In this document: positions 1 to 64,000 of the stretch, one piece after another
Layout of the letters: every line of letters begins with the position of its first letter
Numbering within the stretch: the first letter of the stretch is position 1
From: Synechococcus sp. KORDI-52
GTDB taxonomy: Bacteria; Cyanobacteriota; Cyanobacteriia; PCC-6307; Cyanobiaceae
Assembly (NCBI RefSeq): GCF_000737595.1
Contig: NZ_CP006271.1
Coordinates: 496,001 to 560,000 of the forward strand
Reading direction: 5' to 3'
DNA length: 64,000 nt
The notes under the pieces: generated by a model
Told to the model about the DNA's origin: nothing
Seen by the model: only the letters and a program-made list of their open reading frames with translations
Databases searched by the model: none
Made by a program: the position numbers and the translations under genes

Positions 1-157
1 TCAGTTGGATCAGCGGCACGGCGGGAACGATCAGCAGCCTGAGCAACGGGATCTGGTTGAACACACCGTCAGCCCCGAGGCCGAAGGGAATTGCGTCACT
101 CCAGGGGAGCAGGTAAACCAGCGGTGCGACCAGCCGCTGCCAAAGAGGAATCTGCAC
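1..157 (-). CDS. Tic20-family membrane protein (partial, C-terminus off the left edge)
   Basis: The reverse strand from GTG at 157 stays open to the window edge and encodes about 52 residues. It begins with Trp-Gln-Arg-Leu, then a hydrophobic stretch ending in Leu-Leu-Pro-Trp-Ser-Asp, a hydrophilic connector rich in Gly/Ala/Asp, and a second hydrophobic segment. This 'YLLPWSDA' start is typical of the short cyanobacterial Tic20-like proteins, four-helix membrane proteins related to the chloroplast import component. The bacterial role is not settled. It lies just upstream of aroE on the same strand's opposite side order (aroE ends at 183, pointing toward it), so the two are probably co-transcribed. 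The assignment rests on only two of the expected helices. Confidence 0.6.
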   Translation of the reverse strand, partial: MQIPLWQRLVAPLVYLLPWSDAIPFGLGADGVFNQIPLLRLLIVPAVPLIQL

Positions 158-182
158 GGTGGGGCTAGGGATTGTTGGGACC

Positions 183-1052
183 TTAGGTCGCAAGAGCAGT
201 CGCGGCGGCGCTTCGCATCGTCTCGACAGGAACGTCGTTTTGACCACTCCAGAGCCGCAGCGAGGCAGCGCCCTGGTGCACCAGCATCTCGAGGCCATCG
301 ATGCACCGCTGGCCCCGTTGTTGCCCAGCGGTGAGCCAGCTGGTGGGCCTTGGTGTGTAGATCAGGTCGTAGAGAACCGCTTCGGAGCTCAGCCTGGACC
401 AGATTTCGGCCCCCAGTGGCATCGCCTCGGGGTCACCGTGCTGGGCCATGCCCACCGGGGTGGTGTTCACCACGAGAGCCGCTTGAGCGATGGCGTCATT
501 GAGCTGAGCTGCGTTGTCGAGACAGGGCGTCAGGGGGGCCTTGTCCTGCTGCAGAGCAGCGATGAAGGCTTGCAGTGTCTCGCTTCGGCGTCCCACAACG
601 GTGATGCTGCTGAGGTCCAGGGTCTGCAGGCCGGCCACCACCGCCCGCGCCGATCCGCCGCAGCCGATCACCACGGCATGGCGTCCACCCCAGAGTTCCT
701 TGACACCGAGGGGTGCGAGAAAGCCCTCCACGTCTGTGTTGGTGCCGAACCAGCCACCGCCCTCTCCTGGAATCAGGGTGTTGACGGCGCCGAGACGTTG
801 TGCCAGCGCGCTCAGTTCCTCGCAGAGACCCGCGATGGTTTGCTTGTGGGGGATGGTGACATTGAGGCCTTGGCAGCCAACAGCCCTGAGACCCTTCAAC
901 ACCTGATCAAGACTTTCGCTTTCGCAGGGCAGGGCCAGGTAGCGCCAGTTGAGCCCCATCGATGTGAGGGCTGCGTTCTGCATCACCGGCGACAGCGAGT
1001 GCCGTACCGGATGGCCAAGCAGGCCCACAAGGCTGGTGCCGCCGTTGATCAT
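183..1052 (-). CDS. aroE: Shikimate dehydrogenase
   Basis: Catalyses NADPH-dependent reduction of 3-dehydroshikimate to shikimate in aromatic amino-acid synthesis, in the cytosol. The N-terminal substrate site is clear: 'GHPVRHSLSPVMQNAAL' contains the SLSP shikimate-binding motif, and 'NVTIPHK' carries the catalytic lysine. 'VIGCGGSARAVV' is the NADP-binding glycine loop and 'NTTPVGM' is the conserved C-terminal motif. I place the start at ATG 1052 because homologues begin shortly before Val-Gly-Leu-Leu-Gly. The frame stays open 30 codons further, to 1142, but that extension would run into the dnaK promoter region. About 290 residues, normal for AroE. It is divergent from dnaK across about 116 bp. 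Confidence 0.95.
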   Translation of the reverse strand: MINGGTSLVGLLGHPVRHSLSPVMQNAALTSMGLNWRYLALPCESESLDQVLKGLRAVGCQGLNVTIPHKQTIAGLCEELSALAQRLGAVNTLIPGEGGGWFGTNTDVEGFLAPLGVKELWGGRHAVVIGCGGSARAVVAGLQTLDLSSITVVGRRSETLQAFIAALQQDKAPLTPCLDNAAQLNDAIAQAALVVNTTPVGMAQHGDPEAMPLGAEIWSRLSSEAVLYDLIYTPRPTSWLTAGQQRGQRCIDGLEMLVHQGAASLRLWSGQNDVPVETMRSAAATALAT

Positions 1053-1168
1053 TGCCAGGGCCGGATCGCTCCACCAGCCTGCCTGTTCGGGAACCACACC
1101 TCGCCTGTCACCGGGTTCGCTGTGGAGGATGAGTCCATTCAAATCACCATTTCAGGAGGTGGGCACCG

Positions 1169-3082
<1,914 letters not shown>

Positions 3083-3104
3083 TCGGTTGGTTCACCAACG
3101 CGTT

Positions 3105-3127
3105 AGGGCCCTGCGGGGCCCTTTTTT
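3105..3127 (+). terminator. Intrinsic terminator after dnaK
   Basis: AGGGCCC (3105-3111), loop TGCG, GGGCCCT (3116-3122), then T residues to 3127. It lies 22 bp after the dnaK stop. The stop codon of the convergent oxidase gene (3126-3128) sits in the T tract. Confidence 0.85.
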
Positions 3128-4178
3128 ATGCCTGCTCAGCGGCAGCGGCGACCCACTCGGCGGTGCCAGGCGTGAGCAGAACGCCGTTGCGGTAGTGCCC
3201 ACTGGCAAGGATCAACCCTGGTTCCAGCTCCTCCAGCAGAGGGGCCGGGCGATCCACGGGCCGAGCTCGCAGGCCACTCCAATGGCCAACCACCGTGGCT
3301 GAGCGCAGCCATTCCGGTGCCCGCTCATTCAGGTTGCGCATCAGGGTCAGAGGATCCTCCGAAGCGCGATCGCCCGGTTCCACGGTGGCCCCAAGCAGCA
3401 ACTGCCCGGGTGCGGTTGGAATCAGGTTGAAGCCCTGATCCACCAGCACTGAGGGCCAGTTGCTCCACGTTGTCGGACCCGTTGTCAGTTCCAGTGACAG
3501 GGCCTGGCCCAACACCGGTGTCATCGCTCGGGCCTGGCCCAGCGGTTCCAGCAAGGCGTCTGTGTTCAGGGCTGTGGAGAGCACCACAAGGTTGTGATCG
3601 GAGCTGTCTCCATCGGCGCGATGCACACACCAGTGGTTGTCGTTGCGCTCCAGGCGGATCACTGCCGTGGCATTCAGCTCCACGCTTTGCCCTGTCAACG
3701 CCTGTCGCAGGGCCAGTTGCAGCAGCAGTGGATCCACGCGACCGTCGTGGCGCGAGTGGAGACCGCCGTGGCTGGCCGTCGGCCAGACCGCTGCCAAGTT
3801 GGCGTTGGTGACCATCTGAAGGCCCAGGTCAACGCGCTGGGCGGCCAGCGACTCCATTCGCTCAGCCGCTCGTTCGTCCTCGGCGATTTGCAGCAGGCCT
3901 GGATGGAGCTTGAGGTCAGGCTGGTGAGCCTGCAGCGTTTCGATCCATTGCGGCCAGAGCTCCATGCTCCGGCGGCGAAGCCTCCAGCCCCGCCCGCTGC
4001 TGCGACGAAACACGTGGCCCATCAGCACCCCGAGGGATGCCGATGTTCCACTCAAATCATTTGCTGATCCCTTGCGATCAACGGACTGGTTCAGGCGAGG
4101 GTCGTAAACAGAAACAGCATGCCCTTGTTGGGCCAGATGCCAGGCGGTGCCAAGGCCGATGGCCCCGGCACCAATCAC
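3126..4178 (-). CDS. FAD-dependent amino-acid oxidase / glycine oxidase (ThiO-like)
   Basis: About 350 residues of the DAO superfamily. The N-terminus 'VIGAGAIGLGTAWHLAQQG' is the Rossmann dinucleotide-binding loop for FAD, and the C-terminal 'SGHYRNGVLLTPGTAEWV' is the family motif that contacts the flavin and closes the active site. In cyanobacteria, relatives are usually called ThiO, which oxidises glycine to the imine used for the thiazole of thiamine. D-amino-acid oxidase activity is equally possible from sequence. The GTG at 4178 lies only 14 bp after the psbQ stop on the same strand. Homologues often have two or three more residues before the first Val-Ile-Gly, so the start is tight. 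No thiamine genes are nearby. Confidence 0.75.
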   Translation of the reverse strand: MIGAGAIGLGTAWHLAQQGHAVSVYDPRLNQSVDRKGSANDLSGTSASLGVLMGHVFRRSSGRGWRLRRRSMELWPQWIETLQAHQPDLKLHPGLLQIAEDERAAERMESLAAQRVDLGLQMVTNANLAAVWPTASHGGLHSRHDGRVDPLLLQLALRQALTGQSVELNATAVIRLERNDNHWCVHRADGDSSDHNLVVLSTALNTDALLEPLGQARAMTPVLGQALSLELTTGPTTWSNWPSVLVDQGFNLIPTAPGQLLLGATVEPGDRASEDPLTLMRNLNERAPEWLRSATVVGHWSGLRARPVDRPAPLLEELEPGLILASGHYRNGVLLTPGTAEWVAAAAEQA

Positions 4179-4192
4179 TCCAACGGAGCGGG

Positions 4193-4651
4193 TCAGCTGA
4201 AGGCCTCAGCAGGGATCAAATCGCTGTAAGCGTCAAATCCGGCTGCCACCGCGCTGTACGACTTCTGCATGCGGCTGAAATCTTGCAGGCGTGCGGCTTC
4301 ATCCAGATCGGCCATGGCTTCCTTCAAGGAGCGAGCAACCTTGTCGGCCTTCTTGCGGTCGCTCTTGTCGAGGCGCTGGTTGATGTACAGCATTTCCCGT
4401 CCCACTTCCTGCATCGGCCCATGGATCAGGTTGCGGGTGAAGGTCCAGTCCTTGGCGCTCACCAGCCGAGCCAGCTCCGGCAAGCGGGACTTGGTGGCCT
4501 CGAAGGCGGAAGCTTGACGTTTGATCACAGACAGGTCTTCCGCTTTGACGCCTGCCGCCTGAACATGACTTGGGCTAACAAGGCCCAGGCCGATGGTGAT
4601 GCAGAGGCAGAACGCAGCCAGGCGTCTCAGAGCCTTCAGCATGGTGATCAA
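4193..4651 (-). CDS. psbQ: Photosystem II extrinsic protein PsbQ-like (CyanoQ)
   Basis: A 152-residue exported four-helix protein. The first ~33 residues form a signal peptide: Lys/Arg-rich start, hydrophobic core with Cys-Leu-Cys-Ile-Thr-Ile-Gly, then 'VQAAG', which suggests signal peptidase cleavage. No lipobox cysteine is placed as in many freshwater CyanoQ proteins, so it may be soluble in the lumen. The mature part, with 'DWTFTRNLIHGPMQEVGREM' and the following helix pairs, is typical of PsbQ, which stabilises the oxygen-evolving complex of photosystem II. A second ATG three codons in (4642) is a possible start. It is followed 14 bp later by the oxidase gene and is divergent from purU. 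Confidence 0.85.
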   Translation of the reverse strand: MITMLKALRRLAAFCLCITIGLGLVSPSHVQAAGVKAEDLSVIKRQASAFEATKSRLPELARLVSAKDWTFTRNLIHGPMQEVGREMLYINQRLDKSDRKKADKVARSLKEAMADLDEAARLQDFSRMQKSYSAVAAGFDAYSDLIPAEAFS

Positions 4652-4715
4652 AAAATTTTCAGCGACTTTAACCAGCCCCTTCAGCGCGGGAGAATTTGTT
4701 TTTCAAAGCGTTGTC

Positions 4716-5570
4716 GTGAGTGACGCAACGGTCATCCTTCAGATGATCTGCCCTGATCGCCCGGGCTTGGTCAGCGCATTGGCAGGTTGGGTGGCCGCCA
4801 ATGGCGGGAGCATTCGCCATGCCGATCACCACACCGACGCCGGAGCGGGGCTGTTTCTCAGCCGTATCGAATGGCAGCTCAAGGGGTTCGGCATTCCCAG
4901 GGATGCCTTGCCTGAGGCCGCTCAGGCTCTGGGCGAGCGGCTTGGTGGTGAAGTGCAGCTTCATTTCTCAGATGCGCTCCCCCGTGTGGCGATCTTCGCC
5001 AGCAAGCAGAGCCACTGCCTGCAGGATCTGCTCTGGCGTGTTCAAAGTGGTGAGTTACCGATGCAGGTTCCCCTGGTCATCGCCAACCATCCGGACTTGG
5101 AACCGCTGTGTGCATCGTTCGAAATTCCCTTCGTTTGTGTGCCTGTCAGGAAAGACGCCAAGGAGGAAGCCGAGCAGCACATGTTGCAGCTGCTTGAGGA
5201 GAACGCCGTTGAACTCGCAGTTTTGGCCAAGTACATGCAAGTGCTCAGTGCTGATTTCCTCGAGCGATTTCCGCAGGTGATCAACATTCATCATTCCTTT
5301 CTGCCTGCGTTCAAGGGTGCTCAGCCTTATCACCGGGCCTGGGACCGTGGGGTCAAGCTCATCGGCGCCACAGCGCACTACGTGACTGAGGATCTGGATG
5401 ACGGCCCGATCATTGAGCAAACCACGGTTCCCGTCAGCCACCGCGATGAGGTGGAGGATCTGATTCGCAAGGGTCGTGACACCGAACGTCTTGCTCTGGC
5501 CCGGGCTCTTCGCCTGCATCTGCGCCGTCAGGTGATGGTGTATCGCGGTCGTACAGCTGTTTTTGCATGA
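4716..5570 (+). CDS. purU: Formyltetrahydrofolate deformylase
   Basis: Hydrolyses 10-formyl-THF to THF and formate, balancing one-carbon pools. An N-terminal ACT domain ('LQMICPDRPGLVSALAGWV') precedes a formyltransferase-fold catalytic domain. That domain has 'HHSFLPAFKGAQPYHRAWD' and 'GATAHYVTEDLDDGPIIEQ', which carry the catalytic His and Asp of the formyl-THF hydrolase family. About 284 residues from GTG 4716. The frame is open further upstream but runs antisense through psbQ, so the internal GTG is preferred. The stop overlaps the next gene's ATG by 4 bp (ATGA), which suggests translational coupling to the membrane protein downstream. Confidence 0.93.
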   Translation: MSDATVILQMICPDRPGLVSALAGWVAANGGSIRHADHHTDAGAGLFLSRIEWQLKGFGIPRDALPEAAQALGERLGGEVQLHFSDALPRVAIFASKQSHCLQDLLWRVQSGELPMQVPLVIANHPDLEPLCASFEIPFVCVPVRKDAKEEAEQHMLQLLEENAVELAVLAKYMQVLSADFLERFPQVINIHHSFLPAFKGAQPYHRAWDRGVKLIGATAHYVTEDLDDGPIIEQTTVPVSHRDEVEDLIRKGRDTERLALARALRLHLRRQVMVYRGRTAVFA

Positions 5571-6844
5571 CGTCTCATCGCGGTCATCAGGCATTCCAGC
5601 TCGGCCTGTTTCTGCTTCCCTCCAGTGCTCTTCTCTCGGGTATTTGCCTGTTGGTGGCCTGTGTCAGGGGTAGTCGGGGTCGGGATTGGCCTTTTTGGCA
5701 GGACCGCTGGACGCAGCCGTTCCTGGTCGCTGCCCTGTTGATGTTGGTGGGGGCGCTGGGGGCGGAAACGGGGTCTCTGGCCTGGGCAGGGTTGGCCAAT
5801 TGGTTGCCGTTGTTCTGGGCTTTCTGGGCTTTTCAGCCCTATCTCGCCAGCGAACAGCAGCGCCGTCAGGCGGCTTGGATGCTGGTGGCCGGAACCTTGC
5901 CCGTGCTGCTCACTGGGCTGGGGCAAATGTTTCTGGGTTGGCAGGGGCCCTGGCAACTCGGAGGCGGCGCCATCATCTGGTTCGTCGCCCCGGGTGGCCA
6001 GCCTCAGGGTCGACTTTCAGCCCTGTTTGATTACGCCAACATCGCAGGTGCCTGGCTCGGGGTGGTTTGGCCCTTGATGCTGGCGGCTGTGCTGCGACCG
6101 GATGGTTGGTGGCGGCGTGGTGCTGCTCTGGTGCTCACGCTTTCAACGGTTCTGGCCATCGTGCTCACCCAGTCGCGCAATGCCATGGGAGGCCTTGCCC
6201 TGGCGATTCCCTTTGTCCTGGGGCCGATGCAGTGGTTCTGGTTGCTTCCCCTGCTGGTGCTGTTAGCCGCTCCGTTTGTGTTCGTGGTGCTGCCTGGTGT
6301 GCCTTCCGGATTGCGCCAACTGGCGATGGCTCTGGTGCCTGAGCCGATCCTTGAGCGGCTTCTGGAGCAGGGCGGGCCCACCGCCTGGAAACACACCCGC
6401 CTGGGGCAATGGGGGTATGCCTTGGAGTTGGTTGCGTCCCGTCCCTGGCTGGGCTGGGGGGCAGCTGCCTTCAGCGTGCTGTACCCGATCTATGCGGCCA
6501 AGCGTTGGCATGGCCATTCCCACAATCTCCCCCTGGAACTCGCGATCAGCCACGGCCTTCCGGTGATGATGTTGATTGTCGGAACGGTGCTGCTTCTGCT
6601 GGCGTTGGCCCTGCGTCGGGGAATGCTGCAGAAAGCGCCCATGGAGCGGGCCTGGTGGACTGCCACGCTTGTGTTGGTGGTGATGCATGCCACCGACCTG
6701 CCCTTTTTTGACAGTCGCCTCAACATTCTCGGTTGGACACTGTTGGCAGGTTTGGCCGCCTTCAACCAGGAGGTTGGGCCGATTCCACACCCAAGGCCTG
6801 ATCGTGATGGTCCCGCAGCATCGTCGGAGCCAGGGGCCCCCTGA
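5567..6844 (+). CDS. O-antigen ligase / polymerase-family (Wzy_C) membrane protein
   Basis: A 425-residue polytopic inner-membrane protein with about ten hydrophobic segments. 'LTQSRNAMGGLAL' in the middle and 'WLGWGAAAFSVLYPIYA...HGHSHNLPLEL' in the large loop are the signature region of the O-antigen ligase/Wzy_C family (HxHN-type motif). Members ligate or polymerise lipid-linked glycans. The cyanobacterial IctB protein, once proposed as a bicarbonate transporter, belongs to the same fold, so substrate cannot be assigned. It is translationally coupled to purU. Its 3' end overlaps the convergent radical SAM gene by 83 bp. Confidence 0.7.
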   Translation: MTSHRGHQAFQLGLFLLPSSALLSGICLLVACVRGSRGRDWPFWQDRWTQPFLVAALLMLVGALGAETGSLAWAGLANWLPLFWAFWAFQPYLASEQQRRQAAWMLVAGTLPVLLTGLGQMFLGWQGPWQLGGGAIIWFVAPGGQPQGRLSALFDYANIAGAWLGVVWPLMLAAVLRPDGWWRRGAALVLTLSTVLAIVLTQSRNAMGGLALAIPFVLGPMQWFWLLPLLVLLAAPFVFVVLPGVPSGLRQLAMALVPEPILERLLEQGGPTAWKHTRLGQWGYALELVASRPWLGWGAAAFSVLYPIYAAKRWHGHSHNLPLELAISHGLPVMMLIVGTVLLLLALALRRGMLQKAPMERAWWTATLVLVVMHATDLPFFDSRLNILGWTLLAGLAAFNQEVGPIPHPRPDRDGPAASSEPGAP

Positions 6845-8348
6845 GGTGGGTCCAGGGGAGGGTCGTTGAGGCTTCCCATGCTTCGTGGATCACCGCGCTC
6901 CAAGGTGGTGGTGATGGCAAGTTCGGCCCTGGCATTGGCTGGAGCTCACCGTTGAGGGCAGCCCGGTAGGTCTTTTTCCAGCCGCCCATGCTTTCGCGGC
7001 CCTCGCCAACGGCCGCGATCACCGGTGCCAGGCGACGGTCGCTGCGGGAGAGCAGGGCCTGTATCACGCTCCAGCCATAGCTCTCCGGGCGGAACTCGAT
7101 TCCCTTCGGTTTCAAACGCTTGGCCAGACGTTTGAGGCGCTTCTCTGCTTCCGGTCGAACCCCCTGCCATTGGAATGGGGTTTGGGCTTTGGGCACAAAG
7201 GTGCTCACCCCCAGGGTGAAGCGCAGTCCGGCGGTCCCTTTCTTGAGCGCCAGCAGAAGATCCGCCGTCGCTTCGACGTCTTCATCCGATTCCGTCGGCA
7301 GGCCCACCATCCCGTAGAGCTTGAGACCCGAAAGGCCGCCCTGTTTGGCGTGGCGAGCCGCTTCATGGATGGCCTCCGTGGTGAGTTTCTTGTTCACCAC
7401 CTCGCGCATCCGCTCACTGCCACTTTCGATGGCGATGGTGAGCGAGCGGCTGCCCCGTTTGGCCAGGATCCGACCCAAATCAGGGGTCACGGTGGCGGCC
7501 CTCACCGAGCTCACGCTGACGCGGGTGCCATCGAAACGGTCCTGATCCAGCCAGTGCAGCAGGTCGGCGAACTGGGGATGCTGGGTGACGGAGGCCCCCA
7601 AAAGGCCCAGGCGTTTGGTGGCCTGAAGACCTTTCTCCACGGCCGGGATCAGGCCGTTATCCAACGATGGGGTGCGGAACGGCAGCGTCAGGTAGCTGGC
7701 CAGACAGAACCTGCACAGTTCAGGACAACTGCGCACCACTTCCACCATATGGATGTCGGGCCAAGCGGCTTCGGGGGTGACCACCGTTGAGTGACTGAGG
7801 GTGTTGCCCCGCCAGGTCTGTTTTTCGACCAGGGCCGGCACTGCTGGATCGATCGGTTCCACCGCAATCAGTTCCCCATCGGAGTCGTATCGCGGGGCGT
7901 ATAGCGCCGGCACGTACACCCCCGGCACCTGCGCAAGCTGTCGGAGACGCTCCGCTCGGGGTGCCTGTCGGCAACTCTGCAGGGCATCGATGAAGGCGGG
8001 CAGCAGCAGTTCGCCATCCCCGAGCAGCACGGCATCAAAAAACGGCGCCAGGGGTTCCGGATTGGCCGTGAGCACCGGTCCGCCGCCGAACACGATCGGA
8101 TCTTCATCTCCCCGCTCCAGGGCCCAGACCGGAATGCGCTGGTTCTGCAGCAGCACCGGCAGCACCGGTCCATCCAGTTCCCAGCTCAGGGAGAGCCCGA
8201 ACAGATCGATGTGGCGTGGCATGGCATCACCCTGATCGGTGAACAGCCGGCGGACGTCCACATCCGATCGCTGCGCAAGGGTCGCCCAGACGATCTGATA
8301 GCCCAGGCTGGTGATCCCTACGGAATAGGTGCTGGGAAAGGCCAGCAC
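6762..8348 (-). CDS. B12-binding-domain-type radical SAM protein
   Basis: A 528-residue radical SAM enzyme. An N-terminal part resembles the cobalamin-binding-like domain of this group: 'FGGGPVLTANPEPLAPFFD' near residue 85. The core has the CxxxCxxC cluster motif 'CPELCRFC' near residue 210, and downstream 'SGSERMREVVNKKL' and 'LYGMVGLPTESDEDV' match SAM/substrate barrel motifs of the TIGR03960-like family. The reaction is unknown; cyanobacterial homologues are conserved but uncharacterised. The first usable start in frame is GTG 8348, yet the frame stays open through 8407 to the clc stop with no ATG/GTG/TTG. The true N-terminus may therefore use a weak start or lie upstream. The 3' end overlaps the O-antigen ligase-like gene. 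Confidence 0.8.
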   Translation of the reverse strand: MLAFPSTYSVGITSLGYQIVWATLAQRSDVDVRRLFTDQGDAMPRHIDLFGLSLSWELDGPVLPVLLQNQRIPVWALERGDEDPIVFGGGPVLTANPEPLAPFFDAVLLGDGELLLPAFIDALQSCRQAPRAERLRQLAQVPGVYVPALYAPRYDSDGELIAVEPIDPAVPALVEKQTWRGNTLSHSTVVTPEAAWPDIHMVEVVRSCPELCRFCLASYLTLPFRTPSLDNGLIPAVEKGLQATKRLGLLGASVTQHPQFADLLHWLDQDRFDGTRVSVSSVRAATVTPDLGRILAKRGSRSLTIAIESGSERMREVVNKKLTTEAIHEAARHAKQGGLSGLKLYGMVGLPTESDEDVEATADLLLALKKGTAGLRFTLGVSTFVPKAQTPFQWQGVRPEAEKRLKRLAKRLKPKGIEFRPESYGWSVIQALLSRSDRRLAPVIAAVGEGRESMGGWKKTYRAALNGELQPMPGPNLPSPPPWSAVIHEAWEASTTLPWTHLRGPLAPTMLRDHHDQALGVESAQPPG

Positions 8349-8404
8349 GGCCTTCAGGGCCTCAGGGTCCGGTGTGGCCGGATCGAAGAGCAGCGTTTCC
8401 TGGT

Positions 8405-9850
8405 TCAGCTGAGGTCTCCTGTTGGTCCTGATGGAGGGGTTGGTGGGCTGAATGGACGTCGATAGCGGTTGAGTTTCATCGTCATCCGATCTTCAGAGTC
8501 GAGCTCCATGCCCATCTGACGTTCGTAGATCGAGTGGGGATGGAACAGTCGGGCGACAACGAAGCTGGTGAGGCAGGCCACCAGGATCGGTTTGAGGATG
8601 AGCAGATCCTTGGTGAGCGCAAACGCCAGGAACATCGCTGAGATCGGGGTGCGGGAACAGCCGGCAACGAAGGCGCCCATACCCGCAAACACATAGGTGG
8701 TGGGCACATGGCCGGTGAGGGCCTCAACGCCACTGCCACCGGCCAAACCAATGGCCCCTCCCAGCGTCAGCATCGGCATAAACAATCCTCCCGGTGCTCC
8801 TGAGCCGGCCGCCAGACCGGTGCTGAAGAACAGGACCACAAAGCTGGCCAGGGCCAGGCTGATGTCGGCCTTGCCGGCTCCGATCAGGTGCTTCAGCTCG
8901 CTGGGGTTATGGAAGGCATCGGGCAGGGCTGCATAGACGCAGCCCAACACGAGTCCGCTCAGGGTCATGCGCAGGATCAGACGGTCACCGAACCAACGGT
9001 TGCCCTGCCGCTGCATGGTGAGCACGTAGCGGGTATAGAGCTCGGCCAGAACGCCGATCACCACGCCGAGAGCGATCAGGTACAGCAGATCCACAGGCAG
9101 GAAGCGCACCAGGGGGGTGTACTCCCGTTCCAGTTGAAATCCGATGGTGCTGTTGAGCCCGCCGCCCCCGGGGTTGAGGCCTAGAAAGCCGAGCACATCC
9201 GCAAGAGTGTCGGCCGAGAAGGTGGTGATGATCACCAGTAGCAGCACCACGGGCCTGGCGGAGTGGAGCAGCTCCTCGATCGCGTAGATGAATCCACCGA
9301 TGGGAGCACTGAACACGGAGGCAATACCGGCACCGCCACCGGCGGCCACAATCACCCGGCGAAAGGCCACCGGTGCCCGCAGCCAGCGGGACATCTGCCA
9401 GGCCACGGAGCCGCCCATCTGAACGGCGGGGCCTTCCGGGCCGAGGGGGAAACCCGAGCCGATGGCAATGATGCCGGCCACCAGTTTCACCAGGCCAACC
9501 CGAAGCCCCATCGGAACTGACCGGTGGCGCAGAAAGCCCATGATGTGGGTGATCCCCGCTCCGCCAGCGGCCGGAGACAGGTTGGTGATCAACCAGGCCG
9601 AGACCATGCCGCCGATGGCGCCGAGGGCGGGGAGCACCACCCAGGCTGGAAATTCATCGAGCAGGTCGAGCCGCCAATCCCGCAGCAGGTTGATGCCGCT
9701 GGTGAACAGCAGGCCGGTGATGGCAGCCCCAAGGCCCGTGAGCGCCAGAGCCAGAACCACCACCAGCCAGCGGCGTTCCAACAAACTCCTGATGCTCCGG
9801 CTGGAGCCCAGGAGGTGGCGTCGTTGTTTGGGTTCGCTCAGGGATTGCAC
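8405..9850 (-). CDS. ClC-family chloride channel / H+:Cl- antiporter
   Basis: A 481-residue membrane protein with the three ClC signatures: a motif-1 variant in 'PAAGGAGITHI', motif 2 'GSGFPLGPEGPAVQMG' with the gating glutamate of G-x-E-G-P kept, and motif 3 'GAPGGLFMPMLTLGG'. There are about twelve or more hydrophobic segments and no C-terminal CBS domains. The retained glutamate is required for proton-coupled gating in characterised family members; channel versus antiporter mode cannot be decided. GTG 9850 is the best start and lies 18 bp after the acnB stop. The stop at 8405 precedes the radical SAM start, so acnB, clc and the radical SAM gene may form one transcript. Confidence 0.9.
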   Translation of the reverse strand: MQSLSEPKQRRHLLGSSRSIRSLLERRWLVVVLALALTGLGAAITGLLFTSGINLLRDWRLDLLDEFPAWVVLPALGAIGGMVSAWLITNLSPAAGGAGITHIMGFLRHRSVPMGLRVGLVKLVAGIIAIGSGFPLGPEGPAVQMGGSVAWQMSRWLRAPVAFRRVIVAAGGGAGIASVFSAPIGGFIYAIEELLHSARPVVLLLVIITTFSADTLADVLGFLGLNPGGGGLNSTIGFQLEREYTPLVRFLPVDLLYLIALGVVIGVLAELYTRYVLTMQRQGNRWFGDRLILRMTLSGLVLGCVYAALPDAFHNPSELKHLIGAGKADISLALASFVVLFFSTGLAAGSGAPGGLFMPMLTLGGAIGLAGGSGVEALTGHVPTTYVFAGMGAFVAGCSRTPISAMFLAFALTKDLLILKPILVACLTSFVVARLFHPHSIYERQMGMELDSEDRMTMKLNRYRRPFSPPTPPSGPTGDLS

Positions 9851-9868
9851 AGATGAGGTGATCCGGGA

Positions 9869-12451
9869 TCAGGCCTGAGCCAGAACGGTGGCTTCGTCGT
9901 CAGCACTGACCACGCGCCCCTGGTCTTCAAAGCCGCTGATCTGATCAAAGTTCAGGTAGCGGTAGAGCTCGTCGGAGAGGGGATCGATCTTCTCGGCCGC
10001 AATGCTGCGGTATTCCTCCGGGGTGGGAATGCGTCCCAGCCGGGCGCAGACGGCGGCCAGTTCGGCGCTGCCCAGGTACACCTGAGCACCCTTGCCCAGG
10101 CGGTTGTTGAAGTTGCGGGTGCTGGTGGAGAACACGGTGGTGTTGTCCTCCACGCGGGCCTGGTTGCCCATGCAGAGGGAGCAACCCGGCATCTCCATGC
10201 GGGACCCGGCGGCCTCGAAGGTGGCGTAGTAGCCCTCCTCCTTCAGGGTCTCTTCGTCCATCCGCGTTGGCGGGCAGACCCAGAGGCGCGCCGCGTTCTG
10301 GCCGGCGCCTTCCAGCACCTTGGCCGCGGCGCGGTAGTGGCCGATGTTGGTCATGCAGGAGCCGATGAACACCTCCTGCACCGGGTCACCAGCCACCTCG
10401 CTGAGCAACTTCACGTTGTCGGGATCGTTGGGGCAGGCCACCACCGGTTCGGTGAGCTCGTCGAGGTTGATCTCCAGCACTTCCGCGTACTCCGCGTCTG
10501 CGTCAGCACTCATCAGCTGGGGATTCGCCAGCCAGGCCTCCATCTCCTTGATCCTGCGGGCAAGGGTGCGGGCGTCGCTGTAGCCGCGGGCGATCATGTT
10601 TTTGAGCAGCGCCACGTTGCTGCGCAGGTATTCGCTCACCGTCTCTTCGGAGAGCTTGATCGTGCAGCCGGCGCAGGAGCGTTCGGCGCTGGCATCGGTG
10701 AGTTCGAAGGCCTGTTCCAGCTTCAGGTCGGGCAGACCTTCGATCTCCATGATCCGGCCGTTGAACAGGTTCTTCTTGTTGGCCTTTTCAACGGTGAGCA
10801 GTCCCCGCTGAATGGCCACCCAGGGGATGGCGTTCACCACGTCCCGGAGCGTGACGCCCGGTTGCAGGGATCCGCTGAAGCGCACCAGCACCGATTCCGG
10901 CATGTCCAGTGGCATGGCGCCGATGGCGGCCGCAAAGGCCACCACCCCAGAGCCGCCGGGGAAGGAGATGCCGAGGGGGAAGCGGGTGTGGCTGTCGCCG
11001 CCGGTGCCGACGGTGTCGGGCAGAAGCATCCGGTTCAGCCAGCTGTGGATGATGCCGTCACCGGGTCGAAGGGCCACGCCACCGCGCTGGGCGAAGAAAT
11101 CGGGCAGGTCTTTCTGGGTCTGTAGATCCACCGGCTTCGGATAGGCGGCGGTGTGGCAGAAGCTCTGCATCACCAGGTCGGAGGAGAAGCCCAGGCAGGC
11201 CAGTTCCTTCATTTCGTCCCGCGTCATCGGGCCGGTGGTGTCCTGGGAGCCGACGGTGGTCATCAGCGGTTCGCAGCTGGTGCCGGGTCGGACGCCGGCG
11301 AGACCGCAGGCCTTGCCCACCATCTTCTGCGCCAGGGTGAAGCCCTTGCCGGTGTCTGCCGGGGCTGAGGGGCGGATGAACAGCTCCGAAGGGCTGAGGC
11401 CCAGCTTGGCGCGCACCTTGTCTGTGAGGGCGCGACCGATCATCAGGGGGATGCGACCGCCGGCCCGCACCTCGTCGCTGATCGTGGTGGGCTTCAGCTC
11501 GAACCGACTCACCACCTTGCCGTCCCGTTCGATCGTGCCGGCGTTGGGGCGAATGGTGATCACATCACCGGTGTTCAGGTCGGTGACATCGCATTCGATC
11601 GGCAGGGCACCGGAGTCTTCAGCGGTGTTGAAAAAGATCGGGGCGATCTTGCCGCCAAGGATGACGCCGCCGGCCCGTTTGTTGGGCACATGGGGAATGT
11701 CATTGCCGGTGTGCCAGAGCACCGAATTGATGGCGCTCTTGCGGGAGCTCCCGGTCCCCACCACATCACCGACGTAGGCCACGGGATGGCCTTTTTCTTT
11801 GAGGCTCGCGATGGTCTTCAGGCCTTCTGGATCGCGGGTCTCGAGCATCGCCAGGGCATGGACGGGGATGTCCGGCCGGGTGGTGGCGTGGGTGGCCGGC
11901 GAAAGATCGTCCGTGTTGGTTTCGCCTTCAACCTTGAACACCGTCACGGTGATGCTGTCGGCCAGTTCGGGCTTGGCGGTGAACCACTCGGCTCCAGCCC
12001 AGCTGTCCACAACTTGCTTGGCAAAGCGGTTGTCCGCCGCCAGATCCATCACTTCGTTGAACGCGTCGTAGACGAGCAGCGTTCGGCTGAGTCCCTCAGC
12101 AGCACAGCCAGCCAGCGCAGCGTCGGCGTGCTTCAGCAGCTCGATCAGAGCGGCGACGTTGTATCCCCCCACCATCGTTCCCAGCAGGCGGGTGGCCTCC
12201 AGTGGTGACACCAGGGGGCTCTTGGCGTCTCCCTGAGCCACCGCACTGAGCCAGGTGGCCTTCACGTAAGCCGCTTCATCCACGCCCGGGGGGATCCGTT
12301 CGCTGAGCAGGTGCAGCAGGAACTCCTCCTCGCCGGCGGGAGGGTTCTGCAGCAGCTCGGTCAGTCCCTGGGTCTGCTCGGCGTTGAGCGGAAGAGCGGG
12401 AACGCCCTGGGCTTCCCGGGCGGCGGCCAGCTCGCGGTAAGCGCTCAGCAT
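9869..12451 (-). CDS. acnB: Aconitate hydratase B
   Basis: Interconverts citrate and isocitrate via cis-aconitate, feeding 2-oxoglutarate, the carbon skeleton for ammonium assimilation. It has 860 residues, the normal AcnB length. AcnB order is seen: an N-terminal helical HEAT-like domain, then the swivel-type domain ('[20 protein letters not shown]'), then the catalytic core. The [4Fe-4S] cysteines lie in '[17 protein letters not shown]' near residue 700 and '[14 protein letters not shown]' near 760. '[19 protein letters not shown]' is the substrate-binding loop. ATG 12451 is a clear start. It is divergent from the DAHP synthase gene across about 95 bp. Confidence 0.97.
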
Positions 12452-12547
12452 GGAGATCTCTGTTCAGGGACGATCACCATTCTTCCGGACCGTGTCTGTT
12501 GACAGTGAGCGGGGTGCGTAGCCTTGGTCGGAGTCTCGCGTCCAGTC

Positions 12548-13615
12548 ATGGCCACCACCTCCGATTTGCATGTGGTGGAGACACGTCCCCTGGTTGCCCC
12601 TGCTGTGCTGCATCAGGACCTGCCCATGGATACGGCGGCGCTGGAAACGGTGGCGTCGGCTCGCCAGCGCATCCAGGACATTCTCAGTGGCTGTGATCAG
12701 CGCTTGCTGGTGGTGGTGGGCCCCTGCTCCGTCCACGACGTCAAAGCAGCCCGCGAGTATGCCCAGCGCCTGGCACCGACCCGTGAGCGCTTGAAGGATC
12801 AGTTGGAGGTGGTGATGCGGGTGTATTTCGAGAAGCCGCGGACCACGGTCGGTTGGAAGGGGCTGATCAACGACCCCCATCTTGACGACTCTTACGACAT
12901 CAACACCGGTTTGCGTCGGGCCCGGGGATTGCTCCTGGATCTTGCCCGTGAGGGGATGCCCACTGCAACGGAACTTCTTGATCCTGTGGTTCCGCAGTAC
13001 ATCGCCGACTTGATCAGCTGGACCGCAATCGGCGCCAGGACGACGGAAAGTCAGACTCACCGGGAAATGGCATCAGGGCTGTCGATGCCGATTGGCTACA
13101 AGAACAGCACCAACGGCAGCGCCACCATTGCGATCAATGCCATGCAGGCGGCCGCGAAGCCGCATCACTTCCTCGGCATCAATCGCGAGGGTCATGCATC
13201 GATCGTCAGCACCACGGGCAATCCCTACGGCCACCTCGTGCTGCGTGGTGGCAGCCAAGGCAGCAACTACCACTTGGAAGCTGTGCAGGAGGCCGCAGCC
13301 GAGTTGAGCCAGGCCGGTCTGGCGGATCGTCTCATGGTGGATTGCAGCCATGCCAACAGCAACAAGGACTTCCGCCGACAGGCGGAGGTGCTGGCCAGCG
13401 TTGCTGACCAGTTGCGGGGGGGCTCCAATCACGTGATGGGCGTGATGATTGAGAGCCATCTGGTGGAAGGCAACCAGAAGCTGAGCGCCGACCTGACGCA
13501 GTTGACGTATGGCCAGAGCGTCACGGATGCCTGCATCAGTCTCGAAACCACCGAAACCTTGCTGGATGATCTGGCCGCGGCCGTTGCCAGTCGCAAGCAG
13601 ACGGTCACCGCTTGA
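12548..13615 (+). CDS. aroG: 3-deoxy-7-phosphoheptulonate (DAHP) synthase, class I (AroF/G/H type)
   Basis: Condenses PEP and erythrose 4-phosphate, the first step of the shikimate pathway. About 355 residues. 'VVVGPCSVHDVKAAREYA' near residue 55, 'EKPRTTVGWKGLINDP' near 95 and 'WTAIGARTTESQTHREMASG' near 160 contain the PEP-phosphate and metal-site residues. 'GGSQGSNYH' and 'VDCSHANSNKD' follow as expected for the type with a feedback domain of the E. coli AroG kind. ATG 12548 is preferred over the in-frame TTG at 12524. The precise isozyme name is arbitrary. The stop is 2 bp from the convergent kinase-like gene. Confidence 0.93.
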   Translation: MATTSDLHVVETRPLVAPAVLHQDLPMDTAALETVASARQRIQDILSGCDQRLLVVVGPCSVHDVKAAREYAQRLAPTRERLKDQLEVVMRVYFEKPRTTVGWKGLINDPHLDDSYDINTGLRRARGLLLDLAREGMPTATELLDPVVPQYIADLISWTAIGARTTESQTHREMASGLSMPIGYKNSTNGSATIAINAMQAAAKPHHFLGINREGHASIVSTTGNPYGHLVLRGGSQGSNYHLEAVQEAAAELSQAGLADRLMVDCSHANSNKDFRRQAEVLASVADQLRGGSNHVMGVMIESHLVEGNQKLSADLTQLTYGQSVTDACISLETTETLLDDLAAAVASRKQTVTA

Positions 13616-13617
13616 GG

Positions 13618-14268
13618 TCAGACCACCAGTTGACTCCACAGCACCCCAACGCTCAGGGGAACGCTGAGGTTGTCGAGACCGCCCCAGCTGAGTTGTTCCA
13701 GCCCGGTTGCCATGGCCACCATGCCAAGGGCTGCCGGCAGAGATAGGTCAGCCCCAGACCATCCCGCCAGGCCGATCAGCACCAGGCTTGAAACAATGGC
13801 CATGGTCATCGTGCCGACGGTTGACTTGGTTTGACCAAAGAGAACCCACTTGGGGGAGTCGACGTTGCGGCCGATCAACCCTGCAAGGCCATCTCCCAGG
13901 GCCATCACGAGAACACCGGCGGACACCGCATCGGCTCGGGTTGGCCAGAACAGCAGAAGCAGCGTTGTGATCGTGATGCCATAGGCGATGGTGCCGTAGC
14001 TGTTGCGATCAACATCTTCAACGGCGGGGATGAAGCGCCATTGGTGGTTCATCGTCGTCAGAACGGTGATCACCGCTGCAACAGGCAGGGCAACGACAAA
14101 AGGAATGTGAAAGAACCAGGCCAAAGGAACAACGGCTCCAGTTCCGATATGAACAATCTTTCGGCTGAGTTCCCGTTGGTTCGGCCGAAGCCGACGACAC
14201 AACACGGCGGCCGCTATCACCATCACCATCCAGAGGAGGATGGCGACGGTTCCGGTCAAGGAAAGCAA
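13618..14268 (-). CDS. Phytol/polyprenol kinase-like membrane protein (dolichol-kinase family)
   Basis: A 216-residue integral membrane protein with about six or seven helices. The CTP-dependent lipid kinase motifs 'RELSRKIVHIGTGAVVPLAW', 'ALGDGLAGLIGR' and 'GQTKSTVGTMTM' are in the right order. Cyanobacterial homologues are related to plant VTE5, which phosphorylates phytol released from chlorophyll for tocopherol or chlorophyll re-synthesis. Other polyprenol or diacylglycerol substrates are possible. It begins right after the sigma factor gene's stop (14274) on the same strand, so the two may be co-transcribed. Confidence 0.75.
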   Translation of the reverse strand: MLSLTGTVAILLWMVMVIAAAVLCRRLRPNQRELSRKIVHIGTGAVVPLAWFFHIPFVVALPVAAVITVLTTMNHQWRFIPAVEDVDRNSYGTIAYGITITTLLLLFWPTRADAVSAGVLVMALGDGLAGLIGRNVDSPKWVLFGQTKSTVGTMTMAIVSSLVLIGLAGWSGADLSLPAALGMVAMATGLEQLSWGGLDNLSVPLSVGVLWSQLVV

Positions 14269-14273
14269 GTGGC

Positions 14274-15263
14274 TTAAGCGGCTTGTTGGTGGTTGGTCAT
14301 GGCGCGCAGCTTGAGAATCGCTTTGGCCTCGAGCTGTCGGACGCGTTCACGGGACACATTGATCTGACGACCGATCTCCGCAAGGGTCAGAGGCTCCTCC
14401 CCGCCAAGACCGAACCGCAACTTCAGAATCTTCTGCTCGCGCTCATTCAGCTGAGACAGCCAGCCGCCCAGATGTTCCTTCTGGATGCTGCGATCCATCC
14501 CTTCCATCGGTTCTTCACCGTTGGGGTCAGGAATCAGTTCGCCCAAGGTGCTGCGATCCTCCTCGCCACGGGCATGGGCATCCAGTGATGCACAGGGCGC
14601 GCTCTGGGAAATCAGATCCTCCAGTTCCCGGGGTTCGATACCCATTGCACTTGCCAACTCCAGCCGATTCGGTTGACGGCCGAAGCGGTGCGACAGCTCC
14701 CTGGAGATGCGGCGCATCTTGGAGAGCTTTTCGCTGATGTGGATCGGCAGGCGAATGGTGCGGGCGCTGTTGTCGATGGCCCGCGTCATGCCTTGGCGAA
14801 TCCACCAATAGGCATAGGTGGAAAATTTGTAGCCCATGGCCGGGTCGAACTTGTCGACCGCTCGTTCCAGGCCGATGGCACCTTCCTGAACCAGATCGAG
14901 CAGCTCCAAGCCCTGGTTCTGGTATTTCTTCGCCACGCTCACCACGAGGCGGAGGTTGGCGGCCATCATCCGGTCGCGGGCTCGTTTGCCCATGCGGATC
15001 TTGTGGCGATGCCGGGAGGTCAGCTCCTCTTCCGGTAGCTCCTGAAGTTGCTTCATCGCTTGCACATGGTGTGCAAGTTCAATCTCTTCAGCTGCCGTCA
15101 GCAGGGGAATGCGTCCGATACTGCTCAGATAAAAACCAATGGAGTCGGTGGCAAGCCGCCCTGCTTGTCGAGTCGATGGTCGACGTCCAGTGGACGGCAA
15201 CGCAGGTTCCTTCCGAGACGACCGTTGTGTCGTGCCGGAAGATTCCAGAGGGATCCCCATCAC
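14274..15263 (-). CDS. Group 2 sigma-70 family RNA polymerase sigma factor
   Basis: A 329-residue RpoD-like sigma factor without the long region-1.1 acidic domain. Region 1.2 begins at 'DSIGFYLSSIGRIPLL'. Region 2 has 'MMAANLRLVVSVAKKYQNQG', 'LLDLVQEGAIGLERAVDKFD' and 'KFSTYAYWWIRQGMTRAI'. Region 3 follows, and region 4 ends in 'ISRERVRQLEAKAILKLR'. This size and the lack of region 1.1 fit cyanobacterial group 2 factors (SigB-E type), which are dispensable and adjust transcription to light, nitrogen or stress. Which one cannot be told from sequence. An ATG-ATG pair gives start 15263 or 15260. About 200 bp of AT-richer, gene-free sequence lie upstream (15264-15463). Confidence 0.92.
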   Translation of the reverse strand: MMGIPLESSGTTQRSSRKEPALPSTGRRPSTRQAGRLATDSIGFYLSSIGRIPLLTAAEEIELAHHVQAMKQLQELPEEELTSRHRHKIRMGKRARDRMMAANLRLVVSVAKKYQNQGLELLDLVQEGAIGLERAVDKFDPAMGYKFSTYAYWWIRQGMTRAIDNSARTIRLPIHISEKLSKMRRISRELSHRFGRQPNRLELASAMGIEPRELEDLISQSAPCASLDAHARGEEDRSTLGELIPDPNGEEPMEGMDRSIQKEHLGGWLSQLNEREQKILKLRFGLGGEEPLTLAEIGRQINVSRERVRQLEAKAILKLRAMTNHQQAA

Positions 15264-15463
15264 CCTGGTCTCCTGAATGAATTTGGGCTGAACTTAGCAC
15301 CAGGCAACTGTGTTGACTGTTTCGAATCGAAAGAATTTCAGGAGCTGAATCTTTGGGTTTTCACAACAACTGATTTGACTGAGATCGTGAAAGCTTCAAG
15401 TTTGTTTTTGAAGGAATGTTGTAGTGGATGTCACAGACGCAGGACACTTTGAAATCCAAAGAA

Positions 15464-17602
15464 TTATTTGAATTGGATGCCGTTGCTCCATTCCTTGATC
15501 AACTGAATCTGGGAATTGCGTTCTGGGTTTTCCCTGTCTGGTTTGCGCTGCACAAAAGTGCCGTCGCTCTGCATATCCCAGGCGCTGTGGTTGTCATTCA
15601 GGTAGAGCTGCAGCAGCCGTTCCAGTTTCTGGCGATGGTCGGGGTCTTCGATCGGTGTGACCGCTTCAATGCGGCGATCGAGGTTGCGGCTCATCCAGTC
15701 GGCACTGCCGATGTAAACCTCTGGAGAGCCGCCGTTGGCAAAGGAAAAGATCCTTGAGTGTTCCAGGAACGGACCGATGATGCTGATCACCCGAATGTTT
15801 TCACTCAGTTCTTCCCGGCCGGGATAGAGGCTGCACATGCCGCGAATGATCAATTCGATCGTCACTCCGGCTTGGGACGCTTCATAAAGAAGCGCAATGA
15901 TCGTTGGGTCCACCAGGGAATTCATCTTGGCTCGGATCACGGCCTCGCGGCCCTGCTGGGCATGTTCAATTTCGCGGCGGATCAACAGCTCCATGCCTTT
16001 CCGCAGGGTGACGGGGGCCACGAGCAGGCGACGAAAACTTTGCTGCTTTGAAAAACCGGTGAGGTAATTGAACAGTTCCACCAGGTCTTGCCCCAGTTGC
16101 TTGTTGGCGGTGAGCAGGCCCAGGTCGGTGTAGAGCTTGGAGGTTTTGGAGTTGTAGTTGCCCGTGCCGATGTGCACATAACTCTGAAGCTTGTCCTTCT
16201 CCTTGCGCACCACCAGAACAATCTTGGTGTGGGTTTTCAGTCCCAGCACCCCGTAGACCACATGCACTCCGGACTGCTCCAGGTGCCGGGCCCACTGAAT
16301 GTTGTTGTCTTCGTCAAATCGCGCTTTCAATTCCACCAGTGCCATCACCTGCTTGCCGTTTTCTGCGGCGCGGATCAGTGCAGCGATGATTGGTGAGTCT
16401 TTGGAGGTGCGGTAGAGCGTCATTTTGATGCCCATCACCTGCGGATCGTCCGCTGCCTGATTGATGAACTCTTCGACGGTTGTGGAGAACAGCTCGTAGG
16501 GATGGTGCAGGAGGATGTCCTGACGACGAATCACCGAGAAGATTGATTCGAATTCATCCGCTTTGATCGCTCCCTCCTCTACCAGGTGCTGCTGACTGCG
16601 GGCAAGTACCGCCGGGGTCTGCCCTCCGTGGCTCCGGCTTTTGAGCTTTGGCAGCGGTAGAGCCGTCAGGCCGAAGAGGTCGTCCAGGCCCAGGGGGCCA
16701 TCGATCACGTAGAGGTCCTCCTCTTCCACGCTCAGGCCCGTCATCAGCATCTCCACCACTTCTTCCGGCATCTCGTTGGGGACTTCGAGGCGCACCACCT
16801 CACCGCCCATGCGTCGTTTGCGCAGCCCCTGTTCCAAGGCCAGCATCAGGTCATCGGCTTCCAGATCCCTCAGCTCCAGATCTGCATCCCGCGTCACGCG
16901 GAAGAAGTAGTGCCCTTCGATCGTCATGCCAGGGAACAGCACCTCGAGGTTGAAGGCGATCACCTGCTCGAGCGCGATGGCGGTGTGAAGGGGTTTGTGC
17001 TCCGTTCCGTTCAGGTCTGACGGGATGGTGATGAAGCGGGAAAGATTCTTCTGCGGAACTTTGACCCTTGCAAATTGACGTTGCCCCGTTTCTGGATCGA
17101 CAACCACGGCTGCGACGTTCAGGCTGAGGTTGCTGACGAAGGGGAACGGATGAGCCGGGTCCACCGCTAGGGGTGTCAGCACCGGGAATACCGACGTCTG
17201 GAAGGTGTTGTCAACCCAGTGGCGTTGGTCGTCGTTCAGCTGTTTGTAATCGAGCAGAGCAACGTTGTGCTCGAGCAGCTTCGGCCTCAAATGTTGGCGG
17301 TAATGAACCTGTTGCTTTCGCAGCAGGGGAATCAGGCGCTCTCGGATCGCCAGCAGCTGCTCCAGGGGCGATTTGCCATCCTCACTCGGTTTGCTGACGC
17401 CTGCTTCCACTTGAGACTTCAGCGACGCCACGCGAACCATGAAGAATTCATCGAGGTTGTTGCTGAAGATGGCGCTGAATTTGGCTTGATCGAGCAGGGG
17501 TGTGCGCGGATCAAGGGCCTGGGCTAAAACCCTCTCGTTGAAGGCGATCCAGCTCAGCTCCCGGTTGATGTAGTGCTCCGGGGCAAGGGCTGCTGCGCAC
17601 AT
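15464..17602 (-). CDS. ppk: Polyphosphate kinase 1
   Basis: Makes polyphosphate reversibly from ATP. 712 residues in the PPK1 domain order: an N-terminal helical domain ('YINRELSWIAFNERVLAQA'), a head domain, then two phospholipase-D-like catalytic domains. The catalytic autophosphorylated histidine region is present as 'VHVVYGVLGLKTHTKIVLV' near residue 450, and the second His motif lies near 'ENIRVISIIGPFLEHSRIF'. 'YIGSADWMSRNLDRRIE' is the conserved C-terminal motif. Start ATG 17602 fits homologues. Polyphosphate is a main phosphorus store in marine picocyanobacteria. Confidence 0.96.
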   Translation of the reverse strand: MCAAALAPEHYINRELSWIAFNERVLAQALDPRTPLLDQAKFSAIFSNNLDEFFMVRVASLKSQVEAGVSKPSEDGKSPLEQLLAIRERLIPLLRKQQVHYRQHLRPKLLEHNVALLDYKQLNDDQRHWVDNTFQTSVFPVLTPLAVDPAHPFPFVSNLSLNVAAVVVDPETGQRQFARVKVPQKNLSRFITIPSDLNGTEHKPLHTAIALEQVIAFNLEVLFPGMTIEGHYFFRVTRDADLELRDLEADDLMLALEQGLRKRRMGGEVVRLEVPNEMPEEVVEMLMTGLSVEEEDLYVIDGPLGLDDLFGLTALPLPKLKSRSHGGQTPAVLARSQQHLVEEGAIKADEFESIFSVIRRQDILLHHPYELFSTTVEEFINQAADDPQVMGIKMTLYRTSKDSPIIAALIRAAENGKQVMALVELKARFDEDNNIQWARHLEQSGVHVVYGVLGLKTHTKIVLVVRKEKDKLQSYVHIGTGNYNSKTSKLYTDLGLLTANKQLGQDLVELFNYLTGFSKQQSFRRLLVAPVTLRKGMELLIRREIEHAQQGREAVIRAKMNSLVDPTIIALLYEASQAGVTIELIIRGMCSLYPGREELSENIRVISIIGPFLEHSRIFSFANGGSPEVYIGSADWMSRNLDRRIEAVTPIEDPDHRQKLERLLQLYLNDNHSAWDMQSDGTFVQRKPDRENPERNSQIQLIKEWSNGIQFK

Positions 17603-17647
17603 GGGCTGAACGGCTCGGCGTTCGTGTCGTTAGCCGAAACGTAGCAA

Positions 17648-18901
17648 TCAGGACTGGCTTGGCTGTGTGTCGGAGAAGCCCGGCAGAGGGCTGCCGGCCA
17701 CCAGGCCGATTACAAGCACCAGCACGGTTGCCGCTGCCGCGAAGGGACTCACAGGGCCCAGTACGTCGTAGCTCAATCCCGCCAGCGGTGGGCCGAGAAA
17801 ACTTCCCAAACTCTGCAGGGCCTGAAGGCTGCCCAGGGCACTGCCTTGACCGTCTTGTCCCAGACGTCGGGACACCAGGCTGCGCAGGCTCGGTGTAACC
17901 AGGCCGGTGCCCAGGGCCAGGATGCCCACGGCTGTGAAAATCACGCCGGCTCGCTCGGATGTGCCAACGCTGGGGATCAAAAGGCATCCAACGATCACCA
18001 GGCCCAGACCCAGCAAGGTCAGACGCCATTCACCAAAGCGTTTCACCAGGGGACCGATCAGCCCTCCCTGGACCACTGTGGCGACCACTCCCACCACCAG
18101 GAAGGATGTGGTGGCGAGCTCAGGGCCCCAGCCGAAGCGTTGTTTGAAATAGAGCACCAGGATGGCGGTGAAGCCGTTGAAGGCCATGAAGAAGAGGAAA
18201 AAGGCCCCACACAGGCGACCCACGCTTGGGTTCATCAGCACCTGGCTCAGCCGTGCAAACGGATTGAGGTCACGTTTTCTGGGCAGGCGTTTGCGGGAGT
18301 GCTGGGGGTGGGTTTCAGGCAGCAGATTGAGCACCACCAAGAGGTTGAGTGCAGCGAACCCTGTGGCGACCCAAACAGGAAGGGACACCGCCACCCGGGC
18401 CAGTTGCCCTCCGACGAAGGGGCCCAGGATGAACCCCAAGCCAAAGGCCACGCCGATCAAGCCGAAGGCACGGGCCCGCTTGTCGGGGGGTGTGATGTCC
18501 GCCAGCACGGCGCTGGCCGTCGCTGCCGTACCGCCGCTGATGCCGTCAATGATCCGTGCGGCGAACAGCAGCAGCAGGGGCAGCAGGCTTTGGCTCGGCC
18601 ACGGCAGTGAAACCGTCACTGCAAACAGTCCAAGGCCCACGACGGAGCCCGCAACACAGATGCTGATCACGGGTCGGCGCCCGTAACGATCACTCAGTGC
18701 CCCGATCAATGGGGTGACCAGGAACTGAGCAAGGGCATAGCTTCCTGCCAGCAGACCCAGGGTCCGTCCGTCCGGCGCGAACTGGGCCAGCAGAAAGGGC
18801 AACAGCGGAAAAACAATGCTCTCGCTGAGTCGGTCGTTGAGCAGCGTGAGAAATGCGCTGAGCAGTGTGGGAATCCGAAGACGCTGCAAGCTTGCTGCCA
18901 C
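17648..18901 (-). CDS. MFS transporter, drug-resistance (TetA/Bcr-like) type
   Basis: A 12-helix major facilitator of roughly 417 residues. The motif-A loop 'GALSDRYGRRPVISI' after helix 2 and the antiporter-type glycine/proline-rich helix 5 ('AFGLGFILGPFVGGQLA') place it with the TetA/multidrug exporters. Substrate is unknown. The frame extends to ATG 18937, but that codon shares a CCATGG palindrome with the start of the divergent acetyltransferase gene. The conserved region begins only at 'LQRLRIPTLLSAF', so GTG 18901 is chosen; TTG 18889 is also possible. Confidence 0.8.
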   Translation of the reverse strand: MAASLQRLRIPTLLSAFLTLLNDRLSESIVFPLLPFLLAQFAPDGRTLGLLAGSYALAQFLVTPLIGALSDRYGRRPVISICVAGSVVGLGLFAVTVSLPWPSQSLLPLLLLFAARIIDGISGGTAATASAVLADITPPDKRARAFGLIGVAFGLGFILGPFVGGQLARVAVSLPVWVATGFAALNLLVVLNLLPETHPQHSRKRLPRKRDLNPFARLSQVLMNPSVGRLCGAFFLFFMAFNGFTAILVLYFKQRFGWGPELATTSFLVVGVVATVVQGGLIGPLVKRFGEWRLTLLGLGLVIVGCLLIPSVGTSERAGVIFTAVGILALGTGLVTPSLRSLVSRRLGQDGQGSALGSLQALQSLGSFLGPPLAGLSYDVLGPVSPFAAAATVLVLVIGLVAGSPLPGFSDTQPSQS

Positions 18902-18935
18902 GCAGGAGAGACTCACATTCCCACAGGCGACGGCC

Positions 18936-19403
18936 ATGGCTTTGCGTCCGATTGCTCCGGAGGATCAAGCGCTGTTGCGGGAGATTTATGCCGATGCGAT
19001 CGAATCGCAGGCCCATCTTCTTTATACGGATGAACAAGTCAGGGCCTGGGCTGCTCTGGCCTGGTTGCCTGGCGTGCTCGATGCCAGTTTCCGAGATGGC
19101 TCGGGATGGCTCACCACTGACGGTTCAGCGTTTGCGATCCGCCATCCGGCAGACCGTCTGTCGCTGCTCTACTGCCGCGGTTGTGCGTCGAGGCGCGGCC
19201 ACGGCAGTGCTTTGCTCAACCAGATTGAAGCGGATGCCTTGGCGTCCGGCGTCCGGCAGCTGCGGACGGAGGCCAGCCAGTTCAGCCGACCGTTGCTGGA
19301 GCGCCGTGGCTGGTGGGTGGAGGCACCGGAAACGATTTTGATCGGAGGGGTTCCGTTCGAGCGTTACCGGATGGTCAAGCTGCTCCGCCACGTACAGAGT
19401 TGA
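18936..19403 (+). CDS. GNAT-family N-acetyltransferase
   Basis: A 155-residue acetyltransferase-fold protein. 'LYCRGCASRRGHGSALLNQIE' near residue 78 contains the acetyl-CoA pyrophosphate-binding Arg/Gln-x-x-Gly-x-Gly/Ala loop (R-R-G-H-G). 'TEASQFSRPLLERRGW' matches the C-terminal motif B region of YafP-like GNATs. Substrate is unknown. The 3' end runs 40 bp into the end of the convergent TrpD2-like gene. The start lies opposite the longer possible start of the MFS gene, so the two divergent genes share almost no intergenic DNA. Confidence 0.8.
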   Translation: MALRPIAPEDQALLREIYADAIESQAHLLYTDEQVRAWAALAWLPGVLDASFRDGSGWLTTDGSAFAIRHPADRLSLLYCRGCASRRGHGSALLNQIEADALASGVRQLRTEASQFSRPLLERRGWWVEAPETILIGGVPFERYRMVKLLRHVQS

Positions 19404-20434
19404 TCCAGCATGGATTGGGCCTGGCCCTTCTTCAGGATGGATTCCGCCTCTTGAATCCCCTGTTCCAGGGAATCACTGCAGCCGGAGAACCACAGATAAG
19501 CGCCGGCGTTCCAGCGCAGGGCGTCGCAGAGAGGCCCTTTGTTCTGCAGGGCGTTGCGTGCCTGATCGGCCCAGGTGTTGTCGTCCGCCCATTCCACGTC
19601 GGCGTCGTGGCAGCCATGGTCGCGGGGATGCAGGATCAAGCGCTCTGACTCCCCGTTCCGCACCCGAGCCGTGATGCAGGCCCGGCCGATGGGCAGGTCG
19701 GTTCCTCCTTCCAATCCCTTCACGGTGAGGACATCGGTTTCGCCGGCTTGCTTCAGGGCTTCCCAGGCGCGCGCTTCTGTTGGTGGGTGGACAAAGCCAC
19801 TCACGAGAAGGTGGTCGCCTTGATGGGGGGTCCAGAGCAGTTCCAGGCTGGCGACTGGTGGACGCTTGCCCAGTTCTTCGCGGTAGCTGATCAGGGTTTC
19901 CGCGATGGGGAAGTGATCCGGTTGATGGATCAGGGCGAAGCCGTTCTGCTGGAACCCGTCTGCAACGGCGCTGATCGGCAGACCTGTGAGGTCGAGATTG
20001 AGAAGGCTGAACAGGTCAACAGCGGTGACGCCGTATTTGATTGGCATCCGGTTACCGCCCTGCAGAACCACCGGCTGGCCACAGGCCAGCAGCACCAGCG
20101 TGGTGAGCGGGTAAATCGGTGCCGTGCGGGTGCGCCCGTCGTAAGGCATGCCGAAACACAGCGGTGCTCGACGGCCGGCATTGGATTGAAGCACCGGGCC
20201 ATGGGCTCGGTAGGTGTCCAACATCCCCGTGAGTTCCTGGGGCTCAGGCCGGCGAATGCGGTGGGCAATCAGAAAGGCGCCGATCTGTGCAGGCGTCGCT
20301 TCGCCCTGCAGCATCAGCTCCATGGCATCTGCCGCTTCTTCGCGACTCATGCCCTTGCTGGTGTGTTCACCGCTCCCAACCTTGCGCAGATGCTGTTTGA
20401 AGCGGTTGCGGCCGGAGAGAACTGCGCTCGTCAA
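19364..20434 (-). CDS. Anthranilate phosphoribosyltransferase-fold protein (TrpD2-like)
   Basis: A 356-residue protein of the glycosyltransferase family 3 fold. The N-terminal helical domain is clear in 'SKGMSREEAADAMELMLQG' and 'GAFLIAHRIRRPEP'. The anthranilate-phosphoribosyltransferase glycine-rich PRPP loop (KHGNR type) is replaced by 'VVLQGGNRMPIKYGVTAVD'. That fits the TrpD2/YbiB branch, which binds nucleic acid in E. coli and is not known to act in tryptophan synthesis. True TrpD is therefore unlikely. An exact NtcA-type GTA-N8-TAC palindrome lies 53 bp upstream. The 3' end overlaps the GNAT gene. Confidence 0.75.
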   Translation of the reverse strand: MTSAVLSGRNRFKQHLRKVGSGEHTSKGMSREEAADAMELMLQGEATPAQIGAFLIAHRIRRPEPQELTGMLDTYRAHGPVLQSNAGRRAPLCFGMPYDGRTRTAPIYPLTTLVLLACGQPVVLQGGNRMPIKYGVTAVDLFSLLNLDLTGLPISAVADGFQQNGFALIHQPDHFPIAETLISYREELGKRPPVASLELLWTPHQGDHLLVSGFVHPPTEARAWEALKQAGETDVLTVKGLEGGTDLPIGRACITARVRNGESERLILHPRDHGCHDADVEWADDNTWADQARNALQNKGPLCDALRWNAGAYLWFSGCSDSLEQGIQEAESILKKGQAQSMLDQLCTWRSSLTIR

Positions 20435-20486
20435 GGATCCGACCGAAAGCTGAAGTCAGTCTTCAGGAGCGACTGACCCCACAGAG

Positions 20487-20500
20487 GTAGCAATTGCTAC
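20487..20500. promoter_or_regulatory. Candidate NtcA operator (perfect palindrome)
   Basis: GTAGCAATTGCTAC matches GTA-N8-TAC exactly and is fully self-complementary over 14 bp. It lies 53 bp upstream of the TrpD2-like start (leftward). No TAN3T -10 box is seen at 22-24 bp on that side. Confidence 0.4.
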
Positions 20501-20507
20501 GAAAGGC

Positions 20508-20678
20508 TTAGGGCTTGCTCAGCCGGGACAGCCCTTCAAAACTGCCATGACGCGGATGCTCAGGGTGGTGGCGGCCTTCGGCGTAGTAGAGCCGCTCCAG
20601 CATCAGTTGGGGCGCTGCTACTGGAGGAAGGAGTTGCGCCTGAAGCAGTGTCGCCATGGATTGGAAAAATTGGCTCAT
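20508..20678 (-). CDS. Small conserved-looking hypothetical protein
   Basis: A 56-residue open frame from ATG 20678; a longer version from 20717 starts in an AT-rich, non-coding-like stretch. The product starts with an amphipathic helix (Met-Ser-Gln-Phe-Phe-Gln-Ser-Met-Ala-Thr-Leu-Leu), then 'LLPPVAAPQLMLERLYYAEG', then a His/Pro-rich tail 'RHHPEHPRHGSFEG'. No family is recognised. There is no signal peptide and no membrane helix. Codon use resembles the neighbouring genes, which is the main reason to list it. It is divergent from cynS. Confidence 0.5.
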   Translation of the reverse strand: MSQFFQSMATLLQAQLLPPVAAPQLMLERLYYAEGRHHPEHPRHGSFEGLSRLSKP

Positions 20679-20762
20679 TTCAAATTTCTTCTTTAGAGTT
20701 AATTTCACCTGCATCATTGGCCTGTTGGCTGTGTTTGTTGCTTCAAAACAGGCGGTTGTTTT

Positions 20763-20806
20763 GTAGTTGATGCTTCATTGTTAAGTCAGTATTTGCGCAA
20801 TAGTTT
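20763..20806 (+). promoter_or_regulatory. Possible NtcA-type promoter of cynS
   Basis: GTAGTTGATGCTTC (20763-20776; one mismatch to GTA-N8-TAC) is followed after 24 bp by TAGTTT (20801-20806, a TAN3T -10 box), about 70 bp before the cynS start. The spacing is right for NtcA activation. The mismatch and lack of experimental data keep this tentative. Confidence 0.4.
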
Positions 20807-20875
20807 TCAAGCTGCTGAGACGTTCCACTTTGGGATGCTGTTTTTGAGGCGGCCATAACATCTTTTTGTTCAATC

Positions 20876-21361
20876 ATGACTGTTTCAGCTGTTCCTTCGA
20901 CACCGTCGTTGTCAGCTCCTTCTCAGGAGACCGTCACCGCCAGCTTGATGGCCGCCAAGAAGGCCAAGGGCATGAGCTTTGCCGATCTGGAATCGGCCAT
21001 GGGCCTCGATGAGGTCTGGATCGCTTCTTTGTTTTATGGACAGGCCACGGCCTCCAAGGAAGAGGCTGAAAAGCTGGCTGAGCTGCTCTCCCTGGATCCG
21101 GCTATCACCGCGGCTTTGCAGGAGTTCCCCACCAAGGGCAGCCTCGATCCTGTGATTCCCACTGATCCCCTGATCTATCGCTTTTACGAGATCATGCAGG
21201 TCTATGGCATGCCCCTGAAGGACGTCATTCAGGAACATTTTGGTGACGGCATCATGAGCGCGATCGACTTCACGCTTGATGTCGACAAGGTGGAAGATCC
21301 CAAAGGTGATCGCGTCAAAATCACCATGTGTGGCAAGTTCCTGCCCTACAAAAAGTGGTGA
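20876..21361 (+). CDS. cynS: Cyanate hydratase (cyanase)
   Basis: Converts cyanate plus bicarbonate to ammonia and CO2 in the cytosol. 161 residues, slightly longer than the ~156-residue E. coli enzyme because of a Ser/Pro/Thr-rich N-terminus. The N-terminal helix-turn-helix-like domain ('[21 protein letters not shown]') is followed by the catalytic domain. There '[11 protein letters not shown]' supplies the catalytic Arg and Glu, and '[10 protein letters not shown]' supplies the catalytic Ser. The C-terminus '[11 protein letters not shown]' is canonical. No cynABD transporter genes are nearby, so cyanate may come from elsewhere or be made internally. A strong terminator follows. Confidence 0.97.
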
Positions 21362-21390
21362 GAAGCCCACTGTCTTGATTGAAGACATCT

Positions 21391-21416
21391 AAGCCCCGCT
21401 GCGGCGGGGCTTTTTA
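21391..21416. terminator. Intrinsic terminator between cynS and the HEAT-repeat gene
   Basis: AAGCCCCGC, loop TGCG, GCGGGGCTT, then T residues to 21415. It serves cynS (rightward), and the convergent HEAT gene's stop (21414-21416) lies in its T tract. Confidence 0.85.
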
Positions 21417-22136
21417 TTGGCGGAATTGTTGGCTCAGTTGGGTGCTGGCCATTTTGCGACGACTGTCGTCATTCAGCTCCTCACTCAGCTCCAGCAGGCA
21501 GCGCTGACTGGCAGGTGTGGCGATGCAACCGAGCGCGCGGAAGGCGGCCTCGGCTACAGGCAGGGACCCATTGCGGCACAGGTCTGCCAGCTTTTCGCTG
21601 ATCAACACGCCATCGCGGCGTTGCAACACCCGTATGGCAGCCATAACCACTGGATCGCGGAAATCATTCAACACCTCTTGGCAGAACTGCAGCAGTTCGC
21701 CGTCGTCGAGGCAGTGGGACCGGAAGCTGAGCAGTTGAAGGCCAGCCAGTCGGTGCAGCTGGCCCGGGTGATGCAAGCAATTCACCACAACCGTCTCCGG
21801 AACTTCGGCGCCCCAGCAGGCCAGAGCCTGCACCACCATCAGGTTGGCGTCTTCATCGTTTGAGGTTTGCATGAGCTGAGCCAACAGCCAATCGCGGGCC
21901 TCGCTCTGGTGGCACAACCCTGCCGCCATCACCAAATCAGGCAGAGCCCCATGGTCGGCGAGGAGCTCTTGGATGACCGGCCAGCCGTGCTCGGCTTGCA
22001 TTCCCAGTTTTTCGCAGAGGGCTCGCCGCAGATCAACAGAAAGGCTGGGGGAGTAGACCTCCCCCAGCCAAGCGGGCTCCAAAGGAGCACGTCGTGATCG
22101 GGCGAGCCGTTCCCAGAGAACGGCTTCGTCGTTCAT
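21414..22136 (-). CDS. HEAT-repeat protein, phycobilisome-lyase-like repeats
   Basis: About 240 residues made of helical repeats, for example 'DDGELLQFCQEVLND...PVVMAAIRVLQRRD' and 'LPVAEAAFRALGCIATPASQR', the alternating pattern of HEAT/PBS-lyase repeats. No catalytic residues are visible, and such proteins usually serve as scaffolds or chaperones. ATG 22136 is preferred to the longer ORF from 22190, which would overlap the transporter gene. It starts 8 bp after the formate/nitrite transporter stop and is the last gene of the nirA-led run. A role in assembly or regulation of nitrite assimilation is therefore plausible but only inferred. Confidence 0.75.
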   Translation of the reverse strand: MNDEAVLWERLARSRRAPLEPAWLGEVYSPSLSVDLRRALCEKLGMQAEHGWPVIQELLADHGALPDLVMAAGLCHQSEARDWLLAQLMQTSNDEDANLMVVQALACWGAEVPETVVVNCLHHPGQLHRLAGLQLLSFRSHCLDDGELLQFCQEVLNDFRDPVVMAAIRVLQRRDGVLISEKLADLCRNGSLPVAEAAFRALGCIATPASQRCLLELSEELNDDSRRKMASTQLSQQFRQ

Positions 22137-22143
22137 GGATGGA

Positions 22144-23031
22144 TCAGCGGGCACCCAGTTCAGCAGCGAGCTCACGCTCCAGTTTTTCATCGTGCTCGGT
22201 CGGAAGCACGTTCTCCATCTGGGTGCGGTGGGTGCTGTAGAAGAGCATCCCGATGAACACCATGCCTCCCACGATGTTGCCGAGGGTGACTGGCAGGAAG
22301 TTCCAGAAGATCACCTTGGTGAAGGGAACGCCTGAACCGAGGATCGGGCCGGCGGTGTGCAGGAACTGGTTCACCACGATGTGCTCCATGCCCATCGATT
22401 GGAAGGCGGTGATCGGAAGCCAGCAGGCCAGGATCTTGCCGGGAACGCTCTTGCTCACCAGAGCCATGGTCACGCCTAGGCACACCAGCCAGTTGGCCAC
22501 CAGTCCGCGCAGGAAGGCGAGGAAGAAGCCCATGCTTCCGAGGGCCTCGTACTTCTTCTCAACGTTGATCTGATTGAGCGCCATGATCTTCTGGGCCACG
22601 GCATCCCAGATCGGTGGGCCGACGTTGTCAGCAGCGCCATCCATGGTGCCGCTGGTGAGGCTGATGGCCATGATCACGGCCACAACGGCTGTGCCGATCC
22701 AGTTGCCGATCCAGACCCAGACCCAGTTGCGGAAGGTGGCACCCCAGGTGCTTTTGCCAGCCCAGGTGGCCATCGGCAGCAGGGCGAAGTTGCCGGTCAC
22801 CAGCTCCATGCCGAACAGCACGATGCTGGCGAAGCCGAAGGGGAACAGCAGCGAGCCAACAAAGGGGGCTTTGACAGTGATGCCCACGGTGAGGGCCAGG
22901 ATCACGGCCAGGCCCAGGATGGCTCCGGAGTAGAAGCCACGGATCAGCAGGTTCTTCACGCTGACCGTTGATTTTTTGCCGCCGGCGGCAATCATGCCGT
23001 CGACAAGCTCATTGGGTAGGACGTAGTCCAT
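22144..23031 (-). CDS. Formate/nitrite transporter family protein (FocA/NirC)
   Basis: A 295-residue FNT channel with about six helices. 'GSLLFPFGFASIVLFGMELVTGNFALLP' in the first half and 'NWLVCLGVTMAL' in the second correspond to the two pseudo-symmetric FNT signatures. The central pore histidine of the family is expected in the 'MGMEHIVVNQF' segment, and His is seen there. Given nirA upstream, nitrite import is the most likely role, though formate is possible because purU and formamidase in this window both make formate. It lies between a 44-codon ORF and the HEAT gene, all on one strand. Confidence 0.92.
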   Translation of the reverse strand: MDYVLPNELVDGMIAAGGKKSTVSVKNLLIRGFYSGAILGLAVILALTVGITVKAPFVGSLLFPFGFASIVLFGMELVTGNFALLPMATWAGKSTWGATFRNWVWVWIGNWIGTAVVAVIMAISLTSGTMDGAADNVGPPIWDAVAQKIMALNQINVEKKYEALGSMGFFLAFLRGLVANWLVCLGVTMALVSKSVPGKILACWLPITAFQSMGMEHIVVNQFLHTAGPILGSGVPFTKVIFWNFLPVTLGNIVGGMVFIGMLFYSTHRTQMENVLPTEHDEKLERELAAELGAR

Positions 23032-23066
23032 CAGATGAGATTGAGAATTGGACGAAGGTTCTGATG

Positions 23067-23201
23067 TCAGCCGCTGATGCGGTTCATCAGGCGGGAGAAC
23101 AAGTCAGGGCTGCCGCCCTGACGGTTGATGGCGGCTCCATCGCGACCACTGGCGCTGAGCCAGTTGACGAAACGAGAGAACATGTCGTTGCGGTTGGCCA
23201 T
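23067..23201 (-). CDS. 44-residue hypothetical protein between nirA and the FNT gene
   Basis: An open frame from ATG 23201 to TGA at 23067, between the nirA stop (23272) and the transporter start (23031) and on the same strand. The product is basic and hydrophilic with two related halves: 'MFSRFVNWLSASG' and 'LFSRLMNRISG' at the C-terminus. Both have a Phe-Ser-Arg-hydrophobic-x-Asn core, so it may form two short amphipathic helices. No family is recognised. Position in the operon and normal codon choice favour a real gene. Confidence 0.55.
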   Translation of the reverse strand: MANRNDMFSRFVNWLSASGRDGAAINRQGGSPDLFSRLMNRISG

Positions 23202-23271
23202 GACAGTGAGGGGGAGTGGTCGATGCGGGGAGCCGTGACTTCAAAAGGAAGCGTCACGGCGACCGCAGCGA

Positions 23272-24813
23272 TCAGCCCTTTGGGGTGGCCCCGAACTTGT
23301 TGATCAACACGTCTTTAAGAGCGGCCTTGATCTCATCAGCAGGGATCGCCTTGCGGTGGATTTCCCCGATGCTCGGATTGGCGCCCTGGGACCCACCGAG
23401 GGTCATCGTGTAGCCCTCGCCCATCACCCCTTCACTGTTTTTGGCCTTGGTGCCGGTGAGGCCGATGGCACCCATGTAGGCCTGGCCGCAGGTGTTGGGG
23501 CAGCCGGTCCAGTGGATTTTCAGCTCTTCAGGAAGATTGAGCTCCTGGTCGAGCTCCTTGGCCGCTTCCAGGGCTTGGTCCTTGGTGTTGGTGAGCGCAA
23601 AGCCGCAGTAGGTGTTGCCGGTGCAGGACACCGTTCCGGCGGCGATGTGACCGGGTTCCAGCGGGAAGCGCTGCACCAGGGCGTCAGCCTTCAGGGCCTC
23701 GAGCTTGTCGTTGGGAAGGCCAACGAGGATGACGTTCTGATCCTCCGTGAGACGCACCTCGCCACTGCCGTAGTCGATGCTGGCGGTTGCGAGATCCTGC
23801 AGATCCTGGGCGGTCAGACGACCAACCGGAACGTGCAGACCGGCGTAGGACAGGCCCTCCTGTTTCTGGGGATGGAAGCCGTAGTGGGAGCGGGGCGTGG
23901 TGTCGAACACGGAACCCGGATCGGGAGTCAACGGACCGAAGAGGTCTTCCACCTGGCTGCGGAACACGTCATGGCCCACCTGATCGAGGTAGAGGCGGAA
24001 GCGGCCTTTGGGGCGCTTGTCGCGCTCACCGTTGTCGCGCCAGAGTCGGATCACGGCATCGGTCATTTTGCAGATTTCGTCTGGCTTTACCCAGGCGTTC
24101 AGGGGAACGGCATAGGCATTCATCTGCGATGACAGAACACCGCCGATCCAGACGCCAAATCCCAACACCCCATCCCGTTCCACGGGGTGGAAAACGATGT
24201 CGTTATGGAGCAGGAAGTTGTCCTTCGCGCCGGCAACGGCGGTGTTCCACTTGCGAGGCAGGTTGGAATACTCCGGGTTGCCCTGGCAGTTGTTGGTGAG
24301 GAAGTTCTGTAGCTCGGTGGTGTAGGGCCGCGTGTCGACGATCTCGTTGGGATCGATGCCGGCGATAGGGTTGCCGGTGACGTTGCGGGGGTTGTCGAAG
24401 CCGGATTGGATGGTGCTGAGGCCAGCTTCCTTCAGCCGCTTGAGAATTTCAGGCAGGTCGCCCAGCAGCACACCGCGCAATTGCAGGTTCTGACGGGTGG
24501 TGATGTCGCAGCTGCCGTTTTCGCCATAGCGCTCAACGATGGAGCCAACCACCCGCAGCTGATCGGCCGTCAGCACGCCATTGGGAACCCGCAGGCGCAA
24601 CATGAATTTGCCTGGCGTTTTCGGACGCCAGAACATGCCGTACCACTTCAAACGCAACTGAAGGTCGGTTTCATCCACCTGCTCCCAGCCGAGTTCGGCG
24701 AACTTTTCGATTTCGGTGCCGACCAACAGGCCATCCTTGGCCGCCTTGTTCTGCTCGATCTTGTTGAGCTTCTTGCCATCCAGGTAAGGCCTGGAGGGAG
24801 AGCTAATGGTCAT
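23272..24813 (-). CDS. nirA: Ferredoxin-nitrite reductase
   Basis: Six-electron reduction of nitrite to ammonium with reduced ferredoxin, using siroheme and a [4Fe-4S] cluster. 513 residues, normal for cyanobacterial NirA. The cluster/siroheme cysteines are in 'CTGNTYCGF' (Cx5C) near residue 390 and 'GCPNTCGQAYMGAIGL' (Cx3C) near 430. 'LRLRVPNGVLTADQLR' and 'DITTRQNLQLRG' are the conserved N-terminal substrate/siroheme arginine regions. ATG 24813 is the start. A GTA-N8-TAC site lies 199 bp upstream, and genes for siroheme synthesis follow on the other side of a 91-aa ORF. Confidence 0.97.
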   Translation of the reverse strand: MTISSPSRPYLDGKKLNKIEQNKAAKDGLLVGTEIEKFAELGWEQVDETDLQLRLKWYGMFWRPKTPGKFMLRLRVPNGVLTADQLRVVGSIVERYGENGSCDITTRQNLQLRGVLLGDLPEILKRLKEAGLSTIQSGFDNPRNVTGNPIAGIDPNEIVDTRPYTTELQNFLTNNCQGNPEYSNLPRKWNTAVAGAKDNFLLHNDIVFHPVERDGVLGFGVWIGGVLSSQMNAYAVPLNAWVKPDEICKMTDAVIRLWRDNGERDKRPKGRFRLYLDQVGHDVFRSQVEDLFGPLTPDPGSVFDTTPRSHYGFHPQKQEGLSYAGLHVPVGRLTAQDLQDLATASIDYGSGEVRLTEDQNVILVGLPNDKLEALKADALVQRFPLEPGHIAAGTVSCTGNTYCGFALTNTKDQALEAAKELDQELNLPEELKIHWTGCPNTCGQAYMGAIGLTGTKAKNSEGVMGEGYTMTLGGSQGANPSIGEIHRKAIPADEIKAALKDVLINKFGATPKG

Positions 24814-25011
24814 AAGTCGATTGACGAGTGGGCGGATTGATTGCTCAAAGACGAGGTGCGAATCAATCGAGATGGCCCGAAGACCGGCAACGCTTCAAAA
24901 TGAAGGTGAGCGTTGGGTTGTCTGAATAAACACCGCGACGGCAACCCTGGTCCGTAACAAAGAGAACACTTTTGGTGTTGATCAATTCCAGGGCTTTGTT
25001 CTGTTCGATTT

Positions 25012-25025
25012 GTAATGCCGGCTAC
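25012..25025 (-). promoter_or_regulatory. Candidate NtcA operator for nirA
   Basis: GTAATGCCGGCTAC is an exact GTA-N8-TAC match in the 257-bp region upstream of nirA, after the stop of the upstream small gene. On the nirA strand a weak -10-like TGGAAT follows at about 21 bp. The rest of the 24814-25070 gap shows no convincing gene. nirA genes are NtcA targets in studied cyanobacteria. Confidence 0.55.
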
Positions 25026-25070
25026 ATCTGGTGGTTCCCGTGAGGCCGTAAAAGGCAATTTGCTTCGGCC

Positions 25071-25346
25071 TCAGTATTGGCGTCCAATTTCGCCAACCAT
25101 GCGAACGGCTCCGGCCCGGAGCATCTGCCAAACCCGCTTCATCGCAGCGAAGTCTTGATCCAGCTCGGAGGGCCCGGCGGGGCGGTCGAAACGTCGGGAG
25201 TACCGGTCGTCCCTGGTGTCGTATCCCCGGCTGTACCGGTCGTCCCGAACGTCGTATCGGTCGTACCGCTCCATGCGTCCGCCCAGCGGCTCCCGGTAGG
25301 AACGGCTGTCCAATGGGGCACGATCAAAACGACGGTTGGGTGCCAT
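25071..25346 (-). CDS. Arg/Asp/Tyr-rich hypothetical protein with tandem repeats
   Basis: About 91 residues from ATG 25346. The middle contains the tandem units 'YDVRDDRYSRG' and 'YDTRDDRYSRRFD', preceded by related 'MERYDRY'. The whole N-terminal two thirds is low-complexity and rich in Arg, Asp and Tyr. The C-terminal third ('DFAAMKRVWQMLRAGAVRMVGEIGRQY') looks like an amphipathic helix. No family is recognised. Such RDY-rich tails are often disordered and bind RNA or membranes, which is speculation here. A hairpin formed by TGAGGCCG/CGGCCTCA (25041-25073) overlaps its stop codon. Confidence 0.6.
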   Translation of the reverse strand: MAPNRRFDRAPLDSRSYREPLGGRMERYDRYDVRDDRYSRGYDTRDDRYSRRFDRPAGPSELDQDFAAMKRVWQMLRAGAVRMVGEIGRQY

Positions 25347-25373
25347 GACTCCTTCAACGTTCACAACAACCCG

Positions 25374-26036
25374 ATGACATCAGCAGGGATGGTCATCGAT
25401 CCGTGGCCATTGCTACGGAATGACGCTTCCGATGGGGGGCGGCAAGGGTTGCATTTGGTGGTGCATGGCCGCAGTGGCGGTGTTGTTCCTGGCTGTCTGG
25501 CCTCCCTGCCGGATCTCCTGGCCCAGCGGCGTTCGGCGCCGGTGCAGTTGGAGGTGCTGACGGCTGAACAAGCCGTGTCCGCACTTCCCCAATCCTCTTG
25601 GATCGTTCCGTTGCTGTTGCTGCCTGGTGCGCATGCCCGCAAGGACGTGCCAGCGATTCGGAACAGGCTTCGTGGAGCTGGGGCCTGTGTGCGTTTGCTG
25701 CCCTTTCTGGGCTCTTGGGTCACCTGGTGGAACGCCGTGCTCTCAGCACTTCCAGTGTCTGATCGCGCTGATGCCGTGATGGTGCACCACCCCCTGCGCC
25801 CGGGGGTGGCGGATCGCTTTCTCGCGATGTTGGCGTCTCGCCTGGCGTTGCCGTTGGTTGCCTTTGATGCCTGGCCCGCGTTCCAGCAGCGCCATCCCAG
25901 GGCCCGGCCCCTTCCGTTGACTCTCGCCCCGAACCGCATGACGGAGGCGCTGAGCGAAGCTGGTGGATTGCCTCCTCTGCTCGAGCATCCCCCCACCCGC
26001 CAGGCCTTGATTGATCTGCTTGTTTCCCTGCCGTGA
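25374..26036 (+). CDS. CbiX/SirB-like sirohydrochlorin chelatase family protein
   Basis: About 220 residues. 'LHLVVHGRSGG' near residue 25 corresponds to the metal-binding His of the HG(S)R motif in small CbiX/SirB chelatases. 'IVPLLLLPGAHARKDVPAI' matches the second conserved His region ('PLFLxPGxHxxxDIP'). Together with the adjacent uroporphyrinogen methyltransferase and nirA, iron insertion into sirohydrochlorin to make siroheme is the best guess. The conservation is weak, so the chelatase call is not certain. ATG 25374 and ATG 25389 are both possible starts. The stop overlaps the next gene's GTG by 4 bp. Confidence 0.6.
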   Translation: MTSAGMVIDPWPLLRNDASDGGRQGLHLVVHGRSGGVVPGCLASLPDLLAQRRSAPVQLEVLTAEQAVSALPQSSWIVPLLLLPGAHARKDVPAIRNRLRGAGACVRLLPFLGSWVTWWNAVLSALPVSDRADAVMVHHPLRPGVADRFLAMLASRLALPLVAFDAWPAFQQRHPRARPLPLTLAPNRMTEALSEAGGLPPLLEHPPTRQALIDLLVSLP

Positions 26037-26821
26037 CCACCGCTGAACAACCCGGAACTGTTTATCTGGTGGGAGCCGGGCCCGGCGATCCTGAGTTGCT
26101 GACGCTGAAGGCACATCGGCTGTTGAGCCAGTGCGATGCCCTGGTGTACGACTCGCTGGTGCCCAAAGAAGTGCTGGATCTTGTTCCGGCAGCCTGCGAA
26201 CGCCGTTTTGTCGGCAAGCGCCGCGGACATCATTCGGTGCCACAACCAAGCACCAATGCTGTGCTCGTTGAAATGGCTCAGAAGCACAGCACCGTGGTGC
26301 GCTTGAAGGGAGGTGATCCGTTTCTGTTTGGTCGTGGAGGGGAAGAAGCGGCTTACCTGGCGGATCGGAACATCCCTGTTCAGGTGGTGCCTGGTGTCAC
26401 CGCCGGCATTGCCGCCCCTGCCTACGCCGGAATTCCCGTTACCCACCGGCGGGCGGGATCATCGGTGACCTTCGTCACCGGCCATGAGGAAATCGACAAG
26501 CGCCGTCCTTCTGTGGATTGGCGTGCCCTGGCCGCGGCCAGTGACGGATTGGTGATCTACATGGGGTTGCACAACCTGCCCCGGATCGCGGAGGAGCTAA
26601 TGGCGGGTGGTTTGGCCGCGACAACTCCTGTGGCGGTGATCCAGCAGGGCACCGTGGCGGGGCAACGCTGCCTCAAGGCCACCTTGGTTGACGTTGCTGA
26701 TCAATGCCGCGCGCAAGCCTTCAAGTCGCCCTCGATCGTTGTGGTGGGTGAGGTGATTGATCAGCAGGTTGAAGCCTGCATGCCCACACCGGCAGCGGTC
26801 ACGATGCCGATTCCGTTCTGA
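26033..26821 (+). CDS. cobA: Uroporphyrinogen-III C-methyltransferase
   Basis: SAM-dependent methylation of uroporphyrinogen III at C2 and C7 to precorrin-2, the branch point to siroheme and B12. 262 residues. The tetrapyrrole methylase signatures are clear: 'VYLVGAGPGDPELLTLKA' at the N-terminus, 'VVRLKGGDPFLFGRGGEEA' near 85 and 'VVPGVTAGIAAPAYAGIPVTHR' near 115. There is no CysG-type dehydrogenase/chelatase fusion, which fits a separate CbiX-like partner. GTG 26033 overlaps the upstream gene (GTGA). Its likely purpose here is siroheme for NirA. Confidence 0.95.
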   Translation: MTTAEQPGTVYLVGAGPGDPELLTLKAHRLLSQCDALVYDSLVPKEVLDLVPAACERRFVGKRRGHHSVPQPSTNAVLVEMAQKHSTVVRLKGGDPFLFGRGGEEAAYLADRNIPVQVVPGVTAGIAAPAYAGIPVTHRRAGSSVTFVTGHEEIDKRRPSVDWRALAAASDGLVIYMGLHNLPRIAEELMAGGLAATTPVAVIQQGTVAGQRCLKATLVDVADQCRAQAFKSPSIVVVGEVIDQQVEACMPTPAAVTMPIPF

Positions 26822-26842
26822 CCGCCTCCGTTCGATTCCGCT

Positions 26843-27340
26843 TTATTCCTTCAAGCGAGACCGGAGCTGGGCCAGGTTGCACGGTCGGGTGTCGGCATCG
26901 AGCTGCGCCCGAATGAGCCGGTCCCAAGCTGTGGTCACCGCATCAAGAGATCCCGGCAGCACAAACACAAAGGTGCCGTTGGCCACGCCAGCAAGGCACC
27001 GGCTTTGCAGGGTACTGGTGCCGATGCTCTCGAAGGAGAGCACACGGAACAGTTCGCCGAATCCTTCGATTGTTTTGTCCAGCAGAGGGGCGACAGCTTC
27101 AGGGGTGCCATCGCGGCCGGTGAGACCGGTGCCGCCGCTGGTGATCACCACATCAACTACGGGATCGGCGATCCAGCGGCTCAACTCACGGCGGATTTGA
27201 TAGCGATCATCGGCGCAGAGTTGTCGCTCATGAAGTCGATGGTCGGCCGCTTCAAGGCTGCGTAGCAGCTGTTCTCCGCTGCTGTCGTCCGCCAGGGTGC
27301 GTGTGTCGGAGATGGTGAGCAGGGCGATGGACAGGCCCAT
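26843..27340 (-). CDS. moaB: Molybdenum cofactor biosynthesis protein MoaB/Mog
   Basis: About 165 residues of the MoCF-binding fold, which adenylates molybdopterin before molybdate insertion by MoeA. 'VVITSGGTGLTGRDGTPEAV' near residue 65 is the molybdopterin-binding glycine/aspartate motif, and 'VFVLPGSLDAVTTAWD' is the C-terminal PGS motif. MoaB versus Mog naming cannot be settled by sequence inspection. It sits among moa/moe genes needed for nitrate reductase. It is convergent with cobA and divergent from moaD. Confidence 0.9.
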   Translation of the reverse strand: MGLSIALLTISDTRTLADDSSGEQLLRSLEAADHRLHERQLCADDRYQIRRELSRWIADPVVDVVITSGGTGLTGRDGTPEAVAPLLDKTIEGFGELFRVLSFESIGTSTLQSRCLAGVANGTFVFVLPGSLDAVTTAWDRLIRAQLDADTRPCNLAQLRSRLKE

Positions 27341-27385
27341 GGCACAGCGGCGGAACCTTCGGACGCTAGAACCGCTTCAGCTGCG

Positions 27386-27622
27386 ATGAACGTGGTGCTG
27401 AAGGTGCTGCTGTTCGCTTCCCTGCGAGAACGCGCCGGTTGGTCCGAGCGTTCCCTTCCGTTCACCTCAGGCGTCGCGACGGCCCGTGAGGTCTGGAACC
27501 AGTTGAATCTTGGCCCGCTCGAGGGCATCAGCATTGCGGTCAACAAGGAGTTGGTTGGAGAGAATCAGCCGTTGCAGGCCGGTGATGAGCTGGCCTTTCT
27601 TCCACCGTTCACGGGGGGGTGA
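27386..27622 (+). CDS. moaD: Molybdopterin synthase sulfur-carrier subunit
   Basis: A 78-residue ubiquitin-fold protein whose C-terminus ends in 'FLPPFTGG'. The terminal Gly-Gly becomes a thiocarboxylate that supplies sulfur for the molybdopterin dithiolene. Length and the 'DELAFLPP' motif are characteristic. Its stop is 3 bp before the moaE start, so the two subunits are made from one message. No moeB adenylyltransferase is in the window. Confidence 0.93.
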   Translation: MNVVLKVLLFASLRERAGWSERSLPFTSGVATAREVWNQLNLGPLEGISIAVNKELVGENQPLQAGDELAFLPPFTGG

Positions 27623-27625
27623 AGC

Positions 27626-28054
27626 GTGACCGGTTGCCGTGTGGAGGTGTGTCCGGATTCCTTTGATCCTTGGCAACAGCTCGCGCTTTGGAGCGGGGAT
27701 GCTGCGGCCGCTGCGATCTTCATCGGTCGGGTGCGTCCCACCACGATGGATGGCCGACCTCTGGAGGCACTTGAGCTGGAACACTTCCCCGGCCTTTGCG
27801 AACGTCAGATCACGGCCATGGCACAGCGTCTGCAGCAGGAGCACCAGGCGGGGGCGGTTTTGGTGTTGCATCGGGTGGGCCGGCTCCTCCCTGGTGAGCC
27901 GATCGTGCTTGTGGCGGTTCAGGCCGATCGTCGTGGGGCGGCGCAGTGCTGCGTGGCTGCGTTGTTGGAGCAACTCAAACACCAGGCCCCGTTTTGGAAA
28001 AGGGAGTGGTGCGCTGGTCAGGGCACCTGGCTGGCGGCCAACACTCCGCTCTGA
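27626..28054 (+). CDS. moaE: Molybdopterin synthase catalytic subunit
   Basis: The large subunit of molybdopterin synthase, 142 residues from GTG 27626. 'AAIFIGRVRPTTMDGRPLEALELEHFPG' holds the family's first motif. 'HRVGRLLPGEPIVLVAVQADRR' follows, and 'KHQAPFWKREW' carries the catalytic lysines. It acts with MoaD to convert cPMP to molybdopterin. The 3' end overlaps a convergent hypothetical gene by 37 bp. Confidence 0.94.
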   Translation: MTGCRVEVCPDSFDPWQQLALWSGDAAAAAIFIGRVRPTTMDGRPLEALELEHFPGLCERQITAMAQRLQQEHQAGAVLVLHRVGRLLPGEPIVLVAVQADRRGAAQCCVAALLEQLKHQAPFWKREWCAGQGTWLAANTPL

Positions 28055-28371
28055 TCAAGGCTCGGCTGCTGCAGTTGGTCGCCCAACTGTTTGAGCCGGG
28101 TGTTGCGAATCCGTCGGCCCCCCGAACCTGGTTCGTCCTGCCCTAGCCAGCGCCCCGAGGCGCAGGACGCACATCTGCCGGCAGAGACGATCTGACGCAG
28201 TTCCGGCATTTGTGGCAACAGCGACGTCAGGCAGCGGAAGCTGTCGACGAAGGTGTGGCGGTAGCCGATGGCATCCACCTGGCGATCTCCCTTGGGCCCG
28301 AGGCAGAACCCGGCGATGCGTCTCTGCCGCAGGATGTTCAGCAATTGCACGGGGCTGAGTTGCTCCAGCAC
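28018..28371 (-). CDS. Hypothetical protein, cysteine-containing; start uncertain
   Basis: A leftward frame convergent with moaE. From GTG 28371 it gives 117 residues. Translation stays protein-like upstream to ATT 28437 ('SDRLQPRRPQLKLTLN'), with no ATG/GTG/TTG there, so the real start may be the rare ATT or may have been lost. Visible pieces are 'LLNILRQRRIAGFCLGPKG', 'YRHTFVDSFRCLTSLLPQMP' and a Cys-x-x-Cys in 'GRCASCASGRWLGQDEPG'. No family is recognised. A metal-binding role for the cysteines is possible but unsupported. Codon use resembles real genes, and no other frame here is better. Confidence 0.4.
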   Translation of the reverse strand: MLEQLSPVQLLNILRQRRIAGFCLGPKGDRQVDAIGYRHTFVDSFRCLTSLLPQMPELRQIVSAGRCASCASGRWLGQDEPGSGGRRIRNTRLKQLGDQLQQPSLDQSGVLAASQVP

Positions 28372-28478
28372 TTCGCTGCTGGTGGTGTTCAGCGTCAGTT
28401 TTAGTTGTGGCCGTCTCGGTTGCAGCCGATCCGAAATGGCGACCTTAAGGAGATCGACCGTTCCATGCCGTCACGGAC

Positions 28479-29288
28479 ATGACTGATCAATGGACCCTCA
28501 ACCGCCGCAATTTCGCCGGCCATTGGCAGGGCTGTGGCCATTGGTTTGAGCGGGACGGCAGCGGTCGGCTGGATCTTCAGCGTCCGGCCCGTCGGATCGA
28601 CCCCACCACTTACGCGATTTCCTTTTCCGATGACGACCACGGGGTATGGGATGGCTCGGGTCTCGCTTTTGCCCCCGGAGGGCAGGCCACCTATCCCATC
28701 AGTCGAGCCACCTACAACGCCGGTGGAGGCTGTTGGCAGTTTCCTGGGGCGGGCGGTCAGTCCAGCCTGGGGTTTGATCCCGATCGTCCCCGCTTCGGCC
28801 ATGAGATCAACTTGTTCTGCGGTCGTTCCCGCTCGATGCTGGTGCTGCTCTGGGAACCGCTCAACGGCCGTTGGCGTTTGCAGTGCGTTGGAGCGGTGGG
28901 TTTCCGTTGCTTGAAGAGTTCCGATCCCGAATCCGACCGTCCCACATGCGGGACACCCGAAGCTCTGCTGGCGCCGGTGCAGGGGTGGAGCGGTGAGCGG
29001 CAGATGCTCAGGCCGCAAACGGGGGTGAACAGCCAGGCTGAGGACGCCGCTCCGCTGGTGTTCGATCCAAGCCAGCTGTTGCATAACGACTGCTCAGCCG
29101 TGATGCCCGACGGTTTGGTGTTCTCGGTGTCCAGTGAGCTTCCCAATGAGCCCTTCAGCCTCGAGATCGGGGGCCGTCTCGGCGCAGCGCTGTTTCAGCA
29201 GATCAGCATCCATTTCGATGCATCGGGCCAGCTCATGGCCTGGGAGCGCCGCCGATTTCAGCCTGATCTGGCTCAGAAAATCCGCTGA
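28479..29288 (+). CDS. DUF3598-family protein
   Basis: 269 residues with a start typical of the family: 'NRRNFAGHWQGCGHWFERDG'. A beta-rich pattern follows ('WDGSGLAFAPGG', 'INLFCGRSRSMLVLLWEP', 'QLLHNDCSAVMPDGLVFSV'). DUF3598 proteins are calycin/lipocalin-like and common in cyanobacteria and plastids; the function is unknown. The related CpcT/CpeT and CpcS lyases have comparable folds, so a ligand- or bilin-binding role is conceivable. No signal peptide. The 3' end overlaps moeA by 16 bp, convergently. Confidence 0.7.
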   Translation: MTDQWTLNRRNFAGHWQGCGHWFERDGSGRLDLQRPARRIDPTTYAISFSDDDHGVWDGSGLAFAPGGQATYPISRATYNAGGGCWQFPGAGGQSSLGFDPDRPRFGHEINLFCGRSRSMLVLLWEPLNGRWRLQCVGAVGFRCLKSSDPESDRPTCGTPEALLAPVQGWSGERQMLRPQTGVNSQAEDAAPLVFDPSQLLHNDCSAVMPDGLVFSVSSELPNEPFSLEIGGRLGAALFQQISIHFDASGQLMAWERRRFQPDLAQKIR

Positions 29289-30523
29289 CGGATCACCTGG
29301 GCCCAGAGACGGGTGCCGCTTTCGAGCGGGCCGGCTTCCGCTGGCAGTTCCAACAGCAGATCGGCCTGTTGCAGGGACCCGATCCGGGATGAGGCCTGCG
29401 AGCCATCCACCCGTGCCAGCAGCGCTCCTTCGGCGTTGGTTTCGAGGCGAGCTCGGGCCAGTTCCGGCCGTCCCGGTCGGCGGGACAACGGGTCGGCGAG
29501 TTCCACCATCACCCGGGGGAACAGCTCAGGTTCGCTCTGGCCCTCCAGAACCTGCAGGGCGGGCCAGAGCAGTTGCAGGGCGGTGACCGCTGCTGCCACG
29601 GGGTTGCCCGGCAGTCCGAAAAACGGCACGCCCTCACCGATGCTGCCGAAGGCGAAGGGGCGCCCCGGGCGTAGGAACAGTTTCCAGAAGTCCACGGCAC
29701 CCAGCTCCGCCACCAGCGGTCGGATCCAATCCGTGTCGCCGGCGGAGACGCCGCCGGTGCTCACCACCACGTCGCAGTCATGGGCTAGATCCAGCAGGGC
29801 CTGGCGCAGGGCGTCGGGTTGATCGGCTACCACCCGTCGCTGGGTCACCGATTGCCCCAGGGCCCGGAGCATTGTCTCCAGAAGCGTGCCGTTGCTCTCC
29901 CAGATGGCACCGGGTTGCCGCGTTGTTCCGGGTGGCACCAGTTCGTCCCCGCTGATCAGCAGCCCGATGCGGGGTTGCTGCGCAACGGTTAGGTCGGCGA
30001 TGCCGCAGCCGGCGAGGCGTGCGAGATCGGCGGCACCAAGGCGTTCTCCAGCGGCCAGCAGCAGGTCTCCCGGTCGGCATTCCTCATCCTCGGGGCGAAT
30101 CCAGGGACGATCCGACGCCTCTTTCACCAGCTGGAGGCTGGTGCCGTCTCTGCTGATCAGCTCCTGGGGCAGCACCCAGCCGGCACCGTCCGGCAGTGGA
30201 GCGCCGGTGAGGATGCGGATCGCATCGCCGGTGGCCAGGGTTCCGTTGAAGGGCTGGCCGGCGGCGGAGCGTCCCTTCAGCTGCCAGGTGTCCCCAGGTT
30301 TGGGCTGCTGGCTCTGCCCCAGGGCGTAGCCGTCCATGATCGAGGCCCGGAATCCCGGAACTGCTGCGTTGGCCAGCACATCCGCAGCGCTCACCCGGCC
30401 GAGGGCCTGTTGCAGCGGCACTGTGTTGCTGGCTGTGATCGGCTGGAGTGCCGCCACAACCCGTTGACGTGCTTCTTCCAGGGGTAGACCTTCGCGTCCG
30501 TAGGGCTCAGCGTTTCCAGACAC
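29273..30523 (-). CDS. moeA: Molybdopterin molybdenumtransferase MoeA
   Basis: Inserts molybdate into adenylylated molybdopterin. 416 residues in the four-domain MoeA layout. Domain I has '[28 protein letters not shown]', and the core has '[19 protein letters not shown]' and '[18 protein letters not shown]', the two MoCF-binding motifs. A C-terminal beta domain follows. The start GTG 30523 lies inside the end of moaC (17-bp overlap), so moaC-moeA are translationally linked. Confidence 0.95.
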
Positions 30524-30983
30524 CGTTCCGCCCTCCTTCCTTGAACTCCAGCTGGATTGCCTCGATCGTCATGGCTGGATCAACTGCCTTGAGCATGTCG
30601 TAGAGGGTCAGCAGTCCCACGGACACGGCCGTCATCGCTTCCATCTCCACCCCGGTCTGGCCTGTGGTGCGGCAACGGCAGTGGACGACCAGGCCAGGCA
30701 GGGAGGCGTCGGCGTCGATCGTCACATCCATGCCACTGAGTGGCAGCGGATGGCACAGGGGAATCAGCTCCCAGGTGCGTTTGGCGGCCTGGATCGCTGC
30801 CACCCGGGCGACCGCCAGAAGATCTCCTTTTGGTGTCTCGCCCCGCTGGATCAGACCGAGGGTTGAGGCGTCCATGCGAATGGCCCCACGGGCATGGGCC
30901 TCGCGGTTGGTGGCCGGACGGTCCCCCACATCCACCATATGGACTTCGCCTTGCTGGTTCAGATGACTCAGGTTTTGCGTCAT
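30507..30983 (-). CDS. moaC: Cyclic pyranopterin monophosphate synthase MoaC
   Basis: Second enzyme of molybdopterin synthesis: converts the MoaA product into cPMP. 158 residues from ATG 30983. '[17 protein letters not shown]' at the N-terminus, '[19 protein letters not shown]' and '[20 protein letters not shown]' cover the active-site His and Lys residues. ATG overlaps the stop of the carbonic anhydrase gene (ATGA, 30980-30983). A longer frame to 31022 is less likely. Confidence 0.95.
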
Positions 30984-31678
30984 TCGATCAAGCTGACAAC
31001 ACCGCTGTTGAGTTGGAAACAACCCACCACCAGTTTCAGCGCACCGCTGGCTTTGGCGTCGGCCAGAACGGTGCTGCGTTGAATCAAGGTGGAGGCGCTG
31101 GCGAGGGCGTTGCGCTGTACGGCGTCCTCGAGATCGCTGCTGCCGTTGATGTTCTCCCGGATGGGTTTGATCAGCCGGTCCAGGGAAGGGGTCAACGGAT
31201 TGGCGTCCATCGCCGCCGTCACGGCGCCGCAGCCGCTGTGTCCCATCACCATCAATAGCGGCGTCTTGAGAACGCTGACGCCGTACTCAACGGAGGCAAT
31301 GGCTTCAGTGAATGCGCTGTTGCCGGCGTTGCGGATCACGAACAGCTCGCCAGGGGTGGTGTCGAACACCCAGTTCGGCGACACCCGTGAATCAGAGCAG
31401 GTGAGCACTGTGGCCCAGGGATGCTGGCCGGTGGCCAAAGCGCTGGGGGCGTTGAAGCAGCGCGGGTCAGGATCCGCCCCTCGGAGCGGCGCTCTGTTGT
31501 CCCCCTCGGCCCGGCGCCAGGCCTCAGCAAACCGGTTGTTCCCCGCCATCAGGGTCTGGAGCGGATCATTCGGGACGCAGAACCCGTCCTCTGCTGCCTC
31601 AACGGCCCGTGGTTGCATCAGGGCGGTCAAGGCCAGACCGCCCGTTTTCTGGAGGAAGTGCCGGCGATGAATCCCCAT
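30980..31678 (-). CDS. Beta-class carbonic anhydrase with Tat signal peptide
   Basis: 232 residues. The N-terminus '[20 protein letters not shown]' is a twin-arginine signal (R-R-x-F-L-x-K), followed by 'VEAAEDGF', where cleavage is likely. The mature part holds the zinc site: '[15 protein letters not shown]' gives Cys and the Asp-Arg dyad, and '[16 protein letters not shown]' gives the zinc-binding His and Cys. It interconverts CO2 and bicarbonate, here probably in the periplasm or lumen. It is coupled to moaC by a 4-bp overlap, an unexpected partner. Sequence alone does not show activity. Confidence 0.88.
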
Positions 31679-31743
31679 GCCGGCACCCTATGCGGACCGC
31701 CTGGTGGGCTGTGCGATCGGGTCTGTTCTCTTGGGCCGTGCGA

Positions 31744-32055
31744 TCAGCGCTCGCCGAAGGGTGCCCAGAGGGTGGCTTCGGAACCGACCACAGGCTCCAC
31801 AGCGGGCTGGACGGCAGCAGCGGGTTGGGCCGTTGCGCCTGAGTTGGCACTGGCAATGTCGCGCTCGGCCAAGGGAGCCCAGAGAGCGGCAGGCCCGGCG
31901 ATCACCGGTTCCACTGCAGCGGCTCCGGCCTGGACGGAGGCCGTCTGGCTGCGCACCAGCTGCACGGCGAGGGAGCCGACGATGAAGGCACCCAGAAAAC
32001 CGGCGGCCAGGGTGATCGGGCTGCGGCCGGAAGCGGACGAGATGCTGCTGGTCAC
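31744..32055 (-). CDS. Single-helix membrane protein with a duplicated LWAP-ER motif
   Basis: 103 residues. One membrane helix near residues 14-36 ('TLAAGFLGAFIVGSLAVQL') precedes an Ala/Val/Pro-rich segment. Two imperfect copies of a unit end the protein: 'VEPVIAGPAALWAPLAER' near residue 48 and 'VEPVVGSEATLWAPFGER' at the C-terminus. The repeats lie after the helix. The topology suggests an anchored protein exposing a short peptide module on one side. No family is recognised. It is 65 bp upstream of the carbonic anhydrase gene on the same strand and could be co-transcribed with it. Confidence 0.65.
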   Translation of the reverse strand: MTSSISSASGRSPITLAAGFLGAFIVGSLAVQLVRSQTASVQAGAAAVEPVIAGPAALWAPLAERDIASANSGATAQPAAAVQPAVEPVVGSEATLWAPFGER

Positions 32056-32079
32056 GGCAGAAACTCTTTGAACAGAGCT

Positions 32080-32250
32080 TCAGTATGGGAAAAATTGGTG
32101 TGAACGACTACCGAACGAACCAAATCTTGTAGCGGAATTAACAGTTTTTATGGAATCAAAGCCCTGAGCGGGCTGCTGCTGGAGAGCTTCAGCCGTGACC
32201 CATCCATGAGAAATCCCCAACAGCATTCCGAGGGAAATAGCGAAGCGCAC
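32080..32250 (-). CDS. Possible small exported peptide
   Basis: A 56-codon frame from GTG 32250 in the gap before narM. The first ~22 residues look like a signal peptide: 'VRFAISLGMLLGISHGWVTA' followed by Glu-Ala. The rest, 'LQQQPAQGFDSIK' and a Ser/Arg/Phe-rich tail, resembles nothing known. The 3' half is AT-richer and also looks like promoter DNA for the gene at 32055. Otherwise the 32056-32333 region holds only weak promoter-like sequence. Confidence 0.25.
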   Translation of the reverse strand: MRFAISLGMLLGISHGWVTAEALQQQPAQGFDSIKTVNSATRFGSFGSRSHQFFPY

Positions 32251-32333
32251 AGCTCAATGTTTGTATCGAGATAAACATCTCTGTTTCCGAGTGCTGCCGT
32301 TGTCATCATTGACACCGATCAAGGCTTTGGTTG

Positions 32334-32801
32334 ATGTCCAGCCGTCGTGATTCCGCCAGCCATTGCTTTGCCTTTGAACAGGACTTCATCGGCAACTGGC
32401 GTTGTATCCCCCTGTGTGTGCGACGCAAATTGGATCTGTGTGGGGTGAAGTTAAAGCTCAATCACTGGCTTGAGCTTTCCCAGGAACAACGTCAAGCCCT
32501 GGTGGATTGGCCTGATGCGGCCGATGCTCTCGAGCAGCTTCGCCAGCACCTGCGCGATTGCACGCGCCCCATGGCCGATGGCATGGCCAAGGATCTGCCA
32601 CCGGTGAGCGGTGCCCCCTGGCAGCAGCAGGCTGAGCTGCCCGCTGTGGTGCAGGAGGCGGCCACAGTGCGGGGTGTGGTCCTGACCCTGGAGCAGTGGA
32701 CCCAGCTCAGTGAGCTGGACCGCTTTGCTTTGTGCAAGTTGGTGCGGCCGGGGCACGACCACCACAACCTGCAGGCTGCCTTCAGCGAAGTGCTGGGCTG
32801 A
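32334..32801 (+). CDS. narM: Nitrate reductase-associated protein NarM
   Basis: About 155 residues of the cyanobacterial nitrate-reductase-associated family (TIGR02664). 'FAFEQDFIGNWRCIPLCVRR' followed by 'KLDLCGVKLKLNHWLELS' and 'GVVLTLEQWTQLSELDRFALC' are its recognisable pieces. In Synechococcus elongatus NarM is needed for active nitrate reductase; its exact role, such as maturation or electron delivery, is not established. Two conserved cysteines (CIPLC) are visible. ATG 32334 is the start, directly after an in-frame TTG. It is convergent with narB and overlaps it by 20 bp. Confidence 0.85.
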   Translation: MSSRRDSASHCFAFEQDFIGNWRCIPLCVRRKLDLCGVKLKLNHWLELSQEQRQALVDWPDAADALEQLRQHLRDCTRPMADGMAKDLPPVSGAPWQQQAELPAVVQEAATVRGVVLTLEQWTQLSELDRFALCKLVRPGHDHHNLQAAFSEVLG

Positions 32802-35013
32802 GTAGCCGGCGCAGGGCTTCCAGACGTCCCTTCTCCTGCTCCACCGGCTTCACCACGGACACCGCCGGCGCCACGATCACCGCGCAGGCCTTGAGTTCCG
32901 GTTGCTTCGACACCGGGCAGGCGTCGTCGTGCATGAGGGTGTTGGCTTCGCAGGCCTTGTCCTGGGTGAATCCCCAGTGCATCGGCAGGAATACAGACCC
33001 GCGCCGAATGCGGTCGGTGACCATCACCTTGGCGGTCAGATGACCCCGTCTTGAGCTGATCGCCGCGAGCTCGCCGTTGCGCAGTTTCAGCTCCTGTGCG
33101 TCACCGGGGTGGATCTCCAGCAGCGGCTCGGGGTGCTGCTTCATCAGCCGTTCCACCTTGCCGGTGCGGGTCATCGTGTGCCATTGGCCCAGGTAGCGGC
33201 CCACCGTCAGAACCAGCGGATAGGTCTCGCAGGGGGGCTCCGCCAGTCCGAGCGGTTGATCGGTGCTGAAGCGGGCGCGCTTGCTTGGGGTGGCGAACTG
33301 GTGGTCGGTGTAAAGCCGTTTGGCGGACGTGCCGGGGCTGCTGCCGCTGGGATAGGGCCACTGCTGCGGCCCTTCTGTCTCCAGCAGCTCATGGCTGAGG
33401 CCGCTCACATCGCAAAGCCGGCCACGGGTGAGAGCCGTGTATTCGGTGTACACCTCAGCCGCTGACTCGAAGTTGAACTGCTCCGTGTAGCCCAGGCGGC
33501 GGCCCACATCGGCGAACACCTCCCAGTCGGGACGGCTCTCGCCGAAGCGACGCCGGTAGGCCGGGCAGTAGGTGACGCGTCGTTCGGAATTGGTCATGGC
33601 GCCGGCTTTCTCACTCCACTGGGCTGCGGGCAACAGCAGGTGGGCGTAGTGGGAGGTTTCCGAGTCGACGTAGGCCTCACTCACCACCACGAGGGGGCAG
33701 TTGCCCATGGCGGCTTTGACCCGATCCAGTTCAGGCATGCTCACCAGGGGGTTGGTGGCTGCGACCCACCAGAGGTCGAGCTCACCGCGTTCCATCGCTT
33801 CCACCTGTTGCCAGGCACCGAGGCCTGGCGTCGCTTTGATCTGGCCTTCAGGGAGTCCCCAGGCCTGTTCCACCTCGGCACGGTGCTCGGCATTGGCGAC
33901 CAGGCGATAGCCAGGGAGAAGATGGGCCAGGCCTCCGGCCTCGCGCCCACCCATGGCATTGGGTTGGCCGGTGAGGGAAAACGGGCCTGCTCCTTCCTTG
34001 CCGATCTGGCTGGTGAGCAGATGCAGATTGATCAACCCCTGCACCACGGCCGTTCCTTCACGGCGTTGGTTCACCCCCATCGACCACAGGCTGAGTACTT
34101 TCTCGCGCCGATGGAACAGAGCCGCCACTTCCCGCAGGCGCTTTTCTGGGATGTTGCAGAACCGTGCGACCCGTCTTGGGGTCCAGCGCGCGGCAACGTC
34201 AAAAAAGGCGTCGTAATTCTCGGTGTGGTCGTCGATGAAGACCGGATCCTGGCCGTTGTCTCGCAGCACCAGATGGGCAATGCCGTGCAGCAGGGCCAGA
34301 TCGCTTCCCGGTGCAATCGGAAGGTGGATGTCAGCGGCCTTCGCGGTGTCGGTGCGGCGTGGATCCACTACCACGATCGTGACGCTGCTCGGGTTTTTGC
34401 GTTTTCGCTTCAGCAGCCGCTGGAACAGCACCGGATGGCACTCGGCGGTGTTGGTGCCGATCAGGAACGCCACGCTGCAATGGTCGAGGTCCTCGTAGCT
34501 GCAGGGGGGACCATCGGAGCCCAGGCTGCGGGTGTATCCCGCCACCGCTGAGCTCATGCACAGCCGTGAATTGGCGTCGAAATTGTTGGTGCCCAGGGCG
34601 CCTTTCAGCAGCTTCTGGGCCAGGTAGTAATCCTCGGTGTGGAACTGACCGGAGCCGTATATGGCAATGCCATCGGCGTTGCTGCGCCGGGCGATGCTCG
34701 CCTGGATCTGGCCGGTGATTTTGTTGAGGGCGTCGTCCCAGCTGATCGGCGCGAAGTCGTCCTCGAGGGTTTCGCGGAACAGGGGTTGGCGCAGGCGGCC
34801 TCGGGCCAGGGTTTCGCCGACGGTGGCGCCCTTGATGCACACCTGGCCAAGGCTGGAGGGGTGTTCGCGGTCGCCGCGGGCGGTCCACATCGGGTTGCCC
34901 TCAGCATCCCGTTTCACCGCTTGTCCTTTCACCGCGGGAGGCAGTAATTCCAGACCGCAGCCCACACCGCAGTAGGGGCACTGGCTGCGCACGCTGCGGG
35001 GTGAGGTGGCCAT
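32782..35013 (-). CDS. narB: Assimilatory nitrate reductase NarB
   Basis: Ferredoxin-dependent reduction of nitrate to nitrite with a bis-MGD molybdenum centre and one [4Fe-4S] cluster. 743 residues, normal for cyanobacterial NarB. The cluster is bound by 'CPYCGVGC' near residue 13 plus the Cys of 'LGQVCIKGATVG'. 'GSGQFHTEDYYLAQKL' and 'GTNTAECHPVLFQRL' are pterin-binding segments. The tail has 'LTVGRYLGQWHTMTRTGKVERL' and the molydopterin-dinucleotide-binding C-terminal domain. An intrinsic terminator separates it from the upstream permease gene, so it may have a promoter close to its start. Confidence 0.97.
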   Translation of the reverse strand: MATSPRSVRSQCPYCGVGCGLELLPPAVKGQAVKRDAEGNPMWTARGDREHPSSLGQVCIKGATVGETLARGRLRQPLFRETLEDDFAPISWDDALNKITGQIQASIARRSNADGIAIYGSGQFHTEDYYLAQKLLKGALGTNNFDANSRLCMSSAVAGYTRSLGSDGPPCSYEDLDHCSVAFLIGTNTAECHPVLFQRLLKRKRKNPSSVTIVVVDPRRTDTAKAADIHLPIAPGSDLALLHGIAHLVLRDNGQDPVFIDDHTENYDAFFDVAARWTPRRVARFCNIPEKRLREVAALFHRREKVLSLWSMGVNQRREGTAVVQGLINLHLLTSQIGKEGAGPFSLTGQPNAMGGREAGGLAHLLPGYRLVANAEHRAEVEQAWGLPEGQIKATPGLGAWQQVEAMERGELDLWWVAATNPLVSMPELDRVKAAMGNCPLVVVSEAYVDSETSHYAHLLLPAAQWSEKAGAMTNSERRVTYCPAYRRRFGESRPDWEVFADVGRRLGYTEQFNFESAAEVYTEYTALTRGRLCDVSGLSHELLETEGPQQWPYPSGSSPGTSAKRLYTDHQFATPSKRARFSTDQPLGLAEPPCETYPLVLTVGRYLGQWHTMTRTGKVERLMKQHPEPLLEIHPGDAQELKLRNGELAAISSRRGHLTAKVMVTDRIRRGSVFLPMHWGFTQDKACEANTLMHDDACPVSKQPELKACAVIVAPAVSVVKPVEQEKGRLEALRRLLSPALR

Positions 35014-35015
35014 GC

Positions 35016-35058
35016 AGGAACCAAAAAAAGAACAAAACCCGGAGCCGAAGCTCCGGGT
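35016..35058 (-). terminator. Intrinsic terminator between the nitrate permease gene and narB
   Basis: On the reverse strand ACCCGGAGC, tetraloop, GCTCCGGGT (35058-35037; loop 35046-35049) is followed by a T-rich run including seven consecutive T residues (35023-35029). It ends permease transcripts before narB or lowers narB expression. Confidence 0.8.
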
Positions 35059-35095
35059 CGTAGTGCAGCGACAGGGTGCTGCGGAGGCAGATGGA

Positions 35096-36637
35096 TCAGG
35101 CGGTTTCGCCTTCGTGCAGGTCTGCGAAGGATCCCTTGGGCTCCTTGAGGAAGAAGAAGCAGAAGAAGGCCACGATCAGACCGGCCACGCCAAGGATCTG
35201 GAAGAAGGCGCTGTTGGAAGCCGCGATCACCTCGGGGGTGGGCTCACCGCCGCCCCCCATCCACATCGGCAGCAGGCTGAAGATGGTCAGGTAGGTCACA
35301 GCACCAACGTTGCCGTAGGCACCGACCAGCCCGGCCACCTGACCGGTGACGCGACGCTTGACCAGGGGCACCAGCGCGAAGGTGGCGCCTTCACCGGACT
35401 GCACGAAGAACGATGCGAGCATGGTGATCACCACCGCCACGGCAATGCCGCTGGTGCCGGAGAAGGTGCCCGGCTTGATCATGCTCATCACCAGGTAGCC
35501 AATGCCGAGGCCGGCGGTGAGGAAGCCCATGGTGTTCTTGCGGCTGCCGACGCTGTCGGAGATCAGACCGCCAGCAGGGCGGGCGATCAGGTTCACGAAG
35601 GCGAAGCAGGAGGCCAGGATTCCGGCCGTGGCCTTCGGCAGATCGAAGGTGGTTTCAAAGAAGGTGGGCAGCATCGAAACCACGGCCAGTTCGGAGCCGA
35701 AGTTCACGATGTAGGTGAGCTCGAGGATCGCCACCTGGCGGAACTCGTAGCGGTCTTCCTTTGGATAGACCTTGTTGCCAAGGATCAGATCGCGGTTGGT
35801 GCGGATGATTCCCCAGGTCTGGAAGGCAAACCAGACGGCAACGGCACCGAGGGCCAGTGGATAGGTGCTTGCGGTGAGGAAGCCCACCTTGGAGAGGCGC
35901 CAGCAGAGGACGCAGAGGATGGCTGCGAAGGGCACGTTCATGCCCAGCAGACCCCAGAAGTCGCGCATGGAGGTGACTTCCAGACCGGCGGTTTTCTCCG
36001 GACGCTGGTACGTCTTGCCGGGGGGGGTGTCGGTGACGTTGAAGAAGTAGAAGCAGCCGTAGATGGCTGAGACGATGCCGGTCAGAGCGATGGCACCGCG
36101 CCAGTTCAGAACAGCGCCGGTGGGCAGTTCGAAACCGCCGGAGAAGGAGAGGAAGCCAGCGAGGGCCACCATCGTGAGGGCGGAGAAGGCGGAGCCGAAG
36201 TTGCCCCAGCCGCCATAGATGCCTTCAGCCAGGCCGATTTCCTTGGGCGGGAACCACTCAGCCACCATGCGGATGCCGATCACGAAGCCGGCGCCGACGA
36301 TGGAGAGCAGCAGACGGGCCACAACCAGCTGGTTGAAGTCCTGAGCGGAGGCGAACAGCAGGCAGGGAATGGCCGAGAACACCAGGATCGAGGAGTAGGT
36401 GATCCGGGGGCCGAATTTGTCCAGGAGCATGCCGATCAGCACGCGCGCCGGAATGGTGAGGGCCACGTTGCAGATGGCCACGGTGCGGATCTGACCAACG
36501 GTCAGTCCCAGGTCCGCTTTCACGGTGGTGGCCAGTGGGGCCAGATTGAACCAGACCACGAAGGTCAGGAAGAAGGCGATCCAGGTCAGGTGAAGGGTTC
36601 GATACCTGCCCTGGAACGACCAGAGGTCGCCAAGCAT
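35096..36637 (-). CDS. nrtP: Nitrate/nitrite permease, NNP-family MFS (NrtP/NapA)
   Basis: 513 residues with 12 hydrophobic segments. The nitrate-signature helices of the NNP family are seen as 'YGGWGNFGSAFSALTMVALAG' in helix 5 and 'GVSV/GNVGAVTYL'-type 'GAYGNVGAVTYLTIF' in helix 11. Marine cyanobacteria commonly use this single-protein high-affinity permease in place of the NrtABCD ABC system. The N-terminus 'MLGDLWSFQGRYRTLHLTWIAFFLTFVVWFN' is typical. A 273-bp gap to mobA (36638-36910) includes GTT-N8-TAC at 36850-36863, a degenerate NtcA half-match, and no convincing ORF. Confidence 0.94.
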   Translation of the reverse strand: MLGDLWSFQGRYRTLHLTWIAFFLTFVVWFNLAPLATTVKADLGLTVGQIRTVAICNVALTIPARVLIGMLLDKFGPRITYSSILVFSAIPCLLFASAQDFNQLVVARLLLSIVGAGFVIGIRMVAEWFPPKEIGLAEGIYGGWGNFGSAFSALTMVALAGFLSFSGGFELPTGAVLNWRGAIALTGIVSAIYGCFYFFNVTDTPPGKTYQRPEKTAGLEVTSMRDFWGLLGMNVPFAAILCVLCWRLSKVGFLTASTYPLALGAVAVWFAFQTWGIIRTNRDLILGNKVYPKEDRYEFRQVAILELTYIVNFGSELAVVSMLPTFFETTFDLPKATAGILASCFAFVNLIARPAGGLISDSVGSRKNTMGFLTAGLGIGYLVMSMIKPGTFSGTSGIAVAVVITMLASFFVQSGEGATFALVPLVKRRVTGQVAGLVGAYGNVGAVTYLTIFSLLPMWMGGGGEPTPEVIAASNSAFFQILGVAGLIVAFFCFFFLKEPKGSFADLHEGETA

Positions 36638-36910
36638 TGAGGAGAAGAGAGGGAGCCTCGGGCTTCAAAACGAAGGGTGCCCGGGGATGGCAAAACGGTC
36701 GGAAAGAGAATCCGTTTGACAAATGCAGTAAATCAATTCGTCAGGCCCGTGTTTGGTTTGATTGGTTACCGATTTGTGTTTTTGTGTTGCCAAGCAAACA
36801 TCAACGGGGCTGATTGATTGGATCAGTTGTTCTTTTCCGCAATGATTTGGTAGCGGTTGCAACTTTTGTGGGTTGTTGGGCTCCGCTGGTGCAGATTGTT
36901 GGTCGGCGAT

Positions 36911-37495
36911 GTGAATCAAGGCTTGCGGGTTTGTTTGCTCAGTGGCGGAAGCAGCCGTCGCATGGGGCGTGACAAGGCGCTGTTGCCGCATCCCTCCGGT
37001 GGTGTGTGGCTCACGGTCTTGGTCGACCAGTTGTTGCCCCTAGGTCATCCGGTGGAGGTGTTGAGTCGTCATGACGAGCACGCCGAGCTGCTGGCCCATC
37101 GGCCCGGATGTTCCGTGCTGTTGGAGCCCCCCCCTTGGAATGGCCCCCTGCAGGCGTTGGCCAAAGTGCTGTCTCCGATGCCGGGCGAGGCCTTGCTGGT
37201 GCTGCCGGTGGACATGCCCTGTTTGCGCACCGCCGTTGTCCAGCAGCTCATCGCAGCCTGGAATAACGCCCCGGAGCAAGCAGCGGTGGCTCATGACGGG
37301 CAACGGCTCCAGCCGTTGCTGGCGGTGATTCCTTCAGGCTCCCCTTTTCGCTCCTGCCTGGATGAGCAACTGCAACGCGGAGAGTTGCGCTGGATGGACT
37401 GGTTGACCAGGGTCCCCCATCAAAGGGTTCCCTTGCCTGCGGAAGCTCTGTTGAATGCCAATTGCCCTGCAGATCTGGCAGCGTTGGAGGGATGA
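36911..37495 (+). CDS. mobA: Molybdenum cofactor guanylyltransferase
   Basis: Transfers GMP to molybdopterin to form the MGD cofactor required by NarB. About 194 residues. The nucleotidyltransferase start 'CLLSGGSSRRMGRDKALL' has the GTP-binding G-G-x-S-x-R-M-G-x-D-K motif. 'LLVLPVDMPCLR' supplies the metal-binding Asp. GTG 36911 is chosen because homologues begin a few residues before the motif; the frame is open to 36857. Its stop overlaps the moaA start (ATGA). Confidence 0.93.
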   Translation: MNQGLRVCLLSGGSSRRMGRDKALLPHPSGGVWLTVLVDQLLPLGHPVEVLSRHDEHAELLAHRPGCSVLLEPPPWNGPLQALAKVLSPMPGEALLVLPVDMPCLRTAVVQQLIAAWNNAPEQAAVAHDGQRLQPLLAVIPSGSPFRSCLDEQLQRGELRWMDWLTRVPHQRVPLPAEALLNANCPADLAALEG

Positions 37496-38535
37496 GCATC
37501 CCGCTGCCGCTCGCAGATCGTTTCAACCGGCCCCTTGGGGTGCTGCGGCTGTCGCTTACGGCCCGTTGCAATCTCGCTTGTCCGTACTGCTGTCCGGATG
37601 TGGAGGAGCCCCCGGGCCTGCTCACGCTTGATCAGCAGCTGCGCGTGATTCGTGTGGCTGCGCGCCTTGGGGCACAAACACTCCGGCTTACCGGTGGAGA
37701 GCCCTTGTTGAGCCGGCGTTTGTTGCCGTTGCTGGAGGCGGTGGCGCAGGCCCGGCGGGATCGCTCAGATCCGATGGCTGGTCTTCAGGCCGTGGCGCTC
37801 ACCAGCAACGGGGTGCTGTTGTCGGAATCGATGGCGCGGGCATTGCGTACCGCAGGGCTGGATCGCATCACCATCAGCCTGGATGCAGTGGAAGGGGAGG
37901 CAGCGGCGCGCATGGCTGGTCTCCAGGGTGGGGCTCTTGCTGGGGATCGCCTGGTCCGCCAGGTGCAGGACGGTATCGCGGCGGCCCGTGCCGCTGGTTT
38001 TGATCCCTCACGCGGTGAGCTCAAGCTCAATGCCGTGATCCAACGGGGGAGGAATGACGATCAGCTGTTGCCTTTGGCCGATTTGGCGCGGCAGCAGGGG
38101 ATGGAGCTGCGTTTGATCGAATACATGGATGTGGGCAGCCGCAACCAGTGGACGCTGGACCAGGTGCTGCCGGCGGCTCAGATGGTGGAGCGCATTCATG
38201 CCCGCTGGCCCCTTGAAGCCCTTGGGCGCCCCAGGGGTGGGACGGCCCGGCGTTGGAGCTATGGCGATGGCGCCGGATCCATCGGTGTGATCGCCTCCAT
38301 CAGTGAGCCGTTCTGCGGGGATTGCAACCGGTTGCGTGTCACCGCCGATGGCCAGGCGTTCACCTGCCTGTTCTCCGCTGATGGCACGGATCTCAAGCCC
38401 GCGCTCGCGTCGGAGCTTCAGCTTGAGCAGGCCATGCGCCAGCTCTGGCAGCGACGCCAGGACCGCTACAGCGAGGAGCGTGATCCATCCGCCGCTGCGT
38501 CTACCCATGCGGAAATGGCGTATCTAGGGGGCTGA
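37492..38535 (+). CDS. moaA: GTP 3',8-cyclase MoaA
   Basis: Radical SAM enzyme that starts molybdopterin synthesis from GTP. About 347 residues from ATG 37492. 'LTARCNLACPYCCPD' holds the CxxxCxxC SAM cluster, 'TLRLTGGEPLLSRR' the SAM-binding GGE motif, and 'FCGDCNRLRVTADGQAFTCLF' the three cysteines of the C-terminal substrate cluster. The C-terminus lacks the usual terminal Gly-Gly pair at the exact end ('YLGG' is present, so a GG tail does exist). It overlaps mobA by 4 bp. Confidence 0.96.
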   Translation: MSIPLPLADRFNRPLGVLRLSLTARCNLACPYCCPDVEEPPGLLTLDQQLRVIRVAARLGAQTLRLTGGEPLLSRRLLPLLEAVAQARRDRSDPMAGLQAVALTSNGVLLSESMARALRTAGLDRITISLDAVEGEAAARMAGLQGGALAGDRLVRQVQDGIAAARAAGFDPSRGELKLNAVIQRGRNDDQLLPLADLARQQGMELRLIEYMDVGSRNQWTLDQVLPAAQMVERIHARWPLEALGRPRGGTARRWSYGDGAGSIGVIASISEPFCGDCNRLRVTADGQAFTCLFSADGTDLKPALASELQLEQAMRQLWQRRQDRYSEERDPSAAASTHAEMAYLGG

Positions 38536-38614
38536 ACCGTTGTGATCGTCACCGTTTTTGCGTTGTGGTCTCGGTACAACAGGGCAGCTGAAGGGTCCAG
38601 AAGGATCCATCGAC

Positions 38615-39106
38615 ATGTTTGAACTGCTGGCCTACGAGCGCTTCCGCGATACCCCGTCGGTTCGTTTTTTCGACGTCACCGTGGATAGCTCGAATGCGCG
38701 CGACCTGGTGATTCACAGCGGCCCGGCGGTGTCGCCCCCCAACGACCCTGAGAGCGGCGCGTGGCAGTTCTATTTGCATCCTCATCAGGAAGACAATCTG
38801 CTGGCGGCCAGTGGGGGCAGAACCTTCTTTTTGGTGAACCTGGCCTGGGAGCAGCCGTTCCACATCGTTCGTCTCGAGAGCGGTGGTGACATCCTTCGCA
38901 TCCCTCCTGGCACCTTCCACCGTTCGATCTCCGATCCCGATGGTTCCGTCGTTCTGAACCAGGCGGTTCGTGAGGACGGCGCTTCTCTGGTAAGGGAATT
39001 CCGCGTTTACAACAGCGCCGAGATCCCGGCCTTGATGGCAGCCACCCACAGCTCGGCGCCGAAGCCTCAGTTGCACGGGGTGGAACCGTTGCTTCAGGCG
39101 GCCTGA
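38615..39106 (+). CDS. Cupin-fold hypothetical protein
   Basis: About 163 residues from ATG 38615. 'WQFYLHPHQEDNLLAASGGR' and 'VRLESGGDILRIPPGTFHRSI' correspond to the two cupin motifs. The first has His-x-His-x-x-Glu metal ligands and the second the Pro-x-x-x-x-His ligand, so a metal site is probably intact. The substrate is unknown, and cyanobacterial members lack characterisation. The 3' end overlaps the convergent transglutaminase gene by 13 bp. Confidence 0.7.
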   Translation: MFELLAYERFRDTPSVRFFDVTVDSSNARDLVIHSGPAVSPPNDPESGAWQFYLHPHQEDNLLAASGGRTFFLVNLAWEQPFHIVRLESGGDILRIPPGTFHRSISDPDGSVVLNQAVREDGASLVREFRVYNSAEIPALMAATHSSAPKPQLHGVEPLLQAA

Positions 39107-39993
39107 AGCAGGTTGCGTGAGGAGGTTCCCATCCCGGAAGCTTCCTCGGTGATCTGAATCTGCCAGTTCAGTTCACTGTTTGTTTCGGGGGGGCCGCTGA
39201 AGCTGCCGCTCACGGCTGCGGTGAGTTCCGGTTTGGACGAGGTGGCCAGCACCACATAGCGCTCGTTGACTTCCATGCCGGCACTGGGGTCAAAGCCCCG
39301 CCAGCCCGCTCCCGGCAGGTAAACCTCCGCCCAGGCATGCAGGTCGTAGTCCTTCGGGGGAGGCTGCTGCAGTTGATAGCCGCTCACGAAGCGGGCGGGG
39401 AGACCCACCACGCGGCAGCAGGCCACCATCAGCATGGCCAGATCACGGCAGGAGCCGATCCGCTCGCGCAGGGTGCGACCCGCCGGCCAGGCGGGTCCCA
39501 CATGGCGTTGGGTGTATTTCACCCGCTCTTGAATCAGTTCAATCAGTTGCTTCAGAAAAGCCAGGGTCTGCTGGTTGCTGCCCATCAGGGCTTCCTGGGT
39601 GAGGTCGATGGCCGCGGGTTCGTGCTGGCCGTTGGGCAACCAGCCCTCCAGGGCCCCCTGCAGGTCGCTGTTGAGTTGGCCGCGTGGGTAGGGCAGGGGC
39701 GGTTCCAGTCCGTTGAAGCAGCTCTCCAGCAGGGGTGCTGGCCGGGTCTCCACCAGGCTGCGGGCCTCAAAGACCAATTCATCGGTGCTGCCGAGAAAAC
39801 GCAGCCGTTGGATTTCGTCGCCGCTGGCGGCCACCAGTTCCCGACGTTGCTCCGGTTCCGGCAGCACGCTGAGCTGATGCTCCAGCAGGGTCTGAAACCC
39901 CTGACCTCGAGGCCTCAGACACAGGCGATGTTCCCCAAGGAAAACGGGGGCCTCATACCGATACGTCAGGCGGTGAACGATGAGAGCACGCAT
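39094..39993 (-). CDS. Transglutaminase-like cysteine peptidase-fold protein
   Basis: 299 residues. The N-terminal beta domain starts 'HRLTYRYEAPVFLGEHRLCLRP', the usual bacterial transglutaminase N-terminal region. The catalytic triad lies in 'RIGSCRDLAMLMVACCRVVG' (Cys), 'LHAWAEVYLPGAGW' (His) and 'RGFDPSAGMEV' (Asp). It is the last of three overlapping leftward genes with alpha-E and ATP-grasp proteins, a widely conserved trio predicted to make or modify a peptide-like product. Substrate is unknown. Confidence 0.88.
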   Translation of the reverse strand: MRALIVHRLTYRYEAPVFLGEHRLCLRPRGQGFQTLLEHQLSVLPEPEQRRELVAASGDEIQRLRFLGSTDELVFEARSLVETRPAPLLESCFNGLEPPLPYPRGQLNSDLQGALEGWLPNGQHEPAAIDLTQEALMGSNQQTLAFLKQLIELIQERVKYTQRHVGPAWPAGRTLRERIGSCRDLAMLMVACCRVVGLPARFVSGYQLQQPPPKDYDLHAWAEVYLPGAGWRGFDPSAGMEVNERYVVLATSSKPELTAAVSGSFSGPPETNSELNWQIQITEEASGMGTSSRNLLQAA

Positions 39994-40961
39994 GCGGGAT
40001 CGGTGGGGGTGGAACGGAGGTCGGCGCTGGTGAAGTAGCGGGTCTGGATCAGGGTGTGGAGTTGGTTGAGGTCCTGCTGAAGCTGGTCAATGGCTTCATG
40101 CAGACCGGCTTCGATCAGGTTGTCGATCCGCACATAGCTCCAACGGGCTAGGAGCTGTCCCCGCAAGCAGTCGAGGTCATCCGGCGTGTCTGGGCTCGGA
40201 TGCTGCTGGATCTGTTGCAAGGTGTCGCTGATGCCCTGCAGGCAGTACCGCACCGAGCGAGGAAAGATGGGGTCCAGCAGCAAAAAGCGGGCCACGGAGG
40301 CAGGGCTGATCGCGTGCTGCCTGCTCTGGCGGTACATCTGATAAGCCCCAGCTGTGCGCAGCAGGGTGATCCATTGCAGTTCATCCAGCACGCCGCCAAC
40401 CTCCTCAGGGGAGGGCAGTAGCAGGAAATATTTGACGTCGAGGATGCGGGAGGTTTTGTCGGCGCGTTCGATCAAACGCCCCAGCTGACTGAACAGCCAG
40501 CTGAGATCACGGCTCAAGGTGGTGTCGGTGATCCCGTACACAAGCTGGCAGCCGCGGCGGATGATCCGCAGTTGCTCCTGCACCGGTTCCCGCCAAATGT
40601 CTTCGTCCTCCTGAAGGCTCCAGTGCAGATCATTGATCTGCTCCCACATCTCCGTGGTGATCACATCCCTGATCTGCCGTGCGTTTTCCCGCGCCATCGC
40701 AATGCAACTCACGATGCTGTTGGGATTGCTGCGGTCTAGCAGTAGGAAGCGCACCACCTGTTTGGGCGTGGTATCGGGATAGGTCGTATCGAAGCGGTGG
40801 CGATCCCCCGTCACCTCCACCAGCGGCAGCCACGGTTCGGCGCTGCCCGGAGGACAGTCCAGCGCCATCGCTTCACTCACTTCTAGAAAGCGCGAGATGT
40901 TTTCGGCGCGTTCCAGGTAGCGGTTGATCCAGTAAAGCGAATCGGCAACGCGACTCAGCAC
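39966..40961 (-). CDS. Alpha-E domain protein
   Basis: 331 residues, almost entirely helical. 'MLSRVADSLYWINRYLERAENISRFLEV' is the diagnostic N-terminus of the alpha-E family, and 'RRGCQLVYGITDTTLSRDLSWLF' and 'YVRIDNLIEAGLHEAIDQL' follow. Its function is unknown, but it is nearly always next to circularly permuted ATP-grasp and transglutaminase genes. It overlaps both: 7 bp with the upstream ATP-grasp gene and 28 bp with the transglutaminase gene. Confidence 0.92.
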   Translation of the reverse strand: MLSRVADSLYWINRYLERAENISRFLEVSEAMALDCPPGSAEPWLPLVEVTGDRHRFDTTYPDTTPKQVVRFLLLDRSNPNSIVSCIAMARENARQIRDVITTEMWEQINDLHWSLQEDEDIWREPVQEQLRIIRRGCQLVYGITDTTLSRDLSWLFSQLGRLIERADKTSRILDVKYFLLLPSPEEVGGVLDELQWITLLRTAGAYQMYRQSRQHAISPASVARFLLLDPIFPRSVRYCLQGISDTLQQIQQHPSPDTPDDLDCLRGQLLARWSYVRIDNLIEAGLHEAIDQLQQDLNQLHTLIQTRYFTSADLRSTPTDPACVLSSFTA

Positions 40962-42430
40962 GGCACAGCCTCCTGGGGTTGCGGTGCTGCCATCGGTTGG
41001 TCGTCGACGATCCAGGTGTCCTTGCAGCCGCCTCCCTGGGACGAATTCACCACCAGCGAGCCCCGCTTGAGGGCCACGCGCGTCAGTCCGCCTGGGCTGA
41101 CCCAGTTGCTTGCGCCGCGCAGCACGTAGGGGCGCAGATCCACGTGGCAGGGGTAGAGCTCTCCGTCACTGAGGGACGGCACGGTGGAGAGTTGCAGCGT
41201 GGGCTGCGCGATGAAGTTGCGGGGATTCGCACGGATCTTCGTGTCGAAGTCCGCCAGCTCCGATCGGCTGGCCTGGGGCCCGATCAGCATTCCGTAGCCT
41301 CCGGCTTCCGCCACTGATTTCACCACCAGTTGTTCGAGGTGTTCGAGCACATAGAGCCGATCGTCTGGCCGGGCACAGAGGTAGGTGGGGACGTTCTCGA
41401 TGATCGGCTCCTCATCGAGGTAGTAGCGGATCATTGCCGGCACGTGGGCATAGATCAGCTTGTCGTCGGCGATGCCGGTGCCAGGGGCGTTGGCGATGGC
41501 GACCCGTCCTTGCCGCAGCACGTCGATGAGGCCCGGCACCCCCAGCATCGAGTCCTTGCGGAACACGGTGGGATCAAGAAAATCATCGTCGATGCGGCGG
41601 TAAATCACATCCACGGGCTTGAGGCCGTTGGTGCTGCGCATCCACACCCGGCCGCCTTCGCATACCAGATCGCGCCCCTCCACCAGGTGAATGCCCATTT
41701 CTTGGGCCAGATAGCTGTGTTCGAAATAGGCACTGTTGAACACCCCGGGCGTCAGGATCGCCACGCGGGGGGCGTCACTCCAGGGCGCCAGGTCCTGAAG
41801 GGTGCGCAGCAGATGGGAGGGATAGTCGTCGATCGGTTGAACGGCACGTCCTTCAAATAGGCCAGAGAACAACCGCTTCATCACCCGACGGTTCTCGAGG
41901 AAATAGGCCACCCCCGACGGACAGCGCAGGTTGTCTTCCAACACCCGCCAGGTGCCATTGCCGTCGCGGATCAGGTCGAGCCCGGAGATGTGGCACCAGC
42001 GGTTGAGCGGCAGGCTGATGCCCTGCATCTGAGGTCGCCAACCGGAGGAACTTTCAACGTCTTCCCGTGGGATCACTCCGTCGTTGAGGATCTGCTGGGG
42101 GCCATAGATGTCAGCGAGGAAGCGGTCGATGGCTTCCAGGCGTTGCAGCAGTCCCTGCTCCAGGGTGATCCAGTCGCTGCGGCCGATCAGCCGAGGCAAG
42201 GGATCGAAGGGGAGAATTCGTTCGCTGCCTTTGAGCCCGGAATCGTTGAGGCGGAAGGTGGCGCCAAGGCGACGCAGCAGCTGGCTGGCTGAGGCATGGC
42301 TGCGGTTGAGCTCGGGCAATCCCATCTGCCCTAGTGATGCGAGTAGTGGGGCAAGATCGGCGCGCGGCCTGGCCGTTTCGCTGCAGAAATATTCGTCGAA
42401 GCCGACCGTGGGTTTGTAGTCGGTGAACAT
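40955..42430 (-). CDS. Circularly permuted ATP-grasp protein
   Basis: About 491 residues from ATG 42430; the longer frame to 42499 adds unlikely sequence. 'YFLENRRVMKRLFSGLFEG', 'ILTPGVFNSAYFEHSYLAQEMGI' and 'VKSVAEAGGYGMLIGP' are typical of the DUF404/DUF407 permuted ATP-grasp family. Such enzymes are expected to form amide bonds through an acyl-phosphate. The carboxylate and amine partners are unknown. The overlapping alpha-E gene and transglutaminase gene suggest one multi-step peptide synthesis or modification pathway. Confidence 0.9.
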   Translation of the reverse strand: MFTDYKPTVGFDEYFCSETARPRADLAPLLASLGQMGLPELNRSHASASQLLRRLGATFRLNDSGLKGSERILPFDPLPRLIGRSDWITLEQGLLQRLEAIDRFLADIYGPQQILNDGVIPREDVESSSGWRPQMQGISLPLNRWCHISGLDLIRDGNGTWRVLEDNLRCPSGVAYFLENRRVMKRLFSGLFEGRAVQPIDDYPSHLLRTLQDLAPWSDAPRVAILTPGVFNSAYFEHSYLAQEMGIHLVEGRDLVCEGGRVWMRSTNGLKPVDVIYRRIDDDFLDPTVFRKDSMLGVPGLIDVLRQGRVAIANAPGTGIADDKLIYAHVPAMIRYYLDEEPIIENVPTYLCARPDDRLYVLEHLEQLVVKSVAEAGGYGMLIGPQASRSELADFDTKIRANPRNFIAQPTLQLSTVPSLSDGELYPCHVDLRPYVLRGASNWVSPGGLTRVALKRGSLVVNSSQGGGCKDTWIVDDQPMAAPQPQEAVPC

Positions 42431-42631
42431 CCTTGTCGCGCAAGCCGGGCGTATCCAAGGCGTCGCCCCACTCCACTTCGGGTGGTGGTTGCTACACATT
42501 CCGCAATTTCAGGCGATCGGACGCTGATCGCCTGTTGTTTGAGTATCCGAAGGCACCTGAATGGAGGGCAAAGGGCCAGGGCCTGCTGCCCCCTTTGCTT
42601 ATCTGTTTCTGGAGTTCAAACACTCTTCGCC

Positions 42632-42757
42632 TTGGATGAATTGCTCTGGGCGCGTCTGATCTTTGCCCTTGGTGCCGTTGTGACTGCGGCGACGGTGGTG
42701 ATGATTCTGCGCGGACACATGTATTGGAACCGCAGGGGGTCGACGGATGCCCGCTGA
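42632..42757 (+). CDS. Small one-helix membrane protein upstream of the symporter
   Basis: A 41-residue product from TTG 42632, ending 11 bp inside the symporter gene. 'LLWARLIFALGAVVTAATVV' plus Met-Ile-Leu is a single membrane helix. It is followed by a positive tail 'RGHMYWNRRGSTDAR', so the tail probably faces the cytosol. The frame stays open to 42482, but the upstream sequence is not protein-like. No family is recognised. Overlap with the symporter start suggests coupled translation of a transporter partner. The 42500-42631 gap shows no clear promoter. Confidence 0.5.
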   Translation: MDELLWARLIFALGAVVTAATVVMILRGHMYWNRRGSTDAR

Positions 42758-44177
42758 CTCGGTTCCCTTCCTTCAGCCCGGGATCGCCTGGGCGTTGGTG
42801 GTGCTGTTCTCTGTTCTCTGGGTGGCGCTGGGGATTGCCTGGGGCAGGCGCGGTCAAGGCAATGCCGACGACTACATGCTGGCGGGGCGCAACATCGGGC
42901 TGGCTCTGAGTACGGCCACGTTGATGGCCTCCTGGGTCACCGGCAACACCACCCTGCTTGCCCCTGAATTCGGCTACAAAACCGGCCTCTGGGGCATGTT
43001 CAGCTATGCCCTGGCTGGGCTTGGCCTGATTCTGTTCGCCCCCCTGGCCTCGCGGATCAAGCAGTTGATGCCCAACGGGCGCACCAGCGGCGACTTCATC
43101 CGTTTGCGGTACGGACGACTGGCCTGGTGGGTGTTCATGCTGATCACCGCGATCTACACCCTGGGCTTTCTGATGACCCAGGCGATGGGTGCTGGCTTGC
43201 TGCTGCAGGCCCTTTCAGGCTTCGACTACCACGTGGGAATGGTGGTGGTGATTGGTGTTGCCACCGTCTACACCCTCTTCGGCGGAATGCGGGCTGTGAT
43301 CGGCACCGATTTCATCCAGTCGCTGTTGATCATGGTGCTGCTGGCGGTGGTGGCGGTGCTTGCCTTCCGTCAATTCCCGATGCCCGAGGTGCATGCCTCT
43401 TTGCTGGCCCAGCATCCTGATCGGCTTGATCTGTTGCTGCCGGCGGGCTTGTTGATCGCCTGGAATTCCGCCCTCTTTTCGATGGGCGAGGTGTTTCACA
43501 ACAACATTTGGTGGTCCAGGGTTTTCGCCAGTCGGCGCTCGGTGGTGATGACGTCCTTCGTGTTGGGGGGAATCGCCTGGATGAGCGTGCCGATGGTGAC
43601 GGGCTCCATTGGCCTGGTGGCCCTGGCCCGTGAGTTGCCTCTCGAGCAGGTGAACATGGTGTTCCCTGTGATGGCAGCCGATCTGCTCGGGGCCGGCGGC
43701 GCGGCCTTGGTGTTTGTGGTGGTGTTTGCCTCGCTTACTTCCACCTTGGATTCGTTGCTGGCATCTACTGCCGATCTGTTGGCGGAGGATGTGTACTTCC
43801 GCCTGTTGCGGCCCCAGGCCAGCGACCTGCAGCTCAAGCAGGCGGCGCGGCTGATGGTGGTGGGATTGGCCGTCGTCACCCTGGCGCTGTCCTGGCCGCG
43901 GCTGGATTCGCTGGCGTCGGTGCTGTTCTTCACCGGTGCCCTGGTGGCCTCCACGGTCTGGCCTGTGGCATGTGGGCTCTACTGGCGTACGGCCAACCGC
44001 ACCGCTGCCATTGCGGCCATGCTCGCCGGCAGCGTTGTGGGCCTGCTCGCCTATGTGCTGATCGCGCCCTACTGCGCTGCTGTGTTTTCGGCGGCCGTGT
44101 CGGCGGTTGTGATGCTGATGGGCAGTCGGTTTTGGCCGGAACGCTTCGACTTCACCTTGCTGCAGGAGGAGGGATGA
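42747..44177 (+). CDS. Sodium:solute symporter family transporter, substrate unknown
   Basis: 476 residues with about 13 helices. 'ADDYMLAGRNIGLALSTATLMASWVTGNTT' and 'GGMRAVIGTDFIQSLLIMVLL' are SSS family signatures, and 'ASLTSTLDSLLASTADLLAEDVY' is the conserved helix-8/9 Na+-site region with Ser/Thr pairs. The overall look is nearest to Dur3-like urea or polyamine symporters, but that is an impression and not a call. It is flanked by two tiny membrane proteins that overlap its start and stop. The nearby carbamoyltransferase, AsnB and hydrolase genes suggest a nitrogenous substrate. Confidence 0.88.
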   Translation: MPADSVPFLQPGIAWALVVLFSVLWVALGIAWGRRGQGNADDYMLAGRNIGLALSTATLMASWVTGNTTLLAPEFGYKTGLWGMFSYALAGLGLILFAPLASRIKQLMPNGRTSGDFIRLRYGRLAWWVFMLITAIYTLGFLMTQAMGAGLLLQALSGFDYHVGMVVVIGVATVYTLFGGMRAVIGTDFIQSLLIMVLLAVVAVLAFRQFPMPEVHASLLAQHPDRLDLLLPAGLLIAWNSALFSMGEVFHNNIWWSRVFASRRSVVMTSFVLGGIAWMSVPMVTGSIGLVALARELPLEQVNMVFPVMAADLLGAGGAALVFVVVFASLTSTLDSLLASTADLLAEDVYFRLLRPQASDLQLKQAARLMVVGLAVVTLALSWPRLDSLASVLFFTGALVASTVWPVACGLYWRTANRTAAIAAMLAGSVVGLLAYVLIAPYCAAVFSAAVSAVVMLMGSRFWPERFDFTLLQEEG

Positions 44178-44323
44178 TCCAAACAGTTCCTGTGATGGCT
44201 GGCCTCGTTGGTCTGTCGGGCTTTCAGTTTTTGCTGGTGGCCAGTCAGTTCGCCCTGGTGCTGTCGGTGCTCGTGTTGCTGCTGATCTGGTGGGTGGAGT
44301 GGCGCAATGGCCGGGTTTGGTGA
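44174..44323 (+). CDS. Small one-helix membrane protein downstream of the symporter
   Basis: A 49-residue product whose ATG overlaps the symporter stop by 4 bp (ATGA). One long hydrophobic segment, 'FQFLLVASQFALVLSVLVLL' plus Leu-Ile-Trp-Trp, ends in 'VEWRNGRVW'. The Arg after the helix suggests a cytosolic C-terminus. No family is recognised. Together with the upstream mini-protein it frames the transporter; accessory subunit is the simplest idea. Confidence 0.6.
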   Translation: MIQTVPVMAGLVGLSGFQFLLVASQFALVLSVLVLLLIWWVEWRNGRVW

Positions 44324-44485
44324 TGTCTTCTGAAACCCGTCACCACAGCACAATCTTTTCCGGAGGTTTGGTTAAGAAGCTGGTTCTTCATGGACGCAGC
44401 AGTGTGGTTGTTGTTACCGGTGAAAGATGTAGTTCCTGGCTTTAGCACTCGGTTTGGCAAACAGGGTGTTGATCCCGATCCCGCT

Positions 44486-45601
44486 ATGGCACAGGCCAAA
44501 TCAGCAGTTGTGGAAGCGTCATCGGTTCAGATTCGGTTTGAGCCGATGGGGCCCGATGTCTACGGGCAGAACCAACCCCAGGAGCTGCTGGCTGCCATTG
44601 CCGAAGACGTTGAGCCTTTGAAGGATTTGGTGGATCAGCACGTGGTGTCGATCCAACCGTTTCGCCCCGAGGTTTTGTTGCAGGTGTTTCGGCTGGCGGC
44701 GAAATTTGAGAGCAATCCAGATCGCTATTGCCGTCACAACACGCCGCTCACCGGCAAGATTCTGATCAACGCGTTTTACGAACCAAGCACGCGCACGCGC
44801 CTGTCGTTTGACAGTGCTTGGCACCGACTCGGCGGTACCTCCATCAACATCACCGACAGGGCCACCACAGGGATCGCCAAGGGCGAGTCTCTCGAAGATG
44901 TCGCCCACATGTTCAACAACTACGGCGATTGTGTGGTGCTTCGGGATAGCGATCCCGGTGCCGTTTATGCGATGACGTCCACCCTTCGGATCCCGATCAT
45001 CAACGCTGGGAATGGGATCGATGAGCATCCCACCCAGGCGATGGCCGATTTGTACACGATCTTCAAGTGGCGCCCCAAGCTTGCTGAAGCTGAAGTGGCA
45101 CCCGCTGATCGAATTCGCATTGGGATCGTCGGAATTCCCTCTCGGATGCGAACGGTTCGCTCCCTGTTGAGGATCCTTGCCAAATTCCCGCAGACCGTGG
45201 ACGAGGTGGTGGTGATTCATGCCCCCGGGTTGGAGCCGGATCAGCCGCTGTTCGACCCAGGACAGTTGGAGGAGCTTGAAGCTTGTGGGATGAAGGTGCG
45301 CTCCAGCACCGATCTTCAGACTGAAGTGCCCGACTTGGATGTCGTTTACATCAATGCCATTGCCTGGGTGGGCGATTCCTATGAAGTCCATGGCGGAGGA
45401 TTCCGCCTCACCCGCGATATGCCCTTCAAACCGGAAGCGATCGTGCTCCATCCCTTGGCCCGGGGAGCGGAACTCAGCACCTGTCTGGATGACACGCCCC
45501 ACAACTGGTATTTCAGCCAGGCCCGGGGAGCCGTGTTCCTGCGGATGGCCCTGCTCACCTGCATGGTGGATCGGGCCGAACGCGTGATGGATGTGATCTG
45601 A
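44486..45601 (+). CDS. Aspartate/ornithine carbamoyltransferase-family enzyme, unusual substrate site
   Basis: 371 residues. The carbamoyl-phosphate site is intact: 'YEPSTRTRLSFDSAWHRLGG' has S-T-R-T-R, 'IAKGESLEDVAHM' keeps the 80s-loop lysine, and 'DEHPTQAMADLYTI' and 'VLHPLARGAELS' follow PyrB order. 'MRTVRSLL' keeps the arginine equivalent to R167 of E. coli PyrB. The aspartate-binding segment (E. coli TRVQKER, with R229 and Q231) is replaced by 'NAIAWVGD', and Pro of HPLPR is Ala. The acceptor is therefore probably not aspartate. It lies 9 bp upstream of the asnB-like gene. ATG 44486 is preferred to the longer frame from 44390. Confidence 0.8.
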   Translation: MAQAKSAVVEASSVQIRFEPMGPDVYGQNQPQELLAAIAEDVEPLKDLVDQHVVSIQPFRPEVLLQVFRLAAKFESNPDRYCRHNTPLTGKILINAFYEPSTRTRLSFDSAWHRLGGTSINITDRATTGIAKGESLEDVAHMFNNYGDCVVLRDSDPGAVYAMTSTLRIPIINAGNGIDEHPTQAMADLYTIFKWRPKLAEAEVAPADRIRIGIVGIPSRMRTVRSLLRILAKFPQTVDEVVVIHAPGLEPDQPLFDPGQLEELEACGMKVRSSTDLQTEVPDLDVVYINAIAWVGDSYEVHGGGFRLTRDMPFKPEAIVLHPLARGAELSTCLDDTPHNWYFSQARGAVFLRMALLTCMVDRAERVMDVI

Positions 45602-45610
45602 GGCGGGCTG

Positions 45611-47635
45611 ATGTGCGGAATCGGAGGTGTTTTCAATGCCGACCGTCGTCAGACGGTGGATCGCCAGCTGCTGGTCAACATGGCGGCGATTCAGGCCCAT
45701 CGCGGGCCCGATGGTTTCGGCGTTGAGGTGCTCGATCAGGCCGGCGTCGGCTTCTGCCATGCCCGCCTCTCGATCATTGACCTGAACGAGTCACGGGCCC
45801 GGCAGCCCTTCCTCACCGATGACGGTGAGGTGCTGATGGCCCACAACGGTGAGTTTTACGACTTCCAGCGGATCAGGGCAGACCTCACCGCCCAGGGGGT
45901 GCGCTTCAGCAGCAAGAGCGATTCGGAGATCCTGCTGCGGCTGTACCAACGCCAGGGCTTGGAGGCGACCCTGCCGCAGTTGCGCGGTGAGTTTGCCTTC
46001 GCCTTGTTTGATCGGGCGGAAGACTGCCTCTACCTGGTGCGGGACCGCTTCGGCATCAAACCGCAGTACTGGGCGATGACGCCCGAGGGTCTGGTGTTCG
46101 GTTCCGAGTTGAAGGTGCTGTTCGCCCATCCGGCGGTGGAGCGACGCTTCACCTCGGAGGGTCTGTTTCACCAGTTGATGCAGACCATGGTTCCTGGCAC
46201 CACGGCCTTTGCTGGGGTGCACCAGGTGAAGCCCGGCCATGTGCTGAAGGTGCAACGGGTGAACGGGCGTCTGGAGGTGTCGGAGTCGACCTATTGGGAT
46301 GTCGACTTTCCGCGTAAGGATCAGCGGGACTCCAGCCGCACTGAGGCCGACCACATCAATGCCGTTCGTGCGGCGTTGCTGGAGGCCGTTGAACTGCGCA
46401 TGGTCGCCGATGTGCCTGTGGGTTGCTACCTCTCCGGCGGCATCGACAGCTGTTCCATCCTTGGTTTGGCGTCAGCCGTGAGCCAGGCACCGGTGAAGGC
46501 CTTCACCATCGGATTTGATGATGCCCGTTACGACGAGTCGCCGATTGCCCGGGAGATGGCCGAGGCCACCGGAGCAGAGCAGGATCTGATGCGGCTCTCG
46601 GGCCAGGAGCTCTATGGCCACATGGAGCGCACCATCTGGCATGCCGAGCGAACGATCTACAACACCCTGGCGGTGGCGAAGTTCTTGATGAGCCGCCACG
46701 TCAACGACGTGGATTACAAGGTTGTGATGACTGGTGAAGGCTCAGACGAGCTGTTCGGCGGCTATCCCGCCTTTCGCCGCGACATGTTTCTCCACGGTCT
46801 GGATGACCTGCCGCAGGAGGAGCGTGCCAACTGGGAAAACCTGCTGCAGCAGTCCAATTCCCTGGTGAAGGGGGCGATGCTGGCTGAAAACCAGGTGGAC
46901 GATCCCGATCTCGATGCCGTGGTCGGCTTCACCCCCAGTTGCCTGCAGCCTTGGCTGGCCTGTGCGCCCTTGGTGCCGGAGCTTCTGGCGGAGTCCCACG
47001 CCGCAGCCCTGAAGGGTTACTCCCCGGGCAAGGCGATCGCCAAGCAACTGGATGCGGATCAACTGGACGGGCGCCATGCCCTGGACAAGGCCCAGTACGT
47101 CTGGATCAAGACCATGCTGGAGGGCCAGATCCTCACCTGGGGTGGTGACCGGGTCGACATGGCCAATTCCATGGAGGCGCGACCCGCTTTCCTTGATCAC
47201 CATCTCGCCGCGGTGGCTGTGCAGGTGCCCCCCGAACTGCGGATTAAGGGGAAAACCGAGAAATACGTGCTGCGGGAAGCCATGGCAGGCCTGTTGCCCG
47301 AGGTGTTGTATCGGCGTGAGAAGTTCGCCTTCATGGCACCGCCGGCCCACACGGAGCCTGAGAAGTGGGAGCAGATGAAGCAGCTTGCCGATGACTACCT
47401 TAGTGATGAGGCGATCGATGCCGCTGGTTTGTTGAGCAAGGCCGGCGTGCGCGCCTTGTTTGCGCGTCACGAGGACCCGGCCACCACCGATGCGGAGCGG
47501 GTGCAGATGGATGCGGTGATCAATCACCTGCTGGGTGTGCAGATGCTGCATCGCATGTTCGTGGCTGAAGACGTGCCAGCCCTGGCCCGCCGGGAGGCGG
47601 ACCGTCTGGGTTGGCGGGTGCTGATGCCTGTTTGA
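45611..47635 (+). CDS. Asparagine synthase-family glutamine-hydrolysing amidotransferase
   Basis: 674 residues. The N-terminal class II glutaminase begins at Cys2 ('MCGIGGVFNADRR') with 'HRGPDGFG' and 'RLSIIDLN' motifs. The C-terminal synthetase domain has the PP-loop 'YLSGGIDSCSILGLAS' and 'VVMTGEGSDELFGGYPAFRRD'. It makes an amide from a carboxylate via an acyl-adenylate and glutamine-derived ammonia. Asparagine is the default product, but related enzymes amidate other acids. Its position directly behind the altered carbamoyltransferase suggests a specialised substrate. It is about 60 residues longer than E. coli AsnB plus typical extensions. Confidence 0.9.
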   Translation: MCGIGGVFNADRRQTVDRQLLVNMAAIQAHRGPDGFGVEVLDQAGVGFCHARLSIIDLNESRARQPFLTDDGEVLMAHNGEFYDFQRIRADLTAQGVRFSSKSDSEILLRLYQRQGLEATLPQLRGEFAFALFDRAEDCLYLVRDRFGIKPQYWAMTPEGLVFGSELKVLFAHPAVERRFTSEGLFHQLMQTMVPGTTAFAGVHQVKPGHVLKVQRVNGRLEVSESTYWDVDFPRKDQRDSSRTEADHINAVRAALLEAVELRMVADVPVGCYLSGGIDSCSILGLASAVSQAPVKAFTIGFDDARYDESPIAREMAEATGAEQDLMRLSGQELYGHMERTIWHAERTIYNTLAVAKFLMSRHVNDVDYKVVMTGEGSDELFGGYPAFRRDMFLHGLDDLPQEERANWENLLQQSNSLVKGAMLAENQVDDPDLDAVVGFTPSCLQPWLACAPLVPELLAESHAAALKGYSPGKAIAKQLDADQLDGRHALDKAQYVWIKTMLEGQILTWGGDRVDMANSMEARPAFLDHHLAAVAVQVPPELRIKGKTEKYVLREAMAGLLPEVLYRREKFAFMAPPAHTEPEKWEQMKQLADDYLSDEAIDAAGLLSKAGVRALFARHEDPATTDAERVQMDAVINHLLGVQMLHRMFVAEDVPALARREADRLGWRVLMPV

Positions 47636-47729
47636 ATTCTTTGATCAGGGTTAAATCGTTGCGCTAGCTACAGGCCGATCGGTCAGTTCGGGGGATGTTG
47701 GTAATCCCTTTGAACTGAAGGTCACGGCA

Positions 47730-49019
47730 TTGCCAACGCTCATCTCGGCTTCTCCGACCACCCCCGCATCGAGGGTCGAGCCAGTCAAGAGTGTGGCGCG
47801 ACCCAATCGTGATCGTTTGGTTGCAACGATCGAGCAGCTGGCCTGCATTGGCGCCAAGCCCGATGGCAGCGTCTGTCGACGCGGGTTCTCCCCTCAGGAT
47901 GTGCAGGGCCGCGAGTTGCTGGCCCAGTGGATGAATCAGCTCGGGATGCAGGTGCGTGTCGATGCCGCAGGCAACTTGATCGGACGCCTGGAAGGCCTCG
48001 ATCCCCACCGTCCTGCTTTGGTGACAGGTTCTCACCTCGACACGGTTCCCACCGGTGGGCGCTTTGACGGGGCCCTGGGGGTGTTGGCCGGTCTGGAAGC
48101 CTGCCGCGCTCTTCAAGACCAGGGCTTGCGCCTGCGGCATGGCATCGAGTTGATCGCCTTTGCCGACGAGGAGTCGACCATGGTGGGTTGCAAGGGCTTG
48201 GCGGGCACGGCCTCTGATGACCCGGAGAGTTACTCCACCAGCAACGGCCAGCCGATTCAGGACAACCTGTCGCGCATCGGCGGGCATTGGCCCTCCTTGG
48301 CTTCAGCCTGCCGCTCCGATGAGGCTTACGCCGCTTTCCTGGAGTTGCATGTTGAACAGGGTGGTGTTCTCGAGCAACGCGGCGATGCCATCGGTGTTGT
48401 GGAGGGTGTTGTTGGTCAACGTCGGTTCAGCATCAATGTGCAGGGCCAGGCCAACCATGCCGGCACCACACCCATGGGCCTGCGACAGGACGCCCTCGTG
48501 GCGGCCTCGCGTCTTGTTCTCGCTGTCGAGGCCATGGCCTCCCGTCATGCCGGCGATCCGGTGGCGACGGTGGGTCGACTGGAGGTTTGGCCCAATGCCG
48601 CCAACGTTGTCCCCGGCGCTGTCGCCCTGACCGTTGACCTGAGGGACGTGGATTCGACGGTTCTCGATCAGTTGGTGGAGCAGTTGATGCAGCAGGTGGA
48701 ACGCATCGGTGCTGAAACGGGCTGCCCGATCGCGGTGGACCCTCAGTTCAGTGTTGATCCCACCCCTGCCGATACCCTGGTGATGGCCACGATTGCCGAG
48801 GCAGCAGCCGATCTTGGCCTCTCCCACAGCCATCTCCCCAGCCGAGCCAGCCACGATGCACAGGAGGTTGGCCGTCGTTGGCCGATGGGCATGATTTTTG
48901 TGCCCAGCCGGGGCGGCTTGAGTCATTCAGCTGCCGAGTTCACCAGTGACGAACAGTGTTGGGCGGGCACTGCGGTGCTGCTGGAAACGTTGCAACGGCT
49001 CGACCGTCAGCTGCCGTGA
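47730..49019 (+). CDS. M20-family amidase / N-carbamoyl-amino-acid hydrolase (allantoate amidohydrolase type)
   Basis: About 429 residues. Zinc ligands are seen in 'GSHLDTVPTGGRFDGALGVLAG' (His, Asp), 'ADEESTMVGCKGLAG' (Glu), and C-terminal 'GLSHSAAEF' (His). 'NHAGTTPMGLRQDAL' is the dimerisation-domain substrate motif of HyuC/AllC-like enzymes, which release ammonia and CO2 from carbamoyl or ureido groups. It could reverse or process a carbamoylated product of the neighbouring carbamoyltransferase. TTG 47730 is the nominal start, and a downstream GTG near 47793 is possible. It overlaps the DUF1028 gene by 4 bp (GTGA). Confidence 0.9.
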   Translation: MPTLISASPTTPASRVEPVKSVARPNRDRLVATIEQLACIGAKPDGSVCRRGFSPQDVQGRELLAQWMNQLGMQVRVDAAGNLIGRLEGLDPHRPALVTGSHLDTVPTGGRFDGALGVLAGLEACRALQDQGLRLRHGIELIAFADEESTMVGCKGLAGTASDDPESYSTSNGQPIQDNLSRIGGHWPSLASACRSDEAYAAFLELHVEQGGVLEQRGDAIGVVEGVVGQRRFSINVQGQANHAGTTPMGLRQDALVAASRLVLAVEAMASRHAGDPVATVGRLEVWPNAANVVPGAVALTVDLRDVDSTVLDQLVEQLMQQVERIGAETGCPIAVDPQFSVDPTPADTLVMATIAEAAADLGLSHSHLPSRASHDAQEVGRRWPMGMIFVPSRGGLSHSAAEFTSDEQCWAGTAVLLETLQRLDRQLP

Positions 49020-49690
49020 CCTTTTCGATCCTGGCCCGTGATCCCAGCAACGGTCGTTTTGGCGTGGCCGTTGCCACCTGTCATCTGGCCGTTGGATCCA
49101 CCGTGCCCCACATCCGCGCCGGGGTTGGTGCGGTCGCCACCCAGGCCCACACCAATCCGTATCTGGGGATTTGTGGTCTTGAGCGCCTGGAGCAGAGTTC
49201 GGATGCCGAGAGCGTTCTGGGCAGCCTTCTGGCGGATGATCAGCACCGTGATCGGCGTCAGTTTCATCTGATTGATCTGGACGGTCGCACAGCCTGTTGG
49301 ACGGGTCAGGATTGTGGCCCTTGGGCAGGGCATCGCCATCATCGTGATCTGTCTGTTGCCGGCAATTGCTTGGCGGACGAAGGCGTGTTGGAGGCGATGG
49401 AGCAGGCCTTTTTGACCAGTAACCCCAGTTTGAAACTGGGCCGCCGGTTGATGCTTGCTCTGCAGGCTGGGGAAGCCGCTGGTGGTGATCACCGCTCCAG
49501 CCTTTGCACTTCAGCAGCGGTGCAGGTGAGTGGTGAAGCTGCTTTCCCGCTGTTGGATCTGCGCGTTGATTTCGATGAGCGTGCCGTGGGGCAGTTGATG
49601 GAAGTGTACGAACGCAGCCAAGCGCTTTGGGCTCAGGAGTGGAGGGATGAACTGTCGGAGTTGCCGATGCTCAACCGTTTGGTGGCTTGA
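49016..49690 (+). CDS. DUF1028 predicted Ntn-hydrolase
   Basis: About 224 residues from GTG 49016. The next residue is Thr, so removal of Met would expose an N-terminal Thr nucleophile, as expected for Ntn-hydrolases. 'ARDPSNGRFGVAVATCHLAVG' and 'GVGAVATQAHTNPYLG' are the strongest family motifs. DUF1028 genes are often found with carbamoylase and hydantoinase-type genes, matching the coupled M20 gene here. Activity is unknown; amide or peptide bond hydrolysis is the family expectation. No signal peptide. Confidence 0.85.
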   Translation: MTFSILARDPSNGRFGVAVATCHLAVGSTVPHIRAGVGAVATQAHTNPYLGICGLERLEQSSDAESVLGSLLADDQHRDRRQFHLIDLDGRTACWTGQDCGPWAGHRHHRDLSVAGNCLADEGVLEAMEQAFLTSNPSLKLGRRLMLALQAGEAAGGDHRSSLCTSAAVQVSGEAAFPLLDLRVDFDERAVGQLMEVYERSQALWAQEWRDELSELPMLNRLVA

Positions 49691-49718
49691 GCCTTCTCTA
49701 TCTCTTGCAACACTAAAA

Positions 49719-49747
49719 AGTCCTGCAACACAGCTGTGTGCAGGACT
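49719..49747 (-). terminator. Hairpin terminator between DUF1028 and a small leftward gene
   Basis: AGTCCTGC (49719-49726) pairs with GCAGGACT (49740-49747) around an inner palindrome ACACAGCTGTGT. On the reverse strand it is followed by TTTTT (49714-49718 region), so it ends the small gene at 49766; rightward it lacks a T tract. Confidence 0.7.
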
Positions 49748-49765
49748 GATTTGAAATCAGAGGAT

Positions 49766-49984
49766 TCAGTTGGGAACGGAAGCTTCCCACTCAACGTTCA
49801 AGCCAGCCTGACGTGCATCGGTGATCAGATCGTCAATGCAATCCATGCCAAAGGCGGCTTGCCCAGACAGCAATGAATCCCATTCTTGAGAAGGAAAGTG
49901 GGTTTGCAGCCAGAACACGCCGTGCACGCTGGAGGGATTCACCCGCACGAGGCCTTGATCGAGGCGAGAAGCGATGAGGTCCAA
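49766..49984 (-). CDS. Small hypothetical protein
   Basis: 72 residues starting 'MDLIASRLDQGLVRVNPSSVH', then 'GVFWLQTHFPSQEWDSLLSG' and 'DCIDDLITDARQAGLNVEWE'. It looks like a compact, soluble, acidic alpha/beta domain. No family is recognised, but similar short proteins are common in marine Synechococcus, which is recollection and not a search. A terminator follows, which supports a real transcript. Confidence 0.6.
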   Translation of the reverse strand: MDLIASRLDQGLVRVNPSSVHGVFWLQTHFPSQEWDSLLSGQAAFGMDCIDDLITDARQAGLNVEWEASVPN

Positions 49985-50064
49985 CGTCGTTGCTGAAGCT
50001 GAACCTATTACGCCCTATTCATTGAATTGAATTTGTCCCCCTTGCTACGGATTGAGAAGTTGGC

Positions 50065-50232
50065 CTAGCGGGTGTAGTTCACGCCGCGGTAGGTGAGCTT
50101 CGCCTGACTTGGGCTGTTGCTGATCTGACGCGCTTGGTACACGTTGCGGCGGTAGACCAGTTGGACGCCGGGTTTCCCCTGGCTGGCATTGCTTTGCTGG
50201 TACTGGTGCCCGCGATAGAGAAGGGTGGTCAT
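50065..50232 (-). CDS. DUF4278-family small protein
   Basis: 55 residues beginning 'MTTLLYRGHQYQQ' and ending 'AKLTYRGVNYTR'. The repeated Leu-x-Tyr-Arg-Gly pattern with a central 'LVYRRNVYQARQ' is the mark of the DUF4278 family, short cyanobacterial proteins of unknown role. It is too short for most ORF callers. A GTA-N8-TAC motif lies 84 bp upstream. The 50252-50422 gap beyond it has a small hairpin (CTTCGC/GCGAAG near 50289-50306) and no other gene seen. Confidence 0.75.
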   Translation of the reverse strand: MTTLLYRGHQYQQSNASQGKPGVQLVYRRNVYQARQISNSPSQAKLTYRGVNYTR

Positions 50233-50315
50233 GGGATGGTCCTCGAAGCAAGCTCAGGTCCCCGTTCCATGGCCTGAGGCGAACTGCGCTTCGCGTGATG
50301 CGAAGTGAACGATCG

Positions 50316-50329
50316 GTAGCTGTTGCTAC
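50316..50329. promoter_or_regulatory. Candidate NtcA operator upstream of the DUF4278 gene
   Basis: GTAGCTGTTGCTAC is an exact GTA-N8-TAC match with extended GTAGC/GCTAC arms. No TAN3T -10 box lies at 22-24 bp on either strand, so function is doubtful. Confidence 0.3.
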
Positions 50330-50422
50330 AAAACAATTGAAGCGCCTGCGCCGGTTGGGTGATGTTCGCAGTGATACCTGTTCAGAAAAGTTTTCGGTTC
50401 TGTTTACTTTTGTCCGTAGGAA

Positions 50423-51177
50423 TTAGTGGGCCTCGCTGATCTCAACCAGCTGATCGAGCGCAGCCTCGAAGAAGAGTCGGCCTTGCTCCTGGAGCGTCGC
50501 GCCCAGCCTGCGCCAGTCCCGGGTCAGGCGATCGGGCCCTCCAGGTCCAATGGCGCTCACCACGTAGTCATGGTCGTTGGCGATCCAGCGTTGCAGAGCA
50601 TCACCGTCGATCTCGAGGTGGCACTGCAGGCCAATGGCGTGGGCTCCGATCCGAAACACCTGTTCTGCACAGTGCAGCGATGAACCCAGCAGGGTTGCAT
50701 CAGCCGGCAGTTGGATCCGATCGCCATGCCAATGCAGCACCAGGCTGCTGCTTTGTTGCCCTTTGAGCAGAGCCTCATCAACTGGATCCGCGATCCAGTG
50801 GATCGCGCCGAGGCCCAGTTCCTTGAGCTGCTGTGGTGGTGCTCCCACCTGCAGCGGTCGCACGCTGCCCCCTGCAGCAGCAGCCAAGAGCTGCGCCCCC
50901 AGGCAGATGCCCAGCACCGGTCGGCGTTGCTGGTGCCAGGCCCTCAGCCAGTCCAGTTCCTGTCGCAGCCAGTCCATGTCCGGTTGGTCGCGATCGTTCA
51001 CGCTCATCGGACCACCGAGCACGAGGGCGATGCTGTTCGTACACGCCCTGGGATCCGGCAGGGTCTCGCCCCGGTTGGGCCTCAGGGTCTGAAGGGTCAT
51101 ACCCCGTTGTCGGGCCAGTGCTCCCACCAGTGCGGCGTCTTCGTGGTCCACGTGTTGGACCACCAGCAGCGTGGGGC

Positions 51178-51181
<4 letters not shown>
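50423..51181 (-). CDS. Class I glutamine amidotransferase-like protein coupled to ureC
   Basis: 252 residues. '[17 protein letters not shown]' contains the nucleophile Cys, and '[13 protein letters not shown]' contains the His and Glu of the triad. The N-terminus '[21 protein letters not shown]' and '[20 protein letters not shown]' follow the stand-alone GMP-synthase-like GATase family. The target is unknown; relatives act on glutamate conjugates of amines or other amides. TTG 51181 overlaps the ureC stop (TTGA), so it is translated with urease. Confidence 0.85.
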
Positions 51182-52887
<1,706 letters not shown>

Positions 52888-52890
52888 GGG

Positions 52891-53211
52891 TCAGGCGTCG
52901 AGGGGTCCGTTGATCTGGCCGTTGAAGCCGATGATGCGTCGCGCACCGGCGAAGGGAATCAGGTTCACGTCGCGGCTGTCACCGGGTTCGAACCGGATGG
53001 CGGTGCCGGCGGGGATGTCGAGCCGTTGACCGCGGGCTGCTGCCCGGTCGAACTGCAGGGCTGCGTTCGCTTCGGCGAAATGGAAATGGGAGCCCACCTG
53101 CACCGGCCGGTCGCCGCTGTTGGAGACGTTCAGCGTGGTGACGGGTCGGCCCGCATTTAGCTCCAGTTCACCCGGTTCGGGAAGCAGTTCGCCTGGAATG
53201 AGGGGTGCCAT
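52891..53211 (-). CDS. ureB: Urease beta subunit
   Basis: 106 residues from ATG 53211; an upstream extension to 53310 would overlap ureA. '[19 protein letters not shown]' and '[17 protein letters not shown]' with '[17 protein letters not shown]' are canonical UreB. It is a structural subunit of urease and lies between ureA and ureC with short gaps. Confidence 0.96.
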
Positions 53212-53221
53212 GGGTTTTGCC

Positions 53222-53524
53222 TCAGCGAATCGGGTCGTGCAGGGTGACGAGCTTGGTGCCATCGGGAAAGACCGCTTCGATCTGCACTTCATGGACGAGC
53301 TCGGGCACACCTTCCATCACCTGGTCCTGACGCAGCCAGGTGGTGCCGTCCTGCATCAGCTCCGCCACGCTTTTGCCGTCACGGGCACCTTCCAACACCA
53401 GAAAACTGAGCCAAGCCACCGCTTCAGGGTGGTTGAGTTTCAGCCCACGGTTCAAGCGCCGCTCGGCCAGCAGTGCTGCGGTCACGATCAGGAGCTTGTC
53501 CTTTTCCTGGGGACTGAGATGCAT
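53222..53524 (-). CDS. ureA: Urease gamma subunit
   Basis: 100 residues, standard for UreA. '[23 protein letters not shown]', split here as start '[13 protein letters not shown]', then '[20 protein letters not shown]' and '[20 protein letters not shown]' at the C-terminus are diagnostic. It follows ureD by 18 bp and precedes ureB by 10 bp. Confidence 0.97.
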
Positions 53525-53542
53525 GGCGAAGCCCGGTCGTCT

Positions 53543-54475
53543 TCAGTGTGTCTCCGCTGCCGCCTCGAAAGCGTTCAGAGTGGACGTTTGTCGGCGCAGA
53601 GGCTGTTCCTGTAGGGGCCAGACCCTGGGGATGCGAGGTCGTTTCAGCCCCCGGATCGTTCGCGTGCGCTCCCAGATCCGGCTGAACCAGAAGCGGGCAT
53701 CACGGCTCGACTCGCCGGAATAGCGGGCGATTAGGCCCTGATTCAGGGTGCCGCAGCGCATCGTGCCCGTTAATCCCTCGCGGTCAGCCCGCGCTCCCTC
53801 CAGCAGTGTTGCTGTTTCGGCACCCATGACCATCGGTGCGGCCCAAACCAGTGTTCCGAAAACCGGCGCGCCTCCCAACCCATGCGGGCTGTCCAGGCTG
53901 GCGCCGCCGAGGTCCACCCGATCTGCCAGCTCCCAGGTTGAGCTGTTGCCTGCGAGGCGCTGAATGGTGAGGCTCGAGCGCCACCGTCCCTGCTGCAGGG
54001 TTTCACCGGCGGCGGTTCGGCCCAAGCGCACGATCTCTGCACTGAGAAAGGAAGCGTCCTGGGGCAGGGTCACCGTCAGCTGCTGCTCGAACAGGGCATC
54101 GGCGTACAGCACCAGTTCTTGCGGCAGCCATTCGAAGTCACTGCCGCTGGCCAGCGAGCAGCGCACCTGTTGATGGGCAAAGCAGCCCTCGGGCTGCAGG
54201 CGGCTGCGGCCGATCGACCCGTAAACCTTCTGCGCCGCCACACTGGTGATCAGGCCGCGGCTGTTGGCTTCAAGCTTGATGTCTAGGGTGAGTTGATCGC
54301 CGCCCACGAGGCCTCCGGCGGTGTGCAGCAGCGGCAGCTCGCAGCGTCCGTCATCGCCGCGTTCACTGCGGAGCAGCTTGAACGGAGCCGTGCAGCCCCC
54401 CTGGTGTTGGGTGCTGCCGTTGGCGGCATGAAACTGCAGGTCGCAGCGGCCGTGCCAGGGATCAAGACGTTGCAT
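53543..54475 (-). CDS. ureD: Urease accessory protein UreD
   Basis: Apo-urease scaffold for nickel insertion with UreF and UreG. About 310 residues from ATG 54475 ('MQRLDPWHGRCDLQF'). The frame continues to TTG 54526 with a less typical Ala/Glu-rich lead. 'LHTAGGLVGGDQLTLDI' and 'TSVAAQKVYGS' are the family's core motifs. Leftward operon head of ureDABC. It is divergent from ureE across about 105 bp, a likely shared control region. Confidence 0.93.
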   Translation of the reverse strand: MQRLDPWHGRCDLQFHAANGSTQHQGGCTAPFKLLRSERGDDGRCELPLLHTAGGLVGGDQLTLDIKLEANSRGLITSVAAQKVYGSIGRSRLQPEGCFAHQQVRCSLASGSDFEWLPQELVLYADALFEQQLTVTLPQDASFLSAEIVRLGRTAAGETLQQGRWRSSLTIQRLAGNSSTWELADRVDLGGASLDSPHGLGGAPVFGTLVWAAPMVMGAETATLLEGARADREGLTGTMRCGTLNQGLIARYSGESSRDARFWFSRIWERTRTIRGLKRPRIPRVWPLQEQPLRRQTSTLNAFEAAAETH

Positions 54476-54580
54476 CGCCTCACGCTCCGCCGCCGCCGCC
54501 TTCGACTCTGTAGCAATGCACACCAAAGTGCTGGTGATTGATCGGCACGCTTTCGTTGTGGATCTGGAGAGGAGGTGCTG

Positions 54581-55033
54581 GTGACGGATGCGGTGGTCGT
54601 GCTGGAGCAGCGCCTGCAGAACAGAAGTGCAACGGCAACCCTGCAGTTGCCGTTAACCGCCGAAGAGCGCACGGTGCTGCGGGGCCGTCGCACCACGTCC
54701 TGCGGTCGTCAGGTGCTGCTGCAGTTGCCCCGTGTGGGATCGCTGCAGCCTGGCGATCTGCTGGGGGATCAGTCCGGTTCGACTGTTGTGGGGGTGACGG
54801 CAGCGCCGGAGGCGTTGCTGCGGGTGCAGGGGTCGCATCCCCTGGAGCTGTTGCAGGCGGCTTACCACCTGGGCAATCGCCATGTGGCCCTGGAGCTGCA
54901 TGAGCAGGAGCTGTTGTTGCCGGAGGATTCCGTTCTCGCCACGATGCTGGAACGGCGTGGACTGACGGTGAGCCGCTGTTTGCAGCCGTTTGCCCCGGAG
55001 GGCGGTGCCTACGGAGGCCATCAGCACGGATGA
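54581..55033 (+). CDS. ureE: Urease accessory protein UreE (nickel metallochaperone)
   Basis: About 150 residues. GTG 54581 is chosen because the AGGAGG Shine-Dalgarno element (54570-54575) sits 5 bp before it; GTG 54575 overlaps that element. 'AAYHLGNRHVALEL' carries the conserved nickel-dimer region with His. The C-terminus '[10 protein letters not shown]' is only mildly His-rich, unlike the long His tails of some UreE. The stop overlaps ureF by 4 bp. Confidence 0.92.
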   Translation: MTDAVVVLEQRLQNRSATATLQLPLTAEERTVLRGRRTTSCGRQVLLQLPRVGSLQPGDLLGDQSGSTVVGVTAAPEALLRVQGSHPLELLQAAYHLGNRHVALELHEQELLLPEDSVLATMLERRGLTVSRCLQPFAPEGGAYGGHQHG

Positions 55034-55701
55034 CGTCCCTGGCGTTGTTGCAACTGGTCAGCCCGGCCCTGCCCGTGGGTGCCTTCAGCTATTCAGAAGG
55101 CCTGGAGGTGTTGATTCAGGCCGGCTCCATCGCCGATGAGCAGGCCATCCAGGCTTGGTTGGAGGCTGAGCTGCAAAGGGGCACGTTGCGCTTGGAAGCC
55201 GCGGCGTTGAGGCCTCTGGCGGAGGCTCTTGTGGCCTGGTCAACCCAGATCGATGCGGCGGCCAAGGCGCGCCTGATCGATCTGGATGGATGGCTGTTGG
55301 CCACCCGCGAGGCCGCGGAGCTGCGAGCCCAGCAGCGTCAGATGGGGATGTCGCTGCTGCAATTGATGTCGGACATGGGTCAGGACTTGCCTGAACCTGT
55401 GGCCCTGGGCTGGCCGGCGGCCTGGGCCTGGGCTGCTGTGGGCTTGTCGGTTCCAGCGGGAGACATGGTGGAGGGCTACCTCTACGGCTGGGTTGCCAAT
55501 CAGCTCAGTGCCTCGGTGCGGCTGCTGCCGTTGGGCCCCTCCCGCGCGCAGGTGCTGCAACAGAGGCTGCTGCCGCTGATTGCCTCCCAAGCTCAGCTGC
55601 TCCAGGTGGCCGATCCGCAGCAGCTCTGGAGCAGCGGTGTGGGTGCGGGCATGGCCCAGCTTGCCCATGCTGAGCTGTATTCACGCCTGTTTCGAAGCTG
55701 A
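55030..55701 (+). CDS. ureF: Urease accessory protein UreF
   Basis: 223 residues, mostly helical. '[21 protein letters not shown]' is the diagnostic N-terminus, and '[21 protein letters not shown]' is the conserved middle segment. It bridges UreD-urease and UreG during GTP-dependent nickel loading. ATG 55030 overlaps ureE and the stop overlaps ureG by 1 bp. Confidence 0.95.
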
Positions 55702-56303
55702 TGAGCAGCAAACTGCGCCTGGGGGTGGCGGGTCCTGTGGGATCCGGCAAGACCGCACTGGTGGAGGCGCTCTGTCGCCGCTTGCGCGACGACCTGCAGC
55801 TTGCGGTGGTCACCAATGACATCTACACCCAGGAGGATGCCCAGTTCCTCACCCGTGCTGGTGCCCTGGATCCAGAGCGGATTCGTGGCGTGGAGACCGG
55901 TGGTTGCCCTCACACGGCGATCCGGGAAGACTGCTCGATCAACAGAGCCGCTGTGGCGGAGCTGGAGACGCAGTTTCCGAATCTCGATCTTGTTCTGGTT
56001 GAGAGCGGTGGCGACAACCTGGCGGCGAGCTTCAGTCCGGAACTGGTGGATCTCTGCATCTACGTGATCGATGTGGCGGCCGGCGACAAGATCCCCCGGA
56101 AAGGAGGGCCTGGCATCACACGCTCTGATCTGCTGGTGATCAACAAGATTGACCTGGCTCCCCAGGTCGGTGCCGATCTTGCGGTGATGAAAAAGGACAC
56201 CCGGCGAATGCGTGGTCAGCGGCCTTGGTGTTTCACCAATCTCCACAGCGGTGAGGGCCTGGAGCAGGTGGTGGCCTTCTTGTTGCAACAACTACCGAAC
56301 TAG
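55701..56303 (+). CDS. ureG: Urease accessory GTPase UreG
   Basis: 200 residues, the usual size. P-loop '[17 protein letters not shown]', the nickel-binding metal motif of the '[13 protein letters not shown]' region with Cys-Pro-His, and 'VINKIDLAP' as the G4 NKxD motif. GTP hydrolysis drives nickel insertion. It ends about 120 bp before urtA, and a promoter lies in that gap. Confidence 0.98.
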
Positions 56304-56331
56304 TTGTTCAAAATCCTGGAATCAGCAAAAG

Positions 56332-56374
56332 GTGCGAACCAATACATTTCTTCGGGTTCGGCGCTTAATACCTT
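56332..56374 (+). promoter_or_regulatory. Candidate NtcA-activated promoter of urtA
   Basis: GTGCGAACCAATAC (56332-56345; one mismatch to GTA-N8-TAC) is followed after 23 bp by TACCTT (56369-56374, TAN3T), about 51 bp before the urtA ATG. Spacing matches the class II NtcA promoter arrangement. Confidence 0.55.
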
Positions 56375-56424
56375 CCCTTCGACGCCGATTGGCGGTCTTT
56401 GTTTCTTCGCGTGTCTTTCGGGAA

Positions 56425-57723
56425 ATGATTAGTTCACTCTCCAAGCGGGTCCTCGCTGGTTTTGCTGCAACGGCTGTCGGCGTCACCATGACGGCCTGCG
56501 GCGGCGGCGGTGATTCTGCCGGTGGCGATTTCGATGGCGAAATCAAGGTGGGCATCCTCCACTCTCTGAGTGGAACCATGGCCATCTCCGAAACCACCCT
56601 CAAAGAGGTTGAGGAGATGGCAATCAAGGAGATCAATGACGCTGGCGGCGTCAAGATCGACGACAAGTCTTACAAGATCACCTACGTCTCTGAAGACGGT
56701 GCTTCTGATTGGCCCACCTTCGCTGAGAAATCTCAGAAGCTGATCGACGCTGACAAGGTTGCCGTGGTGTTCGGTGGCTGGACCTCAGCAAGCCGCAAGG
56801 CCATGCTTCCTGTCTATGAAGCCAAGGATCACTTCCTCTTCTATCCCATTCAGTACGAGGGTCAGGAGTGTTCGAAAAACATCTTCTACACCGGTGCTGT
56901 GCCCAACCAGCAGGCTGAGCCCGCCGTTGACTGGCTGTTTGAAACCTTCGCCGATAAGTATGGCAAGAAGGTCTACCTCGTCGGTTCTGACTACGTCTAT
57001 CCCCGCACGGCAAACACCATCATCAAAGAGCAGGTCAAGAGCCTGGGTGGTGAGACCGTTGGTGAGGATTACATCCCCCTGGGCAACACCGAAGTGGCTC
57101 CGATCATCGCCAAGATCAAGAAGGAGTTCCCCGATGGTGGAATCATCATCAACACTCTGAACGGTGACTCCAACGTTGCTCTGTTCAAGCAGTTCAAGGC
57201 AGCTGGCATCACCCCGGATAAGTATCCGATCATGTCCTTCTCCATCGCGGAAGAAGAGATTCGCCAGATCGGTCCTGACTATGTTGGTGGAACCTATGCG
57301 GCTTGGAATTATTTCATGTCTCTCGGAACGGAGGCTGCCAATAACTTCAATGAAGCTTTCATCGAAATGTATGGCGACGATCGGGTGACCAATGACCCGA
57401 TGGAATCCGCTTACAACATGGTCTACCTCTGGAAAGCTGCAGTTGAGAAGGCTGGAACCTATGAGGATCTGGATGCTGTCCGTAATGCGCTGATCGGCAT
57501 CAAGTTGGATGCCCCACAGGGTCCCATCGAAATGTATCCCAACCACCACATCTCTCAGACCGTTCGCATTGGTGAAGCCAAGGATGACGGTCAGTTTGAA
57601 ATCCTCTGGGACAGCAAAACACCTGTTGCTCCTATCACCTGGAACCAGTACGTTCCTGAGACCAAGGGTTATAAGTGCGACTGGACTCTGGATCGTCCGG
57701 ACGCCGGTAAGTTCAAGATGTGA
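56425..57723 (+). CDS. urtA: Urea ABC transporter substrate-binding protein
   Basis: About 432 residues from ATG 56425. A lipoprotein signal peptide ends in 'VGVTMTACGGGG', with the Cys as the lipid anchor. The mature protein starts 'IKVGILHSLSGTMAISET', the type I amino-acid/urea-binding fold. 'VVFGGWTSASRKAMLPVYE' and 'FYPIQYEGQECSKNIFYTG' are typical of UrtA (FmdD-like). It captures urea in the periplasm for UrtBCDE. A strong intrinsic terminator follows it before urtB. Confidence 0.96.
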   Translation: MISSLSKRVLAGFAATAVGVTMTACGGGGDSAGGDFDGEIKVGILHSLSGTMAISETTLKEVEEMAIKEINDAGGVKIDDKSYKITYVSEDGASDWPTFAEKSQKLIDADKVAVVFGGWTSASRKAMLPVYEAKDHFLFYPIQYEGQECSKNIFYTGAVPNQQAEPAVDWLFETFADKYGKKVYLVGSDYVYPRTANTIIKEQVKSLGGETVGEDYIPLGNTEVAPIIAKIKKEFPDGGIIINTLNGDSNVALFKQFKAAGITPDKYPIMSFSIAEEEIRQIGPDYVGGTYAAWNYFMSLGTEAANNFNEAFIEMYGDDRVTNDPMESAYNMVYLWKAAVEKAGTYEDLDAVRNALIGIKLDAPQGPIEMYPNHHISQTVRIGEAKDDGQFEILWDSKTPVAPITWNQYVPETKGYKCDWTLDRPDAGKFKM

Positions 57724-57748
57724 TTCTTGATTCAGAAATTTAATCCTG

Positions 57749-57784
57749 GGTGGATCAGACTTTGTTTGATCCACCTTTTTTTTT
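57749..57784 (+). terminator. Intrinsic terminator between urtA and urtB
   Basis: GGTGGATCA (57749-57757), 9-nt loop, TGATCCACC (57767-57775), then nine T residues (57776-57784). It lies 14 bp before urtB inside the operon, which fits partial termination giving more urtA than urtBCDE mRNA. Confidence 0.85.
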
Positions 57785-57797
57785 ATCCGATGAAATC

Positions 57798-58958
57798 ATG
57801 GAGCTAGTTTTTTCGCAGATTCTTGATGGCTTAAGCATCGGTTCGGTGCTTCTGCTCGCGGCGACTGGCTTGGCAATCGTCTTTGGATTGATGGGTGTGA
57901 TTAATCTCGCCCATGGTGAATTCATGATGCTTGGCGCCTACGTCACTTTTGTGGTTCAGAACATGTTTCGTCCCCTGGGGGCATCCGTGTTCGAGCTGTA
58001 TTACCTCGTGGCACTTGTTGCTTCCTTCGTGGTTACGGCCTTGATCGGTGTTTTATTGGAACGCACATTGATTCGGCGGTTGTATGGGAGACCTCTTGAA
58101 ACTCTTCTGGCCACCTGGGGTGTCAGCCTGATCTTGATTCAGTTCGTTCGCAGTGTCTCCCTGGCCATGATGCTGGGCATTGGCGTGACGGCACTGTTGG
58201 GTTGGTTGGCCAAACGCTTCATGCCCTCGTCCTTGAAGGATGCATCATTCGGAAATTATCTCGGTGGTGCTGTCTGGGCTGTGGCTGGTTTGCTTGGGAT
58301 TTTTTCAATCAATATTTTCGCTTCCTTTGGTCGCTTCTTCTCCAACCCCTGGTTTGGGCCACGCAATATTGATGTCACCGCGCCCAAATGGCTTCAGGGA
58401 AGTTGGGGGTCTATCGCTGGGATTGAACTTCCTGGCATTCGAATTTTCATCATTGTTTTGTCGGCATTTCTGCTGGCTGCCGTTGCCTGGTTCCTGACCA
58501 AAAGTGTCTGGGGAGTTCGGATTCGTTCGGTCACGCAGAATCGTGAAATGAGCAACTGCCTGGGCATCCCCACCGATAGCGTTGACAGCATCACCTTCGG
58601 AATTGGTTCCGGTCTGGCCGGGGTGGCGGGTTGTGCCATCACTTTGCTGGGGTCTGTTGGACCCAATCTCGGGGCGTCTTACATCGTTTCCTGCTTCATG
58701 GTGATTGTTCTTGGTGGTGTCGGCAACCTGGTTGGAACTGTGATTGCATCCATGATGCTGGGGATTATTCAGTCCATCATCGGCTCTGGATCGTTGTTGA
58801 TCGCTTTCCCAGATATGCCCGATGGTTTGAGGGCTGTAACAGAGTTCTTCGCCACGACGAGTATGTCGTTGGTGCTCGTTTTCATCTTCATTATTGCCTT
58901 CCTCCAGTTCAAGCCAACCGGGATGTTCCCACAAAAGGGACGCTCAGTTGATGCTTAA
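57798..58958 (+). CDS. urtB: Urea ABC transporter permease UrtB
   Basis: 386 residues from ATG 57798; an earlier in-frame ATG at 57750 would translate the terminator hairpin. It is a LivH-type permease with about eight or nine helices. 'GLAIVFGLMGVINLAHGEFMMLGAY' is the branched-chain permease signature, and 'FGIGSGLAGVAGCAITLLGS' the second conserved loop. A longer internal periplasmic or cytosolic loop ('FFSNPWFGPRNIDVT') is typical of UrtB. It pairs with UrtC. Confidence 0.95.
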   Translation: MELVFSQILDGLSIGSVLLLAATGLAIVFGLMGVINLAHGEFMMLGAYVTFVVQNMFRPLGASVFELYYLVALVASFVVTALIGVLLERTLIRRLYGRPLETLLATWGVSLILIQFVRSVSLAMMLGIGVTALLGWLAKRFMPSSLKDASFGNYLGGAVWAVAGLLGIFSINIFASFGRFFSNPWFGPRNIDVTAPKWLQGSWGSIAGIELPGIRIFIIVLSAFLLAAVAWFLTKSVWGVRIRSVTQNREMSNCLGIPTDSVDSITFGIGSGLAGVAGCAITLLGSVGPNLGASYIVSCFMVIVLGGVGNLVGTVIASMMLGIIQSIIGSGSLLIAFPDMPDGLRAVTEFFATTSMSLVLVFIFIIAFLQFKPTGMFPQKGRSVDA

Positions 58959-58976
58959 TGACTTTGCATTACTTCG

Positions 58977-60125
58977 ATGAAACTTTTTAAGCGCCTGATC
59001 CCTTGGATCCTTCTGGCTTTTGCCTTTTTTATCCTGCCGGCCATGGCGGATAGCGGTTTGTTCGGCTTTTCTCAGTTCCGATTGAATCTGTTTGGTCGCT
59101 ACTTCTCCCTGGCTTTTGTTGCCCTTGGTATTGACCTCATCTGGGGTTACACGGGCTTGCTGAGTTTGGGCCAGGGAATTTTCTTCTCCCTCGGGGGGTA
59201 TGCCATCGCGATGCACCTGTTGCTGGTCACCAAAAATGATTTCACCACAGGTGCCAACGGATTGCCCAAGTTTTTTGAGAACTATGGTGTTGATCAGTTG
59301 CCCTTTTTCTGGGAGCCATTCTGGTCCTTTCCTGCTTCCATTTTTGCCATTTTTATTGTCCCTTCCGTTGTGGCCGGATTGGTCGGTTACCTGATTTTTA
59401 GGAACCGTATCAAGGGTGTGTATTTCTCGATCATCACCCAGGCGTCATTAATGGTTTTCTACCATTTCTTCAATGGTCAGCAAAAACTTGTCAATGGAAC
59501 CAATGGTTTGAAGACCAGCACGACTGAAATCTTCGGCCTGGTTGCCGGTTCGGATGAAGCTCAGGTGTTGTTTTATCGCATCACGTTGGTTCTTCTTCCT
59601 TTTGCCTTCCTGCTCTGCAAGTACCTTACTTCCGGCCGGTTTGGTGATTCGTTGATTGCGATCCGAGATGACGAACCACGTCTGCGCTTCTCCGGATTCA
59701 ACCCAACCCCATTCAAGGTGATTGTCTTTGTTGTGGCAGGTGCTTTGGCCGGTGTGTCAGGTGCGCTTTACACCGTTCAGTCGGGCATTGTCTCTCCCCA
59801 GTTCATGTCGATCTCCATGTCAATTGAGATGGTGATCTGGGTCGCGGTTGGTGGTCGCGGCACGCTGGTGGGACCGATCATCGGCGCTGTTGTTGTCAAC
59901 TACCTAAGAAGCCTTGTCAGTGAGGCACTTCCGGAAGCGTGGCTGTTTGTTCAAGGTGCACTATTCATCTTTGTTGTTGTGTTGATGCCTGACGGCATTT
60001 ATGGCTGGTTCACCAAAGGGGGTTTCCGCACCATGCTTGCCGCCTTTGGTCTTGCTAAGAGGTCTGCGACCTACCCAAAGATCGATTTTGACGAATCCGT
60101 CCAAAGTGAGTCTGCATCGGTATAA
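58977..60125 (+). CDS. urtC: Urea ABC transporter permease UrtC
   Basis: 382 residues, LivM-type permease. 'LIWGYTGLLSLGQGIFFSLGGYAIAMHL' is the family signature, 'FRNRIKGVYFSIITQ' the coupling region, and 'GRFGDSLIAIRDDEPRLRFSG' precedes the last helices. The C-terminus includes 'MPDGIYGWF'. It starts 18 bp after urtB. Confidence 0.95.
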   Translation: MKLFKRLIPWILLAFAFFILPAMADSGLFGFSQFRLNLFGRYFSLAFVALGIDLIWGYTGLLSLGQGIFFSLGGYAIAMHLLLVTKNDFTTGANGLPKFFENYGVDQLPFFWEPFWSFPASIFAIFIVPSVVAGLVGYLIFRNRIKGVYFSIITQASLMVFYHFFNGQQKLVNGTNGLKTSTTEIFGLVAGSDEAQVLFYRITLVLLPFAFLLCKYLTSGRFGDSLIAIRDDEPRLRFSGFNPTPFKVIVFVVAGALAGVSGALYTVQSGIVSPQFMSISMSIEMVIWVAVGGRGTLVGPIIGAVVVNYLRSLVSEALPEAWLFVQGALFIFVVVLMPDGIYGWFTKGGFRTMLAAFGLAKRSATYPKIDFDESVQSESASV

Positions 60126-60157
60126 ATCTTTTCACTCTGATCTTTTGAAGGTTCTCC

Positions 60158-60907
60158 ATGTCTCAAACTATTCTCGATCTCGATGATGTGAGTGTCAGTT
60201 TTGACGGTTTTTATGCCCTAACTGATCTCTCTTTCTCGCTGCGTCCTGGTGAGCTGCGCTCGATCATCGGCCCCAACGGAGCCGGCAAAACCACATTCCT
60301 CGATGTGATCACCGGCAAGGTCCGTCCTACCAAAGGGGATGTGATGTTGCGTGGTTGCAGCATTGTTGGCCTCTCCGAGCAAAAGATCTCTCGCCTGGGT
60401 GTTGGGCGTAAGTTCCAAACTCCTCGTGTGTTCGAGAATCTGACGGTGCAGCGCAACCTCGAGCTCACCGCCTCGCCCAATAAAAATCCGTTGTCACTCC
60501 TGACGGAATCCTTGAACGACACCGTCAAGGATGAGGTCTTTAAAATCATGGAGTATGTGGGCTTGGCTCCCTATGCCAAGTGGCAGGCGGGCTCGTTGTC
60601 CCACGGCCAGAAACAGTGGCTTGCCATCTCCATGTTGGTGGCCCAGTCCCCTGACATCATTCTCTTGGATGAGCCTGTGGCTGGCTTGACGGATGAGGAA
60701 ACCTCCAAAACCGCCGACCTGATCAAATCCTTGGCGGGGGAGCACACCGTTGTGGTGATTGAGCACGACATGGAGTTCATCAGAGACCTTGGGGCTCCTG
60801 TCACCGTCCTCCATCAAGGCCAGAAATTGACGGAGGGATCCCTGGATGAGGTAAAGGCTGATCCTCGCGTGATTGAAGTGTATCTCGGTGAATCTGATGA
60901 CCACTAA
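60158..60907 (+). CDS. urtD: Urea ABC transporter ATPase UrtD
   Basis: 249 residues. Walker A 'GPNGAGKTTFLDVITG', signature 'LSHGQKQWLAISM' (a UrtD/LivG variant with Ser-His-Gly-Gln), Walker B 'IILLDEPVAGL', and switch His 'VVVIEHDMEFI'. It energises urea import with UrtE. It sits 32 bp after urtC. Confidence 0.95.
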   Translation: MSQTILDLDDVSVSFDGFYALTDLSFSLRPGELRSIIGPNGAGKTTFLDVITGKVRPTKGDVMLRGCSIVGLSEQKISRLGVGRKFQTPRVFENLTVQRNLELTASPNKNPLSLLTESLNDTVKDEVFKIMEYVGLAPYAKWQAGSLSHGQKQWLAISMLVAQSPDIILLDEPVAGLTDEETSKTADLIKSLAGEHTVVVIEHDMEFIRDLGAPVTVLHQGQKLTEGSLDEVKADPRVIEVYLGESDDH

Positions 60908-60958
60908 AGATCTATTCAATTAGATGTCGTGCCGACTGCAATCCTCGAATTATCCACC

Positions 60959-61684
60959 ATGCATCCAACTTCATCTGACCTGATCCTCAAGGCTTCAGGC
61001 GTTAATGTTTACTACGGTGAAAGTCACATTCTTCGGGATGTCGATCTGCAGATCCCCAAAGGTGAAATGGTCTGCCTGATTGGCCGCAATGGCGTGGGTA
61101 AAACCACATTCCTGAAAACATTGATTGGTCTGCTCCAGCAGAAAAGTGGTTCGATTCAATACGAGTCAAATCAGCTGCTGAAGCAGCCCCCGTATCGGCG
61201 TGCACGCCATGGCATTGGATATGTTTCTCAAGGTCGTGACATCATTCCCCGACTGACGGTTCGCGAGAACCTGATGCTTGGTATGGAAGCTCTACCTGGC
61301 GGAATGGGGAAAAACCGTCATATCGATCCCTTCATTTATGAACTCTTCCCCATTCTTGAGGAGTTTCTGAATCGGCGTGGTGGTGACTTGAGCGGCGGTC
61401 AACAACAGCAGTTGGCCATTGCTCGTGCGTTGCTTGGTCAGCCAAAGTTGCTTCTGCTTGATGAGCCGACTGAGGGGATTCAGCCATCGATCATTCTTGA
61501 CATCGAACGGGCTGTTCAGCGCATCATCAAGGAGACCGGGATCAGCGTTCTGCTTGTTGAACAGCACCTCCACTTTGTACGTCAATCGAACTTTTATTAC
61601 GCCATGCAGCGTGGTGGAATCGTCTCCAGTGGCCCCACTGCTTCCTTATCAGAAGCGGTCATTCAGGAGTTTCTGACTGTTTGA
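60959..61684 (+). CDS. urtE: Urea ABC transporter ATPase UrtE
   Basis: About 241 residues from ATG 60959; GTG 60929 in the same frame adds ten residues. 'GVNVYYGESHILRDVDL' is the typical UrtE start. Walker A 'GRNGVGKTTFLKTLIG', signature 'LSGGQQQQLAIARALLG', Walker B 'LLLLDEPTEGIQPS'. It is the final gene of urtABCDE and is followed by an extreme C/G-tract palindrome. Confidence 0.95.
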   Translation: MHPTSSDLILKASGVNVYYGESHILRDVDLQIPKGEMVCLIGRNGVGKTTFLKTLIGLLQQKSGSIQYESNQLLKQPPYRRARHGIGYVSQGRDIIPRLTVRENLMLGMEALPGGMGKNRHIDPFIYELFPILEEFLNRRGGDLSGGQQQQLAIARALLGQPKLLLLDEPTEGIQPSIILDIERAVQRIIKETGISVLLVEQHLHFVRQSNFYYAMQRGGIVSSGPTASLSEAVIQEFLTV

Positions 61685-61695
61685 ATCCCACTCAA

Positions 61696-61734
61696 CCCCC
61701 CCCCCCGCAACAGCTGTTGCGGGGGGGGGGGGGG
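61696..61734. repeat. C11/G14 palindrome with core GCAACAGCTGTTGC
   Basis: Eleven C residues (61696-61706), the self-complementary GCAACAGCTGTTGC (61707-61720), then fourteen G residues (61721-61734). Bases 61696-61731 form one perfect 36-bp inverted repeat. It lies 12 bp after the urtE stop, between the convergent urtE and fmdB genes. It can form a very stable hairpin, without a T tract for classic termination. Homopolymer length may be variable or mis-sequenced. Confidence 0.9.
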
Positions 61735-61749
61735 ACTGATTTCGACAGT

Positions 61750-62025
61750 TCAGCAACCGCGATTCAGCATCCAAGGACGTGTGGTGCTTTCCTGCAGCCG
61801 TGGTCTGGTGGATGGTTCCCGCATTTTTTTGGTGACGAGTTCAGGTTCCTTCCGTTCAGATTTCAAGCGCAATCCACCTGTGAGCATCATTGGTGGATTG
61901 AACAGACGCCGTCCCTCACTTCCGCACTCCGGACATTCCGTTCTGGTGTCACGATCTGAGATCGATCTCCAAACGTCATAGGTGGGACATTGGTTGGTGG
62001 AACAGGCGAATTCGTAAACAGGCAT
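61750..62025 (-). CDS. fmdB: FmdB-family zinc-ribbon protein
   Basis: 91 residues. The N-terminus 'MPVYEFACSTNQCPTYDVWR' and 'TECPECGSEGRRLFNPPMML' contain the CxxxxxxC and CxxC pairs of the FmdB/CxxC_CXXC_SSSS zinc ribbon. FmdB was first described next to formamidase genes as a possible regulator. Here it lies directly downstream of fmdA, separated by a strong hairpin. The role is not proven. Confidence 0.85.
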   Translation of the reverse strand: MPVYEFACSTNQCPTYDVWRSISDRDTRTECPECGSEGRRLFNPPMMLTGGLRLKSERKEPELVTKKMREPSTRPRLQESTTRPWMLNRGC

Positions 62026-62041
62026 TGTTTCGAGGGTATCA

Positions 62042-62079
62042 AAACAAAGGAGTCAACCATGTGATTGACTCCTTTGTTT
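62042..62079. terminator. Strong hairpin between fmdA and fmdB
   Basis: AAACAAAGGAGTCAA (62042-62056) pairs perfectly over 15 bp with TTGACTCCTTTGTTT (62065-62079) around an 8-nt loop. Its A/T arms work in both directions. On the fmdA strand it would reduce read-through into fmdB. Confidence 0.75.
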
Positions 62080-62100
62080 CAGAGCTTTTCGGTGTTTTCC

Positions 62101-63306
62101 TCAGCAAGGAAGAATGTCTTTGTCAAAGATGGAGGTTGGCAATGCCAGGGTGCAGCATGCATTGGGAATGTCGACAATGCCGCTGATCCTGCCTTCGACA
62201 GGTGCACAACTCAAGAGCAGGTAAGCCTGTTCGCCGGTGTAGCCGAATTTCTTCAGGTACTCAATGGCATTCAAGCAGGCACGACGGTATGCAATGTGCA
62301 CATCCATGTAGTACTGCTTGCCTTCGAATTCATCAACAGAAATACCCTCGAACACGAGGTAGTCGCTGTAATGAGGCTCAACAGGGCTGGTCTTGAACAT
62401 GGGATTGACCATCCCGTATTTGGCCATGCCACCCTTAATCAGATCAACATGCAGGTCGAGATAGCCTGACATCTCGATGGCACCACAGAAGGAGATCTCT
62501 CCATCACCCTGGGAGAAGTGGATGTCTCCCATGGAAAGTTTTGCCCCTTCCACATACACAGGGAAGTAGATCCGTGTGCCTTTGGTGAGGTTCTTGATGT
62601 CGCAGTTACCGCCATGTTCCCGGGGAGGAACGGTGCGTGCTGCTTCATTAGCGATGCGATCGAAATCACCCGCCGCCACATTGCCAAGAATGGCACTGTT
62701 GGGGTTGGGCAGGGCGGCGAGCACGGGCTCACTGCCGGAAAGACCCGCACCGTAGGTCCTGCGATCCGGTGCGGTGTTGACCAGTTCTGTTTCCCTGCGG
62801 TTCCACTCGTTGAGCAGTTCCATGGACGGGGCACAGCCGATCAATCCAGGGTGCGTGATTCCCGCGAAGCGCACACCGGGGATGTGGCGCGATGTGGTGT
62901 AGACACCTTCCAGATCCCAGATGGCTTTGGCTGCTTTGGGGAAATGATCGGTCAGGAACCCGCCGCCATTCTCTTTGGCGAAAATTCCCGTGAACCCCCA
63001 TTCATCACCTTGGAGGGCACCTACCTCAAGGATGTCCACCACCAGGATGTCTCCGGGCTGAGCACCGTTCACCCAGATCGGGCCACTCAGGACGTGAACC
63101 ATCTCCAGGTTGACGTCAGCGATATCTTGCGGGTCGTCGTTGTCCTTGATCTGTCCATCGGTCCAGTCCTTGCATTCGATGCGGAACACATCACCTGGAT
63201 TGACGGAGGCAACAGCAGGAATGTCGGGGTGCCACCTGTTATGACCAGGCATCTCCTGCTGGTCCATCGGCTTGGTGAGATCCACCTTAAAAAGGGTCTC
63301 GGGCAT
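62101..63306 (-). CDS. fmdA: Formamidase (acetamidase/formamidase family)
   Basis: 401 residues, matching the ~400-residue FmdA family. 'GHNRWHPDIPAVASVNPGD' at the N-terminus, 'GAQPGDILVVDILEVG', 'HPGLIGCAPSMELLNEWN' and 'GDIHFSQGDGEISFCGAIEMSG' are the family's conserved blocks. 'PNACCTLALPTSIFD' is near the C-terminus. It hydrolyses formamide to formate and ammonium. The upstream gap (63307-63488) contains GTA-N8-AAC at 63359-63372 on its strand and no gene. Confidence 0.94.
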   Translation of the reverse strand: MPETLFKVDLTKPMDQQEMPGHNRWHPDIPAVASVNPGDVFRIECKDWTDGQIKDNDDPQDIADVNLEMVHVLSGPIWVNGAQPGDILVVDILEVGALQGDEWGFTGIFAKENGGGFLTDHFPKAAKAIWDLEGVYTTSRHIPGVRFAGITHPGLIGCAPSMELLNEWNRRETELVNTAPDRRTYGAGLSGSEPVLAALPNPNSAILGNVAAGDFDRIANEAARTVPPREHGGNCDIKNLTKGTRIYFPVYVEGAKLSMGDIHFSQGDGEISFCGAIEMSGYLDLHVDLIKGGMAKYGMVNPMFKTSPVEPHYSDYLVFEGISVDEFEGKQYYMDVHIAYRRACLNAIEYLKKFGYTGEQAYLLLSCAPVEGRISGIVDIPNACCTLALPTSIFDKDILPC

Positions 63307-63488
63307 GAAAAAGCACTATCAACCAACAACATTCAAATCAGCACCAAAAAGGGGAGATGTTGTGGCTGATACTTATTTTGTCGAATAATTTTTTGCTTAA
63401 ATGTATTCGTATTGAATCGCACTAAAACTTGGCTGCTTTTTTGATAATGCCCGGAGCTGGTGCCAGGCAGCCCCGGGCGCAAGCGCGC

Positions 63489-64000
63489 CTACAACGCGAC
63501 CGACTCAGTTGGTTTGGCAGCTGTCGTTCCGTTCTTTGGCATCGGACCCAGCTTCACACCTTCGGGGTAGTACTTCCATCCATCACGGATCCGAACGCTG
63601 CTGTCCCAGGGGAGTTTGTATTCGCCTTTGGCCAGGTCTTCAACCCAGGTGAGGTAGTTTTCTTTTTCGCCACCAGGCTTGCCCACATAGGCACGGCATC
63701 CAAGGTTGAAGATGTTGTTTTCGAGCGCCCAATTTTCCCTTGCCTTGTCAACAAGACGCGGGAATAGCTCTGCTGTAACGATCTCCCAGGGGTTCCGATG
63801 CCCTTGTTGGATGACGTTACCGTCGTAGTTGCAAACTGTTCCTTCGCCAAAGTAGTAAAACACACCATCGTATCCAGCAAGGTTCACCGAAATCGTGTAC
63901 ATCAGATTTTGCCAAGCATTGGTTCGGTTGGTCCAGATCCACTGATCATTCACTTGGGTTGAGTAACCAGAAATGCGGATGTAGACGTTCGCCCCCTTGT
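63489..64000 (-). CDS. Aliphatic amidase / formamidase of the AmiE-AmiF type (partial)
   Basis: The C-terminal ~170 residues of a nitrilase-superfamily amidase; the 5' part with the Glu-Lys-Cys triad is off the right edge. '[20 protein letters not shown]' continues from the edge, and '[21 protein letters not shown]' and '[21 protein letters not shown]' match the AmiE/AmiF C-terminal half. The tail '[20 protein letters not shown]' is as in cyanobacterial members. It would release ammonium from formamide or short amides, paralleling fmdA downstream on the same strand. Confidence 0.85.

Follow-up and report, generated by a model that had tools for sequence, protein, structure and literature searches.

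A palindrome with C11 and G14 arms between the convergent 3' ends of urtE and an fmdB-type gene in Synechococcus sp. KORDI-52 is probably a variant of a bidirectional terminator hairpin

The short spacer between urtE and a convergent gene of the FmdB zinc-ribbon family in Synechococcus sp. KORDI-52 holds a perfect 36-bp palindrome built from a C11 and a G14 tract. The palindrome is probably a bidirectional terminator hairpin for the 3' ends of urtE and the opposing fmdB-type gene, whose arms became long homopolymers while its A/T tails were lost. Judging from the sequence comparisons described below, homology to an ordinary bidirectional terminator appears to be the main explanation of the element, and the tail-less homopolymer form would be a variant of it. 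The features of the window, i.e. the whole 64-kb stretch of DNA that was analysed, on which this reading draws are the following:

60929..61684, + strand: urtE, urea ABC transporter ATP-binding subunit (TIGR03410, 322.7 bits, cut-off 285.8)
61696..61731, no strand assigned: perfect 36-bp palindrome, a putative stretched bidirectional terminator-like hairpin (sequence, fold z-scores)
61696..61706, no strand assigned: C11 tract, left hairpin arm (sequence)
61707..61720, no strand assigned: palindromic core GCAACAGCTGTTGC (5-bp inner stem and 4-nt loop in the RNA fold)
61721..61734, no strand assigned: G14 tract, right arm (first 11 G pair with C11, last 3 unpaired)
61750..62025, - strand: FmdB-family zinc-ribbon gene, convergent with urtE (TIGR02605, 43.4 bits, cut-off 31.3; PF09723)

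The TGA stop codon of urtE (61682-61684, + strand) and the stop codon of the fmdB-type gene (61750-61752, - strand) leave a spacer of 65 bp (61685-61749), in which the palindrome lies. UrtD is encoded upstream of urtE, and the formamidase FmdA beyond the fmdB-type gene. The open reading frames and the TIGR03410 and TIGR02605 matches, both above cut-off, corroborate the earlier note, which had placed the palindrome after urtE between two convergent genes. A separate hairpin with a 15-bp stem (AAACAAAGGAGTCAA / TTGACTCCTTTGTTT) was found at 62042-62079 of the window, between fmdA and the fmdB-type gene, and hairpins resembling it, with T tails, were listed in three relatives.

Direct reading of the sequence likewise bore out the perfect 36-bp palindrome of C11 and G14 that the earlier note had described, with the last three G (61732-61734) left without a partner. 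The palindrome is real and above chance: it is the longest in the window, where the next two measure 16 bp, and 40 first-order Markov simulations of the window produced none longer than 20 bp (mean maximum 16). C or G runs in these simulations reached at most 13 (mean maximum 9.45), and C7 words showed no excess in the window, with 20 matches against a shuffle mean of 27. Of the 34 genus genomes, 17 contain a C/G tract of 11 or more. The earlier claim that long G and C tracts are rare is therefore only partly right. Matched arms are rarer: C8...G8 (gap 3-24) was found in 3/34 genus genomes and C10...G10 in 5/386 phylum genomes, with KORDI-52 counted in both times. Reversed, G-first patterns, which can also fold back, were about as rare (2/34 genus and 6/386 phylum genomes). 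Single C/G runs are thus less remarkable, and the unusual part is the pairing of two tracts as the arms of one hairpin. Besides KORDI-52, four phylum genomes have C10...G10. In three of them (G106, G393, and G168) the pattern lies in G/C-only or G/C-rich stretches, every listed place being near a contig end, while the fourth (G094) had imperfect copies within contigs. A further C8...G8 match in the genus, in G031, was a G/C-rich stretch without a clean hairpin.

Two other identities were considered and rejected. The element is not a repeated one, as the core GCAACAGCTGTTGC is single-copy in the genome and, of seven distinct C6...G6 places, occurs at the urtE spacer alone. An Rfam family was rejected because the matches were at chance level and far under threshold (mir-4433 at 29.6 and 27.3 bits against a gathering score of 77, and Pab91 at 22.1 against 71).

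As RNA, either strand is predicted to form a 16-bp stem capped by a 4-nt loop, in which 14 of the 16 pairs are G-C, and the fold z-scores were -5.60 for the + strand and -6.85 for the - strand. When the + strand of the window was scanned in 60-nt pieces with a step of 5, the palindrome gave the most stable fold, at -46.9 kcal/mol compared with -39.7 kcal/mol for the runner-up. Folding on both strands thereby supports a very stable hairpin, as had been proposed. The stem starts 11 nt past the urtE stop and 18 nt past the fmdB stop (15 nt to the edge of G14), so that a stable GC-rich hairpin follows each stop codon at short distance, and a single hairpin between two converging stops can fold on both strands, as is expected of a bidirectional terminator.

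The tails are a different matter. On the + strand, the 8 nt after the paired stem are GGGACTGA with 1 T, and those past the whole G tract are ACTGATTT with 4 T; on the - strand, the 8 nt after the paired stem are TTGAGTGG with 3 T. A contiguous U-run right after the stem, as in a canonical terminator, is absent from the 8 nt inspected on both the + and the - strand. One defining feature is thus missing, and the element was consequently filed as terminator-derived and terminator-like rather than as a canonical member of the class. A terminator scan tool listed nothing at the palindrome, which is no evidence either way because it equally missed the hairpins of three relatives described below (G028, G009, and G014); it did list the hairpin of a fourth, G029, in the fmdB direction.

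The fold also bears on whether the G tract acts as a G-quadruplex, which the earlier note had offered as an option. The G arm folded alone did give a quadruplex-containing structure at -22.8 kcal/mol, but with the C arm present and quadruplexes allowed the hairpin was kept at -41.2 kcal/mol (RNA energies only). Moreover, four G3 runs with 1-nt loops would need 15 G, one more than the tract has, and the four closest relatives have only G3 to G6 at this place, which makes a quadruplex element extremely improbable.

The origin of the hairpin was traced through relatives. A protein search with UrtE gave urtE-like matches in 59/59 genomes, and the downstream sequence was read at the best 30 loci; folding covered the 14 spacers among these, KORDI-52 included, whose urtE is most similar. 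Of the genomes searched, the four closest relatives, G028, G009, G029, and G014, whose UrtE proteins are 98, 97, 95, and 95% identical, have kept the downstream sequence, in which the convergent gene ends. In all four (4/4) the urtE spacer carries a hairpin of the same origin, with like core ends (GCAAC/GTTGC or near) and an imperfect core. Their C tracts measure 6, 5, 2, and 5 and their G tracts 6, 5, 3, and 6, in the same order of genomes; the C tracts are preceded by an A-rich run and the tails are mostly A-rich or T-rich:

G028, urtE spacer hairpin: A6-C6-GCAAC...GTTGC-G6-TTTGTTTT
G009, urtE spacer hairpin: A5-G-C5...G5-C-TTTG
G029, urtE spacer hairpin: A6-CCTCC...GGG
G014, urtE spacer hairpin: C5...G6-TTTT

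C/G arms with A-rich and T-rich tails are the anatomy of a bidirectional intrinsic terminator, although the tails are uneven: the 8 nt that follow the arms hold 7, 4, 2, and 5 T on the + strand and 6, 5, 5, and 4 on the - strand (same order). The ten pairs of the shared stem were formed in 92% of 50 cells compared with 46-60% when the partner was slid by 1-3 columns, a count over five sequences in which no pair changed on both sides and the shuffle control was uninformative, so that it has no power to detect covariation. The KORDI-52 element resembles bidirectional intrinsic terminators in having a GC-rich hairpin just past both convergent stops, and in having relatives' hairpins of the same origin that are mostly A-rich before and T-rich after the arms. 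It differs in its C11/G14 arms, in lacking a contiguous U-run on either strand, and in a loop region that is palindromic too. The suggestion that the palindrome is a mixed terminator for the convergent genes is hence supported by its position and by the relatives, whose hairpins share its origin and look like terminators, and weakened by the missing canonical U-tails.

Beyond the closest relatives, a hairpin lay inside the spacer in 10 of the 14 folded cases, KORDI-52 included, some of them of unrelated sequence, such as A7G6...C6T5 in G026 and ...CCCCAT7 in G007. The spacer thus tends to keep a hairpin while the sequence of the hairpin turns over. In the remaining 4 of the 14 folded spacers (G021, G022, G023, and G019) no such hairpin was found beside urtE; in the first three, another hairpin extends into the last part of the fmdB-type gene, and G019 lacks both kinds. 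Across the genus, the pattern C6G...CG6 occurs at 12 places, and at 8 of these T makes up five or more of the 8 nt that follow the arms on one strand or both. These 12 places are no enrichment, as the reversed pattern, also able to fold back, has 32.

The lack of a U-run on both strands, the variable tails of the relatives (in G029 only 2 of 8 nt are T on the urtE side), and the 4 of 14 spacers without a hairpin of this kind would also fit a decayed terminator, in which the hairpin is left, both U-tails are gone, and nothing is terminated any more, the whole being neutral debris of tract expansion. However, all 36 bp are perfectly paired though both arms have changed, and unconstrained decay should leave mismatches; a decayed terminator is possible, but somewhat unlikely.

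A second case emerged from the genus pattern search, which located a C9...G9 match in G029 between ftsH (assigned by its Peptidase_M41 and AAA domains) and a convergent 51-aa DUF2256 gene. This spacer reads AGTAAA-C9-GTCT...AGAC-G9-TTTACT and is perfectly paired (G029:C1, about 1352141-1352191; L205 1485-1535). The orthologous ftsH spacers of KORDI-52, G028, G009, and G014 have arms of C5 and G4-5 flanked by A and T runs, where the G014 row was read by eye and G011, G016, and G007, with partial matches and other hairpins, were left out. Across these spacers the A and T runs are shorter where the C/G tracts are longer. C9 and G9 in G029 against C5 and G4-5 elsewhere therefore indicate a like change at another terminator in another species.

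Length changes by slippage, as raised in the earlier note, are plausible inasmuch as tract length differs between species at both the urtE and the ftsH spacer, but the total spacer length has not grown with the tracts: the distance from the urtE stop to the anchor is 66 nt in KORDI-52 compared with 63, 66, 66, and 70 nt in G028, G009, G029, and G014. The tracts have replaced the tails without making the spacer longer, and plain slippage is thus no explanation. The arms may have arisen by C/G slippage, the second being matched to the first through hairpin-templated (template-switch) copying or through selection for pairing. Template switching is described as able to create and maintain stems in a study of how hairpin arms change together in RNA genes (PMC8794818), and the co-changing arms seen here could stem from such a process.

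Homopolymers of C11/G14 length are slippage-prone, and the tract lengths differ between species at the urtE and ftsH spacers, which together recall the contingency tracts of phase variation, i.e. long C or G mononucleotide tracts that are expected to slip. Slippage would then switch termination and hence antisense read-through into urtE or fmdB. In contrast to such contingency tracts, the tracts here pair with each other as the arms of a single hairpin, which lies in a 3' spacer and outside both urtE and the fmdB-type gene; this pairing may buffer changes in length, and the comparison covers one genome per species. A role as a contingency tract is accordingly very unlikely.

Under the preferred reading, a terminator hairpin shared by both genes, the RNA would fold into the 16-bp stem as the polymerase leaves urtE or the fmdB-type gene. 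The stem may then pause or release the polymerase and block read-through into the opposing gene, and the hairpin may shield the mRNA 3' end from exonucleases. Release would be weaker than at a canonical terminator because no U-run stands behind the stem, and the element may serve mainly as a 3'-end stabiliser and a read-through barrier. REP-type 3'-end stabilisers of E. coli, as discussed in PMC13289151, are similar in being strong GC hairpins that lack a U-tract and could still protect the 3' end of an mRNA, and differ in that the core here occurs once in the genome.

The tract lengths themselves require caution. The 454 chemistry is weak on homopolymers. The KORDI genomes are described as sequenced by 454 GS-FLX Titanium, assembled with Newbler, and closed at gaps by PCR and primer walking (PMC7522525), and long run lengths are therefore soft. 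It is quite possible that the length of the tracts was miscalled. Taken to its full extent, such an artefact would mean that C11/G14 is a misreading of an ordinary C5-6/G5-6 terminator with A/T tails, which would fit a spacer of unchanged length although the tails are gone. Among the C9...G9 matches listed from public draft genomes, 72 of 120 lay at most 200 bp from a contig end, a tally that rests on one match per locus and takes 30 mid-contig loci to be distant from an end without measurement; such sequences thus often mark assembly trouble. Several of these listed matches (L085-L204) are pure fold-backs of a C-run and a G-run and have the look of an assembly or sequencing signature. However, 454 errors alter run lengths and are not known to turn A and T into C and G. 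A comparable C9/G9 hairpin in G029 and the single tracts of at least 11 in 17/34 genus genomes also speak against an artefact of this kind, so that it is unlikely. The whole element is unlikely to be an assembly artefact as well, because the hairpin core is common to the relatives. Should the tracts prove to be miscalls, their value would be only that of a warning about C/G hairpins in genome sequences.

Cyanobacteria are reported to lack Rho, and in S. elongatus 22% of transcription units are reported to end at canonical intrinsic terminators (PMC13289151); against this background, an unusual end at urtE would not be strange. Nevertheless, the ends without U-tracts in S. elongatus are reported to be broadly without strong structure (75/163 structured; PMC13289151), and a hairpin-only end would thus not be typical of that species. 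For Bacillus cereus, terminators shared by convergent genes are described as more conserved than one-way ones (PMC5381666). A narrow search of open-licence literature found no paper on homopolymer-armed terminators in marine Synechococcus. The urtE spacer touches the wider question of how cyanobacteria without Rho end most of their transcripts, and it provides a natural test pair, since its hairpin is ordinary in one species and of the tail-less C11/G14 form in another. The site also shows how two hairpin arms can change together. A more speculative extension, and quite an unlikely one, is that convergent terminators of marine Synechococcus, which has no Rho, recurrently become 'stem-only': matched arms formed by slippage and hairpin-templated copying would replace the U-tails, and the long G-C stem alone would end transcription or fix the 3' end in both directions. 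If this were true, the urtE/fmdB and ftsH/DUF2256 spacers would be two independent, and the first, examples of such a class.

Other long C/G tracts were observed as well. KORDI-52 has three more, C16 (L020 1501-1516, at G000:C1:733224), G16 (L075 1065-1080), and C14 (L076 1100-1113), each without a matching partner tract nearby, and no match to the G16 and C14 loci was found in the seven other genomes searched. In G010, a member of the genus, a G12 tract stands close behind a terminator-like hairpin with T8 and A6 runs (L246 1440-1530).
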